Shown here: positions 1 to 64,000 of the stretch, piece after piece
Layout of the letters: each line of letters begins with the position of its first letter
Numbering within the stretch: position 1 is the first letter of the stretch
Origin: a virus
Strand: one strand, 5' to 3'
Length of the DNA: 64,000 nt
Virus record (IMG/VR): IMGVR_UViG_3300025508_000006
Span: 1 to 64,000 of that record
Notes under the pieces: model-generated
The model's database searches: none
Told to the model about the DNA's origin: nothing
What the model saw: the letters and a program-made list of their open reading frames with translations, nothing else
Position numbers and translations under genes: made by a program

Positions 1-140
1 ACCACACTATCGAGTATGCTACTCCGATTAAGTTCACTGAGAAGACCGACATTGATGTTCGTGCTATTGGTGCCTCTAACGGTGTTATATCGGTGTCGTT
101 TGATTTAGTCCATGTTGAAAATAGTGTACTTAACTCATAA
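1..140 (+). CDS. C-terminal end of a truncated structural-type protein
   Basis: Frame 3 is open from the window edge to a TAA at 138-140 and gives about 45 residues, ending in ISVSFDLVHVEN...NS. Alternating hydrophobic residues suggest a beta-rich C-terminal domain, as in tail or fibre proteins of T4-like marine phages. The start lies outside the window, so no function can be assigned. The gene ends just before a strong promoter, which marks the boundary between this unit and the cargo operon that follows. Confidence 0.55.
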   Translation, partial: HTIEYATPIKFTEKTDIDVRAIGASNGVISVSFDLVHVENSVLNS

Positions 141-147
141 TAAAAGG

Positions 148-175
148 TTGACAACCAGCACCAGTATGTTATAAT
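148..175 (+). promoter_or_regulatory. sigma70-type promoter, perfect -35 and -10
   Basis: TTGACA at 148-153 and TATAAT at 170-175 are separated by 16 bp, in the short gap between the truncated gene and the 208 gene. It should drive the 208-9023 operon. The same TTGAC...TATAATAG layout recurs upstream of nrdA, thyX and other operons in this window. Confidence 0.85.
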
Positions 176-207
176 AGCATATTACTTACTAGAACTAAGA
201 GAGAAAT

Positions 208-504
208 ATGAAGTCATTTAAGACACATCTCGAAGAATCCGCCAAAGTAAAGTGGATTAAAGTTGCTGACGGATACGCGAATAAAAAGATGGTGTACAAA
301 CACGTAACTTCTGATCGTATGTATGAAATACGTTTATCTGGTGCTGATTCTATGAAATTTAATAAAGATGGCAGTCAGAAAGTGTTGCCTACAGTCTTTG
401 ATAAGCATCCAGCAACATATAGTCCAAGATATCCTGTTACCGGATATAAGAATGTTGCTACAGCGAAAGCAGAAGTTGAGAGATGGATTGCCGATCATGA
501 ATAA
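208..504 (+). CDS. small probable head-cargo protein with capsid-targeting-like N-terminus
   Basis: This 98-residue protein starts MKSFKTHLEES, which matches the pattern of T4 internal-protein capsid-targeting peptides (T4 IPs start MKTYQEFIAEA and are cut by prohead protease gp21 after L/I-x-E). Here the predicted cut is after Glu10. The remainder is a compact basic/aromatic domain that I do not recognise. An AGAGAG ribosome site lies just upstream of the ATG. The gene is first in its operon, directly after the 148 promoter, and its stop overlaps the start of the ligase-like gene, so translation is probably coupled. The cargo role is inferred from the N-terminus alone. Confidence 0.7.
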   Translation: MKSFKTHLEESAKVKWIKVADGYANKKMVYKHVTSDRMYEIRLSGADSMKFNKDGSQKVLPTVFDKHPATYSPRYPVTGYKNVATAKAEVERWIADHE

Positions 505-1726
505 TTTTAACGAGTTCATTACAGAAGCGGCACAAAAGAACACCCATATGACTCACATCGAAGATAAGGTGATCTACGGTGGTGCTGATGGAACTCGTCA
601 AGCAATCAATGCTCTTCGTGAGTTAAGAGATATGCTTGGCGGTAAGAAAGAAGGTTCTGTATCAGTCAAGTGGGACGGTGCACCAGCAGTATTTGCCGGT
701 ACTGATCCCTCTGACGGTAAGTTCTTTGTTGCTAAGAAAGGCATCTTCAATAAGAATCCAAAGATATACAAGACTGATGCTGACATCGATGACGATACGT
801 CTGGCGATCTCAATGACAAACTAAAACTTGCATTGAAGTATTTACCTGAACTTGGTATTAAAGGAGTCATTCAAGGTGACTTTCTATACAAGCGTTCTGA
901 ATTAAAGAAGAAGAAGATCGGCACAGAATCGTATCTCACCTTTCACCCTAACACAATCGTGTATGCAGTACCCGTAAAACAATCTAAAGAACTACTTGCT
1001 TCTAAAATCGGCATTGTATGGCACACTACATATACAGGTAGTTCTTTTGAAACTATGAGCGCATCATACGGTGTTGATGTAAACAAACTGAAGAAGTCAA
1101 CTAATGTCTGGTCACAGGACGCTATCTTGCGTGATGTGTCTAATGCAACGATGACTAAAAAAGAAACGGATGAAGTAAATGAAACTCTATCACAAATTGG
1201 CAAACTTTTTAACCAAATCTCTGGAAGCACTCTTCGCGTATTATCCGCCAACCCAGGACTTGCAGGTACTATCGAAACCTTTAATAACACCTACGTTAGA
1301 CGAGGAGAAGTCATCGGAGACTCCAAAAAGCACGCCGAAAAACTCATCGCCTACATCAACCAAAAGTACCAAAAAGAAATCGACAAGCGTAGCACCGAAA
1401 AAGGCAAAGGCGCCCAAAAAGCGAAGCGCGACGAAATCCTCAAGTTCTTCAGCAAAGAAAACAAAATAAGTCTCATTAAGATGTTTGAATTGCAGAAATT
1501 GATTGTTTTAGTTAAATTAAAACTTATAAATAACCTTAATAGATTAAGTAATATTGGTGCGTTTGTTAAAACTAAGAACGGATACAAGACTACTGGTCAA
1601 GAAGGTTATGTTGCAATAGACACACTTGGTGGTGATGCGGTGAAACTAGTTGATCGTATGGAGTTTTCATACAACAACTTTTCACCTGATATATTAAAAG
1701 GATGGGATAAACCAAAGGGTAAATAA
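497..1726 (+). CDS. ligase-like nucleotidyltransferase with capsid-targeting-like N-terminus
   Basis: The 409-residue protein starts MNNFNEFITEA, with a T4-type targeting peptide and a predicted gp21 cut after Glu10. Around residues 50-60 the sequence SVKWDGAPAVF contains K-x-D-G, motif I of the DNA/RNA ligase and mRNA-capping nucleotidyltransferase superfamily. GVIQGDFLY fits a motif III position, and near the C-terminus GQEGYVAID (EGxV, motif IV) is followed by AVKLVDR (motif V-like). It belongs to a family common in T4-like marine and Vibrio phages, usually annotated as hypothetical. I chose the ATG at 497 rather than upstream starts because it gives the targeting peptide and overlaps the previous stop in the style of this genome. 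Ligase fold is well supported; the substrate (RNA or DNA) is unknown. Confidence 0.75.
   Translation: MNNFNEFITEAAQKNTHMTHIEDKVIYGGADGTRQAINALRELRDMLGGKKEGSVSVKWDGAPAVFAGTDPSDGKFFVAKKGIFNKNPKIYKTDADIDDDTSGDLNDKLKLALKYLPELGIKGVIQGDFLYKRSELKKKKIGTESYLTFHPNTIVYAVPVKQSKELLASKIGIVWHTTYTGSSFETMSASYGVDVNKLKKSTNVWSQDAILRDVSNATMTKKETDEVNETLSQIGKLFNQISGSTLRVLSANPGLAGTIETFNNTYVRRGEVIGDSKKHAEKLIAYINQKYQKEIDKRSTEKGKGAQKAKRDEILKFFSKENKISLIKMFELQKLIVLVKLKLINNLNRLSNIGAFVKTKNGYKTTGQEGYVAIDTLGGDAVKLVDRMEFSYNNFSPDILKGWDKPKGK
1525..1532 (+). promoter_or_regulatory. possible intragenic T4-type late promoter
   Basis: TATAAATA lies inside the ligase-like gene, about 195 bp upstream of the 1728 gene. A 17-base string around it (1522-1538) is identical to the one around the late promoter at 41142-41149, which makes chance less likely. 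It would drive late expression of the 1728 basic protein and the genes after it. Confidence 0.45.
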
Positions 1727-1727
1727 G

Positions 1728-2192
1728 ATGGCAGATAAACCATTATCGTTTAAAGATTTCTTATCGGTCGACTACACTCAGACGGGTGACGGTCAATTGG
1801 CGAAGAATGCAAAGAAACGCAAAACAGATGACGTTACCGGAAACACCGGTGAAGGCACTGACGAAGCACTCGACTTTCAACAGAGACGTGCTCGTGGTCG
1901 CTCAATGAAAAAGAACAAAGCAAAGATAGCGATGGGTCGTAGACGTGCCGCTAAGAAAACTGCTAGTCAAGACGTTCTTAAAAAACGTGCCCGCAAAGGC
2001 GCGATAAGTCAACTATTCAAAAAATTCTCTAAGGGTGTATCGAAATCGGACATCCCTGCTTCACGCCGTCAAGAGATCGAGAAGCGTATCGAGAAAATGA
2101 AATCAAAAGTAGATATGATTGCTCGAAAGAACTTACCTGCTATTCGTAAATTAGAGAAAGATCGACGGTCTGGTGGTAATAAAACAAAATGA
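1728..2192 (+). CDS. very basic, probable DNA-associated internal protein
   Basis: The protein has 154 residues and is extremely rich in Lys and Arg (for example RRARGRSMKKNKAKIAMGRR), with a helical C-terminal half containing SRRQEIEKRIEKMKSK. Proteins of this type are widespread in T4-like marine phages next to the same neighbours, and their charge suggests DNA or RNA binding or packaging with the genome. The N-terminus MADKPLSFKDFLSVDY resembles the targeting peptides of neighbouring genes (SFKDFL) but lacks the Glu expected at the gp21 cleavage site. Its stop overlaps the ATG at 2189. Function is inferred from composition and context only. Confidence 0.7.
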   Translation: MADKPLSFKDFLSVDYTQTGDGQLAKNAKKRKTDDVTGNTGEGTDEALDFQQRRARGRSMKKNKAKIAMGRRRAAKKTASQDVLKKRARKGAISQLFKKFSKGVSKSDIPASRRQEIEKRIEKMKSKVDMIARKNLPAIRKLEKDRRSGGNKTK

Positions 2193-3436
2193 TTCCTTCA
2201 TTTAAACAGTATCTCGTAGAAGAGAACCGTGAAGTGTTCTTCACATTCGGTCGTATGAATCCTCCTACGATCGGACACGGCAAACTACTGTCAGTACTAT
2301 CTACTAAAGCAGGCAAGAATCCCTGGTTCGCTTATGTCTCACAATCACAAAACGCAAAGAAAGATCCCTTAACCTACGATCAGAAAGTGAAGCACGTTCG
2401 CAAGATGTTTCCTAAGTTTGGTCGTAATGTAATGCTTGATAAGAAAGTACGTACAGTGTTTGATATTGCAGTGATACTATTCGATCAAGGATTCAATCGC
2501 ATTACAATGGTTGTTGGTTCTGACCGTGTAACAGAATTTAAGACTCTCCTTGACAAGTACAATGGTGAGAAAGCACGACACGGTTTCTATAACTTCGAAA
2601 AGATCATGGTTGTATCTGCGGGTGAACGTGATCCTGATGCCGAAGGTGTTGAAGGTATGTCTGCATCTAAGCAACGCGAGAATGCCAAGAACAATGATTT
2701 CACATCATTCTCTCAAGGCGTTCCTAAGACAATGAACACACGAGATGCAAAGCGTCTGTTCAATGATGTACGTGGTGGGATGGGACTCAAAGAAACAACT
2801 ACATTTAGAAACCACATTGAACTTGAATCAGTCTCAGAGACACGAGAGAAATTTGTTCAAGGCGAGTTGTTCAATCTTACTGACAAAGTTATTATCAGCG
2901 AGTCTGGTAAGACAGGATACATTCAAACTATTGGTACTAACTATGTTATCGTAGCATTAGATGAAGGTGGTATTACTCGCCAATGGATCGAATCAGTCGA
3001 GTTAGCAGAAGTTCCTACTACTCAGATGATTGACAAGATTAAATCATCTACTGTATCTAAGAAGCGATATCAGGCAGCACTCAAAATACTAAAAGATGTT
3101 GTCGCTCGTAAGAAGAAAGAAGCGAGTGGTAAACCCATGCGTCACGGTATCGAATACTACGCTGGACAAATCGCTAAACAGTATGATATCAATCCTCGAG
3201 TTCTTGCTACTATGCACGAGACTAATGTTCCTGGATGGGGAACACCAGAAGCAACTAAGAAAGCGAAGAAGTATGTCCCTGGTCAGAATGAAGCGAAGGG
3301 TGACGAAGTTGCCATAGCAAGAGATGTTATCGACCAAGAACTTCAGACAGACAAGATTAAACATGACCGTATTCTTGATCGTGCGAGACTAAACCGCGCT
3401 AGACGCAAGAATAAACTAACAAATCCAAAAGTATAA
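2189..3436 (+). CDS. cytidylyltransferase-fold nucleotidyltransferase with capsid-targeting-like N-terminus
   Basis: The 415-residue protein starts MIPSFKQYLVEEN (predicted gp21 site after Glu11), followed immediately by VFFTFGRMNPPTIGHGKLL. The T-x-G-R-x-N-P-P-T-x-G-H signature is that of the HxGH cytidylyltransferase / NMN-adenylyltransferase superfamily. Around residue 155, GMSASKQRENA corresponds to the family's S-x-x-x-x-R nucleotide-binding motif. The C-terminal half (about residues 200-415) is Lys-rich, with a helical repeat-like region ending in a basic tail. A role in NAD or nucleotide metabolism, or in RNA-end repair, is plausible; the substrate is unknown. It sits between the basic protein and the large polyprotein-like gene. 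Confidence 0.78.
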   Translation: MIPSFKQYLVEENREVFFTFGRMNPPTIGHGKLLSVLSTKAGKNPWFAYVSQSQNAKKDPLTYDQKVKHVRKMFPKFGRNVMLDKKVRTVFDIAVILFDQGFNRITMVVGSDRVTEFKTLLDKYNGEKARHGFYNFEKIMVVSAGERDPDAEGVEGMSASKQRENAKNNDFTSFSQGVPKTMNTRDAKRLFNDVRGGMGLKETTTFRNHIELESVSETREKFVQGELFNLTDKVIISESGKTGYIQTIGTNYVIVALDEGGITRQWIESVELAEVPTTQMIDKIKSSTVSKKRYQAALKILKDVVARKKKEASGKPMRHGIEYYAGQIAKQYDINPRVLATMHETNVPGWGTPEATKKAKKYVPGQNEAKGDEVAIARDVIDQELQTDKIKHDRILDRARLNRARRKNKLTNPKV

Positions 3437-3439
3437 ATA
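3432..3439 (+). promoter_or_regulatory. T4-type late promoter TATAAATA
   Basis: The octamer overlaps the TAA stop (3434-3436) of the nucleotidyltransferase gene and ends 6 bp before the ATG at 3446. T4 late promoters place this octamer at about -13 to -6, so a transcript starting here would have almost no leader before the ATG. Confidence 0.65.
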
Positions 3440-3445
3440 GATTCT

Positions 3446-5587
3446 ATGAAAACATTTAATGCGCTATCAGAAGAAGTAACTCAAAAGCAACTCAATGATG
3501 TTGAGAAGTTTGCGGATCGTATTCTCGCCAAGTTTAATGTAGACATTGAATTTACTCGCCACTTCGCGGATCGTATGAATGATGATCGAAACAAACCCGC
3601 AGTTAGTGTTGCAGAGTTACAGCAGATATTTAAGAAGATTGCAAGAAAGAAAGCGAAGGATATAAAACAGAATCCAGACAGTGAAGCGGTCATAAAGGAT
3701 ATTCAAAAAGACTTGAACTTGCCTGTGGTTATACGTTATAATAGAAACAAAGAAGAGTTTGAGGTTACTACAAAGACTATCATGCGCAAAAAAGATTTTA
3801 AGACTAGCAGTAAAGTAATCACTACAGAGAAAACTTTGACACCTGCTGAGATAAAGAAGCGAGAAGAAATCGCTAAAGCGATCGAGAAGGATTCACCTGG
3901 TATGTCCATGGCAAAGAAGATGGCAATCGCGACCGCGACCGCGAAGCGTGTTGCTGAAGCAAAAAAGATGAAAGACGACCCTTGTTGGAAAGATCACGAG
4001 ATGGTTGGAACTAAAACAAAAAATGGTAAGACAGTACCTAACTGTGTGCCCAAAGAAGATAAAGGAATTGATATGCCCTCGGAGTCAACAAAGGAATACG
4101 GTAAGTCTCAGGCAGCGATTGCTCGTAAGCGTCAACAGGCAGCAATGCGTCCTGGTGAGATGGACAAGTTAAAGCGTCTCAAAGATATGCTCAGGAATGC
4201 TAATAATAAAGTTGGTGTTGTTAAAAAAGAATCTGTTGATGAAGCATTATCTCCATCATACAAAAACAAGTATATCGGTAAAGACAAAGCGTCCTTACAG
4301 AAGACTCGTAACTCTTTCTTGTCTCAGATTGACGATCTCATTAAGTTCAAGAAGAAGACTACCAAGGATTCCGAAGTAGTTAAACTTCAAGATTTGCTCA
4401 AGCAAGTTGACCATGCACTTAAAGGTGTTAAAGAAAGCAAGAAACCAGTATCACAGATGACTCCTGCCGAGAAGAAAGCAGATGCAGAGAGACGTAAAGA
4501 ATACAAGGCGTATCAAAAGTCAAAGCGTGAGTCAATTGAAGAAGCGGTTGAAGATTGGACAGTCACCGTTACAAAACCTGTCAACAAATTAAAGAAAGGT
4601 GCGGCACAAAAAGTTAAAGCACGTTCTGCATTTGAAGCAATTAACAAAGCAGTGAAACTATGGGGCGATCCTGCTCTTAAAGCGGCACCAATGAATTCGT
4701 TTAGTGTTACTAAAGAGTCGGTTGAACTTGAAGAGAAGATGAAAGATAAACCATACGAAAAACAAATCGGTATGGGTGATTCTCGTAGCGAAAAAGAAAT
4801 TCGTGATCAGATTAGTGGTTTGAGCGATGGCACATTAAAGAAATGGGCAAGTAAACCAGCAGGACGTTTTGGTTCTAAGATTGCTAAATTACAAGATAAA
4901 GTGATCGCTGCCGAGATGAAAAAGCGTGGTCTTAAAGAATCTGTCGAAGAAGCGAAAGAACCTTCACTAAAAAGCACAGATTATCCCAAAGGCACTTCTC
5001 AGTCTGCACAGGCATTCAAAGATAGATTCGCCAAAAAGAAGAAAGTACCTGCTCTGAAAAGCACAGATTATCCCAAAGGCACTTCAATGTCTGCAACTGC
5101 TTGGAAGAAAAAGAATGAATTTGTCGAAGCGATTATGGCCAAAGATGCTGTCGAAGAAGCAAGACAAATGAAAGACCCTAAGAAAGACTCTATGGTCACT
5201 AAGAGTGGTAAGACTATCGTAATCGACAAGTCTAAGGAATCAGAGTACCTCAAGAAAGGTTGGACTCTTGCTGAGAATGAGACTGTCGAAGAGTCTAAGA
5301 ACTTCTTTAAGTTTCGCGAGTCGTTGAACGAGAAGTATCAACACTATCATACTACATTCTCTAATGCTGTACAAACTGCTGAGAAGCAAGCAGAGAAGCA
5401 AGGTTATGAAGTCGATCAAGATGATTGGTTCAACAAGATTGCAACTGGTCCTAAGAAACCTTCTGAGGGTAAGACTAATAGTTATATCATTAAGTTGTTG
5501 AAGAATGGTAAACCTACGAAGAAGACATTAGCAATACAAGTCTTCAATATGGGTAAGAAGTACGAACTTAATATGTACATCTCATAA
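3446..5587 (+). CDS. large modular Lys-rich internal (polyprotein-like) head protein
   Basis: The 713-residue protein starts MKTFNALSEEV, a targeting-like peptide with L-x-E. It is a string of short modules separated by acidic E-S-V-(D/E)-E-A-like spacers (near residues 263, 363, 430, 500 and 570). Modules include an N-terminal FTRHFADRMNDDRN domain, a Cys-containing DDPCWKDHEMVGTK segment, a SLQKTRNSFLSQIDDL helical module, two copies of LKSTDYPKGTS, and a C-terminal domain with KQGYEVDQDDWFNKIATGP and NSYIIKLLKNGKPTKK. Such assemblies occur in other T4-like marine phages without known function. The repeated acidic spacers, some fitting (L/I)-x-E, suggest processing by the prohead protease; this is inference. 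It is preceded by a late promoter and followed by an overlapping start at 5587. Confidence 0.7.
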   Translation: MKTFNALSEEVTQKQLNDVEKFADRILAKFNVDIEFTRHFADRMNDDRNKPAVSVAELQQIFKKIARKKAKDIKQNPDSEAVIKDIQKDLNLPVVIRYNRNKEEFEVTTKTIMRKKDFKTSSKVITTEKTLTPAEIKKREEIAKAIEKDSPGMSMAKKMAIATATAKRVAEAKKMKDDPCWKDHEMVGTKTKNGKTVPNCVPKEDKGIDMPSESTKEYGKSQAAIARKRQQAAMRPGEMDKLKRLKDMLRNANNKVGVVKKESVDEALSPSYKNKYIGKDKASLQKTRNSFLSQIDDLIKFKKKTTKDSEVVKLQDLLKQVDHALKGVKESKKPVSQMTPAEKKADAERRKEYKAYQKSKRESIEEAVEDWTVTVTKPVNKLKKGAAQKVKARSAFEAINKAVKLWGDPALKAAPMNSFSVTKESVELEEKMKDKPYEKQIGMGDSRSEKEIRDQISGLSDGTLKKWASKPAGRFGSKIAKLQDKVIAAEMKKRGLKESVEEAKEPSLKSTDYPKGTSQSAQAFKDRFAKKKKVPALKSTDYPKGTSMSATAWKKKNEFVEAIMAKDAVEEARQMKDPKKDSMVTKSGKTIVIDKSKESEYLKKGWTLAENETVEESKNFFKFRESLNEKYQHYHTTFSNAVQTAEKQAEKQGYEVDQDDWFNKIATGPKKPSEGKTNSYIIKLLKNGKPTKKTLAIQVFNMGKKYELNMYIS
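4970..5085 (+). repeat. 29-bp direct repeat, 87-bp period, inside the modular head protein
   Basis: The same 29 bases occur at 4970-4998 and 5057-5085, encoding KSTDYPKGTS twice, exactly 29 codons apart. The following residues are similar but not identical (QSAQAF against MSATAW). This indicates an in-frame module duplication. Confidence 0.9.
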
Positions 5588-5919
5588 TGAAAAAGTTTCG
5601 TGATTTCATAAACGAAGATTGCACCTGTGAAGAACTAGAAATCACAGAGGCGGAATATCAGGGTAAATCAGTTACACTAAATAACCCTTTTAGACTGCCT
5701 TCTGGTAATAAGAAGAAGTTTGGCGTATACGTTACCAATAAGAAAGGTAATATAGTTAAAGTTACGTTTGGTGATCCTAACATGGAGATCAAACGAGACG
5801 ACCCCGAGAGACGCAAGTCTTTCAGAGCGCGGCACAATTGTGCTGATAAAAAGGACAAAACCACTCCGGGTTACTGGAGTTGCTACCAATGGAGAGCGTC
5901 TGCGAAAGTAGATAACTAA
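5587..5919 (+). CDS. conserved small protein with capsid-targeting-like N-terminus
   Basis: The 110-residue protein starts MKKFRDFINEDC, with predicted gp21 cleavage after Glu10. The mature part carries KFGVYVTNKKGNIVKVTFG, then GDPNMEIKRDDPERRKSF and RARHNCADKKDKTTPGYW followed by SC. The GDPNM...RRKSFRARHNC...YWSC pattern is a conserved phage and archaeal-type domain that I recognise but cannot assign a function to; the paired Cys residues and His suggest metal binding. The start overlaps the previous stop (TAATG), which indicates coupled expression with the modular head protein. Confidence 0.75.
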   Translation: MKKFRDFINEDCTCEELEITEAEYQGKSVTLNNPFRLPSGNKKKFGVYVTNKKGNIVKVTFGDPNMEIKRDDPERRKSFRARHNCADKKDKTTPGYWSCYQWRASAKVDN

Positions 5920-5924
5920 ATTGT

Positions 5925-6224
5925 ATGGGAAATTTGACTAACGCAGATCGTCTGGGTCGTATAGAAGATAAAATAGATCAGATGTCAGAAGCAATTATCG
6001 CGCTCGCAAGGGTGCAAGAAAAGGTGTCGGATCTGGAAAATCGAAGACAAGAATCGCATGAGCGTATGAATCAGCATTCAAAAAAATTAGACGACATCGA
6101 CACAAAAGTAACAAGGTTGATGGAGAAAGTAAATAATATTCAGATAGTCGGTTTAGCGGCGGGCGGTCTGATAACAACAATAATTTTAGCACTACTAACT
6201 GGGCAGATAGTAATCGGCCAATAA
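5925..6224 (+). CDS. coiled-coil protein with C-terminal membrane anchor (XhlA/holin-like)
   Basis: The protein has 99 residues. Residues 1-75 form heptad-rich coiled coil (RIEDKIDQMSEAI, RMNQHSKKLDDIDTKVTRL). Residues 77-97 (IVGLAAGGLITTIILALLTG) form one strongly hydrophobic transmembrane segment. This architecture is that of XhlA-type or holin-accessory proteins and of some tail-associated membrane proteins. The only endolysin in the window is about 12 kb away at 18658, so a lysis role is possible but not supported by context. No targeting-like N-terminus is present, unlike most of its neighbours. Confidence 0.6.
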   Translation: MGNLTNADRLGRIEDKIDQMSEAIIALARVQEKVSDLENRRQESHERMNQHSKKLDDIDTKVTRLMEKVNNIQIVGLAAGGLITTIILALLTGQIVIGQ

Positions 6225-6243
6225 GATAAACCTGGAGAACAAC

Positions 6244-7272
6244 ATGAACCCCGAGTACATTAAAAGCATCGCCCAACTATGGCAACAAGTGCAAGAAGGC
6301 GAAAAGAAGAAATTAGATCCCGTAGATGATAAAGAGAACGATAAGAAGTTCAAGGATCGCAAAGACAAAGACATTGACAACGATGGCGATGTTGATTCAT
6401 CTGATGAGTTTTTGCACAAGAGACGTAAAGCAATCGATGATAAGATTGATGGCGGTAAGAAACCTGCTAAGGAATCTTGCGGCGATGACGATAAGAAGGT
6501 GAAGAAAGAGTCGGACGAAGATATGACTCCTTGTCCTGATTGCGAAGGTTCTACTGATAATCACAGTCCTGAATGTCCTAAAGCAGACAAAGGTAAAAAA
6601 GAAGTAGAAGAGGGCAAAGTGAAAGATCAAATGGTTGCAGATTCCGAGAAGATGTCTAAGAAAGACTTCATTAAGAAGTACGGAAAAGAAATGGCAGATG
6701 ATCTTTATGAAGCAAAGGAATATTCCTACACTGTTGTTCATGCTAAGAAAGGTAAGGTAGTAGTTACTGCCCCTACTTCATATGATGCGGCACAGAAAGC
6801 GGCAAAGCAATGGAAACTGAAGTCTACTGGTGGTGTTGATGCGTATCTTATGAAAGAATCTAATACTGTTACTCATGCTGACCACGGTTATGGTGAAATT
6901 CTGCAACGTACTGATGAAGGCGTAGATGTTATGTTTGAACATGGCGTTGAAATGGGTATGAGCGAAGCAACTCTGACATTCCTAGAGACTGTTGGCGCTA
7001 CTACACTAGCAAAGAAAGCAACTCAAGTTGCTGGCGGTGGAGAGAAGCATGGCGAAACTCAGTCTAAGGGCGAGAAAGACTTTGCTGATAAGCATGACAA
7101 AGATGATCCTAAGTTAGCGGCAGATGATTCTGCTGGACACGAAGATGCTACTAAAGCAGGACGTGCAGTTAAGTCACAGTCTGGTACTCGCGGCAACGAA
7201 CCTCGTATCGGTGACAAGACTATTGTAAATCCTGTTAAGGGTGCTGTAACTAAAACTACTGGTAAGGAATAA
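6244..7272 (+). CDS. acidic/Lys-rich internal protein with EF-hand-like loop and Cys cluster
   Basis: The protein has 342 residues and starts MNPEYIKSIAQLWQQVQEGE, a conserved opening among marine T4-like head proteins that may itself act as a targeting segment. Residues 43-54 (DIDNDGDVDSSD) fit the 12-residue Ca-binding loop D-x-D-x-D-G-x-V-x-x-x-D with Asp at position 12, as in dockerin loops. A CPDC...HSPEC cluster near residue 97 looks like a small zinc-binding knuckle. A folded module around residues 158-205 (SYTVVHAKKGKVVVTAP) is followed by a low-complexity polar tail. The ATG has a good GGAG site. Function is unknown; a core or cargo protein is likely from context. Confidence 0.65.
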   Translation: MNPEYIKSIAQLWQQVQEGEKKKLDPVDDKENDKKFKDRKDKDIDNDGDVDSSDEFLHKRRKAIDDKIDGGKKPAKESCGDDDKKVKKESDEDMTPCPDCEGSTDNHSPECPKADKGKKEVEEGKVKDQMVADSEKMSKKDFIKKYGKEMADDLYEAKEYSYTVVHAKKGKVVVTAPTSYDAAQKAAKQWKLKSTGGVDAYLMKESNTVTHADHGYGEILQRTDEGVDVMFEHGVEMGMSEATLTFLETVGATTLAKKATQVAGGGEKHGETQSKGEKDFADKHDKDDPKLAADDSAGHEDATKAGRAVKSQSGTRGNEPRIGDKTIVNPVKGAVTKTTGKE

Positions 7273-7276
7273 GATT

Positions 7277-7540
7277 ATGCCTATTAGAGGTCCTAAGAAT
7301 GCTACTCCAACTCCAATCGGTTGGGTTTCACCAAAAGGTGAATTGCTAAAGAGTCAACGTATTACTCCTCAGCAGATCGCAGAGTTTCATGGTGATGTTC
7401 CATCAACTGCAACTCAGTTAAACGAAGCACCTGTTCACCAGACTTCATTGAATTCCATGACTGATGTGGAACTAGAAGTAACTTCACTGCATTATGATAT
7501 TGATTTGTCTTCGGGTCTTACTGAAGAGTTGGAAGATTAA
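7277..7540 (+). CDS. conserved small phage protein, function unknown
   Basis: The 87-residue protein starts MPIRGPKNATPTPIGWVSPK, followed by GELLKSQRITPQQIAEFHG. This N-terminal module is shared by many T4-like marine phage proteins. The C-terminal part (SLNSMTDVELEVTSL) resembles the start of a SAP-like helix-extension-helix but ends early. The gene follows the EF-hand-like protein by 4 bp and its stop is 1 bp before the next ATG, so it belongs to the same operon. Confidence 0.65.
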   Translation: MPIRGPKNATPTPIGWVSPKGELLKSQRITPQQIAEFHGDVPSTATQLNEAPVHQTSLNSMTDVELEVTSLHYDIDLSSGLTEELED

Positions 7541-7541
7541 T

Positions 7542-7859
7542 ATGTCAGAAGAAGATAAACTACTACATCATCCTGCTGATACTAACGGCGACGGTAAAGT
7601 ATCAAAAGAAGAAGAAGCGATGTACTTAGAGTTTAAACGTAAAGAACTCGACGATGCTGATGCAATGCGAGATGCGCAACGTAAGATGGCGTGGTTCGCA
7701 TTGTTCGGTATGTTGCTATATCCCTTTGCTGTTGTACTTGCTTCTATATTGGGTATGGATCAAGCAGGCAAGACTTTAGGTGATATGGCGCCTACTTACT
7801 TTGTATCTGTATCATTAATTGTTGGTGCGTTCTTTGGTACTCAAGCAATGAAGAAATAG
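7542..7859 (+). CDS. EF-hand protein with two membrane segments
   Basis: Starting at the ATG at 7542 gives a 105-residue protein. Residues 13-24 (DTNGDGKVSKEE) are a canonical EF-hand calcium loop with D, N, D, G, V and E in the expected positions. After a charged helix, residues about 48-70 (MAWFALFGMLLYPFAVVLASIL) and 84-100 (TYFVSVSLIVGAFFGTQ) form two transmembrane helices with a short loop. An upstream start would add an unsupported hydrophobic stretch overlapping the previous gene. The protein should sit in the host membrane with its EF-hand domain outside the bilayer. Two-helix topology is compatible with a holin-like role, but there is no direct evidence. Confidence 0.7.
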   Translation: MSEEDKLLHHPADTNGDGKVSKEEEAMYLEFKRKELDDADAMRDAQRKMAWFALFGMLLYPFAVVLASILGMDQAGKTLGDMAPTYFVSVSLIVGAFFGTQAMKK

Positions 7860-7888
7860 AAGTCTATATACTATACAACCTATAGAAT

Positions 7889-8266
7889 ATGAACACTATG
7901 AAACTTTTTGAGACATTAGATGAAACGTCTTTCATGCTCTTCGCGGCAAAGAATTACTACAATCCTACTTGCATCGATGCCGAGGAGTTCTACCAGGACA
8001 TAAAAAGATTTAAGTATATCAAGCGTCTACTGAATAGACATCTTGATAACGACAAACTTTCAGTAAATCTGATATTAAATCATCTCATTGTTGTATTCAA
8101 TGTATTTGGAAATGAAGCAGGTTTAAAGATGTTGGAATACAAGTTAGATGATCGTCATTGGTCTGCAATCAAACCCTTTCTTGTATATCTAAGAGTAATA
8201 ACAAATGAAACATATACGGGCATTGAAATGGATGTGCGTGTTATCGAAGAGTTGAGAAAGATATGA
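7889..8266 (+). CDS. conserved T4-like marine phage protein, function unknown
   Basis: The 125-residue (or 122 if it starts at the ATG at 7898) soluble helical protein carries YYNPTCIDAEEFYQDIKRFK and SVNLILNHLIVVFNVFGNEA, then LKMLEY and IKPFLVYL. This family is common in cyanophage-type myoviruses and has no known function. The second ATG gives the N-terminus MKLFETLDETSF, which is the more usual family start. Its stop overlaps the start of the next gene by 4 bases. Confidence 0.72.
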   Translation: MNTMKLFETLDETSFMLFAAKNYYNPTCIDAEEFYQDIKRFKYIKRLLNRHLDNDKLSVNLILNHLIVVFNVFGNEAGLKMLEYKLDDRHWSAIKPFLVYLRVITNETYTGIEMDVRVIEELRKI

Positions 8267-8850
8267 GTTTAGCAAGTAAAGCAGGCGATCTGCTCTATAC
8301 CTTTCGATTCTTGAAGATGCTGACAACACCTTGGGATGAGACTGATGCATTTAAGTTAGGTCTTATTGATGAGAACGGTAAGCGAATCAAGAGCGAGAAA
8401 GTAGATTCCTCTGAAAAGAAAGTGGCGTTAGGTCCTTTCGTTCGTCTAGTGTTTAATGTCAAAAGAGCATTGGGCAAGTTGCCGGGTGGTAAGACTACTG
8501 TTGGTTCTTATGCGGCAGCACTCTTTCTACTCAAAGAACATTACAGTGTAGGTGAAAAGAATCTAACAAGAATATGTGTCGAAGCGGGTATTGATCCACT
8601 TGATATGATAGCAGAAGACCATGCTTGGTACGTACTTGAGAACAACCAATTATCACCAGGAATATATCGCGTAAAAGGTGATAAACTTCTTGGCGAAGGA
8701 CTCGAAGATGCAGTTCGTGCTAAAGACCAAATTCGTATACTTGACGAATCATTTCCAGTCGGTGATGTGTTCGGCATGAACGTGTATGAAGCAGTGCACC
8801 TAACTACTAACAAAATGGTGTATATCACACTAGGAGAAATCTACAAATGA
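8263..8850 (+). CDS. conserved T4-like marine phage protein, function unknown
   Basis: The 195-residue protein starts with a helical segment DLLYTFRFLKMLTTPWDETD, followed by AFKLGLIDENGKRI, a hallmark opening of a family found in many marine T4-like genomes. The middle contains a glycine-rich LGKLPGGKTTVGSYAAA and the C-terminal third a small beta-rich domain (GIYRVKGDKLLGEG). No catalytic motif is evident. It is translationally coupled on both sides: its start overlaps the previous stop, and its TGA overlaps the ATG of the 58-residue gene. Confidence 0.7.
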   Translation: MSLASKAGDLLYTFRFLKMLTTPWDETDAFKLGLIDENGKRIKSEKVDSSEKKVALGPFVRLVFNVKRALGKLPGGKTTVGSYAAALFLLKEHYSVGEKNLTRICVEAGIDPLDMIAEDHAWYVLENNQLSPGIYRVKGDKLLGEGLEDAVRAKDQIRILDESFPVGDVFGMNVYEAVHLTTNKMVYITLGEIYK

Positions 8851-9023
8851 AATCGTTCAAAGAATTTATGGTAGAAGAACCTACAGTCTCCACCGGTCCC
8901 GGTATCGCAGGCACAAGTCCTGGCGATCCTGCTGACTGGACATACGGAAAGAAGAAAAAGCGTAAACCCCTAACTCGTTCTTTTATAGAGATCATGGGCA
9001 AGCGTAAAAAACTTATCAAATAA
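8847..9023 (+). CDS. 58-residue basic peptide with capsid-targeting-like N-terminus
   Basis: The frame from the ATG at 8847 to the TAA at 9021-9023 encodes a 58-residue peptide. It starts MKSFKEFMVEEP, matching the cargo-tag pattern with M-V-E before the predicted cut after Glu10. It continues with a Gly/Pro-rich segment and ends in a basic tail (GKKKKRKPLTRSF, MGKRKKLIK). The overlap ATGA with the previous stop supports a real gene. It is the last gene of the cargo operon, before the nrdA promoter. A short basic internal head peptide is a reasonable guess. Confidence 0.65.
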   Translation: MKSFKEFMVEEPTVSTGPGIAGTSPGDPADWTYGKKKKRKPLTRSFIEIMGKRKKLIK

Positions 9024-9036
9024 GTCTCAAAATAGA

Positions 9037-9065
9037 TTGACCTTTCTGTGAATGTGGTGTATAAT
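9037..9065 (+). promoter_or_regulatory. sigma70-type promoter of the nrdA operon
   Basis: TTGACC at 9037-9042 and TATAAT at 9060-9065, spacer 17 bp, lie in the 95-bp gap before nrdA. The -10 is followed by AGCACTAT, similar to the 148 promoter. Confidence 0.8.
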
Positions 9066-9118
9066 AGCACTATATAATTCACTAGACCCAAAAATAAAAT
9101 AACAGATGAGCAGAATAA

Positions 9119-11107
9119 ATGCCAGTAAAAATTGACAAGAAGCGTGACGCATTACTAAAGGATTACGCAGTAGGTATGTTGAAAGACTTCTACTTAAATG
9201 ATGATGAAAATTCTCCGCAAGAAGCATTCTCTAGGGCAGCAACTGCTTGGTCAAAATACGAAGGACAATTAGACGAAGAACTGGCACAACGTCTCTATGA
9301 TTTCGTATCAAAGAAGTGGTTCATGTTTGCTAGTCCTGTACTATCTAATGCTCCTACTGAGAAGAAGAAAGATAAAGGTATGCCTATCTCATGCTTTCTC
9401 ACTTATGTTCCAGATACATTAGAAGGACTAATCGGTCATACTTCAGAGTTGAGATGGTTATCAGTCTATGGTGGTGGAGTTGGTGGTCATTGGAGTGATG
9501 TGCGTACGGTATCTGATGTAGCACCTGGTCCTATGCCATTCTTACATACTGTCGATGCTGACATGATTGCATATAAGCAAGGTAAGACTCGCAAGGGTTC
9601 TTATGCCGCATATATGGATGTAAGTCACCCTGACATTATAGAGTTTTTGAATATGCGGGTGCCTACTGGTGACGTACAACGCAAAGCATTGAACTTGCAT
9701 AATGCTATTAACATTGACGACGATTTTATGGTTGCCGTTAAAAACAATCTCTCTTATGATCTACGTGATCCAAAAGACGATGCTGTCAAAGAGAGTATCA
9801 ACGCCCGTAAGTTGTGGGAACGTATTCTCGAAACCCGTTTCAGAACTGGTGAACCTTACTTAAACTTTATTGACACTGCAAACAACGATTTACCTCAACC
9901 ATTAAAAGATTTAGGATTGAAGATTAACGGTTCTAATCTATGCAATGAGATTCATCTTCCAACTAGCGCAGAACGTACCGCTGTTTGTTGTCTATCTTCA
10001 TTAAATCTGGAATACTACGATGATTGGAAAGATACGACTATTGTTCGTGACCTTATCCGTATGCTTGATAACGTCTTGCAGTACTTTATCGACGAAGCAC
10101 CTAACACAATTGAACGTGCAAAGTACAGTGCCGCACGAGAAAGATCGCTCGGACTTGGAGCGATGGGATTCCACAGTCTTTTGCAACGACATGGTGTTGC
10201 ATGGGAATCACAGGCAGCGCGGGAAATTAACGATGCTGTGTTTAGACACATTAATACCGAGGCGATTCTGGAAACTGAACTCTTGGCACAAGAACGTGGT
10301 GAATATCTCGATGGTAAGGGAAGTGGAAGGAGAAACAGTCATCTCATGGCAGTGGCACCCAATGCTTCGAGTGGAGTAATACTGAGTACTAGTCCTTCTA
10401 TTGAACCGACCAAAGCAAACGCATACACACACCGAACTAGAGCAGGATCGTTTCTTGTTAAAAATCCGTACTTGATTCAACTATTACAAGAGAAGGGTGA
10501 AGATAACGAGTCTAACTGGACAAGCATTATCACTAACAAAGGTTCTGTTCAGCACTTGCCGTTTCTTACAGAAGGCGAAAAGTCTATATACAAGACTGCT
10601 CAAGAACTAGATCAGAACTGGGTAGTTCAACACGCTGGTGAACGTCAGAAGTATATTTGTCAGGGTCAAAGTGTTAACCTATTCTTTCCTGCAGGCGCTC
10701 CTAAGTCGTATGTAAACAAAGTTCATATCAATGCATGGAAACTAGGACTGAAGGGACTGTACTATCTTCGTACAGAGGCAAAGTCTCGTGCAGAGAATGT
10801 ATCAGAGAAAGTAGAAAGAGTAGCACTAGAAGGTGATAAGCGAAGCGTAGTATATTCTAAACCAGATTGTCCATTCTGTCAACTGGCAAAAGAAGAAATG
10901 AGACTGCGTGGTATTCCATATGATGAAGTTAATCTAACTGAGGTAGGTAAGACAGCGGCAGAAGTGACTGGTCGTAAAGATGTTAAAACAGTTCCACAGA
11001 TTTATATCGGTGGTGAATATATTGGTGGGTATGAAGCACTTATGTCATACCTAGATAAAGAAGTTGAAAACGATGGCGATGACGAATGTCTCGCTTGTTC
11101 AGGATAA
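9119..11107 (+). CDS. nrdA: ribonucleotide reductase class Ia large subunit with embedded glutaredoxin domain
   Basis: The 662-residue protein reduces ribonucleotides to deoxyribonucleotides with NrdB. Core residues are present: Cys92 (first redox Cys), Asn273, radical Cys275 and Glu277 in SNLCNEIHL, the second redox Cys at 290/291, and the Tyr548-Tyr549 radical pair in GLKGLYYLRTEA. There is no N-terminal ATP-cone, so overall activity is probably not dATP-inhibited through that site. Residues about 574-645 are a glutaredoxin fold with active site Cys584-Pro-Phe-Cys587, the cis-Pro motif TVPQIYIGG and GGYEAL. The usual C-terminal shuttle cysteines follow (Cys657 and Cys660 in ECLACSG), so the glutaredoxin is spliced between barrel and swinging tail. 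It is followed by nrdB 12 bp downstream. Confidence 0.95.
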   Translation: MPVKIDKKRDALLKDYAVGMLKDFYLNDDENSPQEAFSRAATAWSKYEGQLDEELAQRLYDFVSKKWFMFASPVLSNAPTEKKKDKGMPISCFLTYVPDTLEGLIGHTSELRWLSVYGGGVGGHWSDVRTVSDVAPGPMPFLHTVDADMIAYKQGKTRKGSYAAYMDVSHPDIIEFLNMRVPTGDVQRKALNLHNAINIDDDFMVAVKNNLSYDLRDPKDDAVKESINARKLWERILETRFRTGEPYLNFIDTANNDLPQPLKDLGLKINGSNLCNEIHLPTSAERTAVCCLSSLNLEYYDDWKDTTIVRDLIRMLDNVLQYFIDEAPNTIERAKYSAARERSLGLGAMGFHSLLQRHGVAWESQAAREINDAVFRHINTEAILETELLAQERGEYLDGKGSGRRNSHLMAVAPNASSGVILSTSPSIEPTKANAYTHRTRAGSFLVKNPYLIQLLQEKGEDNESNWTSIITNKGSVQHLPFLTEGEKSIYKTAQELDQNWVVQHAGERQKYICQGQSVNLFFPAGAPKSYVNKVHINAWKLGLKGLYYLRTEAKSRAENVSEKVERVALEGDKRSVVYSKPDCPFCQLAKEEMRLRGIPYDEVNLTEVGKTAAEVTGRKDVKTVPQIYIGGEYIGGYEALMSYLDKEVENDGDDECLACSG

Positions 11108-11119
11108 GAGAGTAGATTA

Positions 11120-12157
11120 ATGGCATTATTAGAATTCAGTAAAAGTTACAAACCATTCGCCTACCCATGGGCAGTGGACTTAGTGAAGAAGCACGAAGAA
11201 ATTCACTGGGTGGAAGATGAAGCGGAGTTAAGCGAAGACGTACAAGATTGGAAAACAAAGTTAAGTGAAGAAGAGAAGGAGTTTGTTACACAGATTCTAC
11301 GTCTCTTTACACAGTCAGATGTTCAAGTAGGCGAGAACTACCATGAGTTGTTGATCCCTAAGTTTAAGAACAACGAGATCCGCAATATGCTATCGTCCTT
11401 TGCTAATCGCGAAGGTGTGCATCAACGTGCATATGCTCTATTGAACGATACACTTGGATTGCCAGACGAAGACTTCCACAAGTTTCTTGAATACAAAGCG
11501 ATGGCAGAGAAACTTGACTTCATGAAAGAAGGCAGCATCAATACACATACAGGTCTTGCATTAGTATTGGCACAGTCAGTATTCAACGAAGGTATGAGTC
11601 TGTTCTCTTCGTTCGTTATGCTATTGAACTTCCAGCGTTTTGGTAAGATGAAAGGCATGGGTACTATTGTTGAGTGGTCTATCCGCGATGAAACTCTACA
11701 CGTACAAGGCAACGCTAAGTTGTTCCGTGAGTTCTGCGAAGAGCATCCGCGTATTGTCAATGATGAATTGAAGTCGAAGATTTATCAGATGGCAAAGAAT
11801 GCTGTTAAGTTAGAAGATAAGTTCATTGACTTGGCATACAACAATCACGAGATCGAAGGTCTAGCAAAAGAAGATGTTAAGCAATACATACGACATATTG
11901 CTGATCGACGTTTGTTACAACTAGGCATGAAACCTAATTTCAAAGTTAAAGAGAATCCATTACCTTGGTTAGACTGGGTATTGAATGGTGCTTCACACGA
12001 CAACTTCTTCGAGAAGCGCGTTACAGAATACTCGGTGAATGGCATGGATGGTGATTGGGGATGGGATGAAGATGAAGAACCTATCGTTTGTGGATTAGAT
12101 GGAACGTTTCATCAATCCATCACGTGTGGATTAGATGGAACAGGACGTCCTGCATGA
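11120..12157 (+). CDS. nrdB: ribonucleotide reductase class Ia small subunit
   Basis: The 345-residue di-iron/tyrosyl radical subunit has the metal ligands Asp67, Glu98, His101, Glu157, Glu191 and His194 (in RDETLHVQG). Tyr105 lies four residues after His101 (EGVHQRAY), as expected for the radical tyrosine, so this is a Tyr-radical rather than a Mn/Fe Tyr-less enzyme. The C-terminal tail is unusual: it holds two copies of CGLDGT (near residues 324 and 336), produced by a short DNA duplication, where most NrdB tails end in an acidic aromatic peptide that docks on NrdA. Its TGA overlaps the ATG of the zinc-ribbon gene. Confidence 0.95.
   Translation: MALLEFSKSYKPFAYPWAVDLVKKHEEIHWVEDEAELSEDVQDWKTKLSEEEKEFVTQILRLFTQSDVQVGENYHELLIPKFKNNEIRNMLSSFANREGVHQRAYALLNDTLGLPDEDFHKFLEYKAMAEKLDFMKEGSINTHTGLALVLAQSVFNEGMSLFSSFVMLLNFQRFGKMKGMGTIVEWSIRDETLHVQGNAKLFREFCEEHPRIVNDELKSKIYQMAKNAVKLEDKFIDLAYNNHEIEGLAKEDVKQYIRHIADRRLLQLGMKPNFKVKENPLPWLDWVLNGASHDNFFEKRVTEYSVNGMDGDWGWDEDEEPIVCGLDGTFHQSITCGLDGTGRPA
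12089..12141 (+). repeat. 17-bp direct repeat, 36-bp period, at the end of nrdB
   Basis: The 17 bases TGTGGATTAGATGGAAC occur at 12089-12105 and 12125-12141. The 36-bp spacing is in frame and produces the doubled CGLDGT in the NrdB tail. Confidence 0.9.
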
Positions 12158-12303
12158 TAGAAGATACTCGTAGATTTATGACTGAATGTCCTGTGTGTGA
12201 TAGTAACTGTTTTGTCGATGTGTTAAACGTCGATGAGGCAGTGATCTACTGTCCCATGTGTGGTACTGAAGCAGAAGTGGAAGAGGTTTTCATAGAAGAC
12301 TAA
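12154..12303 (+). CDS. 49-residue zinc-ribbon protein
   Basis: The ATG at 12154 overlaps the nrdB stop (ATGA) and opens a 49-residue frame with two CPxC knuckles: TECPVCDSNC and IYCPMCGTEA. This is a compact zinc ribbon with an acidic C-terminus. Proteins of this size in phages often act as transcription or replication accessory factors, but nothing specific can be said. Position in the nrdA-nrdB operon suggests co-expression with deoxynucleotide synthesis. Confidence 0.75.
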   Translation: MIEDTRRFMTECPVCDSNCFVDVLNVDEAVIYCPMCGTEAEVEEVFIED

Positions 12304-12306
12304 ATA

Positions 12307-12331
12307 GTGTTATCTTCAATCAAGGTAACAC
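12307..12331 (+). promoter_or_regulatory. hairpin covering the ribosome site of the first carbamoyltransferase
   Basis: GTGTTATCTT (12307-12316) and AAGGTAACAC (12322-12331) are complementary over 10 positions with one G-U pair and a 5-base loop. The only Shine-Dalgarno-like bases (AAGG at 12322-12325) are in the 3' arm, 9 bases before the ATG at 12335. There is no U-tract, so it is not a terminator; it would mask the ribosome site when folded. Confidence 0.55.
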
Positions 12332-12334
12332 TAA

Positions 12335-13954
12335 ATGAAACCCACTATAGCATTGTATGAGGGTCATGATACTAATCTAACAGTACATGATCCTAATACC
12401 GACTCGTTCTACATATATGAATTTGAACGTGTTTCTGGTATTAAACATCATAACACAAAACTTCGTGATGAAGCATCTACTTCAGATAATGTTCTTTATC
12501 TCAAAAAAATTCTGAATCATCTTGAAGAAGTTCATGGTATAAAAAATGACTTCAAAACATTAATCTTCAAACCCATTTGGTTTGATGTTTCGTTCATTGA
12601 TCGCACTTGCATCAATGCAGACGAAGAAGTTCAACAATCCAAGGTTCCCGATCACCACGACTATCATGCGTGGAGCGCATATGGTCAGGCACCAGAATCC
12701 TTCGAGAACACCGCGTGTTTAACGTATGATGGTTGGGGTGATAACACTTCATTCAAGTACTCATGTTTCGAAGGTATCAATCGTCACTCAGTTCAATCCA
12801 TGAGACACAACTTCTCGATGGTCTATACTGCTGTCGCACACTCACTCAAAATACTACACGGCACTCTGGACCTTGATCTTCCGGGTAAACTGATGGGATT
12901 ATCCGCATATGGAGAATTGAATGATGAATGGGTAGATATAATGAAAGACGCCATTTCATCTAATTGGTGGAGTGAAGATGTAAGGGACCGTCATTGGAAC
13001 GACGAAAATAATCCATTGCTTATAATGAGAAATCGTATTGGTACTTGCATTCAAACTAATAATTATAAATTAAAACTGAAGAATAATAAAGCGTTCTCTC
13101 TTGCTAGGTCTGCGCAGGTTGCGTTCGAAGAGGGTATCGTAAAAACTATTAGAGAAGAGTTTCTTGACAAGATCGAAGCACACGATAACAATCTATTAAT
13201 ATCTGGTGGTAGTGCATTAAACGTTCTTGCTAACGAAGCAATCAAACGTGCGTTTCCTCACATTAATATATTCATCCCACCAAACTGTCATGACGGTGGT
13301 CTAAGTTTTGGTATGCTATACGAACATCTAAAGACATCTAAGAAGTACAATGTCACACAATCTGGTCCAAGAATATTCGACTACAAATATGTCGATCCAA
13401 TGATTAAACTGTATGGCGCAAAGAAAGTGGATACTAATGATATTGCTACCCTACTTAAAGAGCAGAAAATAGTAGGAATGGTGATTGGTAACATGGAAGT
13501 GGGACCTAGAGCGTTAGGCAATCGTTCTATACTATGTGATGCATCTAATCCTAAGATGAAAGACACACTCAATGCTAGAGTGAAGTTTCGAGAGTGGTTC
13601 AGACCGTTCGCTCCTATATGCAGAAAGGAAGATGCACCTAAGTATTTTTACTCTCCTAACTTCGATAACATGGAATGTATGCAATTCGTCGCAGATGTGT
13701 TGCCAGAGTATCAAACTAAACTGTTCTCTATAACACACTATGATGACACTGCCAGACTACAGGTGGTGACGGAGGAGAGCAATGCCGCAATCTATGACAT
13801 ACTGACAGCGTTCGATGGAGTACTAATAAACACTTCCTTTAATGTTCAAGGTAAACCTATTCTAAATACAATTGATGAAGCATTTCATGTTTTACAAAAT
13901 ACTGGATTAGATCATATAGTGGTAGAGTATGAAAATGAATATTGGTTATTTTAG
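12335..13954 (+). CDS. NodU/CmcH-type O-carbamoyltransferase, copy 1
   Basis: The 539-residue protein belongs to the family that transfers a carbamoyl group from carbamoyl phosphate, via carbamoyl-AMP, to a hydroxyl. The N-terminal Kae1-like domain has the metal motif DHHDYHAWSAY and TYDGWGDN near residues 105-135, and ISGGSALNVLANEA near 288. The YrdC-like C-terminal domain has GNMEVGPRALGNRSIL, KFREWFRPFAP and NTSFNVQGKPILN, all family hallmarks. The acceptor is unknown. In phages such enzymes are considered for DNA base hypermodification or for capping a sugar. Ribosome access may be controlled by the hairpin at 12307-12331. A related but clearly diverged copy lies at 14427. Confidence 0.88.
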   Translation: MKPTIALYEGHDTNLTVHDPNTDSFYIYEFERVSGIKHHNTKLRDEASTSDNVLYLKKILNHLEEVHGIKNDFKTLIFKPIWFDVSFIDRTCINADEEVQQSKVPDHHDYHAWSAYGQAPESFENTACLTYDGWGDNTSFKYSCFEGINRHSVQSMRHNFSMVYTAVAHSLKILHGTLDLDLPGKLMGLSAYGELNDEWVDIMKDAISSNWWSEDVRDRHWNDENNPLLIMRNRIGTCIQTNNYKLKLKNNKAFSLARSAQVAFEEGIVKTIREEFLDKIEAHDNNLLISGGSALNVLANEAIKRAFPHINIFIPPNCHDGGLSFGMLYEHLKTSKKYNVTQSGPRIFDYKYVDPMIKLYGAKKVDTNDIATLLKEQKIVGMVIGNMEVGPRALGNRSILCDASNPKMKDTLNARVKFREWFRPFAPICRKEDAPKYFYSPNFDNMECMQFVADVLPEYQTKLFSITHYDDTARLQVVTEESNAAIYDILTAFDGVLINTSFNVQGKPILNTIDEAFHVLQNTGLDHIVVEYENEYWLF

Positions 13955-13967
13955 GGAATTATAACAA

Positions 13968-14423
13968 ATGTGGAATATGAACGAAAGTGTATTCGAACCT
14001 GACGAAGAATTCCTTAAAGATTATGTAGGATTTGTGTATCGTATCACTGAGATAGATACCGGTAAGATGTATATAGGAAAGAAGTTCTTCTGGAAACCTA
14101 AGACACTGCCTAAGAACTCTGTACGTAAAAGAAAGATAAAAATGAAAGTTCCTTCGGACTGGCAGAAGTATTACGGTTCGAGTGAACATTTACTTGAGTC
14201 GATCAAGAGAACTGGTGTTGATAACTATCACCGCGAAGTTCTAAAGTTATGTAGAACAAAAGGCGAATGCTCCTACTATGAGGCGAAGTTACAATTTGAA
14301 TACGATGTTCTGCTGGACGAACAATACTATAATGCCTTCATCGGTTGCAAAATACACGCAAAGCACTTACCCAAACCTGAGGTGTCTATGCGTCCCGCAG
14401 AACCTTGGCACAATAGACCTTAA
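13968..14423 (+). CDS. GIY-YIG-type endonuclease, free-standing
   Basis: The 151-residue protein contains YVGFVYRITEIDTGKMYIGK, a degenerate GIY-YIG opening with FVY and YIG separated by the usual 10 residues. KYYGSSEHLLESIKRTG follows, and then a conserved Glu in CSYYEAKLQFEYDV at the position of the metal ligand. This resembles Seg-like homing nucleases and small endonucleases in T4-like phages. Its location exactly between two paralogous carbamoyltransferases suggests a homing event or a role in gene conversion between them; this is inference. The gap to each neighbour is 3-13 bp, so it is transcribed with them. Confidence 0.65.
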   Translation: MWNMNESVFEPDEEFLKDYVGFVYRITEIDTGKMYIGKKFFWKPKTLPKNSVRKRKIKMKVPSDWQKYYGSSEHLLESIKRTGVDNYHREVLKLCRTKGECSYYEAKLQFEYDVLLDEQYYNAFIGCKIHAKHLPKPEVSMRPAEPWHNRP

Positions 14424-14426
14424 ACT

Positions 14427-16175
14427 ATGAGAAATCTAATCGCCGCCAATTGGGGTCATGACGCCGCACTATGTTTCTGGAATGATGTTACAAAAACATT
14501 TCATACTATTGAGATAGAAAAATTAGAAGGTATAAAACACTATAGAGGTCACTATCGTAAGGACGAGGAACTAGAAATTCTCAAACGGTGTGCTAAGATA
14601 GCAGAAGAAGAGTTTGGCATACCTAATGATTATCATTGCATTATTCGTGGCAATGTATTAAATGATATTAAGATGCATCAAATAGAGACGAGCACTGGTC
14701 GTATCACAGACAATATTATTATGAATGATATGATGCTCGACCCTGATAATATTAATGCAGTATTTAATACTAAGCATATTGATGTCACATACCGTCATCA
14801 CGAAGCACATGCTTGGAATGGGTTTGCTCCTTCGGGATTTGACAAAGCAATCATACTTACTATGGATGGTGGTGGCAACGATGGGTTTACTCATTTGTTC
14901 ACTGCTGAGAATCCTGATAGACCTCTGACAAGTCGCACTAAACTACACGGAGTTCGAGCACATGGAAGGGACTATACACAAGCATGCCTATGGTCATTAT
15001 GGAGCATAATGCAAAGTACTGATTGTGGATTAGATGTTGCGGGCAAAGCAATGGGTGCATCATCATACGGTAATACAGAAAGTGATGCCTTTTCAACTGC
15101 CCAAAAACTTTATCTACGAAGTACAGAGACTTGGAAAAACTTTAGTCCAGGTAGAATGTTATACGAAAGGCATTACAATCAAACATTGAAAGACGGGACT
15201 AATAGTAAGACTAATTTTATTAGAGCGTTCAGTCCTTCGCCCGAACTATATAATCCTTATAAACTATTCGTGGACGAGACTGATTGGCAAACAGAATGTG
15301 ATTTGGCAAGAGGCATTCAAGATGCATTCGTTAAAGATGCGCTGGCATGGTTTGTAGGTATACTGAACCAACAAAAGATAAACCTAGATGACTATGACAG
15401 AAATGTGGTGTTCTCTGGTGGGTCTGCTTTAAATGTATTATTCAATGACGTGTTGCAGAAAAAGTTAAATATAAATCTATTCGTCCCACCTAATCCGGCA
15501 GACCAAGGTATACCTTACGGTATGCTTGTGCAATGGATGGTTGCGAATGAAATGAAATACTCTCGTGAAGAAACAACATACTCGGGTCAAAAGATACAAG
15601 ATTTAGATGAACTGCCGCACTATATAGATTTATATGCTGGTGAGGGAGCAACAGTCTCAGAGATAGCAAGTATTCTGAAAGACGATAAGATCATTGGATT
15701 CGTACAAGGTGGCATGGAAGTAGGTGCGAGAGCATTAGGCAATCGTTCTATACTTGCTGATCCCAAGGGCGAAGATAAGAAAGACAAAGTTAATGTAGTG
15801 AAGAGACGCGAAGCATATCGTCCGTTCGCACCAGTATGTAGACTAGAAGATGCTGAGACTTACTTCGATTCGATTCGTTATGACAATCTATCTTATATGA
15901 ATTTTGCGATAAAGACTCGTGAAGAACATATAGATAAGTTAAGAGCAGTTACTCATGTTGACGGTACAGCAAGAGTACAAACGGTCACGCGAGAACAGAA
16001 CGAAATATTATACGACTTATTAACAGAATTTGATGGTGTATTATTGAACACTTCTTTCAATGTGAAAGGATCTCCAATACTAAATACACTTAAAGAAGCA
16101 TTCTATATGCTGGACGAAACCACACTCGATCATCTGGTAGTTGTAGATGACAATCAATTAATATGGATTTTTTAA
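14427..16175 (+). CDS. NodU/CmcH-type O-carbamoyltransferase, copy 2
   Basis: This is a second 582-residue carbamoyltransferase. It has RHHEAHAWNGFAPSGF and LTMDGGGNDG in the N-terminal domain, FSGGSALNVLFNDV in the middle, and GGMEVGARALGNRSIL, RREAYRPFAPVC and NTSFNVKGSPILN in the C-terminal domain. One departure from the family and from copy 1 is GARALG in place of GPRALG. The proteins share the same order of motifs but only moderate identity, so the duplication is old or the two were acquired separately. Different acceptors are likely. The stop overlaps the start of the kinase gene by one base. Confidence 0.88.
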   Translation: MRNLIAANWGHDAALCFWNDVTKTFHTIEIEKLEGIKHYRGHYRKDEELEILKRCAKIAEEEFGIPNDYHCIIRGNVLNDIKMHQIETSTGRITDNIIMNDMMLDPDNINAVFNTKHIDVTYRHHEAHAWNGFAPSGFDKAIILTMDGGGNDGFTHLFTAENPDRPLTSRTKLHGVRAHGRDYTQACLWSLWSIMQSTDCGLDVAGKAMGASSYGNTESDAFSTAQKLYLRSTETWKNFSPGRMLYERHYNQTLKDGTNSKTNFIRAFSPSPELYNPYKLFVDETDWQTECDLARGIQDAFVKDALAWFVGILNQQKINLDDYDRNVVFSGGSALNVLFNDVLQKKLNINLFVPPNPADQGIPYGMLVQWMVANEMKYSREETTYSGQKIQDLDELPHYIDLYAGEGATVSEIASILKDDKIIGFVQGGMEVGARALGNRSILADPKGEDKKDKVNVVKRREAYRPFAPVCRLEDAETYFDSIRYDNLSYMNFAIKTREEHIDKLRAVTHVDGTARVQTVTREQNEILYDLLTEFDGVLLNTSFNVKGSPILNTLKEAFYMLDETTLDHLVVVDDNQLIWIF

Positions 16176-24495: not shown

Positions 24496-25037
24496 TGTAC
24501 AACGCATTTAAGATAGAGAAAATCTTCGATCAAGACGAGATAGAGAATCTAAAATCTCTATTCGAATCTTGTTCAGAGAACCTAGCACATCAAGATTACA
24601 ATCTCTATGATGTTGATAAACGTATTATTCCAAACTCTGCTACACATCCTGTACTACAAAAATTAAATCATTATGTCGATCTTACTCCTATGTCTCACTA
24701 CTTTGTTAAGTATGATGTCGAAGGTTTCACCAGTCTTCACACAGACGATGATGGTGTAGTAAAGTTGACTGTTGTTACTTTACTTGACGATGTTGATCTT
24801 ATAGGTGGTGAGACTCTTGTACTTGATCGCTATGTGAAGAATGCAAGACCAGCATATAAGTATGCAAAACGCGGTAAGATGGGCGAAGCACCAATTGGCA
24901 GTTCTCGTATTCCTGTTATCGCTAGAATGAAACCCGGGGACTCTATCAGTTATGACAATGCAGTAAAGCATGGAGTATGTCAAGTTGAGCAGGGTCATAG
25001 AATAGTGTTAGTTAGTTGGTATAAAGAACATGATTAA
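24495..25037 (+). CDS. 2-oxoglutarate/Fe(II) oxygenase, prolyl-hydroxylase-like
   Basis: The 180-residue protein shows the double-stranded beta-helix metal site: His82 and Asp84 in TSLHTDDDG and the distal His159 in DNAVKHGVCQV. Arg169 (QGHRIVLVSW) would bind 2-oxoglutarate. VDLIGGETLVL and ARMKPGDSISYDN are also typical of the P4H/phytanoyl-type family. Such enzymes hydroxylate proteins, nucleobases, sugars or small molecules. It is not of the TET/JBP or AlkB subtype as far as the motifs show, so its target is open. Its stop region overlaps the next gene by 8 bases. Confidence 0.85.
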   Translation: MYNAFKIEKIFDQDEIENLKSLFESCSENLAHQDYNLYDVDKRIIPNSATHPVLQKLNHYVDLTPMSHYFVKYDVEGFTSLHTDDDGVVKLTVVTLLDDVDLIGGETLVLDRYVKNARPAYKYAKRGKMGEAPIGSSRIPVIARMKPGDSISYDNAVKHGVCQVEQGHRIVLVSWYKEHD

Positions 25038-25509
25038 GATATCGCATCGCGGCAATGTCAGTGGACCTAATCCTGATCGCGAGAACACATCGAAGTATGT
25101 TGATGCGGCAATTGCACAAGGTTATATGGTCGAAGTAGATATATGGAAAAACGGTGATAGATTTTATATGACTCACAAATGCTCATTGTCAGATAGAACT
25201 GAAATTAATATCGAGTGGTTGAAAGCAAGAATTGATGAGTTGATCATTCACTGTAAAGATGTTGTTGCACTTCAATGGTTTGCTAGTCAACTTGACGATT
25301 GGCATTACTTTTGGCACCAAAAAGATGATTATACTTTGACTAGTGCGCAATGGATATGGGGAGGTCTTGGTTCTCCAATGCACTCACCTATAACTAAAGA
25401 TATATACGACTATGTAGAATGTACTTCTATATGCGTTATGCCAGAATATTCAGAACAAAATATAAGTAAGTTTACTGGTATTTGTTCCGATTACATTGAG
25501 AAATATTAA
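25030..25509 (+). CDS. glycerophosphodiester phosphodiesterase-like protein
   Basis: The 159-residue protein begins IKISHRGNVSGPNPDRENTS, in which His6-Arg7 and Glu18-Asn19 match the HRG...ENT motif of GDPD enzymes. MVEVDIW supplies Glu35 and Asp37 for metal binding, and YMTHK supplies the second catalytic His49. It is shorter than usual GDPDs (about 250), the C-terminal half being reduced. It may cleave a phosphodiester in a glycerol- or sugar-phosphate. It overlaps both neighbours. Confidence 0.65.
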   Translation: MIKISHRGNVSGPNPDRENTSKYVDAAIAQGYMVEVDIWKNGDRFYMTHKCSLSDRTEINIEWLKARIDELIIHCKDVVALQWFASQLDDWHYFWHQKDDYTLTSAQWIWGGLGSPMHSPITKDIYDYVECTSICVMPEYSEQNISKFTGICSDYIEKY

Positions 25510-26213
25510 TGAACGTTTATTGCATATATACGGAACAAGATCCCGAATCAAAGAAGGGATTACAAAGATGTAAAGATTCTGCTAAGAAACATGGCATCGA
25601 ACTTATAGCATACCCAGGTATTCACTTCTCTGTACTCGAATCATTTTGGAAAGAGCATAGTATCAAAGCAAAGTATAAACCAATATCAGGTGGACAGACT
25701 TACTTTCCTGAGAAGTTAGCACCAAAAACTAGAGTCGCAAATGGCACTACGCATTATATGTTGTATAAGAAGTGTGTCGAATTGAATGAACCTATTGCTA
25801 TACTAGAGCACGATTCGTTTTTTGTCGCTCCTCTGCCCACAGAATTACCTACCAATATAGACGAATCGATCATTCAAATATCATCTCATTCAGCAACACA
25901 ACTTACACCTGCTATGCTAAAGGGTTGTGGTCGTGCTAATAAGATGAGAAAGTTCGGTACGACACAGAAACCATATCGCGACTGGACTGGAGAGCGTGGT
26001 GTCATTTCTCATCCTCTATCAGGCACGAACGGCACTAGTGGTTACATAATAGGTCCCGTGGCAGCACAGCGAATGATTGACTATATAAATGTAGAAGGTA
26101 TAGGATTTGCTGATAGATTGCGCGAAGATCATATCGGCGAAGGAAACATACACCTAGAAGTTCCGCAGAGCGTACTCTGCCCAAACGATATTAAATCAGC
26201 GAGATTATTATAA
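25509..26213 (+). CDS. family 25-like glycosyltransferase, paralogue 2
   Basis: The 234-residue protein has TTHYMLYKKCVELNEPIAIL, then EHDSFFVAP and GTNGTSGYIIGPVAAQRMID. These are the same three blocks as the other family 25-like genes in the island. An acidic DRLREDHIG segment lies near the C-terminus. Sugar and acceptor are unknown. Its stop is 1 bp before the next start. Confidence 0.6.
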   Translation: MNVYCIYTEQDPESKKGLQRCKDSAKKHGIELIAYPGIHFSVLESFWKEHSIKAKYKPISGGQTYFPEKLAPKTRVANGTTHYMLYKKCVELNEPIAILEHDSFFVAPLPTELPTNIDESIIQISSHSATQLTPAMLKGCGRANKMRKFGTTQKPYRDWTGERGVISHPLSGTNGTSGYIIGPVAAQRMIDYINVEGIGFADRLREDHIGEGNIHLEVPQSVLCPNDIKSARLL

Positions 26214-26214
26214 C

Positions 26215-26841
26215 ATGAACATGAAAGACATCTTTTTATCGAACGGTAGTGATAAGGGCGTTACCGGTAAATACCCACACCACTATCATACAGTATACGA
26301 ATCAGTATTTGAGTCTCGAAGAAACGAACCTATAAAAATATTAGAAGTGGGAATCTGGAAAGGAACTAGTCATCAGTCTTGGTTAGATTACTTTCCCAAT
26401 GCAGAAGTCTATGGCATTGACATATTTACTCGTGTACCACCCGAAGACGTTCCTGCACTACAAGATGAGCGGTGTCACTACATCAAAGCGGATAGTACGA
26501 ACGCTTCTGTACAGACTCTAGTAGAGGAGGCATGGGGCGAAGATATCAAGTTCGACTTTATTATTGACGATGGTTTACATACACCTACAGCAAATAGAAA
26601 GACTTTCGAAAATCTATGGAAGTATGTCGCAGAAGGTGGTAGTTTTTTAATCGAAGATATTTGGCCAATCAACAAACTAACTTTCGATGAATCAAGGCAT
26701 TCTTGGATACAGAAACCTGCATATAGTAGTCACTTCTACGATATGTTCCTCGAAGCATTGCCCGAAGGATATATCGAATATGATTGTCGAAAGGCGAGTG
26801 GTGTTCCAGATAGTTATATTATAGAGATAAAGAATGATTGA
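26215..26841 (+). CDS. class I SAM-dependent methyltransferase (CmcI/TylF-like)
   Basis: The 208-residue protein starts with a segment common to sugar O-methyltransferase-like proteins (SNGSDKGVTGKYPHHYHTVY). It then has motif I KILEVGIWKGTSHQSWLDYF, motif II VYGIDIF, and FDFIIDDGLHTPTANRKTF with the DDG...H metal-binding pattern, followed by LIEDIWP. This subfamily methylates hydroxyls of sugars or antibiotics using a divalent metal. It overlaps the next gene by 8 bases. Confidence 0.75.
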   Translation: MNMKDIFLSNGSDKGVTGKYPHHYHTVYESVFESRRNEPIKILEVGIWKGTSHQSWLDYFPNAEVYGIDIFTRVPPEDVPALQDERCHYIKADSTNASVQTLVEEAWGEDIKFDFIIDDGLHTPTANRKTFENLWKYVAEGGSFLIEDIWPINKLTFDESRHSWIQKPAYSSHFYDMFLEALPEGYIEYDCRKASGVPDSYIIEIKND

Positions 26842-27532
26842 CGGATATGTTATAACACTAAGTGATAATCCACTTTCTTGGCATTCGAGCGATAGACTCA
26901 TTGCTAGTTCAGAGAAAGTGAAGAACGAGTTTAAGATTCATAAGACACAGGCAATCACACCGGATCGTGTAACAACATTGATGAAACAGCATAGAGTTAA
27001 GTGGAACTATCCTTGGGAAGGATCGCAACTTGATTTGCAGTCTGGTCTTACGAAGTCTGCTTATCAAACTGTTGATCCTGATAAGAGAATCGCTTGCTTT
27101 CTGTCACACTATCTACTATGGAAAAAGTGTGTGCGTGAGAAGAAAGATATAATGATATTTGAACATGACGCATATTTCACAGAAAAGTTAGATTATAGTT
27201 TGCTATTTCAATCGCCTTATGATATAATAGGACTTAATGATCCGATGGGAGCAACTCGACGCGCCCAACTATATCATGAAAGTGTAAGCAAGAGGCGTGG
27301 AGTTAATCCAGCGCCTAAGATAGATGACAACGAAGTACCTCAGGGCATAGCAGGTAACTCTGCATACTTTATTAAACCCGAAGGTGCTCAGAAATTAATA
27401 AACTTAGTGCGTGAATATGGTGCATGGCCAAACGATGCAATCATGTGCAAGCAATTGATACCTCGCAAACTGGGACAACTGTTTCCATATGTGACCAAAG
27501 TACAAGGAATACAGTCAACAACTTCATTATGA
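26834..27532 (+). CDS. family 25-like glycosyltransferase, paralogue 3
   Basis: The 232-residue protein starts MIDGYVITLSDNPLS and has RIACFLSHYLLWKKCVREKK, then MIFEHDAYF, and GIAGNSAYFIKPEGAQKLIN. It is the closest in layout to the 27529 gene, with which it shares the IACFLSH/AFLSH...W..CVR block and the KPEGA block; the pair looks like a tandem duplication. Family assignment is by motif order, not by catalytic proof. Confidence 0.65.
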   Translation: MIDGYVITLSDNPLSWHSSDRLIASSEKVKNEFKIHKTQAITPDRVTTLMKQHRVKWNYPWEGSQLDLQSGLTKSAYQTVDPDKRIACFLSHYLLWKKCVREKKDIMIFEHDAYFTEKLDYSLLFQSPYDIIGLNDPMGATRRAQLYHESVSKRRGVNPAPKIDDNEVPQGIAGNSAYFIKPEGAQKLINLVREYGAWPNDAIMCKQLIPRKLGQLFPYVTKVQGIQSTTSL

Positions 27533-28188
27533 AATCATATGTCATTACACTAAAGGACTTACCCAAGTCAGTTGAAGTAGCAAAGCGCATGATAGCATCA
27601 GCACCTGAGTATGATGTTCAGATGTTCGACGCGATTACGCCTAAAGATGATCCTTATAAACTATTTGATAAGCATCAGTTACCTCTTAACTTTTTCAAAG
27701 AAGAAGGTTCACACAGAGCGAATTGCATGTCTGCTTTTTTATCACACTTCACATTGTGGCAGATGTGTGTGCGTGATAACGTCGAGTATCAAATCTTTGA
27801 GCATGATGCAGTTGCTGTCCAACCCATACCAAGATTTATAAACTATACTGGTTGTATCAATTTAGGTGCACCTAGTTATGGCAAGCAAGTTCAATGTGCG
27901 CAGTTGGGTGTTAATCCTCTAACTACTAAGACATACTTTCCTGGTGCTCATGCTTATCGTATTAAACCAGAGGGAGCAAAGGCGTTCATTTCTCTTGCTA
28001 TGGAGTATGCAAGACCGACTGATATCTTTATTCATATTGAGTTGTTTCCTTGGTTACAGGAATACTATCCACATCCTGTTGTAGCAAGAGATACGTTCAC
28101 AACTATTCAGAAAGAAGGTGGTTGTGTAGCAAAGCATAGTTACAACGTTAACCCAAACAATTATGAGATAATTGCTAATGTCAATTAA
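27529..28188 (+). CDS. family 25-like glycosyltransferase, paralogue 4
   Basis: The ATG at 27529, overlapping the previous stop (ATGA), gives a 219-residue protein MKSYVITLKDLPKSVEVAKR. It has MSAFLSHFTLWQMCVRDNVE, QIFEHDAVAV and AHAYRIKPEGAKAFIS. It parallels the previous gene along most of its length. The upstream extension of the frame has no support because it overlaps the previous coding sequence in another frame. The MKSYVI start is not a capsid tag, because the following residues form a beta strand and no L/I-x-E appears. Confidence 0.65.
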   Translation: MKSYVITLKDLPKSVEVAKRMIASAPEYDVQMFDAITPKDDPYKLFDKHQLPLNFFKEEGSHRANCMSAFLSHFTLWQMCVRDNVEYQIFEHDAVAVQPIPRFINYTGCINLGAPSYGKQVQCAQLGVNPLTTKTYFPGAHAYRIKPEGAKAFISLAMEYARPTDIFIHIELFPWLQEYYPHPVVARDTFTTIQKEGGCVAKHSYNVNPNNYEIIANVN

Positions 28189-28831
28189 TAGATGTTTTAT
28201 AACGGGTTGCGATTCTAATACAGAATGGATGCTTCCTTGGTTTGCGAAACACTATGCGAAACATAACAAGACTCCTATTGTCTTTATGGACTTTGGTGTA
28301 TCACATGAAGTACGTGCGTGGGTTCAGAATGCGAGTATATTCTCGGACTACATTGCAATGGAGAAACAAAAGGTTGGTGGTTGGTTCTATAAACCACAAG
28401 CACTGCTTGCATCACCCGGAGACGAGACTTGCTGGATCGACACTGACATTCATGTGTTGGGCGATCTATCGGGCATCTGGGATCATGTCGAAGATAATAA
28501 ACTAGGCATGGTAGAAGACAAACCTTGGAGCGCACGAAGAGGTGAAGTATGGCACAACTCTGGGGTTGTTGCAATGAAAGGAAAACCTGCTATACTTCGT
28601 AAGTGGGCAGATGAATGTCGAAAGAACCCTAAAGTAGGAGATCAAGAAGTACTCCATGCAATGATGCTCACTCCTATCTCACGTATGACACACATCAATA
28701 GTGTGCCTAATATATACAACTGGTTACGTATACAATTGCTTGATGGTCAAGACAATCCTAACAAACTTGCTATGCACTGGACAGGTGCAAAGGGCAAAGA
28801 ACAAATTAAGAAGATAATGTATAATGAGTAA
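28178..28831 (+). CDS. GT-A-type glycosyltransferase with DxD motif
   Basis: From the ATG at 28178 the protein has 217 residues. It contains GGWFYKPQALLASPGDETCW, then IDTDIHVLGDLSG (D-T-D as the D-x-D motif, about residue 83) and EVWHNSGVVAMKGKPAILRK. GDQEVLHAMMLTPIS and LAMHWTGAKGKEQIKK follow in the order found in family 8-like or nucleotide-diphospho-sugar transferases. A TTG six bases upstream is possible but less likely. It overlaps both neighbours. Confidence 0.62.
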   Translation: MSINRCFITGCDSNTEWMLPWFAKHYAKHNKTPIVFMDFGVSHEVRAWVQNASIFSDYIAMEKQKVGGWFYKPQALLASPGDETCWIDTDIHVLGDLSGIWDHVEDNKLGMVEDKPWSARRGEVWHNSGVVAMKGKPAILRKWADECRKNPKVGDQEVLHAMMLTPISRMTHINSVPNIYNWLRIQLLDGQDNPNKLAMHWTGAKGKEQIKKIMYNE

Positions 28832-29579
28832 AGTATTTCATATTATTGGTAACGGTGATCAGGCGAAGCACTATCTGAAAGAACCACGAAAGGGAACAAA
28901 ACTTCTCTGTAATATGCCTCCGTTCGAGGTACCTAAAGAAGATGTTTTCGGAACGTGTATGGTCGACTTTAAGATGATGATGGCATTGACCGAAGGTTCA
29001 GTTAAACTCGATCAGTACATGTGGATTCTCGGTCAACGTCCTCGCGCATGGATGTATGAACGACACGCATTCTATCTAAAGTATGCTCCTAACATCAAAG
29101 AGTTCTATACTGATGTTCCCGCATATGCTGGTAATGCAACTAACTTTAACTGCGGTCACATGGCAGTTCATTATGCGGCAGCACGACACAAAGCAGATGA
29201 GATTCATATGTATGGGTTCGATACGCTGTTCGACTTCAATATGCGTAGTGTGACGGATCTCGTGTTGTCTAGTGATAGAACCCAAGTCAACAATTATAGA
29301 CTATTGAACAACTGGCGCCCTGTTTGGCGTGACATTATGCGCGAGTTTCCTGACACTAAGTTCGTATTGCACCACAACCACGATCAACTGAAGATACCTA
29401 AACTGCCTAATGTTGAAGTGGTAGTATATCCAGACGCATTGACCGGTCCACAAAAGAAGGAAGATGAGAGTGATATTAGTGATGGTCGTGGAATGGATCA
29501 GCAGGTTGTTGTCCCACAGACAAGAGCAGAGCGACGACGATTAGAAAAGGAATTGAAAAAGAATAAGAAACTGTCTTGA
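28824..29579 (+). CDS. DUF115/sialyltransferase-like Rossmann protein
   Basis: The 251-residue protein begins VFHIIGNGDQAKHYLKE, a G-N-G-x-x-A nucleotide-binding-type loop. NFNCGHMAVHYAAARHKADE and IHMYGFDTLFDFNMRS follow, both typical of proteins annotated as DUF115 or sialyltransferase-like in marine phages. A low-complexity linker and a basic coiled C-terminus (RAERRRLEKELKKNKKLS) are attached. A role in handling a sugar or pterin-like group fits the island but is unproven. It is the last gene before the 29605 promoter. Confidence 0.5.
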   Translation: MSKVFHIIGNGDQAKHYLKEPRKGTKLLCNMPPFEVPKEDVFGTCMVDFKMMMALTEGSVKLDQYMWILGQRPRAWMYERHAFYLKYAPNIKEFYTDVPAYAGNATNFNCGHMAVHYAAARHKADEIHMYGFDTLFDFNMRSVTDLVLSSDRTQVNNYRLLNNWRPVWRDIMREFPDTKFVLHHNHDQLKIPKLPNVEVVVYPDALTGPQKKEDESDISDGRGMDQQVVVPQTRAERRRLEKELKKNKKLS

Positions 29580-29604
29580 TATGCGCAAATAGTCTAAAAA
29601 GGTG

Positions 29605-29633
29605 TTGCATTGGTTGGATACCTGTGATATAAT
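29605..29633 (+). promoter_or_regulatory. sigma70-type promoter
   Basis: TTGCAT at 29605-29610 and TATAAT at 29628-29633, spacer 17 bp, lie in the 86-bp gap between the sugar island and the exonuclease gene. Confidence 0.7.
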
Positions 29634-29665
29634 ACTACCTGTATTCAATTGAAGAGACTTATATT

Positions 29666-30349
29666 ATGTTCGAACACCTTAATTATGACCTGGGTTACGC
29701 TGACTTAGAATCAGAAACCCTTGAAACTGGTCGTCATTATCAAACGCCTGATGGCAAAAAGTATCCTTCTATCACAACCTGTCTGTCTATTCTATCTGAG
29801 AAAGGCATCGCCGCTTGGCGCAAACGTGTTGGTGATGTAGAAGCAGACAAGATATCTTTCCGCGCGTCTACACGCGGTACTGCTGTTCACGAAATCATCG
29901 AAGATTACATCAACAATGTGCCTGACTATACTAAGAAGTATATGCCTAACATCGTCGCTAACTTTCTTGACGTTAAAGAAATCCTAGATACTCGTATAGG
30001 TAAAGTCTATGCACAAGAAGTTCCTTTGTACTCACATCATCTAGGTGTTGCGGGTCGTGTGGATTGTGTTGCTGAGTTTGATGGCAAGTTATCAATCATC
30101 GATTTCAAGACTGCTAAGAAAGCAAAACTTCGTAAGTATGTCGAAGCGTATTTTATGCAAGAGTCATTCTATGCTATAGCATGGGAAGAGATCACTCAAT
30201 TACCTATTACACAACTAGTTACCATTATTGCAGTTGACAACGATGAACCACAAGTGTTTATCGAACACCGTGATAATTGGTCTGGACCATTACAGGACAC
30301 AATCAAGAAATATAAGGATCGCAAAAATGCCGAACAATACAGTTTCTGA
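29666..30349 (+). CDS. PD-(D/E)XK exonuclease, RecB/Cas4-like
   Basis: The 227-residue nuclease has RASTRGTAVHEIIEDYI (conserved His), GVAGRVDCVAEFDGKLSIID and FKTAKKAKL, giving the D...(D)xK active site. It also has the QxxxY motif in FMQESFYAIAWEE. These features are typical of RecB-family exonucleases found in T4-like marine phages. It probably acts in host DNA breakdown or recombination. It is the first gene after the 29605 promoter, and its end overlaps the following gene by 23 bases. Confidence 0.82.
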   Translation: MFEHLNYDLGYADLESETLETGRHYQTPDGKKYPSITTCLSILSEKGIAAWRKRVGDVEADKISFRASTRGTAVHEIIEDYINNVPDYTKKYMPNIVANFLDVKEILDTRIGKVYAQEVPLYSHHLGVAGRVDCVAEFDGKLSIIDFKTAKKAKLRKYVEAYFMQESFYAIAWEEITQLPITQLVTIIAVDNDEPQVFIEHRDNWSGPLQDTIKKYKDRKNAEQYSF

Positions 30350-30665
30350 ATCAGCAGAGTATGAGAACTTTGTTGGTGAAAGAGTAGAAGTAGATACGGA
30401 TGCACCAGCATCACTCGCAGAGTTTATCGGTATGGAAGATAAAACTGTAGAGTGGAAGAAAGAATGGGTTGGTATGCCCGAGTATAAACAGGAAGATAAT
30501 CCTACTTACAAGACTATCTCTATGCACTTTAGAAATAAAGAAGATTATGAAGAGTTTGCTAAACTGATTGGACAACCATTAACTAAGAAGACTAAGAGCA
30601 CTTGGTTCCCACGTTTAGATAGAACCGCTAATAGTTTAATGAGATGGGTACAAGATGACGCCTAA
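30327..30665 (+). CDS. small ParB/DNA-modification-associated protein
   Basis: The ATG at 30327 gives a 112-residue protein. Its C-terminal domain reads VEWKKEWVGMPEYKQEDNPT, then KTISMHFRNKEDYEEFAKLI and TKKTKSTWFP. This domain recurs as a C-terminal module of phage ParB-like and adenine-methylase-associated proteins, and also alone. Its gene sits between the exonuclease and the TET-associated-type glycosyltransferase, a neighbourhood described for phage base-modification systems. No activity is known. Confidence 0.6.
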   Translation: MPNNTVSESAEYENFVGERVEVDTDAPASLAEFIGMEDKTVEWKKEWVGMPEYKQEDNPTYKTISMHFRNKEDYEEFAKLIGQPLTKKTKSTWFPRLDRTANSLMRWVQDDA

Positions 30666-31596
30666 GTATCCTGTATACATTATATCGAAAGGGCGACAAG
30701 ACTCTATGGTGACTTCACAGTCGCTTGCAAGAATGAAAGTTTCTCACTATATCAGTATTGAACCTCAAGACTGGGACGCTTATGATAAAGCATTAGATAC
30801 TTTTGGTATTAGAGATTACGTCACTCTTTTATTGTTGCCCTTTAGCAATCACGGTGATGGTCCTGGACGTGCTAGAAACTGGTGTTGGGATCATTCTATT
30901 ACACTTGGCGCTAAACGCCATTGGGTTCTTGATGACAATATTGCTGATTTCTATCGCCTTCATAATAATAAGCGCATTCGTGTAGAGAGTGGTGCATTCT
31001 TTGCTCCTATGGAAGACTTCGTTGATCGCTACACTAATGTTATGATAGCAGGACCTCAGTATCGTTTCTTCTGCGCACCTAATCAAGCATACCCCGCATT
31101 CGTAAAGAACACTAGAATCTATTCTTGCCTCTTAATTGACAATGAATGTAAGCATAGATGGCGTGGTCGCTACAATGAAGACACCGACATTTGTTTGCGT
31201 GTTCTCAAAGACGGCGACTGTACTATTCAGTTCAATGCATTTCTTCAGGGTAAGATGGCAACACAGACGCTCAAGGGTGGTAACACAGAAGAGTTCTATC
31301 ATAAAGAGTTGGGCATTGATGAGAATGGTGTTGCTATTCAAGCAGATGAAACGCTAGATGTAAAGGAAAGATATAACGTAGAGGGTACAATCGCTAAGTC
31401 GCAGATGCTTGTTGATATGCATCCTGACGTAGCAACGATGGTATGGAGATATGGTAGATGGCATCACCATGTAAACTACGATTCGTTCAAGAAGAATCCA
31501 CTAGATAAAGATCCTACTGTTGTGATACAGAAAGGTGTTAATAACTACGGTATGAAATTAATTAATAATTATGGTGTAAACACGAATGGATATTAG
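30655..31596 (+). CDS. TET-associated-type DNA-modification glycosyltransferase
   Basis: The 313-residue protein has YPVYIISKGRQDSMVTSQSL, then GPGRARNWCWDHSITLGAKR, HWVLDDNIADFYRLHNNKRI and YNEDTDICLRVLKDGDCT, with KGGNTEEFYHKELG near residue 215. G-x-G-R-A-R-N...HWxLDDNI...RYNEDTDxxLR is the signature I associate with TAGT glycosyltransferases, predicted to add sugars to hydroxymethylated pyrimidines in phage DNA. The DD and EDTD segments would bind metal and nucleotide-sugar. No TET/JBP oxygenase or pyrimidine hydroxymethylase is in the window, so the substrate base would have to be made elsewhere. It overlaps both neighbours. Confidence 0.72.
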   Translation: MTPKYPVYIISKGRQDSMVTSQSLARMKVSHYISIEPQDWDAYDKALDTFGIRDYVTLLLLPFSNHGDGPGRARNWCWDHSITLGAKRHWVLDDNIADFYRLHNNKRIRVESGAFFAPMEDFVDRYTNVMIAGPQYRFFCAPNQAYPAFVKNTRIYSCLLIDNECKHRWRGRYNEDTDICLRVLKDGDCTIQFNAFLQGKMATQTLKGGNTEEFYHKELGIDENGVAIQADETLDVKERYNVEGTIAKSQMLVDMHPDVATMVWRYGRWHHHVNYDSFKKNPLDKDPTVVIQKGVNNYGMKLINNYGVNTNGY

Positions 31597-32137
31597 AGTA
31601 GCAACAATTGCCTTACATAATGTAGTAGAGTCGACACCCTTTGCTATCCGAATGATTAATGGTACTTTGTCTAAGAAGGACTACGTTCGCTATCTCAATG
31701 CCCAGTATGTAATCTTCAATGCTATGGAGCAGTACGGTGAATATATACTGCCTCATGCATCATTGCCTAGAAAGCAAGCAATCATTGACGACCTTGCTAG
31801 TTTAGGTGAGGAAGCAGATGGTTATAATATGCCTAAGTCTTCTTTCAACTATGCAGATTATATTCTTGGAGCATATGAAGTTGAGAAAACACTCCGCAAT
31901 TCACACATCTACTTGAACTACATGGGTATGATGTTCGGCGGTGGTATCGTAGCAAAGAATGGTTATTCTGATGGTAACTTATATAAGTTCGAAGGTGGTC
32001 GATCAGAAATCATTGCGGCGATTCGTGGACTAGAGTTGGATGTTGATGAAGTCAATCAAGGGTTTCGTTATCACATAGAGATATTCAAAGAGTTAGAAAA
32101 GATGGGTAAAGATGATAGGATGGGTAAAGATGATTAG
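31586..32137 (+). CDS. heme oxygenase-like protein
   Basis: The 183-residue all-helical protein matches the heme oxygenase layout. ALHNVVESTPFAIRM places His11 as candidate proximal heme ligand, and YVRYLNAQYVIFNAMEQYGE corresponds to the Y..L...Y.VY.AME helix. SHIYLNYMGMMFGGGIVAK (residues 106-124) matches H-x-Y-x-x-Y-L-G-x-x-x-G-G of the distal helix. The canonical distal Asp after the glycine is Met here. The predicted reaction opens heme to biliverdin, CO and Fe. The next gene is a bilin reductase, overlapping by 8 bases, which strongly supports the assignment. The C-terminus is a short tandem duplication (MGKDDRMGKDD). Confidence 0.75.
   Translation: MDIRVATIALHNVVESTPFAIRMINGTLSKKDYVRYLNAQYVIFNAMEQYGEYILPHASLPRKQAIIDDLASLGEEADGYNMPKSSFNYADYILGAYEVEKTLRNSHIYLNYMGMMFGGGIVAKNGYSDGNLYKFEGGRSEIIAAIRGLELDVDEVNQGFRYHIEIFKELEKMGKDDRMGKDD
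32101..32136 (+). repeat. 18-bp tandem duplication at the end of the heme oxygenase-like gene
   Basis: The 16-base string GATGGGTAAAGATGAT occurs twice with an 18-bp period, giving MGKDDRMGKDD. The second copy contains the start codon of the bilin reductase, so the duplication created or displaced the overlap. Confidence 0.8.
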
Positions 32138-32768
32138 TTTAGAAGATCGTCTAACCGAACTAACTGGTGAAATGCAAGAAATCATTGAAGCATCTGCTGG
32201 TGTTAAAGCATTAGAGACAGAGGAGTTTGGATGGGAGAACTATCGATACGAATCACCTAAGTTTAGACTAGCACACATAGAGCGATACTATGTTGATGGA
32301 CTGGTTGTTGCTCATGTTGTTGTGATACCACGTGAGACTATCGGTGCACCTATCTTTGGATTCGATGTTGTCGGTAGTGCTAAGACAGGTAGAATTACTG
32401 GTGCATTCGTTGATTGGTCACCCATAATGTGGGAAGGCAAGTGGCACAACACAGAGTGGAACAATGATCGAAAACTACCAGTCTGGGCAGAATGTTTTAG
32501 TAACCAGTTTGTTGCTATCAGACCAGACGAAGATGAGACAGATAAACTATTTGAGTTTGCTATAGATACTTTCACCGAGTATATGATGATGCTCCAAGAA
32601 TGTAAAGGCAGTAATAGTAAAGGTTGGGTAGATACAATCAAGATAGCACAGAATAAGTACTGTACACACCAAGCATCAAACCCACGCACACGTGCCGCAT
32701 TGAATAAGAAGATCGGCAAAGAACGTGCAGAGTATTTCATGACTGAGATACTTTTCCCCAAGATTTAG
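32130..32768 (+). CDS. pcyX: ferredoxin-dependent bilin reductase (PcyX/PcyA family)
   Basis: The ATG at 32130 gives 212 residues, a little shorter than PcyA (about 250). The N-terminal half has FRLAHIERYYVDGLVVAHVV, then APIFGFDVVGSAKTG and TGAFVDWSPIMWEGK. The Asp in FVDWSP (residue 95) aligns with the conserved catalytic Asp of bilin reductases. The C-terminal half has IKIAQNKYCTHQASNPRTRA, LNKKIGKERAEYF and MTEILFP, the family's closing block. It would reduce biliverdin from the preceding enzyme to phycoerythrobilin or a related bilin using ferredoxin. PcyX-type enzymes are known from marine phage contigs; distinguishing PcyX from PcyA or PebS needs a phylogeny. Confidence 0.8.
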   Translation: MISLEDRLTELTGEMQEIIEASAGVKALETEEFGWENYRYESPKFRLAHIERYYVDGLVVAHVVVIPRETIGAPIFGFDVVGSAKTGRITGAFVDWSPIMWEGKWHNTEWNNDRKLPVWAECFSNQFVAIRPDEDETDKLFEFAIDTFTEYMMMLQECKGSNSKGWVDTIKIAQNKYCTHQASNPRTRAALNKKIGKERAEYFMTEILFPKI

Positions 32769-32810
32769 TCCCACTACCTTGGGACCGACCTGAGTATGTC
32801 ACGAAACTGC

Positions 32811-32839
32811 TTGACTTCTACACATTTATTTGTTATAAT
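32811..32839 (+). promoter_or_regulatory. sigma70-type promoter of thyX
   Basis: TTGACT at 32811-32816 and TATAAT at 32834-32839, spacer 17 bp. The leader to the thyX ATG is about 90 bases. It contains a 14-codon ATG...TGA mini-frame (32846-32890) and a perfect 12-base palindrome GAAGTATACTTC directly after the -10. Confidence 0.85.
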
Positions 32840-32932
32840 GGACTCATGAAGTATACTTCTTTTCGTAAATTGGTAACGATTCCAAAGTGAGAAGATTACT
32901 TCTAATATAGATAATTACTATTTGGAATTAAT

Positions 32933-33601
32933 ATGGAACAAAATAAAGTAAGTTTGATTGCCCTGAGTTCGCCTAGTGCATACTCTGATTGTAATACCGC
33001 AGAGCAACTGGTAGCATATGCGGCACGAGTTAGTAATCCTGCTAATCAGAATAATACCAAGACTGCTGGTAAGTTAGTTCGATATCTGATTAAAGAGAAT
33101 CATTGGTCGCCTCTTGAGATGGTTCATATGACTATGGAGATTGTGACGACTCGTGATATTAGTCGCCAGATTCTACGTCATCGCTCATTCTCATTTCAAG
33201 AATTCTCTCAGAGATATGCAGTGAGTGAGAATCTTGACGTGGTGCGCGAGACACGAATACAGGATGAGAAGAATCGCCAGAACTCTATTGTGACGGATGA
33301 CAAACATATTACGAGTGAATGGGGTCTCGCACAATCAAGAGTACGTAACTTCGTTAAGAAGGAATATACTGCCGCTCTTGATATGGGTATTGCGAAAGAA
33401 CAGGCACGTGCATTGTTGCCCGAGGGTTTAACAGAGACGACATTGTACATGGCAGGTAGTCTGCGTTCATGGATTCACTATTGCGATTTACGCATGGCGA
33501 ATGGTACGCAAAAAGAGCATATGGACGTAGCAGAAAAATGTTGGGAAATAATTAAGCAACACTTCCCTGATGTAGTTAAAGCGGTCGAGGAGACTGAATG
33601 A
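32933..33601 (+). CDS. thyX: flavin-dependent thymidylate synthase
   Basis: The 222-residue ThyX converts dUMP to dTMP with FAD, NADPH and methylenetetrahydrofolate. The ThyX signature R-H-R-x-x-S-x-Q-x-x-S-x-R is at residues 82-94 (RHRSFSFQEFSQR). ARALLPEGLTETTLYMAGSL and LRSWIHYCDLRMANGTQKE are the other conserved blocks. It has its own promoter and its stop overlaps the next start (ATGATG). It complements the NrdAB enzymes at 9119-12157. Confidence 0.95.
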   Translation: MEQNKVSLIALSSPSAYSDCNTAEQLVAYAARVSNPANQNNTKTAGKLVRYLIKENHWSPLEMVHMTMEIVTTRDISRQILRHRSFSFQEFSQRYAVSENLDVVRETRIQDEKNRQNSIVTDDKHITSEWGLAQSRVRNFVKKEYTAALDMGIAKEQARALLPEGLTETTLYMAGSLRSWIHYCDLRMANGTQKEHMDVAEKCWEIIKQHFPDVVKAVEETE

Positions 33602-33879
33602 TGAGTGATTTTAAAAAAGGTGATGTAGTAAGTGTAGTAACTCTCTCAGGAGAGTATATGGGTAAGTACAATCAGAATCATGCGGATGGTGGTCTTACAC
33701 TAGATGATCCTCGTATGCTGATTGCTGGTGATGATGGTATTGGTTTTGCTCGTGGTATTTGTATGACAGGTGTTGAGAATGTCAATACTGTTCGTTTCAA
33801 AGATTACGTTTATTTTACACCAACCAACGCTGAGTTTGAGAAAGCATACCGTACAGCAGTAAGCGGCATCATTCTGTGA
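33598..33879 (+). CDS. conserved small phage protein, function unknown
   Basis: The 93-residue (or 92 from the second ATG) protein has KKGDVVSVVTLSGEYMGKY, then LTLDDPRMLIAGDDGIGFAR and ICMTGVENVNTVRFKDYVYF. This family occurs next to thyX and nrd genes in many T4-like marine phages. It looks like a small SH3/OB-like beta barrel. No function is known. Its stop overlaps a GTG start. Confidence 0.7.
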   Translation: MMSDFKKGDVVSVVTLSGEYMGKYNQNHADGGLTLDDPRMLIAGDDGIGFARGICMTGVENVNTVRFKDYVYFTPTNAEFEKAYRTAVSGIIL

Positions 33880-34022
33880 ATTCGAAGAAAGCAAAGTTGT
33901 TTCGTAAAGTAGGAAAGGTTGACAAACGGTCAAAGTCCTTGTATAATAGTCTCACTAGCAAAGAAAAAGAATTGTTAGGCGAGATTTATAAAGTGGCGAA
34001 ACAACAAAAGTCGGAGAAATAA
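33876..34022 (+). CDS. 48-residue basic peptide, GTG start
   Basis: The GTG at 33876 overlaps the previous stop (GTGA) and opens a 48-residue frame, MNSKKAKLFRKVGKVDKRSK onward, closing at the TAA 34020-34022. The end is helical (KEKELLGEIYKVAKQQKSEK). Its codons are read through the promoter at 33919-33947. Similar short Lys-rich peptides follow the upstream family in related phages, which supports it. Confidence 0.6.
   Translation: MNSKKAKLFRKVGKVDKRSKSLYNSLTSKEKELLGEIYKVAKQQKSEK
33919..33947 (+). promoter_or_regulatory. sigma70-type promoter, within a small gene
   Basis: TTGACA at 33919-33924 and TATAAT at 33942-33947 with a 17-bp spacer, followed by AGTCTCACT. It lies within the 48-residue gene and would start transcription about 75 bases before the 34024 gene. 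Confidence 0.8.
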
Positions 34023-34023
34023 C

Positions 34024-34575
34024 ATTAATATATTCTATTTACATCAAGATCCTGTAATATGTGCTGAACAGCACAACGACAAGCACGTGGTAAAGATGTG
34101 TGTAGAGTATGCACAACTGTTATCGACTGCGCAAAGATGCATTGATGGCGAGTTCTGGACTGGAAGAACAACTAACGGTCGTAAGATTGCTAGATACTTT
34201 CACCCAGACTCTGCCATGAATCATACGCTATACAAAGCAACACACATCAATCATCCATCTTCTATCTGGTGCAGAAAGTCTGTACAGAATTATCAGTGGT
34301 TGTATGATATGTGGATTGCATTATGTTTTGAGTTTGAGAAACGATACGGCAAGAAGCATATGTCGTTTGTTAAGTTAGAGTACTATCTCTTAATGCCTCC
34401 TGCGCTAATACCTACAGATGGGTTTACACAACCTACTCCTGCTATGGGTTCACATCCGCACTGCATCGTAGAAGGTGATTCGTTAACATCTTATCGCAAC
34501 TACTATAGAGAAGCGAAGCGTGATTTTGCAGTGTGGTCAAAGAGAGATATCCCGCATTGGTGGAGAGAGCAATAA
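34024..34575 (+). CDS. conserved T4-like phage protein apparently starting at ATT
   Basis: The family N-terminus is (M)NIFYLHQDPVICAEQHNDK, immediately followed by HVVKMCVEYAQLLSTAQR; the conserved YLHxDP...A..H.DKHVVKM block marks this family in marine T4-like phages. In this sequence the block is in frame, but the codon at the expected start is ATT (34024-34026). GGAG sits at 34013-34016, about 7 bases before it. No ATG, GTG or TTG lies in frame between the upstream stop at 33976 and the GTG at 34087, and starting there would delete the conserved 21 residues. From ATT the protein has 183 residues. Function is unknown. Confidence 0.7.
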   Translation: MNIFYLHQDPVICAEQHNDKHVVKMCVEYAQLLSTAQRCIDGEFWTGRTTNGRKIARYFHPDSAMNHTLYKATHINHPSSIWCRKSVQNYQWLYDMWIALCFEFEKRYGKKHMSFVKLEYYLLMPPALIPTDGFTQPTPAMGSHPHCIVEGDSLTSYRNYYREAKRDFAVWSKRDIPHWWREQ

Positions 34576-35330
34576 TGGCAAAGAGAATTAAGAAAGCAAA
34601 GTTCACCCCTAAACCCAAGAAGACTCTTGTGCCTGCACCTAACTGGGAGAAACTTGAGAAGGCGAATACAGAAGAGAAGCGCATGGCAGCGTGGACTGAA
34701 TGTGAACAGTTTGTTCATGCTGAAGTGACCGATAAAGAATATCTTCACTCTATGAAGAAGTGGGTGCGTAGTACTGACTGGAATATGGCAGAGCAAAGTT
34801 CTTTATTGCCTGACACGTTCATGTTACCATTTGCTAAACATGGTTGGAAAGCAATTCGATTAGGGTTTATGCCCGAGACTGTTGAGCGTTCATTAAAGAA
34901 GAATCTTCTACCCTTACTTGAGAAAGCACAAACTCTGAAGGATAGAGTTGCAAGTGATCCGGCAGTTCATCCAACAGTACTTGAGAAAGATGAAGATCAT
35001 GCAGTATACTACCCTAAAGTAAAGGAATGGATAGTAGAAACAAAAGCGTTTCTGAAAGCGAGTAAGAACTATCAAGAGTCACCGGATTCTTCATTACGTA
35101 CTCAGTATCGCACTATGGAAACTTATCTTTACAATCTTAATGCATATGTCAAAACAGGTGTTTGGTTAGATTCACACTATGGTGAAAAACGTGAGTACAG
35201 ACAAATCTCTGCATGTATTGCTCCTGCATATGATGCAGACGGAATGCAAAAACGAACTATTGGAATATATTACGCAGACGTTGGTGGTATATGGACTAAA
35301 GAACTAATGAGTAATTATAACGATGATTAA
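34575..35330 (+). CDS. conserved T4-like marine phage protein, function unknown
   Basis: The ATG at 34575 overlaps the previous stop (TAATG) and gives 251 residues. Blocks include AKRIKKAKFTPKPKKTLVPA, LHSMKKWVRSTDWNMAEQSS, LPFAKHGWKAIRLGFMPETV and ETYLYNLNAYVKTGVWLDSHYG. This helical family is common in cyanophage-type myoviruses near gp33/gp32, and none of its members has a known role. A start further upstream would only add a segment overlapping the previous gene. Confidence 0.7.
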   Translation: MAKRIKKAKFTPKPKKTLVPAPNWEKLEKANTEEKRMAAWTECEQFVHAEVTDKEYLHSMKKWVRSTDWNMAEQSSLLPDTFMLPFAKHGWKAIRLGFMPETVERSLKKNLLPLLEKAQTLKDRVASDPAVHPTVLEKDEDHAVYYPKVKEWIVETKAFLKASKNYQESPDSSLRTQYRTMETYLYNLNAYVKTGVWLDSHYGEKREYRQISACIAPAYDADGMQKRTIGIYYADVGGIWTKELMSNYNDD

Positions 35331-35559
35331 ACTTGAAGGCAGTATGATGATGACAAAAAGTCGTTTCACTAATATGGTTGAAGATTGGGTACGTGAGAAG
35401 AGACAACCCTATATGGATGCTGTAGTAGCGATTTGTGAGAACAATAATATGGATGTAGAAGATTGTAAGAAGTTTATCTCGCCCGTCATCAAGAACAAAA
35501 TTGAGGCAGAAGCAATGTCTCTAAACTTCCTACCTAGGCAGAATACTCTGCCTTTATGA
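35323..35559 (+). CDS. gp33: gp33-like late-transcription accessory factor
   Basis: The 78-residue protein ends in DVEDCKKFISPVIKNKIEAE and AMSLNFLPRQNTLPL. This parallels the end of T4 gp33 (FAKFIPSGIIEKIQSEA...NLLRP...NTLDFL), including the terminal hydrophobic motif that contacts the sliding clamp. gp33 links RNA polymerase to the clamp and enables late transcription at TATAAATA promoters. The location just before gp32 also matches T4, where 33, 59 and 32 cluster. Several ATGs lie near the N-terminus (positions 1, 8, 9 and 10), so the exact start is uncertain. Confidence 0.72.
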   Translation: MIKLEGSMMMTKSRFTNMVEDWVREKRQPYMDAVVAICENNNMDVEDCKKFISPVIKNKIEAEAMSLNFLPRQNTLPL

Positions 35560-35927
35560 GCGATGATAGTACAATAGCAACGTCGAACGCGCTCCTGCCG
35601 TATGGTACTTCGTCCAGTGCACCTGCTATTGTACTACCTGACACTGATCTGTTTAGATCAGAACGTGGATCATTAACACGAAACTATTTTGAGAATGCAG
35701 TTGATCTAATTAATCGTGAGTATGAAGCGATAAAAAGACTTGCAATGTTGAATGAATTAGTGTATAATGCATCTTATAACTTCGTACCAAGAGTCGGTCA
35801 AATGTATCATCTATATCGAAAGAAAGATGATTCGTATATGTTGAGCATGATTGAGAATTGGACGAAGTACGAGTTTGTAGTATCAATTGAATATACTGCT
35901 GACTCAGTTTGGAAAGAAAAAGGTTGA
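35556..35927 (+). CDS. DUF2452-like conserved protein between gp33 and gp32
   Basis: The 123-residue protein contains YEAIKRLAMLNELVYNASYN, then FVPRVGQMYHLYRKKDDSY and MLSMIENWTKY...FVVSI. The V..A.Y.F.P..G..Y.LY......LSMI pattern is what I know as DUF2452, found in phages and bacteria with no known function. It overlaps gp33 by 4 bases. A promoter-like sequence is embedded at 35740-35768. Confidence 0.7.
   Translation: MSDDSTIATSNALLPYGTSSSAPAIVLPDTDLFRSERGSLTRNYFENAVDLINREYEAIKRLAMLNELVYNASYNFVPRVGQMYHLYRKKDDSYMLSMIENWTKYEFVVSIEYTADSVWKEKG
35740..35768 (+). promoter_or_regulatory. possible intragenic promoter upstream of gp32
   Basis: TTGCAA at 35740-35745 and TATAAT at 35763-35768, spacer 17 bp, lie inside the DUF2452-like gene, 273 bases before the gp32 ATG. 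Confidence 0.5.
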
Positions 35928-35952
35928 CTTCTGTAAGTTATTATGTTACTAT
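35924..35952 (+). promoter_or_regulatory. promoter of gp32
   Basis: TTGACT at 35924-35929 and TACTAT at 35947-35952, spacer 17 bp, in the 113-bp gap before gp32. The -10 is weaker than in the other promoters. An AAAGG ribosome site precedes the ATG at 36041. Confidence 0.65.
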
Positions 35953-36040
35953 ATACTAGTTACATTATGAGAAACAAAGTGGACACAAAAAGCAACACAT
36001 ACTAGAAACTATACTCTGTAAATATAAAAGGTAAATATAT

Positions 36041-36937
36041 ATGTCATTCGCAAATCTAAAACGCAACCGTAACTCTATCTCCGATCTCGTCAGTGCCGCT
36101 GGTGCTGGTTCAGGCGGCGGTGGTTCTGAAAAGAAATCCTATAAAGATGAACGTCAGTGGAAACCAACTGTTGATAAAGCAGGCAATGGTTATGCTGTAC
36201 TTCGTTTTCTTCCTGCTCCTGAAACGTGCGAGACTCCTTGGGTTCGCTATTGGGATCACGGGTTTAAGGGTCCAACTGGTCAATGGTTCATCGAGAAGTC
36301 TTTGACTTCAATCGGTCAACAAGATCCAGTATCAGAAGCAAACAGTGTTCTATGGAACACAGGTACTGATGATAATAAAGCAATTGTACGTGATCGTAAG
36401 CGTCGATTGCACTATGTATCAAACGTACTGGTGGTTAGTGATCCATCTAATCCTGCCAATGAAGGCAAAGTATTCATGTACACTTATGGTAAGAAAATCT
36501 TCGATAAGATCATGGATGTTATGCAACCACAGTTCGCTGATGAGAAACCAGTTAACCCATTTGACTTCTGGGAAGGTGCCGACTTTAAACTGAAGATTCG
36601 TCAAGTTGAAGGATATCGTAACTATGATAAGTCTGAGTTCTCTTCGCCAGCACCTCTAATGGGTGGTGATGATGATCAACTTGAGCAGTTATATGAAACT
36701 GTTTATGACTTAGGCGAGTTCGCAGATCCTGCTGCCTACAAGACATACGAAGAGTTATCTGCTCGTCTTGCTCTTGTTCTTGGTGAGCAAGCACCTCGTA
36801 CGGTTGCGCAGACTGTAGCATTAGATACTAAAGAAGCACCAGCGCCTGTACGTGAAGCACCTGCTCCTGTCATGCCTAGTGCTGCCGAAGATGAAGATGA
36901 CACTATGTCATACTTCGCTAAACTAGCGGCAGAATAA
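36041..36937 (+). CDS. gp32: single-stranded DNA binding protein gp32
   Basis: The 298-residue protein has the gp32 layout. The basic LAST-type N-terminus (FANLKRNRNSISDLVSAA) is followed by a Gly-rich linker. The OB core contains GYAVLRFLPAPETCETPWVR, WFIEKSLTSIGQQDPVSEAN and KRRLHYVSNVLVVSDPSNPA. The acidic C-terminal tail ends EDEDDTMSYFAKLAAE. The zinc ligands of T4 gp32 are missing (only one Cys), as in cyanophage homologues. It coats ssDNA and coordinates replication, recombination and repair. A strong terminator follows. Confidence 0.92.
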   Translation: MSFANLKRNRNSISDLVSAAGAGSGGGGSEKKSYKDERQWKPTVDKAGNGYAVLRFLPAPETCETPWVRYWDHGFKGPTGQWFIEKSLTSIGQQDPVSEANSVLWNTGTDDNKAIVRDRKRRLHYVSNVLVVSDPSNPANEGKVFMYTYGKKIFDKIMDVMQPQFADEKPVNPFDFWEGADFKLKIRQVEGYRNYDKSEFSSPAPLMGGDDDQLEQLYETVYDLGEFADPAAYKTYEELSARLALVLGEQAPRTVAQTVALDTKEAPAPVREAPAPVMPSAAEDEDDTMSYFAKLAAE

Positions 36938-36995
36938 ACGTCAATTTCATAAGACGGTAAAGGATTGCGAGTTCGCGGTCGAAGATGAAACTAAG

Positions 36996-37019
36996 GGGAC
37001 GCGAAAGCGTCCCTTTTTT
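36996..37019 (+). terminator. rho-independent terminator after gp32
   Basis: GGGACGC (36996-37002), loop GAAA, GCGTCCC (37007-37013) and then TTTTTT (37014-37019). The 7-bp GC-rich stem with a tetraloop and U-tract is a textbook terminator. It lies between the convergent gp32 and tape-measure-like genes; on the minus strand the U-tract is poor. Confidence 0.92.
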
Positions 37020-37020
37020 A

Positions 37021-38391
37021 TTACCAGGAATACTGTGAAGAGCGTATTCCAAAACTATTTGTAGGGTTCAATATATAATTACCAGCACCGCTACTAGAAG
37101 ATACATTATTCTGAGTTGTTGTCGGAGCATTAACATTACTCACATTAGTAATATTCACTGTAGCACCTTCACCTGCCGAAATTGATGATCTAGCAATTGC
37201 GCCACTCAGTTCTTCTCGATCTGTTGATTTACTTAATCTATCAGCAGTAATTTTCTTGTTGGCACTTACAATAGAATCTGATAGAGTTTCAGGAGTCAAC
37301 TCGGCAACAGTAGTTCTACTACCAGCACCTCTTGATTTTACTCTACTTCTACTTGAACTTACACTTGTCAAAACTTCTTCTTCGGAAGCAGACTCTACTT
37401 TAGGCGCACTACCTGATCCACCACTCATTACGTGATTCCACTCTTTCATGAATGCACTTGCAGGTGATTCACCACCGGGCATAATAGCACCTATAGCGGC
37501 AACTGCACCACGTGCGAATCCTTCGAGTACATTGAATATTGTATCTACAACAACTCCGAACGTATCAGAGAAAGAAAACGAGTCAAGCAACTTAGAGAAG
37601 TTTTCGAGTCCCATCTTTTTCATCAACCATGATACACCATCTTTAAGTAAGTCAAGAGGAATCAGAACTATGTTTGCAAGACCTTTCTGTATTCCCTTTG
37701 CTAGTCCTAGAAATTTATCAAATATATCAGCACCCTCACCAAGACTGGTCATCTCTTTAAAGACTGCCATTCCCACTTCGATTGCCGCAGTGAGTGGAAG
37801 AAATACTCTACCGAGTAATCTGAAGAACCCGAAGAACTTAGCGAATGTTGCACCGAATCCTTTAACGAATGTAACTATAGGTTGGAAGAATTTACCGATT
37901 GAAGAGAAGACTTTGCCTATAACACCTCCTTTACCAAAGAATGAACCGATGCGTCCAAAGAAATCTGTCATTGGTTTAAAGAATGTGCCTACTTTTGCTA
38001 CTGCTCTACCAATCGCGCCGTCGGCAGAGAAGATTGCTTTTAACTTATTACTCCATTTAAGAAACTTTGCGCCAATATCTAGTCTAAACATTTTCAGAAT
38101 TTTGTTTAAGGTTTCACCGAAACCAGTAACGAATCCTACAACTGCACCAGTAAGACCAGCAACAATGGCAGCAAACCCGAAGTTTAGTCCTTTAACATTT
38201 TCTTCTGGTTTTGATCCTTCGGCAGGCACAGCAGGAGCAGATTCGCCAATACGTTCGCGCATCATTTCCATCTCGTCCATCTTATTACTAAACCAAAGTG
38301 TAATAAAATTATCGAGTCTACGGTCAACACGACTAAGTGTTTCATTAGTCTGCATCTGTTCTAGTACTACGTCATCCAGTGTTAGCGCCAT
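37021..38391 (-). CDS. tape-measure-like tail protein (gp29 position)
   Basis: The 456-residue protein has a short coiled N-terminus (ETLSRVDRRLDNFITLWFSN), a long region of hydrophobic and amphipathic helices with repeated F-F-x-x-(I/F)-G-x-F-F units (GTFFKPMTDFFGRIGSFFGK and similar, about residues 130-200), and a polar C-terminus. The hydrophobic helical middle is typical of tape measure proteins. Its place directly after the gp26/frameshift ORF pair matches the chaperone-tape measure order of tailed phages. T4 gp29 has 590 residues, so this one is shorter. It ends next to the terminator at 36996. Confidence 0.68.
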   Translation of the reverse strand: MALTLDDVVLEQMQTNETLSRVDRRLDNFITLWFSNKMDEMEMMRERIGESAPAVPAEGSKPEENVKGLNFGFAAIVAGLTGAVVGFVTGFGETLNKILKMFRLDIGAKFLKWSNKLKAIFSADGAIGRAVAKVGTFFKPMTDFFGRIGSFFGKGGVIGKVFSSIGKFFQPIVTFVKGFGATFAKFFGFFRLLGRVFLPLTAAIEVGMAVFKEMTSLGEGADIFDKFLGLAKGIQKGLANIVLIPLDLLKDGVSWLMKKMGLENFSKLLDSFSFSDTFGVVVDTIFNVLEGFARGAVAAIGAIMPGGESPASAFMKEWNHVMSGGSGSAPKVESASEEEVLTSVSSSRSRVKSRGAGSRTTVAELTPETLSDSIVSANKKITADRLSKSTDREELSGAIARSSISAGEGATVNITNVSNVNAPTTTQNNVSSSSGAGNYILNPTNSFGIRSSQYSW

Positions 38392-38566
38392 TATTCTCTC
38401 TCTCTTGCTTCTCTTCTTCTAAAGTTTGCATTAACAGTATCATGTGTACCTCTCTCTCCCATGGCATCATAACCTCTAACTCTGTTAATGAATACTTATG
38501 ATACCTGGATAGCAAAAAATTAGTCTTAAAATGATTTGCTAGATTGTCGTGAGACAGGCATACTAG
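38372..38566 (-). CDS. frameshift-type second ORF between gp26 and the tape measure (tail assembly chaperone extension)
   Basis: Reading leftward from 38566 this frame encodes LVCLSHDNLANHFKTNFLLS, then RYHKYSLTELEVMMPWERE, MILLMQTLEEEKQ and a polar tail. It closes with a TGA at 38374-38372, overlapping the tape-measure start by 20 bases. The HKYSLxELExMxPWERE block is a recognisable motif of small proteins in this position in T4-like marine phages. No ATG or GTG precedes the conserved block (the first ATG falls inside it), and the frame is entered by a -1 slip in the last codons of gp26. I annotate it as the extension part of a gp26 fusion rather than as an independent gene. Confidence 0.6.
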   Translation of the reverse strand, partial: LVCLSHDNLANHFKTNFLLSRYHKYSLTELEVMMPWEREVHMILLMQTLEEEKQERENNGANTG

Positions 38567-39258
38567 AAAAAACTCTGCATTCCCTCCAGTACAACATTAT
38601 TATGTGTACCACATTTTTCGCAGTCAAACTTAACTTCATGTTTAACTGACGGCATATCTTTCAAATAAGTCGATATCTTTTCGAACTGCTGTTGAGTCAT
38701 CGTATCGATAAATCCATCGATACTATCCTTCGATTCATCTGCCATTACAATTCTTTCTTCTTGAGTAATAACAGTCTTCATACACTTACCAAGAACACTA
38801 AACCCTGCTTCTGCTTCATCTTCGGTGAAGTCAACCATAGCATAACTCGGATACATCATCTCTACTGAGATACTATCACTTAATTTTATGATGTTATTCT
38901 TCTTACCTACTTTACATTCAATCTCGCCAATATCAACTAACTGCTCATTGTCGTGATCACACTCTTCGCAAGCGATGTTTAATGTAACAACTTCGCCTAC
39001 AGACTTTGCTCTGATCTGAAGAAACATATATTCAATATCAAATGTTGTCAATTCATTTCGTTTGATAGCATTGCCGTCAAGACATGCCATGACTGTATCA
39101 AGTACTGCATTCATTATCTGACCTATGTCTTTCGATTCAGATGCTATCAGTAAAATCTTCTCTTCTTTAACTAAGTAAGGTCTAAACTTAACTTTCTTCT
39201 TCAACGATGGAACTGTCAACTCATATTTGGGTGTATCATTTAACGATGGTAATGCCAT
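38563..39258 (-). CDS. gp26: baseplate hub subunit gp26-like / tail assembly chaperone
   Basis: The 231-residue protein starts MALPSLNDTPKYELTVPSLK, followed by KKVKFRPYLVKEEKILLIAS. LTTFDIEYMFLQIRAKSVGE and CEECDHDNEQLV follow, and the C-terminus has FDCEKCGTHNNVVLEG. The FRPFLVKEEK...FDxEYxFxxxRxKSVGE pattern is that of the T4 gp26 baseplate hub family. Two CxxC pairs suggest zinc binding. It ends in MQSFF with a slippery run just before the TAG, joining the next ORF in the -1 frame. A GAGGAAA ribosome site precedes its ATG. Confidence 0.85.
   Translation of the reverse strand: MALPSLNDTPKYELTVPSLKKKVKFRPYLVKEEKILLIASESKDIGQIMNAVLDTVMACLDGNAIKRNELTTFDIEYMFLQIRAKSVGEVVTLNIACEECDHDNEQLVDIGEIECKVGKKNNIIKLSDSISVEMMYPSYAMVDFTEDEAEAGFSVLGKCMKTVITQEERIVMADESKDSIDGFIDTMTQQQFEKISTYLKDMPSVKHEVKFDCEKCGTHNNVVLEGMQSFF
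38566..38572 (-). other. slippery heptamer T-TTT-TTC for -1 frameshifting at the end of gp26
   Basis: In the gp26 frame the final codons on the minus strand are AGT TTT TTC TAG. The heptamer T TTT TTC (38572 to 38566) has the X-XXY-YYZ form. A -1 slip converts the stop into CTA GTA TGC and enters the 64-residue ORF in exactly the right frame. Confidence 0.6.
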
Positions 39259-39278
39259 TATTTAATTTCCTCAATAAT

Positions 39279-40010
39279 TTAATTTAGTGCTTTGAATATC
39301 TTGTTTGTTACTTTACTTGCCGCATTTGTTGATGCCGCTCCAGTTCCTGTTATTCCTACCTTTCCTTTATCTGCCGGTTCTAAGTACTCACCCTGCCATG
39401 ATTTGTATGAAAACTCTACTGTGAACTGACTAATCTCATTCTGCGATGCATCTGTAAACGTCTCATACTGAATTGACTTGGGAAATGCACGATCAAGTAA
39501 CCAATGATAGTTTGCAAATCCACTTGTTCCTGCATCAACATCTATATCAAGATTAAGAGAAATAGGACCAAGATTAATATCTTTACTAACATTAAATAGT
39601 GGTGTAGTAAATCCCTTTTCTAGTTGATAGATGTGAACTTTCTGACAGTATGTATCTGCATAACCAGCAACGTATCTTCCTTCGCCCGCATCACCAACAC
39701 GTTTAATAATACTATCCATCCAACTCTCGAAGTATCGTCGTGTTCCCTGATCATTCATCACTCTGAATGTCATACTGACTTCTGGATTGTTAAACCCATA
39801 TGCTACTTGCTGTATATCAGCACCAATCTCTCGTGCAACTGTACTAATTTGTCTCGACGGAAGTGTAACACTTGTACACATGAAGGACATATCTCTTGGT
39901 GATTGATCTCCTATACGTGGTAAAAGAACGTGATACAGGTTGGGTCTTGCCGCACCTCCTTTACTGCCAAATACGCTTTTAAATTCGTCTACGCTACCAG
40001 GTCTAAACAT
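39279..40010 (-). CDS. gp54: baseplate/tail-tube protein, gp54-like (tube initiator)
   Basis: The 243-residue protein belongs to the T4 tail-tube fold family. It contains ARPNLYHVLLPRIGDQSPRD, then MSFMCTSVTLPSRQISTV and EVSMTFRVMNDQGTRRYFES, with FTVEFSYKSWQGEYL near the end. In T4, gp19 (163 residues), gp54 (320) and gp48 share this fold. Size and position among hub and baseplate genes favour gp54, which caps the baseplate and nucleates the tail tube; gp19 would normally be with the sheath gene elsewhere. Its start overlaps the stop of the preceding gene by one base. Confidence 0.7.
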   Translation of the reverse strand: MFRPGSVDEFKSVFGSKGGAARPNLYHVLLPRIGDQSPRDMSFMCTSVTLPSRQISTVAREIGADIQQVAYGFNNPEVSMTFRVMNDQGTRRYFESWMDSIIKRVGDAGEGRYVAGYADTYCQKVHIYQLEKGFTTPLFNVSKDINLGPISLNLDIDVDAGTSGFANYHWLLDRAFPKSIQYETFTDASQNEISQFTVEFSYKSWQGEYLEPADKGKVGITGTGAASTNAASKVTNKIFKALN

Positions 40011-40609
40011 TAGATCATGCTCCGTGAATCTTTATAAACTTGCCCTTTGTTACCCTGGAATTGTGCAGTTGGTAAGAAAGTAGCGATTTCCCATTCTGGA
40101 GGTGGCACATATGCCATACGCCCTTCAATCTGAGATGTTAAGTAGTGCTTGAGACAAGGTTTAAAGAATCGCATCTTCGCACTTCTCTGAAGCATAGAAT
40201 ATCTGGTCTGAAACTTTGTGGTTTCGTCGAATGCTTTATTATTAGTAACCTTCATTAACTCATCAAGAAATCTTGCACGTAATGCGATAGGCAAGTAATG
40301 AAGATTCAACCCATAGAAACCACCCTTTGCAGGACCAACAATGATAACTAGAGGAAATGCATCCCAGTAAGGAAGTGTTTTTCTACCTTTAGCATCATAG
40401 AAATACATGTACATGTCACCGATGCCAGTCTTTTGTTTCGCCTGATTAGCACCACGCAATTCTAATTCTTCTTCGCGCATTAATGCACGTCGATTAAGAC
40501 CACGCATATTCTGCACTTTACGTCTGAACCAAGACTGCGATTCTTTAGTGCGAGGTGTAATACCTGCACGAAACGCTTCTGCTTCTACTTTTTTAAATAT
40601 TTCGCTCAT
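40010..40609 (-). CDS. gp2-like DNA-end protector candidate
   Basis: The 199-residue basic protein contains GDMYMYFYDAKGRKTLPYWD, then AFPLVIIVGPAKGGFYGLNL, HYLPIALRARFLDELMKV, MRFFKPCLKHYLTSQIEGRM and VPPPEWEIATFLPTAQF. The FYDxKxxxxLPYxDxFPL...GFYGLNLHYLP block is conserved throughout T4-like phages. In T4 gene 2 (DNA-end protector) is directly next to gene 4, and here the neighbour is gp4, which supports the assignment by synteny; the protein is shorter than T4 gp2 (274). The alternative is another conserved head-tail joining protein. Confidence 0.5.
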   Translation of the reverse strand: MSEIFKKVEAEAFRAGITPRTKESQSWFRRKVQNMRGLNRRALMREEELELRGANQAKQKTGIGDMYMYFYDAKGRKTLPYWDAFPLVIIVGPAKGGFYGLNLHYLPIALRARFLDELMKVTNNKAFDETTKFQTRYSMLQRSAKMRFFKPCLKHYLTSQIEGRMAYVPPPEWEIATFLPTAQFQGNKGQVYKDSRSMI

Positions 40610-40613
40610 AGTT

Positions 40614-41132
40614 CTATTTAGTCTTTTTCCTAGAGTATGGTTTCATTTTCTTTAAAGGTTTAATACTTTTCTTTGGTTTTGCTTTCTGAGTTGACTTAGG
40701 CATAATACCCATTGCAGTCAATTCATTCTCAGTCCATATCTCAAAACCCCAACCATTATCCTTAGCATATGCTGCCGCCGCTTTCCATTTGTTCTGATTC
40801 TTAATGTAAGTCAAACCTTCGTTGATATATCTTTTAGTTTTACGTGAACCTGTGGGCGGTGATAGTTCTTTGTGAGGTTTGATTTCAATCAGCACAGTCT
40901 TGCCTGTACTCTTGTATGTCAACTTCAAGTCCATGAAGTAACGATGATATCTCATATCAACTTCATAGAGATACGGTATTACGGTCTCTTCGCTTGACCA
41001 GTACTTAATGTCAGAGTTATCGTCTGCCCACATAAAGGCATATTTTTCCCATAGAGAGCGATAAACGACCTTATTATAATCCCCTTTGTACTTTTCAGGG
41101 TTTTTAACTTTATATCTTCCAGAATACGCCAT
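40614..41132 (-). CDS. gp4: head completion protein gp4
   Basis: From the ATG at 41132 the protein has 172 residues starting MAYSGRYKVKNPEKYKGDYN. It then has KVVYRSLWEKYAFMWADDNS, IKYWSSEETVIPYLYEVDMR, YHRYFMDLKLTYKSTGKTVL, IEIKPHKE and KTKRYINEGLTYIKNQNKWK. This is the gp4 (gp50/65) head-completion family, which has a Vsr-like PD-(D/E)XK fold; WSSEE, FMDLK and IEIKP carry the nuclease-type residues. A longer upstream reading would run into the divergent gene 48 promoter and is not supported. It is the first gene of the leftward tail/head unit. Confidence 0.88.
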   Translation of the reverse strand: MAYSGRYKVKNPEKYKGDYNKVVYRSLWEKYAFMWADDNSDIKYWSSEETVIPYLYEVDMRYHRYFMDLKLTYKSTGKTVLIEIKPHKELSPPTGSRKTKRYINEGLTYIKNQNKWKAAAAYAKDNGWGFEIWTENELTAMGIMPKSTQKAKPKKSIKPLKKMKPYSRKKTK

Positions 41133-41141
41133 AAATATACT

Positions 41142-41149
41142 TATAAATA
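41142..41149 (+). promoter_or_regulatory. T4-type late promoter TATAAATA upstream of gp48
   Basis: TATAAATA in the 50-bp gap between divergent gp4 and gp48, 33 bases before the gp48 ATG. The surrounding 17 bases (41139-41155) are identical to those at 1522-1538. On the other strand, ACTAAATAG at 41172-41164 may serve the leftward genes but is a poor match. Confidence 0.75.
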
Positions 41150-41182
41150 ACCTTACAGAAACTCTATTTAGTAGGAAATAAA

Positions 41183-42436
41183 ATGGCATCTCGCGGACAA
41201 CAAAAACGTGCAAGACAACAGGCGGAACGAGCGGCGGTTCAAGAACAAGCAGAAGAGATTGCAAAGTCGAATAATACGGATACTGGGTTTAGATTCTATA
41301 ATGAAAAATCGCAAGCGCCTGATACTGCGGCAAAGACTAAGGTTATTCATGAAGAGAATATCGAAGAACCAACGCGTGCAGAAAATCCTTCACTGTTTGA
41401 GCAAAATAAGACGCGCAATTTTAGATATCCATTGTCAATGCCCGCATCAGGAAAAGGTTATCCCGGAACGATTACGTTCGAAGCATATAACGTAAAAGGT
41501 GTTGATATAGGCAAGTCGATGAAAGATATATATGATCGACTTATTAGAAAGAAGGAAGTGGTTGAAGATGCAAGCACGGAAGATGAAAAGAAAAGGGCGG
41601 ATGATGCTAAAGAGAAGAATAGCAGAAACCAAGCAGAACTAGATAAAAGTATTTCTAAATTGGGCAAAACTGCTTCTCAGTCTTATGAAAATGTTAATGC
41701 GGGCGAATCAGTTGGTAGTGTTATATTACCATTGCAACGTGATCTACGATTCTCTGACAACGTAGTATACGAGAGTCCTCCTATAGGAATGTTAGGTGCC
41801 GGACTAGAAGGCGCGATCGGCGGTAAGAATCCGTTCGAGGGTGCTACTAACGGTGACGGTACATTTAGTACTGCCGCTTCTGCACTTGCGGCACAAGCAG
41901 TCGCAAAAGCATCAGGCGCTGGAGTCGGTGCATTAGTTGGTAAAATAGCAGGTGGTGCTTTAGGTGGTGCTGTACTTGGTTCTGGAGCAACAGAGAGTTT
42001 GGGTGATGCTGTCAAGAGTGCTACACGAATTGCATCTGCTCCTAATCAAAGAACATTATTTAAAGAAGTACAGATTCGACAGTTTGCATTTACGTTCAAG
42101 TTGATCGCTAATAGTAAGCGTGAGGCAGAAGAGATTAAGTCTATCATCAAGTTCTTCAGACAGGAATTATATCCTGAAATGATGACTGTGGGTGATAATA
42201 AAGTTCCTATCGCATACAAGTTTCCCAATGTATTTTCGATTAATGTTAAGAATCAGTTCGGTGGCAATGCTGCCTCGAAGATACAAAGATGTTATTTACG
42301 AGATGTTCAGACATCATACAATGCCACCGGTAACGGTCTACTAGAAGACGGTAGTTTTATCGAAGTAGATATATCGTTATCGTTTCAAGAAGTTAAAGCA
42401 CTTGATAAACAAATGGTTGCACTAGAGGATTATTAA
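41183..42436 (+). CDS. gp48: baseplate tail-tube cap gp48
   Basis: The 417-residue protein has the gp48 C-terminal signature: NQRTLFKEVQIRQFAFTFKL, SKREAEEIKSIIKFFRQELY, KFPNVFSINVKNQFGGN and RCYLRDVQTSYNATGNGLLE, with IEVDISLSFQEVKAL at the end. T4 gp48 (364 residues) with gp54 forms the platform for tube polymerisation. The N-terminal 60 residues are a charged extension, and residues about 225-275 are Ala/Gly-rich (ALAAQAVAKASGAGVGALVG), resembling a membrane-interacting or flexible insert. Transcribed from the 41142 late promoter. Confidence 0.82.
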   Translation: MASRGQQKRARQQAERAAVQEQAEEIAKSNNTDTGFRFYNEKSQAPDTAAKTKVIHEENIEEPTRAENPSLFEQNKTRNFRYPLSMPASGKGYPGTITFEAYNVKGVDIGKSMKDIYDRLIRKKEVVEDASTEDEKKRADDAKEKNSRNQAELDKSISKLGKTASQSYENVNAGESVGSVILPLQRDLRFSDNVVYESPPIGMLGAGLEGAIGGKNPFEGATNGDGTFSTAASALAAQAVAKASGAGVGALVGKIAGGALGGAVLGSGATESLGDAVKSATRIASAPNQRTLFKEVQIRQFAFTFKLIANSKREAEEIKSIIKFFRQELYPEMMTVGDNKVPIAYKFPNVFSINVKNQFGGNAASKIQRCYLRDVQTSYNATGNGLLEDGSFIEVDISLSFQEVKALDKQMVALEDY

Positions 42437-43233
42437 TGTCAAACTATTTCGAAAACTTTCCAAGTAATCTCTACAGTTTTGGTGACGGTGAGAATCCCGT
42501 TTACTTTCAACGATTGAGTAGGTATGTTGATTTAATCGACCAAGTAAAAGATGATATTGGAGGATATATAGAATACGAGATTCTTGAAGGAGATCGTCCT
42601 GACACATTAGCATATCGTCTTTATGGTACTAGCGAGTATGAGTGGACATTCTTTTCAATGAATGAGCGTCTGCGTGAGACTGGTTGGCCAATGAAACTTC
42701 AAGATGTGTATGACTACGCACAGACCAAAGCATACAAGAATTACACTTGTAATATCAATCTTGAAGTTGATTCTGACGCACTTATTCTTTATGGTGATTC
42801 TGCATCAGGACAACAGATGTTACTTTCAGGTCTTGCACCACTTTACGATATTGGTCAAGCAGTAATACTTGGTGAGCAACAAGGTGTAGTTACTGCTAAG
42901 AATTTAGCGGTTGGCGAGATAACAGTTAGAATTGATAGTGCTATAGCGAATCCTATTACTCCTTTGAATCAAACTTACTTGTCGTATGATGATGGAGTAT
43001 CAAATGTATTATCATTGACCTCCTCTAAGTATGAGTACGAAGGAACACATCACTTCGTCGATTCTGCAGGAGATGAGATAGATTATTTTTACAGCAATGC
43101 TGTGGGTAAAATACCGGTAACTAATCTGGAATATTTGATTGCCCAGAATCAAGAGTCTAAAAGAATACGTGTTATCAAGAAACAATTCATCGACAAGATT
43201 GTGGGTGAACACAAGCGTCTGACATCGAGATAA
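42436..43233 (+). CDS. gp53: baseplate wedge protein gp53
   Basis: The 265-residue protein starts YFENFPSNLYSFGDGENPVY. YIEYEILEGDRPDTLAYRLY, then GTSEYEWTFFSMNERLRET and GWPMKLQDV are the gp53 core, a LysM-like wedge domain that locks wedge subunits together. The C-terminal half (EVDSDALILYGDSASGQ, GVVTAKNLAVGEITVRIDS) is an extra beta domain not present in T4 gp53 (196 residues). The start overlaps the gp48 stop by one base. Confidence 0.85.
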   Translation: MSNYFENFPSNLYSFGDGENPVYFQRLSRYVDLIDQVKDDIGGYIEYEILEGDRPDTLAYRLYGTSEYEWTFFSMNERLRETGWPMKLQDVYDYAQTKAYKNYTCNINLEVDSDALILYGDSASGQQMLLSGLAPLYDIGQAVILGEQQGVVTAKNLAVGEITVRIDSAIANPITPLNQTYLSYDDGVSNVLSLTSSKYEYEGTHHFVDSAGDEIDYFYSNAVGKIPVTNLEYLIAQNQESKRIRVIKKQFIDKIVGEHKRLTSR

Positions 43234-43236
43234 TTT

Positions 43237-44592
43237 ATGGCAGGAAATAACTCCCAGTATAGTATTCTTGAGGCAGCGGTAATCTCTTCATCGGCAACTG
43301 GTGAAGACAATACTGTTGACATCAAGAGCAACGTAATAGAACTTCAATTCTTCGAGCATCTAGGCAAACCCTACATTGATGCTAGAATTGTTTTCATCGA
43401 CGATATGGGTTTAAAGGCAGCATTAGGCATACAGGGTACAGAACGTATTCGTATTGTTGTGGGTGATGCAGAGCATCCCGAAGAACCAAAAATCATTAAA
43501 TACTTCTACTTTGCTAGAATAGCGGAGACGAAACGAACGAATGAAAGAAGTGAAATTATATCTGCTGAACTTGTTGAAGAGCACGTATATGTGGACGCAG
43601 TTAAACAATTTAGTAGATCATACACCGCTAATCTCGAAGACATCATAGAGAATATATGCAACCGTGATCTAGGCAAAAGTGTTGATAGATTTTTATTCAC
43701 GGGATCAGTACAGGGTGAACGAAAGATTATTGTCCCATATATGAGTCCTATTGCCGCGATACAATGGTTAAAAAATAGAGCAACTACAAAGATTGGTGCA
43801 CCTATCTATCTCTACTCAAGTCTATATCAAGATGATTTGTGCATGTCTGACTTAGACAATCTGTTGGGCGAAACGGTTATTAACAGTAGACTGCCTTTCA
43901 GATATTCTAAAGCACTTCAAGCAAGCGATGATCCTAGACGCAACTTATATGAAATCATTGATTTTAAAGAGGTTGGGGGTGACAATTCTCTCTCATTGTA
44001 CGAAGATGGTGCTATCGGTTCACTCTATTCTAATCTGGATGCTGGTACAGGCAACTCAGTTGATGATCATGTAACAGTACGTGACATCATTGATGAGTTC
44101 TATACGAATGGACTTCTATCAACAGAGTCGATACAATCAGTTTATGATCCTACTTTAGTTATTGATGGTAAATTGTCGGACGAATATAATTCTCTACACA
44201 TACATCAAGTAACATCATCAGGAACTTACAATCAGTTTCCTAGTTATCACGATGAGGCGACTTTACTTGATGGTAATAGTGATATAGTCGAATCAAGATT
44301 AAAAGTGAAGAATAAGATTATACGATCAATTATGAGAAAGAATATGATTGATATAGGTATGAACGGTACATTCTTTTTCAGTGGATCGGTTACTGTTGGC
44401 AATAAAGTTCGACTTCTTTTTCTAAGCAGTAATGTTGAAAGTGACGATAAAGATTTCGTAGAACAGATAGATACGAGAAAGTCTGGTGATTATTTAATTG
44501 TGGCAATAAATCACAAATTAACAAGTGAGAAAAATATCACACAACTAAGACTATCTAAACTTGGCGAACTACCGGACGACTTTGAGTTATGA
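43237..44592 (+). CDS. gp27: baseplate hub protein gp27-like
   Basis: The 451-residue protein begins with a beta-rich domain (NVIELQFFEHLGKPYIDARI, VFIDDMGLKAALGIQG, ERIRIVVGDAEHPEE) and carries RTNERSEIISAELVEEHVYV followed by AVKQFSRSYTANLEDIIENI. The second half contains VGNKVRLLFLSSNVESDDKD and GDYLIVAINHKLTSEKN near the end. This is the architecture of gp27 and gpD-type hub proteins, which form the trimeric cup that holds gp5. Position between gp53 and gp5 supports the call. T4 gp27 has 391 residues. Confidence 0.72.
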   Translation: MAGNNSQYSILEAAVISSSATGEDNTVDIKSNVIELQFFEHLGKPYIDARIVFIDDMGLKAALGIQGTERIRIVVGDAEHPEEPKIIKYFYFARIAETKRTNERSEIISAELVEEHVYVDAVKQFSRSYTANLEDIIENICNRDLGKSVDRFLFTGSVQGERKIIVPYMSPIAAIQWLKNRATTKIGAPIYLYSSLYQDDLCMSDLDNLLGETVINSRLPFRYSKALQASDDPRRNLYEIIDFKEVGGDNSLSLYEDGAIGSLYSNLDAGTGNSVDDHVTVRDIIDEFYTNGLLSTESIQSVYDPTLVIDGKLSDEYNSLHIHQVTSSGTYNQFPSYHDEATLLDGNSDIVESRLKVKNKIIRSIMRKNMIDIGMNGTFFFSGSVTVGNKVRLLFLSSNVESDDKDFVEQIDTRKSGDYLIVAINHKLTSEKNITQLRLSKLGELPDDFEL

Positions 44593-45470
44593 ACATTTTA
44601 ACACCCATACAGAAAGAGTTTTATGGTGATGACAATCGCTGGTTCTTCGGTACTGTTGTCAATGCACATCCGCCGACAGGTCTTGAAGGCAGAGTTAAAG
44701 TTCGTATCAATGGTGTTCATAGTCCTAGCACTGGTGATATTCCTGAGAAAGATTTACCTTGGGCACAAATACTATTACCAACTACTGAGGGCGGTGCATC
44801 TGGTGTCGGTCGCATTCCTCAGATCGTTCAAGGAGCATTCGTCTTTGGGATGTTCATGGACGGCACTACTTCTCAGTTGCCACTTATCATGGGCACATTA
44901 CCTCGTACAGAATATCCCTCTGCTGTACAGACAGGACGAAGAAACCCTGACGAGAATGCTGTTGACTACACTAAGCGAAGATTACAAAATGTAGTGACAC
45001 AGAAGTTTAAAGATGATACAGTAGAGAAAGCACGAATACCTTTACGTAGACAACAGAGCATGAAGTTCTTTATTGACAATGGTTATGATTTAATTCATGC
45101 TGCCGCAATTACTGGTGCACTTCAAGGTGAATCACAGTTTGAAATATACGACGAAGATTTCTTGAACTTCTTCGGCACTCCTAAGTTAGGCATTGCAGGT
45201 TGGAAAAAAGTCAGAACATTAGGCAGTCGATACAACAATCTACTGAAGTTTGCGGCACAGTTCTCACCTAACTCAGATTGGAAGTCTTTCTCTCTGCAAC
45301 TTCAGTTCGTTTTATATGAGTTGAGAACACAATTCGGACAAGAGAACAGTCGATTGATAGCAACAGTAAATATTAAGGATGCGAGTGAAGTGGTGAACAG
45401 ATATTACCTCAAGAATACTAATGTAACTAATAGACTTGCACAACAAGCATACGATGAGGTAATGGTTTAA
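44589..45470 (+). CDS. gp5: gp5 N-terminal part: OB domain plus tail lysozyme
   Basis: The 293-residue protein starts with the gp5 OB-fold (RWFFGTVVNAHPPTGLEGRV, KVRINGVHSPSTGDIP, LPWAQILLPTTEGGASGVGR, GAFVFGMFMDG, residues 17-100), which plugs the gp27 trimer. Residues about 158-290 form a lysozyme-like domain: MKFFIDNGYDLIHAAAITGA and LQGESQFE with candidate catalytic Glu181, as in Phage_lysozyme2-type tail lysozymes. The C-terminal beta-helix of T4 gp5 is absent; it is encoded separately at 47367. The start overlaps the gp27 stop (ATGA). Confidence 0.82.
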   Translation: MNILTPIQKEFYGDDNRWFFGTVVNAHPPTGLEGRVKVRINGVHSPSTGDIPEKDLPWAQILLPTTEGGASGVGRIPQIVQGAFVFGMFMDGTTSQLPLIMGTLPRTEYPSAVQTGRRNPDENAVDYTKRRLQNVVTQKFKDDTVEKARIPLRRQQSMKFFIDNGYDLIHAAAITGALQGESQFEIYDEDFLNFFGTPKLGIAGWKKVRTLGSRYNNLLKFAAQFSPNSDWKSFSLQLQFVLYELRTQFGQENSRLIATVNIKDASEVVNRYYLKNTNVTNRLAQQAYDEVMV

Positions 45471-47377
45471 TGTCAAATAGTGAAGTTCTCAAGGATAAGG
45501 TTGCGAATGCACAAAGTGCGGTCGATACGACACCAATTACCAATGCTGCCAATGATGCAGTAAACAACTTAAAGAATCAAGTAGAAACAACTACAGGACA
45601 GATAGCAGGTCAAGTAGAAGGTGGTATACAATCACTGACATCTAAGGTTGATAAGTTTCAGGACAAGTTAAACACTACAACTGTCGAGGGTCTGGTCGAT
45701 GACGGTATAGAAAGTCTCGAAGGAATGGCAACTGATGCTGTTGCCAAATTAGCAACCGATTTCATAGGAAAGTTTGGTTCATCTGTTAAAGTAACATTCA
45801 CTGAACCAGATTCAGCGGGTATGGTATATCCTTTGTCCGCTTCTCTTGTTCCACAAGGTGGAATAAATCCTACTGTTGCATCTATAATACAAGCGATCAC
45901 TGGTCTTGGACTCGACGCGGGTAGTCTACAGAAAGCAGTAGTTGAGGGCAGTCCTCAAGGTCTTATGGACGCAAGCAAAGACTTAGTGGGTCAGATCGGT
46001 GCTTTCAGTGGTGCTGAAGCGATTGCTAGTCTTACAGAAACTGCTGTCAACTCAGTAACCGATGTACTCAAAGACGCGACAACTGGCGCATTAAGTCAAA
46101 TCGTAGATGCTGGTGATAATGTTCTTAATAGTATCAACAAGAACTTATCGTTTCCGAGTGGTTGGGATTCTAATGGTGAAGCAACTGCGTACACTGCTAT
46201 TACAGGAGCAATGGAAAATAACGACAGTGCATTCAATCAATCCATGGCACAGTTATCGGGTTCGATAACAGACTTGAGAGCAACAGTAACTAGCGCACAA
46301 GAGATTAAAGCAAACAAAGCAGGCGAAGTATCCGATCTAGCAAATCTATCAGGCGGTAAAGACGGAAAGACTGTTCAGGCAGATGTTGATAGAGGTGCTG
46401 AATATCGATCACTGTACGACAAGAAAGGTAGTGAGTATCGCACTCTTGTCAATACGAAGATTGCTAATAACTCGAAACGTGGTATCATTCAAGGACTAAA
46501 TCAAGATACTCTAAAGAATATTAATAAAGAGTTCTATGAATTCACCTTTCCTAGAACACTCTCAGTTGAACAGATTACAGACATTGTTGACTTATGTCAA
46601 GGCGATGCTGCCGAGTTCTCTGAAGCAGTTCGAAAGATGTCTGATATAACAAAGAAAGAACATGCAGAGATTAAAACTTTTCTGAGGACTATCGACACAA
46701 CTATCTTTAGTGCAACAGCACCTATATTATCAGATAAAGTATTTGGTACTCCTTATGTTATAGGATCATTCAGAGAGTCTTGGAAACAGGGAGCAGGTGA
46801 TCCTTCATTCCCTTACATATCATCTCGTGAAGAACTTCAAGCAGATTTGAAAAACCTTAGTCGAGAAGTCACTGAGGTTGTTACTCACTGGACAGAGACA
46901 CACACGAACAAGAATATCGGGTCTGAAGAGATTAATAAATACCACATTGCCGCTGGACTAGATGGTATCGGTTATCATTATGTTATCAGAAGAGATGGTT
47001 CATTGCAAAGAGGACGTCCACTTAATATTGAAGGACAACATTCTCCTAATAACAATCATGATAAGCGAAGCATAGGAATAGTATTTGTTGGTGGTATTAA
47101 CGTACCGAGTGAAACACCCAACAGTGAAAACTTTTTATCTGCGCAGTCGTTGACAAGAAGTCAAATCAATACATTCGATCACTTCTGTCGTGCAACATAT
47201 AATATATTACCAGGTGCACAGATCGTGGGACACAGTAACATCGACGAAGACGAGTTTGATCCAGGGTTTGATGTTATCAGTTATGTTAGATCAAACTTTG
47301 GTAAGAAGAGTAAGTTCACAACTCCGCTCACTCAAGTACCCTTTACAATAGATGAGTTATTAACAAATGACAAATAA
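45470..47377 (+). CDS. tail protein with C-terminal N-acetylmuramoyl-L-alanine amidase domain
   Basis: The 635-residue protein has a helical, coiled-coil-rich N-terminal half (VDTTPITNAANDAVNNLKNQ and related) and a C-terminal Amidase_2/PGRP domain from about residue 465. Zinc ligands are apparent: His473 (VVTHWTETH), His588 (QIVGHSNID) and Asp597 (EFDPGFDV), the H-H-D set of AmpD-type amidases. IGYHYVIRRDGSLQRGRPLN and RSIGIVFVGGINVPS complete the fold. It would cut the stem peptide from peptidoglycan during infection, complementing the gp5 lysozyme. It is placed between gp5-N and the spike gene, and overlaps both. Confidence 0.82.
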   Translation: MSNSEVLKDKVANAQSAVDTTPITNAANDAVNNLKNQVETTTGQIAGQVEGGIQSLTSKVDKFQDKLNTTTVEGLVDDGIESLEGMATDAVAKLATDFIGKFGSSVKVTFTEPDSAGMVYPLSASLVPQGGINPTVASIIQAITGLGLDAGSLQKAVVEGSPQGLMDASKDLVGQIGAFSGAEAIASLTETAVNSVTDVLKDATTGALSQIVDAGDNVLNSINKNLSFPSGWDSNGEATAYTAITGAMENNDSAFNQSMAQLSGSITDLRATVTSAQEIKANKAGEVSDLANLSGGKDGKTVQADVDRGAEYRSLYDKKGSEYRTLVNTKIANNSKRGIIQGLNQDTLKNINKEFYEFTFPRTLSVEQITDIVDLCQGDAAEFSEAVRKMSDITKKEHAEIKTFLRTIDTTIFSATAPILSDKVFGTPYVIGSFRESWKQGAGDPSFPYISSREELQADLKNLSREVTEVVTHWTETHTNKNIGSEEINKYHIAAGLDGIGYHYVIRRDGSLQRGRPLNIEGQHSPNNNHDKRSIGIVFVGGINVPSETPNSENFLSAQSLTRSQINTFDHFCRATYNILPGAQIVGHSNIDEDEFDPGFDVISYVRSNFGKKSKFTTPLTQVPFTIDELLTNDK

Positions 47378-48821
47378 ACTAGACAATCTTGACGCACGAA
47401 CAAAGTTTGTTGGTGAAGGTCAGGAAGCAAGTGTGGGTGTTCCGAAAGACGGGTTTGCTGATGCGTCTGGTGAGTTTCCTAATCGCGAATACTTCTTTGG
47501 TAGTAGTATAAACAAGGCAGCAAAAGGCGAAAAGATAAACAATCTTGATTTGGGCGGTGGTGACTTCGGAGTATCAATTGATATTCCATCACAGAAACCA
47601 TCTCAGTTTCCTTATAATCAAGTACAAGAAACCCAGTCTGGTCATTCTATAGAAGTAGACGACACTCCTGGCGGTGAACGTATTCTTCTCAAGCACAGAA
47701 CCGGTGCTGGTGTAGAGTTACGTGCTGACGGTACTGTTCTAATAGTCTCGAAGAATCAAAAGATCGAAGTGACTGGTGGTGATCATACAACGATTATTGA
47801 AGGTGAAGGTAATCTTGTCTATAAAGGTAACCTTAATCTTACTGTATCGGGTGATTATAATGTTGATGTTGAGGGTAATTATAATCTCAATATTGCAGGA
47901 GATAAAAAGGAAGATATTAAAGGTAGACACACCAAAACAGTAAACAAAGATCAAAACTATACTATTCGCGGTTCACGCGGTAGTCAAGTAGTTGGCATGA
48001 ATACAGAAACTATGCTCGGTGATAATAATGTTATTGTCGCAGGAAAACAACAGAACTTAGTACAAGGCAATATAGAGATACTAACAGGCGCCTCACTAAT
48101 TACGACTGCTGTTAATGAGTGGGTTGCGGCGGCATCGACTGCTAATGTAACAGCACGACACGTTAGTATAATTGGTCACAAAGGAACTATCGGTGGACCA
48201 CTTGTCGATTACTACGGTAAAACATATGGCGGTATGCCTGGCGGTCTGACTAATCTATCAACATTCTATGGGACATTAGTGGGTAAAGCATCCGAATCGA
48301 TTCATGCTGACTATGCTATACTGTCGTCTATATCACAGTTTGCAGAAGGTGCGGCAACTGCAATCATTGCTAAGAAAGAAGCGCCATGTATAGTAAAACC
48401 TCCATCACCAAAACCAGGCATTATGCCCTTCATACCAGTCCCTCCTACTGCGCCTCTGCCAAACCCAGCAATCATTGAGACTCAGTTAGCAACAAGTAAT
48501 TATGGTATCAGAAACGTTGTGGTCGATTCAAAACTAGCAGATAAGATAAGCAAGTCAGACGACTATAAAGGACTCTTCAACTTTGATCCTACTATTCATG
48601 AGATTCGTTCTAAGTTACGTGATCCCGCTAACTTTGATAATGGTGGGTTCACAAGTTATCTAGTGAGTGAAGGCAAACTAAACAAAGACTTTAAGAAGAA
48701 CATTCCCCGAAACATTGGACGATCTGCATCTAAGAAAGGAACTATTAGATTTGGCATCAACACTCTCGGCAACAACCCTGCTGACACCAGAAGCAAGCGA
48801 TTTAAGGTAAATACGAAATGA
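47367..48821 (+). CDS. gp5 C-terminal part: beta-helix membrane-piercing spike
   Basis: The 484-residue protein has a region (about 85-300) of gp5C/VgrG-type repeats: ERILLKHRTGAGVELRADGT, IEVTGGDHTTIIEGEG and NLVYKGNLNLTVSGDYNVDV, EGNYNLNIAGDKKEDIKGRH. The V/I-x-V-x-G-x-x-x pattern is that of the triple-stranded beta-helix of the T4 spike. IVKPPSPKPGIMPFIPVPPT is a Pro-rich segment, and a polar C-terminus ends the protein. In T4 this helix is the C-terminal half of gp5 and is cut from the lysozyme on maturation; here it is a separate gene, shifted downstream of the amidase gene. Confidence 0.78.
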   Translation: MTNKLDNLDARTKFVGEGQEASVGVPKDGFADASGEFPNREYFFGSSINKAAKGEKINNLDLGGGDFGVSIDIPSQKPSQFPYNQVQETQSGHSIEVDDTPGGERILLKHRTGAGVELRADGTVLIVSKNQKIEVTGGDHTTIIEGEGNLVYKGNLNLTVSGDYNVDVEGNYNLNIAGDKKEDIKGRHTKTVNKDQNYTIRGSRGSQVVGMNTETMLGDNNVIVAGKQQNLVQGNIEILTGASLITTAVNEWVAAASTANVTARHVSIIGHKGTIGGPLVDYYGKTYGGMPGGLTNLSTFYGTLVGKASESIHADYAILSSISQFAEGAATAIIAKKEAPCIVKPPSPKPGIMPFIPVPPTAPLPNPAIIETQLATSNYGIRNVVVDSKLADKISKSDDYKGLFNFDPTIHEIRSKLRDPANFDNGGFTSYLVSEGKLNKDFKKNIPRNIGRSASKKGTIRFGINTLGNNPADTRSKRFKVNTK

Positions 48822-49585
48822 AGTTATTGGTAGATCCACAATATAATCCAGAGTTTGAAGCGTCTATCACATCAGCAACTAAACTTGGTCCAGGCATATC
48901 GCTTGCTAAGTTTCTGGGTGCTAGAGGATCACGTACACAATTAGAGAAACTATATGCTGACGGTTTCTTTGGTGCACCTGATACAGCACAGATTGCTAGA
49001 AACTTAGTTCTTCATGCGCAGGCAATACAAACTGTAACCGGCAATTCATTCTTTTCTAAACATAGACTAGTAGTGAGTGAAGGTATATATGAACCTAATC
49101 CTAAGTTTGTTATACAAGAGACTAAAGTAAACGACGAAGCGGCAGCAAAGAAACTAGCAGAGAACAATAAAGGTTCTTACGGTAAAGGTCCTGACGGATG
49201 GTTAGCAAGAATACCAGTATACACTGGCGAGAAACCAACGTCAAATAGTATCAACGATTTGCGTAGAACTGGACGCACAGTAGTATATCAACTGATCGAT
49301 CAACAAGGTAAGACTGATCCTAGATTGTCATTTGATCTTGCGGTGTTCTGGAAAGATTATGTGAACTATGATAAGTTGACACTAGACTACGACACTTTTG
49401 ATCCGAACGGTGATCTCACCTGTTCTATTATATTAGAGATGCCGAAGGTTGGTACTGATTGGGATGTAAGTTATAAGTTCAATCTCGAAACAACTTACAA
49501 TGGTGAACTTCAATCAAAAGATGAGTTGTTAGAGATACTTCCTGAAGAAGATGATGAATCTAGCATATTTGATTTTTTCTCTTAG
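48818..49585 (+). CDS. baseplate-associated structural protein, function unknown
   Basis: The 255-residue protein has EASITSATKLGPGISLAKFL, ARNLVLHAQAIQTVTGNSFF and VYQLIDQQGKTDPRLSFDLA, with an acidic C-terminus (LLEILPEEDDESSIFDFFS). It is present in the same place, between the gp5 parts and gp25, in related marine phages, and is presumably a structural or assembly protein. No conserved enzymatic motif is visible. Coupled to the spike gene by a 4-base overlap (ATGA). Confidence 0.6.
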   Translation: MKLLVDPQYNPEFEASITSATKLGPGISLAKFLGARGSRTQLEKLYADGFFGAPDTAQIARNLVLHAQAIQTVTGNSFFSKHRLVVSEGIYEPNPKFVIQETKVNDEAAAKKLAENNKGSYGKGPDGWLARIPVYTGEKPTSNSINDLRRTGRTVVYQLIDQQGKTDPRLSFDLAVFWKDYVNYDKLTLDYDTFDPNGDLTCSIILEMPKVGTDWDVSYKFNLETTYNGELQSKDELLEILPEEDDESSIFDFFS

Positions 49586-49593
49586 AAATAACA

Positions 49594-49601
49594 TATAAAT
49601 A
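49594..49601 (+). promoter_or_regulatory. T4-type late promoter TATAAATA upstream of gp25
   Basis: TATAAATA lies in the 37-bp gap before gp25, 21 bases from the ATG, with AAGG as ribosome site between. It should start the gp25-gp6 late unit. Confidence 0.72.
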
Positions 49602-49622
49602 AAAGAAAAAGGTTTTAGTAGC

Positions 49623-50297
49623 ATGGCGAAGATTTTTTCAGCAGAAGATGGTAATCTCAGCACGAGTGTTAGAGTTGTGCGCGAACGTCTGTACTCTGAT
49701 TTTGATCTCACGTTTGAGGCAAATACTACTAGTGGCGGTGATTTATATAAAAAGACAGATGCCGCTTCAGTAAAACAAGCAATCAAAACACTTCTACTAA
49801 CGAGCAGATTCGAGAAACCTTACAAACCACAGTTTGGTGCCGACTTAAACTCTTTACTTTTTGATCTTGCGGATGCTGATACAGGCGAAGAAATATCGTC
49901 TGCTATCAAGACTGCAATAGAAAGATACGAACCACGAGTAGCAGTAACACGACTTCAAGTCTCAGCAACACCAGATTATAATAGTGTTGATGTTGTTGTT
50001 GAATTTCGTGTAATGAATACAGACCAAGTTGACACACTAAGATTATCAGTTGGTGGTCAGACAGCAGGTCCTGCAATATCTATCGAGTTGCCAGTTACAC
50101 CTGATCAGATTGTTGATCGAGTTATACTATCAGAAAGAGAAGGTGTAGTTACTCTAAGAACATTGACCGAAGCGGGTGCATTCTTAATTAGAGACATCGG
50201 TAAGACTGTTGACGGTGCAATATTAACACAAGACGGTGATGAGATAGCGTTATCTGGTGATTCAGGTGACGTACTAATCAAAACCGTAGGATTATAA
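49623..50297 (+). CDS. gp25: baseplate wedge protein gp25
   Basis: The 224-residue protein has the gp25 fold: SVKQAIKTLLLTSRFEKPYK, PQFGADLNSLLFDLADADTG and IKTAIERYEPRVAVTRLQVS, including the conserved E-P-R motif. gp25 is shared with contractile injection systems and initiates sheath assembly on the wedge. The protein is about 90 residues longer than T4 gp25 (132). The extra C-terminal part (RVILSEREGVVTLRTLTE, DGAILTQDGDEIALSGDSGD) is a beta-rich extension. Confidence 0.88.
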   Translation: MAKIFSAEDGNLSTSVRVVRERLYSDFDLTFEANTTSGGDLYKKTDAASVKQAIKTLLLTSRFEKPYKPQFGADLNSLLFDLADADTGEEISSAIKTAIERYEPRVAVTRLQVSATPDYNSVDVVVEFRVMNTDQVDTLRLSVGGQTAGPAISIELPVTPDQIVDRVILSEREGVVTLRTLTEAGAFLIRDIGKTVDGAILTQDGDEIALSGDSGDVLIKTVGL

Positions 50298-50314
50298 TAA
50301 GAGGATAACCAGTA

Positions 50315-52105
50315 ATGGCAACAACTATTAAATCTACGGATTTAGATTTTGATGCAATCAAGAATAGTCTTAAAACACATTTGATACAATCAGGTGAATT
50401 CAATGACTATAACTTCGAGGGATCGGCACTGTCTAGTCTGCTAGATGTGTTGGCATATAATACACATCAAAATTCACTAGTCGCTAACTATGCTCTAAAC
50501 GAATCATTTTTGAGTACTGCGCAAATGCGCTCCTCACTTGTAGGTCTAGCGGGTGGTTTGGGTTATACTGTCAACTCAAGAACTGCGGCATATGCTGTCG
50601 TGAATCTTTGGATTGAGGATAACGATAATCCATCTAGTGTTACGATGCCCGCAGGTTTTAAGTTTACTACTACCGTTGACAATCTAACGTACACCTTTCA
50701 GACTCGCGACACATTAACCGCAACAAACAATGGTAGTAATCTATATTACTTTACAGCGAATGCTAACATCAATGTTCCTATCTACGAAGGCACATCTAAG
50801 AGCAAGAACTTTATTGCGGGTGAAACGTCTTCTTCAGATTCATATGTTATTCCTGTAACTAATATTGATATCGCAACTATTAAAGTTACTGTATACGAAG
50901 ATCCTTCGCATGTTGTAGGAACGGTTTACACTAACATTTCTAACGCGACAACTATTGACGTGAACTCCGCTATTTTTGTCGCGAAAGAAACACCGAACGG
51001 TTTCTATGAAATATCGTTTGGTAACGGTGTTAGATTCACAAACACTACTCCTAAAGCGGGCAACAGAATACTAGTTGAATATACTACAGTAGCAGGTCCT
51101 TTAGCAAACGGTGCTAGAACATTTACTGCTGAAAGCACTGTCGGTAATGGTAAAACATTAAACATTACTAGCGGAACTTCTGGTGGCGGCAACGAGAAAG
51201 AAGGTATCGAATCTATTCGTAAGAATGCTCCTTATCTTTATGCTTCACAAAACAGAATGGTTACTGCCGAAGACTATGCGGCACTAACACTACGCAATTT
51301 CAAGACTGTTATCAGCGACATCAAAGCATGGGGTGGACAAGACAATGTTCCTCCTAGATATGGTTCTGTATTTCTGTCAGTCGATTTCACTACAGAAGAT
51401 GCTACAGTTATTCTGACCACTAAAGAAGCGATTAAGAGACTTGCAAAAGATTTGTCTGTTGCTTCATTCGACATTCAGTTCTCAGATCCAGTTAATACTT
51501 TCTTAGAAGTGACAACATTCTTCCAGTTTAATCCAAGATTAACATCACTGGGTCAGTCTGCGGTTGAGGCATTGGTACAAAGTGCTACTTCAGATTATTT
51601 TGATGAGAATCTAGGGAAGTTCAATCAATCGTTCCGTCGTTCTAATTTGCTATCCGATATTGATACAGTTGACGGTTCTGTATTGTCTAGTCGATCATCA
51701 ATTAAAATGCAATCAAGATTTGATCCTATCGACGGTGCTGTTGATTACATCATCGACTATCCTGCTCCTATTGCACAACCAGACGATGTTGAGTATGTCA
51801 TACAAAGTGAGAACTTCTTCTTGAACGGTAAGACGTGTTTCTTACGTAATAGAATCAGCACAAGCGTAATTGAGGCAATTAATGTTGCTGACGGTCTTGT
51901 TGAAGTAGATGTAATTGGATCATACGATGCACCTCTAGGCACACTTACTCTTAATGCTTTCGCGGGTTCTTTGATCTCGGGTGACTTCATGAAGATTGTT
52001 GCGACACCTGCCAATCAGTCGGTAATTAATCCAACAAGAAACAATATCCTGAGATTCGACAACGAAGCGTCTATCGCTAGAGCAGTGCTTACAGACACCT
52101 TATAA
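50315..52105 (+). CDS. gp6: baseplate wedge protein gp6
   Basis: The 596-residue protein begins with the classic gp6/gpJ-type start: IKNSLKTHLIQSGEFNDYNF, EGSALSSLLDVLAYNTHQNS and NYALNESFLSTAQMRSSLV, then GLAGGLGYTV. The middle contains NGFYEISFGNGVRFTNTTPK and YLYASQNRMVTAEDYAALTL. gp6 forms the (gp6)2-gp7 heterotrimer core of each baseplate wedge. An AGAGGA ribosome site precedes the ATG. Its stop codon overlaps the next late promoter. Confidence 0.9.
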   Translation: MATTIKSTDLDFDAIKNSLKTHLIQSGEFNDYNFEGSALSSLLDVLAYNTHQNSLVANYALNESFLSTAQMRSSLVGLAGGLGYTVNSRTAAYAVVNLWIEDNDNPSSVTMPAGFKFTTTVDNLTYTFQTRDTLTATNNGSNLYYFTANANINVPIYEGTSKSKNFIAGETSSSDSYVIPVTNIDIATIKVTVYEDPSHVVGTVYTNISNATTIDVNSAIFVAKETPNGFYEISFGNGVRFTNTTPKAGNRILVEYTTVAGPLANGARTFTAESTVGNGKTLNITSGTSGGGNEKEGIESIRKNAPYLYASQNRMVTAEDYAALTLRNFKTVISDIKAWGGQDNVPPRYGSVFLSVDFTTEDATVILTTKEAIKRLAKDLSVASFDIQFSDPVNTFLEVTTFFQFNPRLTSLGQSAVEALVQSATSDYFDENLGKFNQSFRRSNLLSDIDTVDGSVLSSRSSIKMQSRFDPIDGAVDYIIDYPAPIAQPDDVEYVIQSENFFLNGKTCFLRNRISTSVIEAINVADGLVEVDVIGSYDAPLGTLTLNAFAGSLISGDFMKIVATPANQSVINPTRNNILRFDNEASIARAVLTDTL

Positions 52106-52108
52106 ATA
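52101..52108 (+). promoter_or_regulatory. T4-type late promoter TATAAATA upstream of gp8
   Basis: TATAAATA overlaps the gp6 stop codon (TAA at 52103-52105) and ends 27 bases before the gp8 ATG. Confidence 0.75.
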
Positions 52109-52135
52109 GACTCATATTACTAAAGAGAAAAATAA

Positions 52136-53530
52136 ATGACATCTGCAATTACTAATACGTTTAGGAGTCTTCTTTTAGATCAACTTAAAGAAGACATCGA
52201 CGGCACGAGCGAGAACTATTATATTGGTCTTGCGAGGGCGGACTTGATTACCAATCCTACGATTGAAAACTCGATCTATGCGCAGAATCAAGTTAGACAT
52301 TCTCTTCAGGCAGTTAAAGCACTGAATAACGCCTCTCATGTTATTAAGAACGTTACTTGGTCATCTGGTTTTGCTTACGAATCCTATAACGATGCTCTAC
52401 CTGCTCAAGAGAATTTCTATGTTATTAATTCATCAAGAGAAGTGTTTATCTGTATAGAGCAAGGTAAAAATGCTGAAGGTATTGTTCAGCAGTCAGTAAA
52501 TCAACCATTCGCATCGCATGAACGATCTGTTGTGAATGGAGGTGGTTTAGCATCTAATGGTAAAACCTTTATTCTCGAAGACCTATATAAGTGGCGTTAC
52601 CTGTTCACACTATCAAACCTTGCATATGCTACATACAAAACAAACGAATGGATTCCAGTAAAGAAAGCATTATCTACTGCAACTATTGCAGAAGAGATAG
52701 AACAGTACACACTACAACAAGCATCAACTGACGGTGAAATTCTCAGTGTTGAAATTGTTGATGGAGGTTCAGGTTATACTGCAACTCCTGATCTCACGAT
52801 AGATGGTGATGGTATTTTAGCAGACTTTGAAGTCACTATCAATAATGGTAGTGTTGTAAAAGTAGAAGTATCGCAAAGTGAACTTGACGCATCGTATCAA
52901 CACGGAACAGGTTATCGGTGTGCAATAGCAACATTATCTGCTGGTAATGCAGTACTGCGACCAATCATATCACCTCCGAAGGGCACACACGACGATCCAA
53001 CTAAGATTCTAAAGTCGGTTGCACTAATGTTACAAGCAGATTTTAAATCGGACGAAGACGCGAAGATTCGAACAGAGAATGATTTTTATCAAACTTGTTT
53101 ATTGAGAAATCTAAAGAAGTATGGTGACAGTGATGGAGAACAAGGTTATGTTGGTACAGATTCTGACTTTGATTTGAATGTTGGCAGCGCATTAAAAATT
53201 CTACAAATTAATAAAACAAATGGCGTGTTTGGTCCAGATGATGTATTCTCTAATGCTGAAAACACCATACAAGGTAAAGTGTATCACTATGATTCTGACG
53301 GTGCACAAAAGTTATATTATTATCAAGACGAGACTACAGGATTCGGTAAGTTTAATACCGGAGGTTCTCTTGTCAATAGAACCGTAACAGGCACAGGCAA
53401 CATTCTTAGATTATTTAATCCTGACGTTGACGCCACAACCGGTGATATTTTACACATAAATAATGTTGGACAGATAACACGCGGTTCTAATCAAACCGAA
53501 GACATTCGCATCGTAATTCAGTTAGGATAA
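52136..53530 (+). CDS. gp8: baseplate wedge protein gp8-like
   Basis: The 464-residue protein has FRSLLLDQLKEDIDGTSENY and YIGLARADL at the start, GKTFILEDLYKWRYLFTLSN near residue 142, and ILKSVALMLQADFKSDEDAK followed by NDFYQTCLLRNLKKYG, an order that matches gp8 (T4: 334 residues). It carries an inserted beta domain around residues 200-250 (VEIVDGGSGYTATPDLTIDG). gp8 dimers sit on the outside of the wedge. Preceded by a late promoter and AAAGAG ribosome site. Confidence 0.75.
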   Translation: MTSAITNTFRSLLLDQLKEDIDGTSENYYIGLARADLITNPTIENSIYAQNQVRHSLQAVKALNNASHVIKNVTWSSGFAYESYNDALPAQENFYVINSSREVFICIEQGKNAEGIVQQSVNQPFASHERSVVNGGGLASNGKTFILEDLYKWRYLFTLSNLAYATYKTNEWIPVKKALSTATIAEEIEQYTLQQASTDGEILSVEIVDGGSGYTATPDLTIDGDGILADFEVTINNGSVVKVEVSQSELDASYQHGTGYRCAIATLSAGNAVLRPIISPPKGTHDDPTKILKSVALMLQADFKSDEDAKIRTENDFYQTCLLRNLKKYGDSDGEQGYVGTDSDFDLNVGSALKILQINKTNGVFGPDDVFSNAENTIQGKVYHYDSDGAQKLYYYQDETTGFGKFNTGGSLVNRTVTGTGNILRLFNPDVDATTGDILHINNVGQITRGSNQTEDIRIVIQLG

Positions 53531-53542
53531 GAGACTAAAAAC

Positions 53543-56500
53543 ATGGCAAATATATTCACATCTAATACGTTATCTGGAAGTTATGCAGACGATTATAACG
53601 CTAATGACAACTATCATCAGATATTGTTTAACAGCGGTCGCGCACTTCAGTCACGAGAACTTACACAGATGCAGACTCTTATCTATGAAGAGATGGGTCG
53701 CATGGGTTCGAACATATTTAAAGACGGTGCAGTAGTAAATGGTGGTGGTGTTAGCATGAACAATGCTTATCACTTCGTCAAGATTGCATCTACTAATCAG
53801 GGTGGCGAGTTCGGTGCTATACCAAACGGCACTATCATAAAGAATCCTAACACAAATGTTTCTGCTCAGGTTATTCAAGCGATACCTGCTAACGGTACTC
53901 AGTTATTTGATACACTGTTCGTTGAGTACATTAATAGTGGTAATGCACTAGCGACAAATTCACCAACTACATTTGGTGATAACGAAACCCTAGTTGAGCA
54001 ATTTGCTACAAGCAGTGCTTATGAGTTAGTGACAGAGACTCCTGATGCGACAGGTTACGGTGCTAAGTTTACTGTTGCAGAAGGCGACTTCTTCATTCTA
54101 GGTCGTTTTGTTCATACCGAAGAACAGTCGATTATTCTTTCATCTTATACTGGTGACAACATTAATGCTGAGGTAGGTTTCAAAGTCATTCAGCAAGTAG
54201 TAACTGTTACAGATACCGATTCTCTCTATGACAATGCTTCGGGTATTGTTAATACTGCTTCACCTGGTGCTGATCGACTTCGCATCAGATTAGAACTTAC
54301 TACTAGAGATTTGATTGGAGTAAACGATACGTTCGTATTCCTTGCAGAGGTTGAAAACTCAGCAATCAGTGAACAACTACAATCTATTGACGCATATAGT
54401 AAAATCGAAGAACTTCTTGCGCTACGTACTAAGGAAGAGTCTGGTGATTATGTTGTCGAACCTTTCATTGTTAATGTCAGTGAAAACGACAATGGCATAG
54501 ATGCTAATCTCGAACTTAATGTAAGTGAAGGTACTGCATATGTAAATGGTTATCGTGCAGAGAATCAATCACCAATTACTTTAAGTCTTCCACGACCAAC
54601 AGAAACCGAGACAGTAGAGAACGATGTTATCGGTGTGAACTACGGCAACTACTTTGTATGTACTGCAAACAGAGGTCTTCCTAATCTTGATCTTGCAAGA
54701 GTTGACTTGTGGAGCGCAACAGGTTATGGCGGTGGTGGTACTGATTACGGTACTTGTCGTATTCGTGCAGTAGAACCTTTCGGAACTAAGTTTAAAGTTT
54801 ATGTATTTGACATGAGAGTGTTTACTACAGAAGACCTCGGTAATGTAAAAAGTATTGGTTCCTCAACTACTGATTACTTCGATATCGATTTACAGGGTGG
54901 TAAAGCAGTACTACACGAAACTACTAATAATAATACAGCATTATTTGCAGCGGCATATCCTCGTATAGAGTCTCTTGCAGATATTGTGTTATCAAAACAA
55001 GTACGTCAACAAAAGACTGCATCCACTAATGCTGTCACTCTTGATCAGTTACCCGTGGGTTCTTCATATGTAGATTCATCTTTATGGATTGTAAGTTTAA
55101 GCAGTGCAGTGATCGAAGCACCTAGCACCTACACTGTTGCTATCACTAACGGTGGTAGAGATGCTACTATAACAAGTCTTGCTAGTGCTTCTGGTACGTA
55201 TGAAATTCTTGCTTATGTTCAGAAGACTGCAACAGTTCGTCCAAAGACTCTCACAACCGCAACTGCAACTATCAACAGTACTACTGACTCTGCTGGTCGT
55301 ACATTGTTTGATATTGGTGTTCCTGACATCTACTCTATTGATTCAGTGCGTCAAAGTAACAGTGTAGGTTTTGATCTCTCGTCCGCAGTAGTACTTGACG
55401 ATGGACAACGTGACAACTATTATGCTGACGGTAGTCTTTTACTCAAAGAAGGTCATGCAGATCCTTCTGCGATCTACATTTCATATAAGCACTTTGCACG
55501 AGGCAGTGGTGATTTCTACGCTCCTTCTTCTTACAACGTTCCTTATAAAGATATTCCTTTACATACATCAGTCACTGGTGATACAATTGATCTACGTGAT
55601 GTTGTTGACTTCAGAGGAGATAGAAATGGTTTCGAAGGAACTTTCTCTAATGTCAATGCTCTACCTAGAGTAGGTACTAATATTACTGCTGATATCGACT
55701 ATTATCTACCTCGTGCAGATAAAGTGATTATTACACCAGAAGGTGAAGTACAAGTATTAATGGGTCAGCAAGCGCGTGAACCTCAGTTCAAAGAAACGCC
55801 TATGCACTCTATGGAACTATACAAGATTATTCTCAACGGTAATACTATCAGCGAAAATGATTTGACTGTACTTCCAACAGCACAGCAACGCGGTTACACG
55901 ATGAAAGATATTGGTGATATTGATCGCAAATTAGATGCTCTTGAAGAATCCACATCATTAAGCATTGCAGAACTTGAAGCGAGATTGGACAATGTTCTTG
56001 ATAGTGCTGGTGTTATTCGTATCATTAGTGGTATGCAAGTAGACGAGCATGGCGATCAAGGCAATAGTGAAGTCGAATCACCCGATTATAAGGCAGCAAT
56101 TGATCCTGAGAATCGTTTAGTACGTCCTTCTTTTGAAGAAGGTAATATGCGTCTAATCTTCGACTCGGCGGCATCTTCGGGTGTTGTTAAGAAAGGTGAT
56201 AATGTTTATCTTGCTCACACCGAAGCATCTTGGGTAAACCAAAGTATTGCATCACGGTCAGTTAAGATCAATCCGTTCGGTCTTATTGATAATGTAGGAA
56301 CGATGAAACTATCACCATCAACTGATGAGTGGAAAGAATCTATTCAAAATGCCGCCAAGTCTCTTGCGGGTTCGGGTCGTCTATTCGGTAATCAGGCATT
56401 CTTATGGAATAACTGGATGTGGAACTGGCAGGGACGTACTGCGAAAGAGAATGCTGAAATTTCTAAGTTGGCAGGAGTAGTTCGTACTGGTTCTGGCAGA

Positions 56501-64000: not shown

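Follow-up and report, generated by a model that had tools for sequence, protein, structure and literature searches.

The stretch of DNA analysed here (the window, 64,000 nucleotides) is part of a virus record of 116,030 bases from a marine phage, T4-like and of the Kyanoviridae type. Its first 6 kb constitute a run of genes on the same strand, several of which begin with a short N-terminal tag; along this run, the tagged starts are MKSFKTHLEES, MNNFNEFITEA, MIPSFKQYLVEE and MKKFRDFINED. The run includes a gene for a protein of the Pfam family DUF6267 and one for a putative TxGH adenylyltransferase (hereafter NTase), and a kinase gene is found 13 kb from this pair (Table 1). The coordinates that a sequence-only reading of this DNA had given for these three genes were right, with one gene between the first two. 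For the DUF6267 gene the longest open reading frame begins at 368, and the start at 497, which is that of the tag, is the one kept in relatives. Among the isolates of the phage collection, Phage C48C1 comes nearest (68% identity in the DUF6267 gene, 497-1726); its gene at the position of the intervening one starts with the tag MLSFKQFVSEV.

Table 1. Features of the window relevant to this work; a slash follows the (I/L)xE end of a tag.
Feature	Position	Strand	Remarks
Small tagged protein, MKSFKTHLEES	208..504	+	Directly upstream of the DUF6267 gene
DUF6267 protein, 409 aa, tag MNNFNEFITE/A	497..1726	+	Pfam PF19782, E 3e-103
Intervening basic protein, 154 aa, N-terminus MADKPLSFKDFLSVD	1728..2192	+	phrog_23027, E 6e-13
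Putative TxGH adenylyltransferase (NTase), 415 aa, tag MIPSFKQYLVE/E	2189..3436	+	phrog_3041/395, annotated as cytidyltransferase
713-aa protein downstream of the NTase, N-terminus MKTFNALSEEV	3446..5587	+	phrog_23027
Small tagged protein, MKKFRDFINED	5587..5919	+	phrog_7595
P-loop kinase, 234 aa, tag MLKFKQYINE/Q	16175..16879	+	PF06414 and PF13671 matches

The gene at 497 had been noted for a KxDG ligase-type motif, which proved to be no chance match: its product belongs to DUF6267, a family without assigned function, with the E value given in Table 1, and the motif residues are invariant in the family. Motifs I (VKWDG, K58-W-D-G), III (Q126-G-D128), IV (E369-G370) and V (K383) of the covalent lysine nucleotidyltransferases occur in order and are invariant or nearly so among 53 diverse members from four clades, residues K58, D60, Q126, D128, E369, G370 and K383 being invariant. 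The position of a second motif-V lysine is occupied by V or I in 53/53 members, and a helical insertion of ~130 residues separates the motif IIIa region from motif IV. When an AlphaFold2 model built from the alignment (pLDDT 87.9, pTM 0.84) was compared using VIA-align, RNA ligases came top (TbREL1, Z 8.2; NgrRnl, 8.0; Trl1, 7.4; T4 Rnl1, 7.1) and DNA ligases ranked next (Z near 6.5), the best 40 rows being ligases throughout at moderate scores (Z 8.2-6.1). Foldseek with the same model returned nothing below E 0.001, its best match being a DNA ligase (E 0.14), and a PDB sequence search with the protein yielded chance matches only. As a Z score near 8, weak alone, is here accompanied by the motif order, we read the DUF6267 protein as a putative lysine nucleotidyltransferase with the RNA ligases as its closest structural kin, weakly so. 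Membership in the T4 Rnl1 family, whose type of tRNA repair the sequence-only reading had invoked, was not supported: profile similarity was lacking (hhalign probability 5.5, with only 22 columns aligned, at motifs IV-V), PF09511 was absent with the T4 positive control detected, and motif V has no KxK, of which K240 and K242 are invariant in Rnl1. DUF6267 was found in more than 460 phage records among those searched, mostly from cyanophages and usually with an NTase neighbour; its cellular homologues amounted to 33 genome-collection matches, mostly phage-looking MAG contigs, and the literature collection searched contained no paper on DUF6267.

The NTase is composed of a nucleotidyltransferase domain (residues 13-202), a small beta domain (about 230-272), which phage Syn1 encodes as a gene of its own, and a tail. 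The signature TFGRMNPPTIGH occupies residues 19-30; among 34 members, G21, R22, N24, P25, P26, G29 and H30 are invariant, and so are the SxS..R (S158, R163) and GxDR (G110, D112, R113) motifs. The NMNAT-type motifs (H/T)xGH and SxSxxR are both present, TxGH and SxSxxR being invariant or nearly so across members. The modelled domain (13-202) matched PPAT with Z 13.9 and NadD/NMNAT with Z 12-13, and the NCBIfam models run on the 34 members gave 13 and 11 for NMNAT and 1 for CoaD. The window NTase scored above none of the curated NMNAT cut-offs among these models and matched TIGR00125 only (12.8 bits, below the cut-off of 27.7), other members matching the NMNAT models TIGR00482/TIGR01526 with a best E of 4.5e-6; a PDB sequence search with the window protein gave chance matches only. 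Given the NMNAT/PPAT structural matches and the NMNAT-leaning profiles in the family, the usual annotation as a cytidyltransferase is doubtful, and an adenylyltransferase of the NMNAT/PPAT fold is more likely, in agreement with the NMNAT-like character first suggested for this protein.

The kinase displays the motifs GGPGSGKS, DGTGK and R..R.R, is zeta-toxin/AAA_33/polynucleotide-kinase-like, and matched PF06414 (38.9 bits) and PF13671 (38.7 bits) above their cut-offs. Its profile aligned with the kinase domain of T4 PseT (hhalign probability 96%, 153 columns), and adenylate kinase and zeta toxin matched it about as well. The protein stops after the kinase domain and is devoid of a C-terminal DxDGT phosphatase domain, so that it does not represent Pnkp as a whole, the enzyme type proposed earlier.

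Linkage among the three genes was counted at loci whose downstream flank was 1.8 kb or longer (~240 loci, which are related to one another and, having been collected by similarity, are not independent). An NTase gene followed the DUF6267 gene in 62/62 window-type, 67/67 P-TIM40-type, 55/55 S-RIM2-type and 57/58 HTVC008M-type loci, the DUF6267 proteins of the latter three clades being ~30-40% identical to that of the window. Often the two genes share a few bases, and both are covered by PHROG 455. The linkage is not universal, as they are far apart in S-CREM2 and S-SCSM1. The kinase gene was found between them in 44/57 of the pelagiphage (HTVC008M-type) loci with a downstream NTase, and a phage-like contig that had been binned into a Sphingobacteriales MAG (L491) carries, directly after DUF6267, a tagged NTase-kinase fusion (NTase 3-207, kinase 207-426). 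These two arrangements support the earlier claim that the three enzymes belong together, and the genetic link among them is real. NadR likewise joins a kinase to a TxGH NTase, and RibF and HldE are other kinase-NTase enzymes; the fusion argues that kinase and NTase work one after the other on a small molecule, not on RNA ends. Fusions of ligase with NTase or with kinase were absent among the loci examined. The long NTase protein of phage DLP6, considered as a further kinase fusion, contains no kinase.

The products of the genes at 497, 2189 and 16175 bear a T4-type N-terminal tag ending in (I/L)xE, and that of the DUF6267 protein (MNNFNEFITEA) closely resembles the one of T4 IPIII (MKTYQEFIAEA). 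A strict tag pattern was matched by 4/85 predicted genes in the window, with 0.15 expected from shuffles, and by 0/345 internal methionines. Genes 208 and 8847 also fit the tag by eye and were lost to the ORF-overlap filter in this count. A gp21-type prohead protease (PF03420, E 3.6e-44, positions 94673-95101 of the genome record) is present in this phage as well, and a scaffold-like and then a capsid-like open reading frame come after it. Phage T4 packages and injects proteins by means of such a tag; of these, IPI blocks a restriction system of the host, and infection of one E. coli strain requires IPIII (PMC3012670, PMC9391042). The DUF6267 protein is tagged in 77/77 scorable window-type loci, as well as in C48C1 and the soil Stenotrophomonas phage DLP6, and untagged in 80/80 scored P-TIM40-type and 46/46 S-RIM2-type loci. 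For the NTase, the tag is present in 79/79 P-TIM40-type, 74/74 S-RIM2-type and nearly all window-type loci, but none is clear in the 61/61 scored of HTVC008M type. Since several of the ~7 tag changes implied by the DUF6267 tree are pattern misses, we claim only that the family contains tagged and untagged groups.

Published virion proteomes bear on packaging. The NTase cluster T4-GC190 was found in purified S-SM1 virions (PMC3037559), and NTase homologues were found in the virions of S-CREM2 (PMC10665884) and S-SCSM1 (PMC9602691); all three virion-detected NTases bear the tag. The published S-CREM2 virion list contains 5/7 tagged proteins versus 45/209 untagged ones (p 0.008), the tagged ones including a SAM hydrolase, an APH-like kinase and the NTase. 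The same association in S-SCSM1 was not significant by itself (p 0.16), and strict tag pattern and virion detection were associated in the two lists taken together (p 0.005). In the Cas9 of S-CREM2, the tag motif is placed slightly further inside the protein. The virion data for DUF6267 cover untagged relatives only, which are absent from the S-CREM2 list and have no virion annotation in S-SCSM1. From the tag distribution and the NTase virion detections, the NTase appears to be widely packaged, and packaging of the DUF6267 protein is predicted for the clade of the window. Together with the protease gene, the tag and these proteomes make packaging likely, as initially supposed.

Building on the motifs, fold class, gene linkage, tag and protease gene described above, we propose that the region is part of a packaged-cargo set of the T4 type, in which the tag would direct the enzymes to the core of the prohead, cleavage after (I/L)xE would presumably be the work of the gp21-like protease, and the enzymes would be injected along with the DNA. 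The kinase would phosphorylate a nucleoside and the TxGH adenylyltransferase would then adenylylate it, the product being most likely an NAD-type dinucleotide. The DUF6267 protein, of RNA-ligase fold, would form lysine-AMP from ATP, and its most likely task, early in infection, would be to seal or adenylylate the 5' ends of RNA. This combination of an injected kinase-adenylyltransferase module making an NAD-type dinucleotide and an adenylating ligase-fold partner on RNA ends is offered tentatively, at slightly less than even confidence. The benefit would be against NAD-depleting or RNA-cutting defence, an anti-defence role that we infer by analogy with the T4 internal proteins and NARP. That DUF6267 is, in addition, a new, phage-only family of RNA-ligase-fold adenylyltransferases in one pathway with the kinase and the NMNAT-like enzyme, all three being packaged and injected in phages of heterotrophic bacteria and providing RNA or NAD repair chemistry before phage gene expression, is possible and rather less than probable.

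Several other explanations were weighed. The packaged kinase and NMNAT might make or restore NAD+ alone, DUF6267 being a separate enzyme that is merely adjacent. An NAD role was proposed by the cyanophage authors for the NMNAT-like protein, which is suggested to influence host NAD, and the NMNAT-leaning profiles, the NTase-kinase fusion and the NMNAT found in virions of several cyanophages agree with it, as does the distance between DUF6267 and NTase in S-CREM2 and S-SCSM1, where the two are also differently packaged; however, the succession of DUF6267 and NTase at almost all sufficiently flanked loci of four clades, the frequent overlap of their genes and their joint coverage by PHROG 455 speak against mere adjacency, and we consider NAD metabolism only to be unlikely. 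The module could serve RNA (tRNA) repair against anticodon nucleases, with the kinase rephosphorylating 5'-OH ends, DUF6267 sealing them and the NTase as an accessory. The alignment of the kinase with PseT and the RNA and tRNA ligases, T4 Rnl1 included, as top structural neighbours of DUF6267 would fit, but the kinase has no 3'-phosphatase domain, has the NTase, not the ligase, as its fusion partner, and resembles zeta toxin and adenylate kinase too, and the similarity of DUF6267 to the Rnl1 family is confined to motifs IV-V, which renders this reading improbable.

Kinase and NTase might instead supply the ligase-fold enzyme with an unusual nucleotide conjugate, which it would add to RNA, DNA or protein as a cap-like structure or hypermodification. 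Such a pathway would account for a kinase, an NTase and a lysine nucleotidyltransferase being encoded together, and for an NTase that stands between PPAT and NMNAT in fold with an extra beta domain; the NMNAT models are nevertheless the ones favoured for the NTase, and we regard the conjugate as quite improbable. Finally, the tags might be coincidental or serve another purpose, DUF6267 acting only after expression in the cell. Untagged cyanophage DUF6267 proteins do exist and are absent from two published virion lists, but a tag count in the window far above chance, a DUF6267 tag in every scorable window-type relative and the tie between tag and virion detection of other proteins in S-CREM2 make coincidence very improbable. 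The injected module with its ligase-fold partner is consistent with several elements of the sequence-only reading, namely the three-enzyme link, likely packaging, an NMNAT-like NTase and conserved catalytic residues, and departs from it in the Rnl1/Pnkp type; loss of catalytic residues, which would have spoken against that reading, was not observed, these residues being conserved across the DUF6267 (53) and NTase (34) members.

Compared with known systems, the DUF6267 protein is similar to the RNA ligases TbREL1, NgrRnl, Trl1 and T4 Rnl1 in predicted fold and in the I-III-IV-V motif order, and differs from them by the lack of significant sequence similarity, a QGD motif III, a K(L/I)VDR motif V without the second lysine, the helical insertion before motif IV and its status as an essentially phage-only Pfam family. 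The window kinase shares with T4 PseT the kinase domain and not the C-terminal phosphatase domain. A kinase and a TxGH adenylyltransferase are common to NadR and similar enzymes and to this phage, and are fused in the relative L491; NadR unites NMNAT and kinase in one protein, whereas the window genes are separate and their kinase is of the zeta/AAA_33 group. With the phage NAD+ reconstitution pathways NARP1 and NARP2 the proposal has in common the idea of NAD+ restoration during infection; unlike these, no Nampt-type gene (PF04095) was found in the 116 kb record of the window phage, which is possibly incomplete, with the controls detected.

As for the cargo, the resemblance to T4 IPI and IPIII includes the short N-terminal tag, a gp21-type protease in the genome and the T4 type of the phage; the window cargo consists of conserved enzymes, whereas IPI and IPIII are small variable inhibitors, and cleavage and injection are predicted for it. 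The NMNAT-like 'cytidylyltransferase' T4-GC190, homologous to our NTase and tagged, has been detected in S-SM1, S-CREM2 and S-SCSM1 virions; the clade of the window has in addition an adjacent tagged DUF6267, and the window a tagged kinase. The T4 tag system and virion NMNAT-like proteins with a suggested NAD role were already known, and the DUF6267 assignment, its tag in the clade of the window and the kinase link appear new. If DUF6267 is of RNA-ligase type within a packaged kinase-adenylyltransferase pathway, it would belong to an injected repair/NAD module of very common marine phages, and a family without assigned function would receive a specific enzymatic prediction. The tag itself may constitute a cheap predictor of injected proteins in T4-like marine phages.

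The Cas9-like protein gp12 of cyanophage S-CREM2 is a component of the virion and is possibly injected. The packaging motif in this protein reads LRFASFMAEA and lies about 17 residues past the annotated start. Also present in the S-CREM2 virion proteome are gp6 and gp14, a SAM hydrolase and an APH-like kinase, which carry the tag at their N-termini (MKDFDSFLEE and MKRFDAFLTEE, respectively). In the HTVC008M-type pelagiphage loci (L171-L250), the tag is truncated or absent on the ligase-fold DUF6267 protein (mostly MxLLVED), the kinase (MIPFILKEG) and the NTase (MKTLKELLRK), and the gene order is nonetheless retained.

Residues 230-272 of the window NTase protein form a small beta domain, which phage Syn1 encodes on its own as Syn1_162 (92 aa). 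In L491, a phage-like contig, NTase and kinase are fused in a single tagged protein encoded immediately downstream of DUF6267. The NTase protein of locus L493, whose gene adjoins DUF6267 and a split kinase frame, has an additional N-terminal domain of ~300 aa containing GSILTKRYRNDADLDLNV, which resembles a Pol-beta-type nucleotidyltransferase motif.

Two carbamoyltransferase-like genes lie directly upstream of the window kinase. A further gene run, with two radical-SAM-like genes and a possible glycosyltransferase-like gene, perhaps belongs to a glycan or surface modification cluster.

Coordinates of the genes discussed, by sequence
Sequence	Feature	Position
Window	NTase	2189-3436
Window	Carbamoyltransferase-like	12335-13954
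Window	Carbamoyltransferase-like	14427-16175
Window	Gene run	20331-23759
Window	Radical-SAM-like	20331
Window	Radical-SAM-like	22656
L491	NTase-kinase fusion	6208-7489
L493	Extended NTase	7011-9357
S-CREM2 (L470, OR473000)	Cas9-like gp12	7704-10313

Follow-up and report, generated by a model that had tools for sequence, protein, structure and literature searches.

The gp26 gene of an uncultured marine T4-like phage and the open reading frame (ORF) that follows it in the −1 frame very probably encode a tail assembly chaperone, made in a short form and in a predicted frameshifted form. The phage is represented by a 116-kb IMG/VR virus record, of which we analysed a stretch of 64,000 nt (hereafter, the window). 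A first-pass annotation, made from the letters alone, had read the locus as a chaperone of the G/GT type, and this reading is supported by a conserved slippery heptamer, coding selection in the −1 frame, missing start codons, gene position, the modelled N-terminal fold and the fusion of the equivalent parts in T4 gp51. At the level of sequence, the strongest evidence for frameshifting is the selection acting on the −1 frame directly 3′ of the heptamer, together with the missing start codons.

A slippery heptamer at the end of gp26

The window gp26 (Table 1) matches the T4_baseplate family PF12322 over residues 9–231 (E = 3.5e-58; 197 bits against a cutoff of 24.5), so that the Pfam gathering score, our measure of family membership, is exceeded across the whole domain, and it also matches phrog_150 (E = 6e-56). 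Its 3′ end reads CTG GAG GGA ATG CAG AGT TTT TTC TAG: an in-frame heptamer of the X XXY YYZ type stands directly 5′ of the 0-frame stop and is accompanied by an open −1 frame, the configuration by which we define a −1 programmed site. From position 38566, the −1 frame bypasses this stop and runs to its own at 38372–38374, beginning with LVCLSHDN and containing HKYSLTELEVMMPWERE, and the predicted frameshift product is 295 aa long. The heptamer and its coordinates (38566–38572), the 64-residue ORF with its conserved block, the lack of an ATG or GTG 5′ of that block (the sole start-like codon there is a TTG at codon 18) and the overlap with the start of the putative tape measure gene (20 nt within 37021–38391) had all been described correctly in the first-pass annotation. 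To these we add the identity of the ORF, which had gone unrecognised: its match to phrog_634, 'baseplate hub assembly catalyst' (E = 7e-21), marks it as gp51.

Genes for a tail-tube-like protein and gp2 lie upstream of gp26, and a 456-aa ORF lies downstream. We regard the latter as a putative tape measure gene on the grounds of position and size; its family matches are weak, and it is without similarity to the HTVC008M tape measure.

Table 1 Features of the gp26 locus in the window, with the evidence for each
Feature	Coordinates	Strand	Evidence
Putative tape measure protein, 456 aa	37021..38391	−	Position and size; overlapped by the −1 ORF by 20 nt
−1 frame extension, 64 aa + stop; gp51-like, T-like domain	38372..38566	−	phrog_634 (E = 7e-21); pN/pS
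Conserved block HKYSLTELEVMMPWERE	38450..38500	−	Collinear with YSLNSISKMIPAER of T4 gp51
gp26 homologue, 231 aa + stop; proposed short tail assembly chaperone (TAC-N, G-like)	38563..39258	−	PF12322; phrog_150; AlphaFold model
0-frame stop TAG directly 3′ of the heptamer	38563..38565	−	Sequence
Slippery heptamer T TTT TTC	38566..38572	−	Sequence; T TTT TTN in 87 of 90 nonredundant relatives
GGAGG, Shine–Dalgarno-like, 10 nt 5′ of the heptamer; possible stimulator	38583..38587	−	Sequence
Tail-tube-like protein, just upstream of gp26	39279..40010	−	phrog_45 tail tube (E = 6e-27)

The expectation by chance of a heptamer paired with an extension was estimated within the window. There, T TTT TTN occurs in frame at 6 of 18,667 codon positions, and gp26 is alone among the 61 long ORFs kept in both closing on a poly-T heptamer and continuing in the −1 frame for at least 40 codons. 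The sole other long-ORF case in the window (32112–32768, + strand) has TTTCCCC at its end and a 41-codon open −1 frame. This ORF is a homologue of ferredoxin oxidoreductase, a host-metabolism gene (phrog_7278, E = 4e-20); the sequence 3′ of its TTTCCCC is without a recognisable match, and we treat it as probably a chance occurrence.

Conservation of the heptamer among relatives

Relatives were drawn from IMG/VR and from GenBank phages and, once redundancy was removed, comprised 90 gp26 loci spanning four or more lineages. The slippery run proved to be conserved: in 87 of the 90, T TTT TTN stands in frame at the 3′ end of gp26 (seventh base C in 49, T in 36, A in one and G in one), separated from the stop by 0, 1 or 2 codons. 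Carriers include KVP40, Aeromonas 65, Asswx_1, phages of Rhizobium (T TTT TTG), Agrobacterium and Stenotrophomonas, cyanophages and HTVC008M. The codon preceding the heptamer's two codons always ends in T, though the residue may be Ser, Asp, Asn, Gly or Ala; codon usage would predict a T-final codon in 44 of the 87 loci, and the naive log10 P is −26, a value that exaggerates the significance because the loci are related and thus not independent.

Three loci depart from this pattern: L010, Pseudomonas Cygsa01 and Vibrio D531. G TTT TTT TAG replaces T TTT TTN in L010 (3688–3700), where the −1 frame stays conserved; this G TTT TTT is similar to GTTTTT, a motif reported in the chaperones of Vandenendeviridae. 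In Cygsa01 (L088:3001–3911) and D531 (L090:2938–3900), gp26 is without the run, and an ATG in frame with the gp51 part overlaps or adjoins the gp26 stop. Relatives with a proper start codon and no slippery site had been singled out in the first-pass annotation as speaking against frameshifting; these two distant phages are of that kind, and the other relatives are not.

The position before a larger gene is also general: in 81 of the 83 loci examined, the end of the −1 frame has the start of an ORF of at least 80 aa close by, no more than 60 nt before it or 20 nt beyond it, and the ORF following that frame in relatives is mostly 440–790 aa long. In HTVC008M (L001:3403–3735), Rhizobium I1_9 (L085:3869–4294) and Agrobacterium OLIVR5 (L087:3814–4179), gp51 is separated from the large tape-measure-like gene by a small ORF (110–141 aa).

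Coding selection and start codons in the −1 frame

Selection was assessed by pairwise pN/pS over the first 19 codons 3′ of the slip site, an ungapped segment, in 41 loci of the window lineage. The ratio was 0.22 in the −1 frame, compared with 1.24 and 2.24 in the other two frames, which contain stops in all 41 loci; this is a sign of strong purifying selection confined to the −1 frame. Conserved residues (LSHD...NHF.KTNF) extend from three codons 3′ of the heptamer onward, and the first 17 codons of the −1 segment hold no ATG, GTG or TTG in 26 of the 40 heptamer-bearing loci of this lineage. Because start codons are absent from these loci and conservation begins so near the heptamer, a separately initiated gp51 would lose conserved sequence.

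Candidate stimulatory elements

Pairing with the anti-Shine–Dalgarno (anti-SD) sequence 5′ of the slip site is stronger than at random gene-body sites in all groups. Relative to synonymous resampling, the excess is clear in P-SSM2-like/cyanophage-like loci (−8.8 versus −5.7 kcal/mol) and slight in the window lineage (−5.9 versus −5.2 kcal/mol), and none was seen in the freshwater group; the anti-SD signal is partly explained by conservation of the Leu-Glu-Gly sequence. On the 3′ side, a stable 11-bp stem begins 5 nt from the heptamer in P-SSM2-like phages (93% of cells paired, with one compensatory change only), and S-PM2 has, likewise a few nt away, a stable 14-bp stem that differs from it. 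No consensus RNA structure was found 3′ of the heptamer in the window lineage, and the window's own structure there is weak. A 13–14 bp helix around the slip site, obtained by single-sequence folding, was rejected as no better than shuffles (z = −0.3).

Equivalence with T4 gp26 and gp51

T4 gp51 (249 aa) comprises a whole gp26-like domain (PF12322, residues 1–201, E = 4e-52) followed by the same C-terminal block in one frame, and matches phrog_634 as well (E = 1e-23). The predicted frameshift fusions, with T4 left out, were made into a profile whose alignment to T4 gp51 runs unbroken over the junction (E = 1e-11), and comparison of the N-domain of T4-type gp51 with gp26 by hhalign gave 98% (E = 9e-14). 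The heptamer is absent from T4 gene 26 (GAG TTC TTT GAG); with the gp26-like domain and the C-terminal block fused in gp51, T4 therefore has one gene for the short form and another, divergent from it, for the long form. KVP40, Aeromonas 65 and Asswx_1, which belong with T4 to the Straboviridae, have the frameshift form.

The wide distribution of frameshifting suggests that it is ancestral; the family tree, in which both T4 branches are long, does not date the T4 duplication or show which arrangement came first. We also considered T4 gp28 (L084:8349–8882) as a third gp26 paralog and rejected it, the profile comparison being not significant. T4 gp26 weakly matches the gp28 family (phrog_1140, E = 9e-4), and the end of gp28 has a similar '..KGL..IMELF' motif.

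A broader scheme would recognise three interchangeable arrangements. Frameshifting would be the ancestral and most widespread of them; T4 would exemplify the second, with paralogous genes for a short and for a fused long protein; and in the third, seen in phages such as Cygsa01 and D531, the C-terminal part would be made as a protein apart, from an ATG of its own, and never as a fusion. We hold this scheme to be doubtful, though with an appreciable chance of being right; if it is true, the third arrangement would imply that covalent fusion, a hallmark of G/GT chaperones, is dispensable.

Predicted fold of gp26

The confident AlphaFold2 model of the window gp26 (pLDDT 86.6) suggests a chaperone-like fold for the N-terminal domain, through a modest match. 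Among solved structures, residues 1–87 of the model have HK97 gp13 (2OB9) as their top match (Z = 7.2, rmsd 3.6, 84 of 107 residues), the second match of the model is YqbN (3KLU; Z = 6.4) and the next, unrelated, match has Z = 2.9; scores of the size of the first two can by themselves be chance. Both HK97 gp13 and YqbN have been named as tail assembly chaperones (PMC9603447). Beyond this domain, the window gp26 has further, CxxC-containing parts. For the T4-type gp51 model, no tail assembly chaperone was listed among the structural matches, and the gp26 and gp51 profiles gave no meaningful matches to solved-structure sequences.

Alternative explanations and the favoured reading

One alternative is that ribosomes terminate at the end of gp26 and reinitiate at a start near or after its stop, which would make gp51 a separate, unfused small protein. 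It is annotated in this way in the GenBank records of S-PM2, P-SSM2 and KVP40, there are cyanophage loci with an in-frame ATG shortly 3′ of the stop, and Cygsa01 and D531 have such an ATG and no heptamer. However, reinitiation leaves the kept T TTT TTN unexplained, the segment is protein-conserved even in the 26 of 40 window-lineage loci that have no start codon in it, and both parts are fused in T4 gp51; we therefore think a separate gp51 decidedly unlikely. Slippage of the polymerase on the T run, giving mixed mRNAs, would produce the long form at transcription instead. Relatives ending in TTT TTT TAG do have runs of 8 T, but the window and cyanophage-like loci have only 6 T and then C, and the seventh base may be T, C, A or G where the six before it are preserved, the pattern of tandem tRNA slippage; the strong Shine–Dalgarno-like and hairpin elements of cyanophages likewise point to the ribosome, which leaves transcriptional slippage very improbable. 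The homopolymer run at the junction might also raise the suspicion of a sequencing error or a decayed gene, the chance of which is negligible: the same site is present in further contigs with an identical gp26 protein (L003 and L004) and in the 87 of 90 diverse relatives, and this conservation already refutes the suspicion.

There is also the reading under which gp26 is annotated in hundreds of records, namely as a structural hub protein, with a role for the −1 ORF that is unrelated to tape measure chaperoning. Older T4 genetics offers a counterpoint to the chaperone reading, in that a T4 review cites genetic data placing gp26 in the hub; the same review counts gp26 and gp51 among the hub assembly chaperones and reports that gp51 is absent from the particle (PMC3004832). 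That absence argues against a structural role, as does the chaperone-like fold of the gp26 model. Moreover, no solved chain matches T4 gp51, or T4 gp26 beyond 13-residue zinc-finger matches, whereas gp27 is present in 7 entries, including 5IV5. A structural hub role for gp26 thus seems unlikely.

On the reading that we hold to be very probable, gp26 and the −1 ORF form a frameshifted chaperone. Most ribosomes would stop at TAG and yield the 231-aa short form, and a minority would slip back one base, with the tRNAs reading TTT TTC doing so on T TTT TTC, and yield the 295-aa long form with its gp51 domain. In the manner of lambda G/GT, numerous short-form molecules would cover the tape measure protein, and the task of the long form would be to bring in the tube protein before departing from the particle.

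Comparison with known systems

The layout proposed for the window locus resembles that of lambda G/GT and its relatives, reportedly treated by Xu, Hendrix and Duda in 2004, in which a short chaperone and a longer −1 frameshift product are encoded immediately ahead of the tape measure gene; the window gp26 differs from lambda G/T in its extra CxxC-containing parts, and the two are likened by arrangement. P2 E/E+E′, where Christie et al. are said to have described frameshifting on T TTT TTG in 2002, likewise has a poly-T slippery heptamer in a contractile-tailed phage, and the protein families differ. The chaperone locus of Pakpunavirus/Andersonviridae has a conserved poly-T (GTTTTT) at the end of TAC-N and an open −1 frame (PMC12846349), a poly-T and −1 layout similar to that of the window, in another lineage and with another motif. 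In Bacillus phage 0305phi8-36, orfs 143/144 were proposed, from secondary structure and paralogy, to be a two-gene chaperone form replacing frameshifting (PMC2147016). This pair is like T4 gp26 plus gp51, in a phage that is not T4-like.

For T4-like phages themselves, tail assembly chaperones were reportedly identified by Vladimirov, Gautam and Davidson (Virology 2022, 566:9–15). Later papers report from that study poly-T slippery sequences in T4-like TAC-N genes (PMC12846349) and, in some T4-like phages, the pairing of a short gene with a long, fused one (PMC10885494); on these accounts, the first-pass annotation was behind the literature in remarking that this arrangement is not usually described for T4 gp26. 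From our T4 comparisons and the title of the 2022 paper, we infer that its short and long genes are gp26 and gp51. The TAC-N/TAC-NC proteins of T4-like phages, with their reported poly-T sites, would then be of the same protein family as the window gp26/gp51, and the window lineage differs from the two-paralog phages in having a single gp26 and a gp51 part in the −1 frame. The predicted chaperone frameshift in the window is thus not new in kind, since T4-like chaperones and poly-T sites had, as cited, already been identified. New here are this uncultured lineage, the quantified conservation, the cyanophage stimulatory elements and two phages that apparently use neither arrangement.

G–T frameshifting was described in a 2016 review as conserved in long-tailed phages 'except T4' (PMC5009743), and cyanophage gp51 was found in a 2010 comparison to have only ~20% of the usual length (PMC3037559). 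A frameshifted chaperone would explain why gp51 of cyanophages and vibriophages appears ~200 residues shorter than that of T4, which the 2010 comparison noted without explanation. Our results support renaming 'baseplate hub subunit gp26' and 'hub assembly catalyst gp51' as one frameshifted chaperone, a change that would affect hundreds of marine phage records, and the T4-like phages would offer a clear case of a recoding site and a gene duplication serving the same purpose within one phage group.
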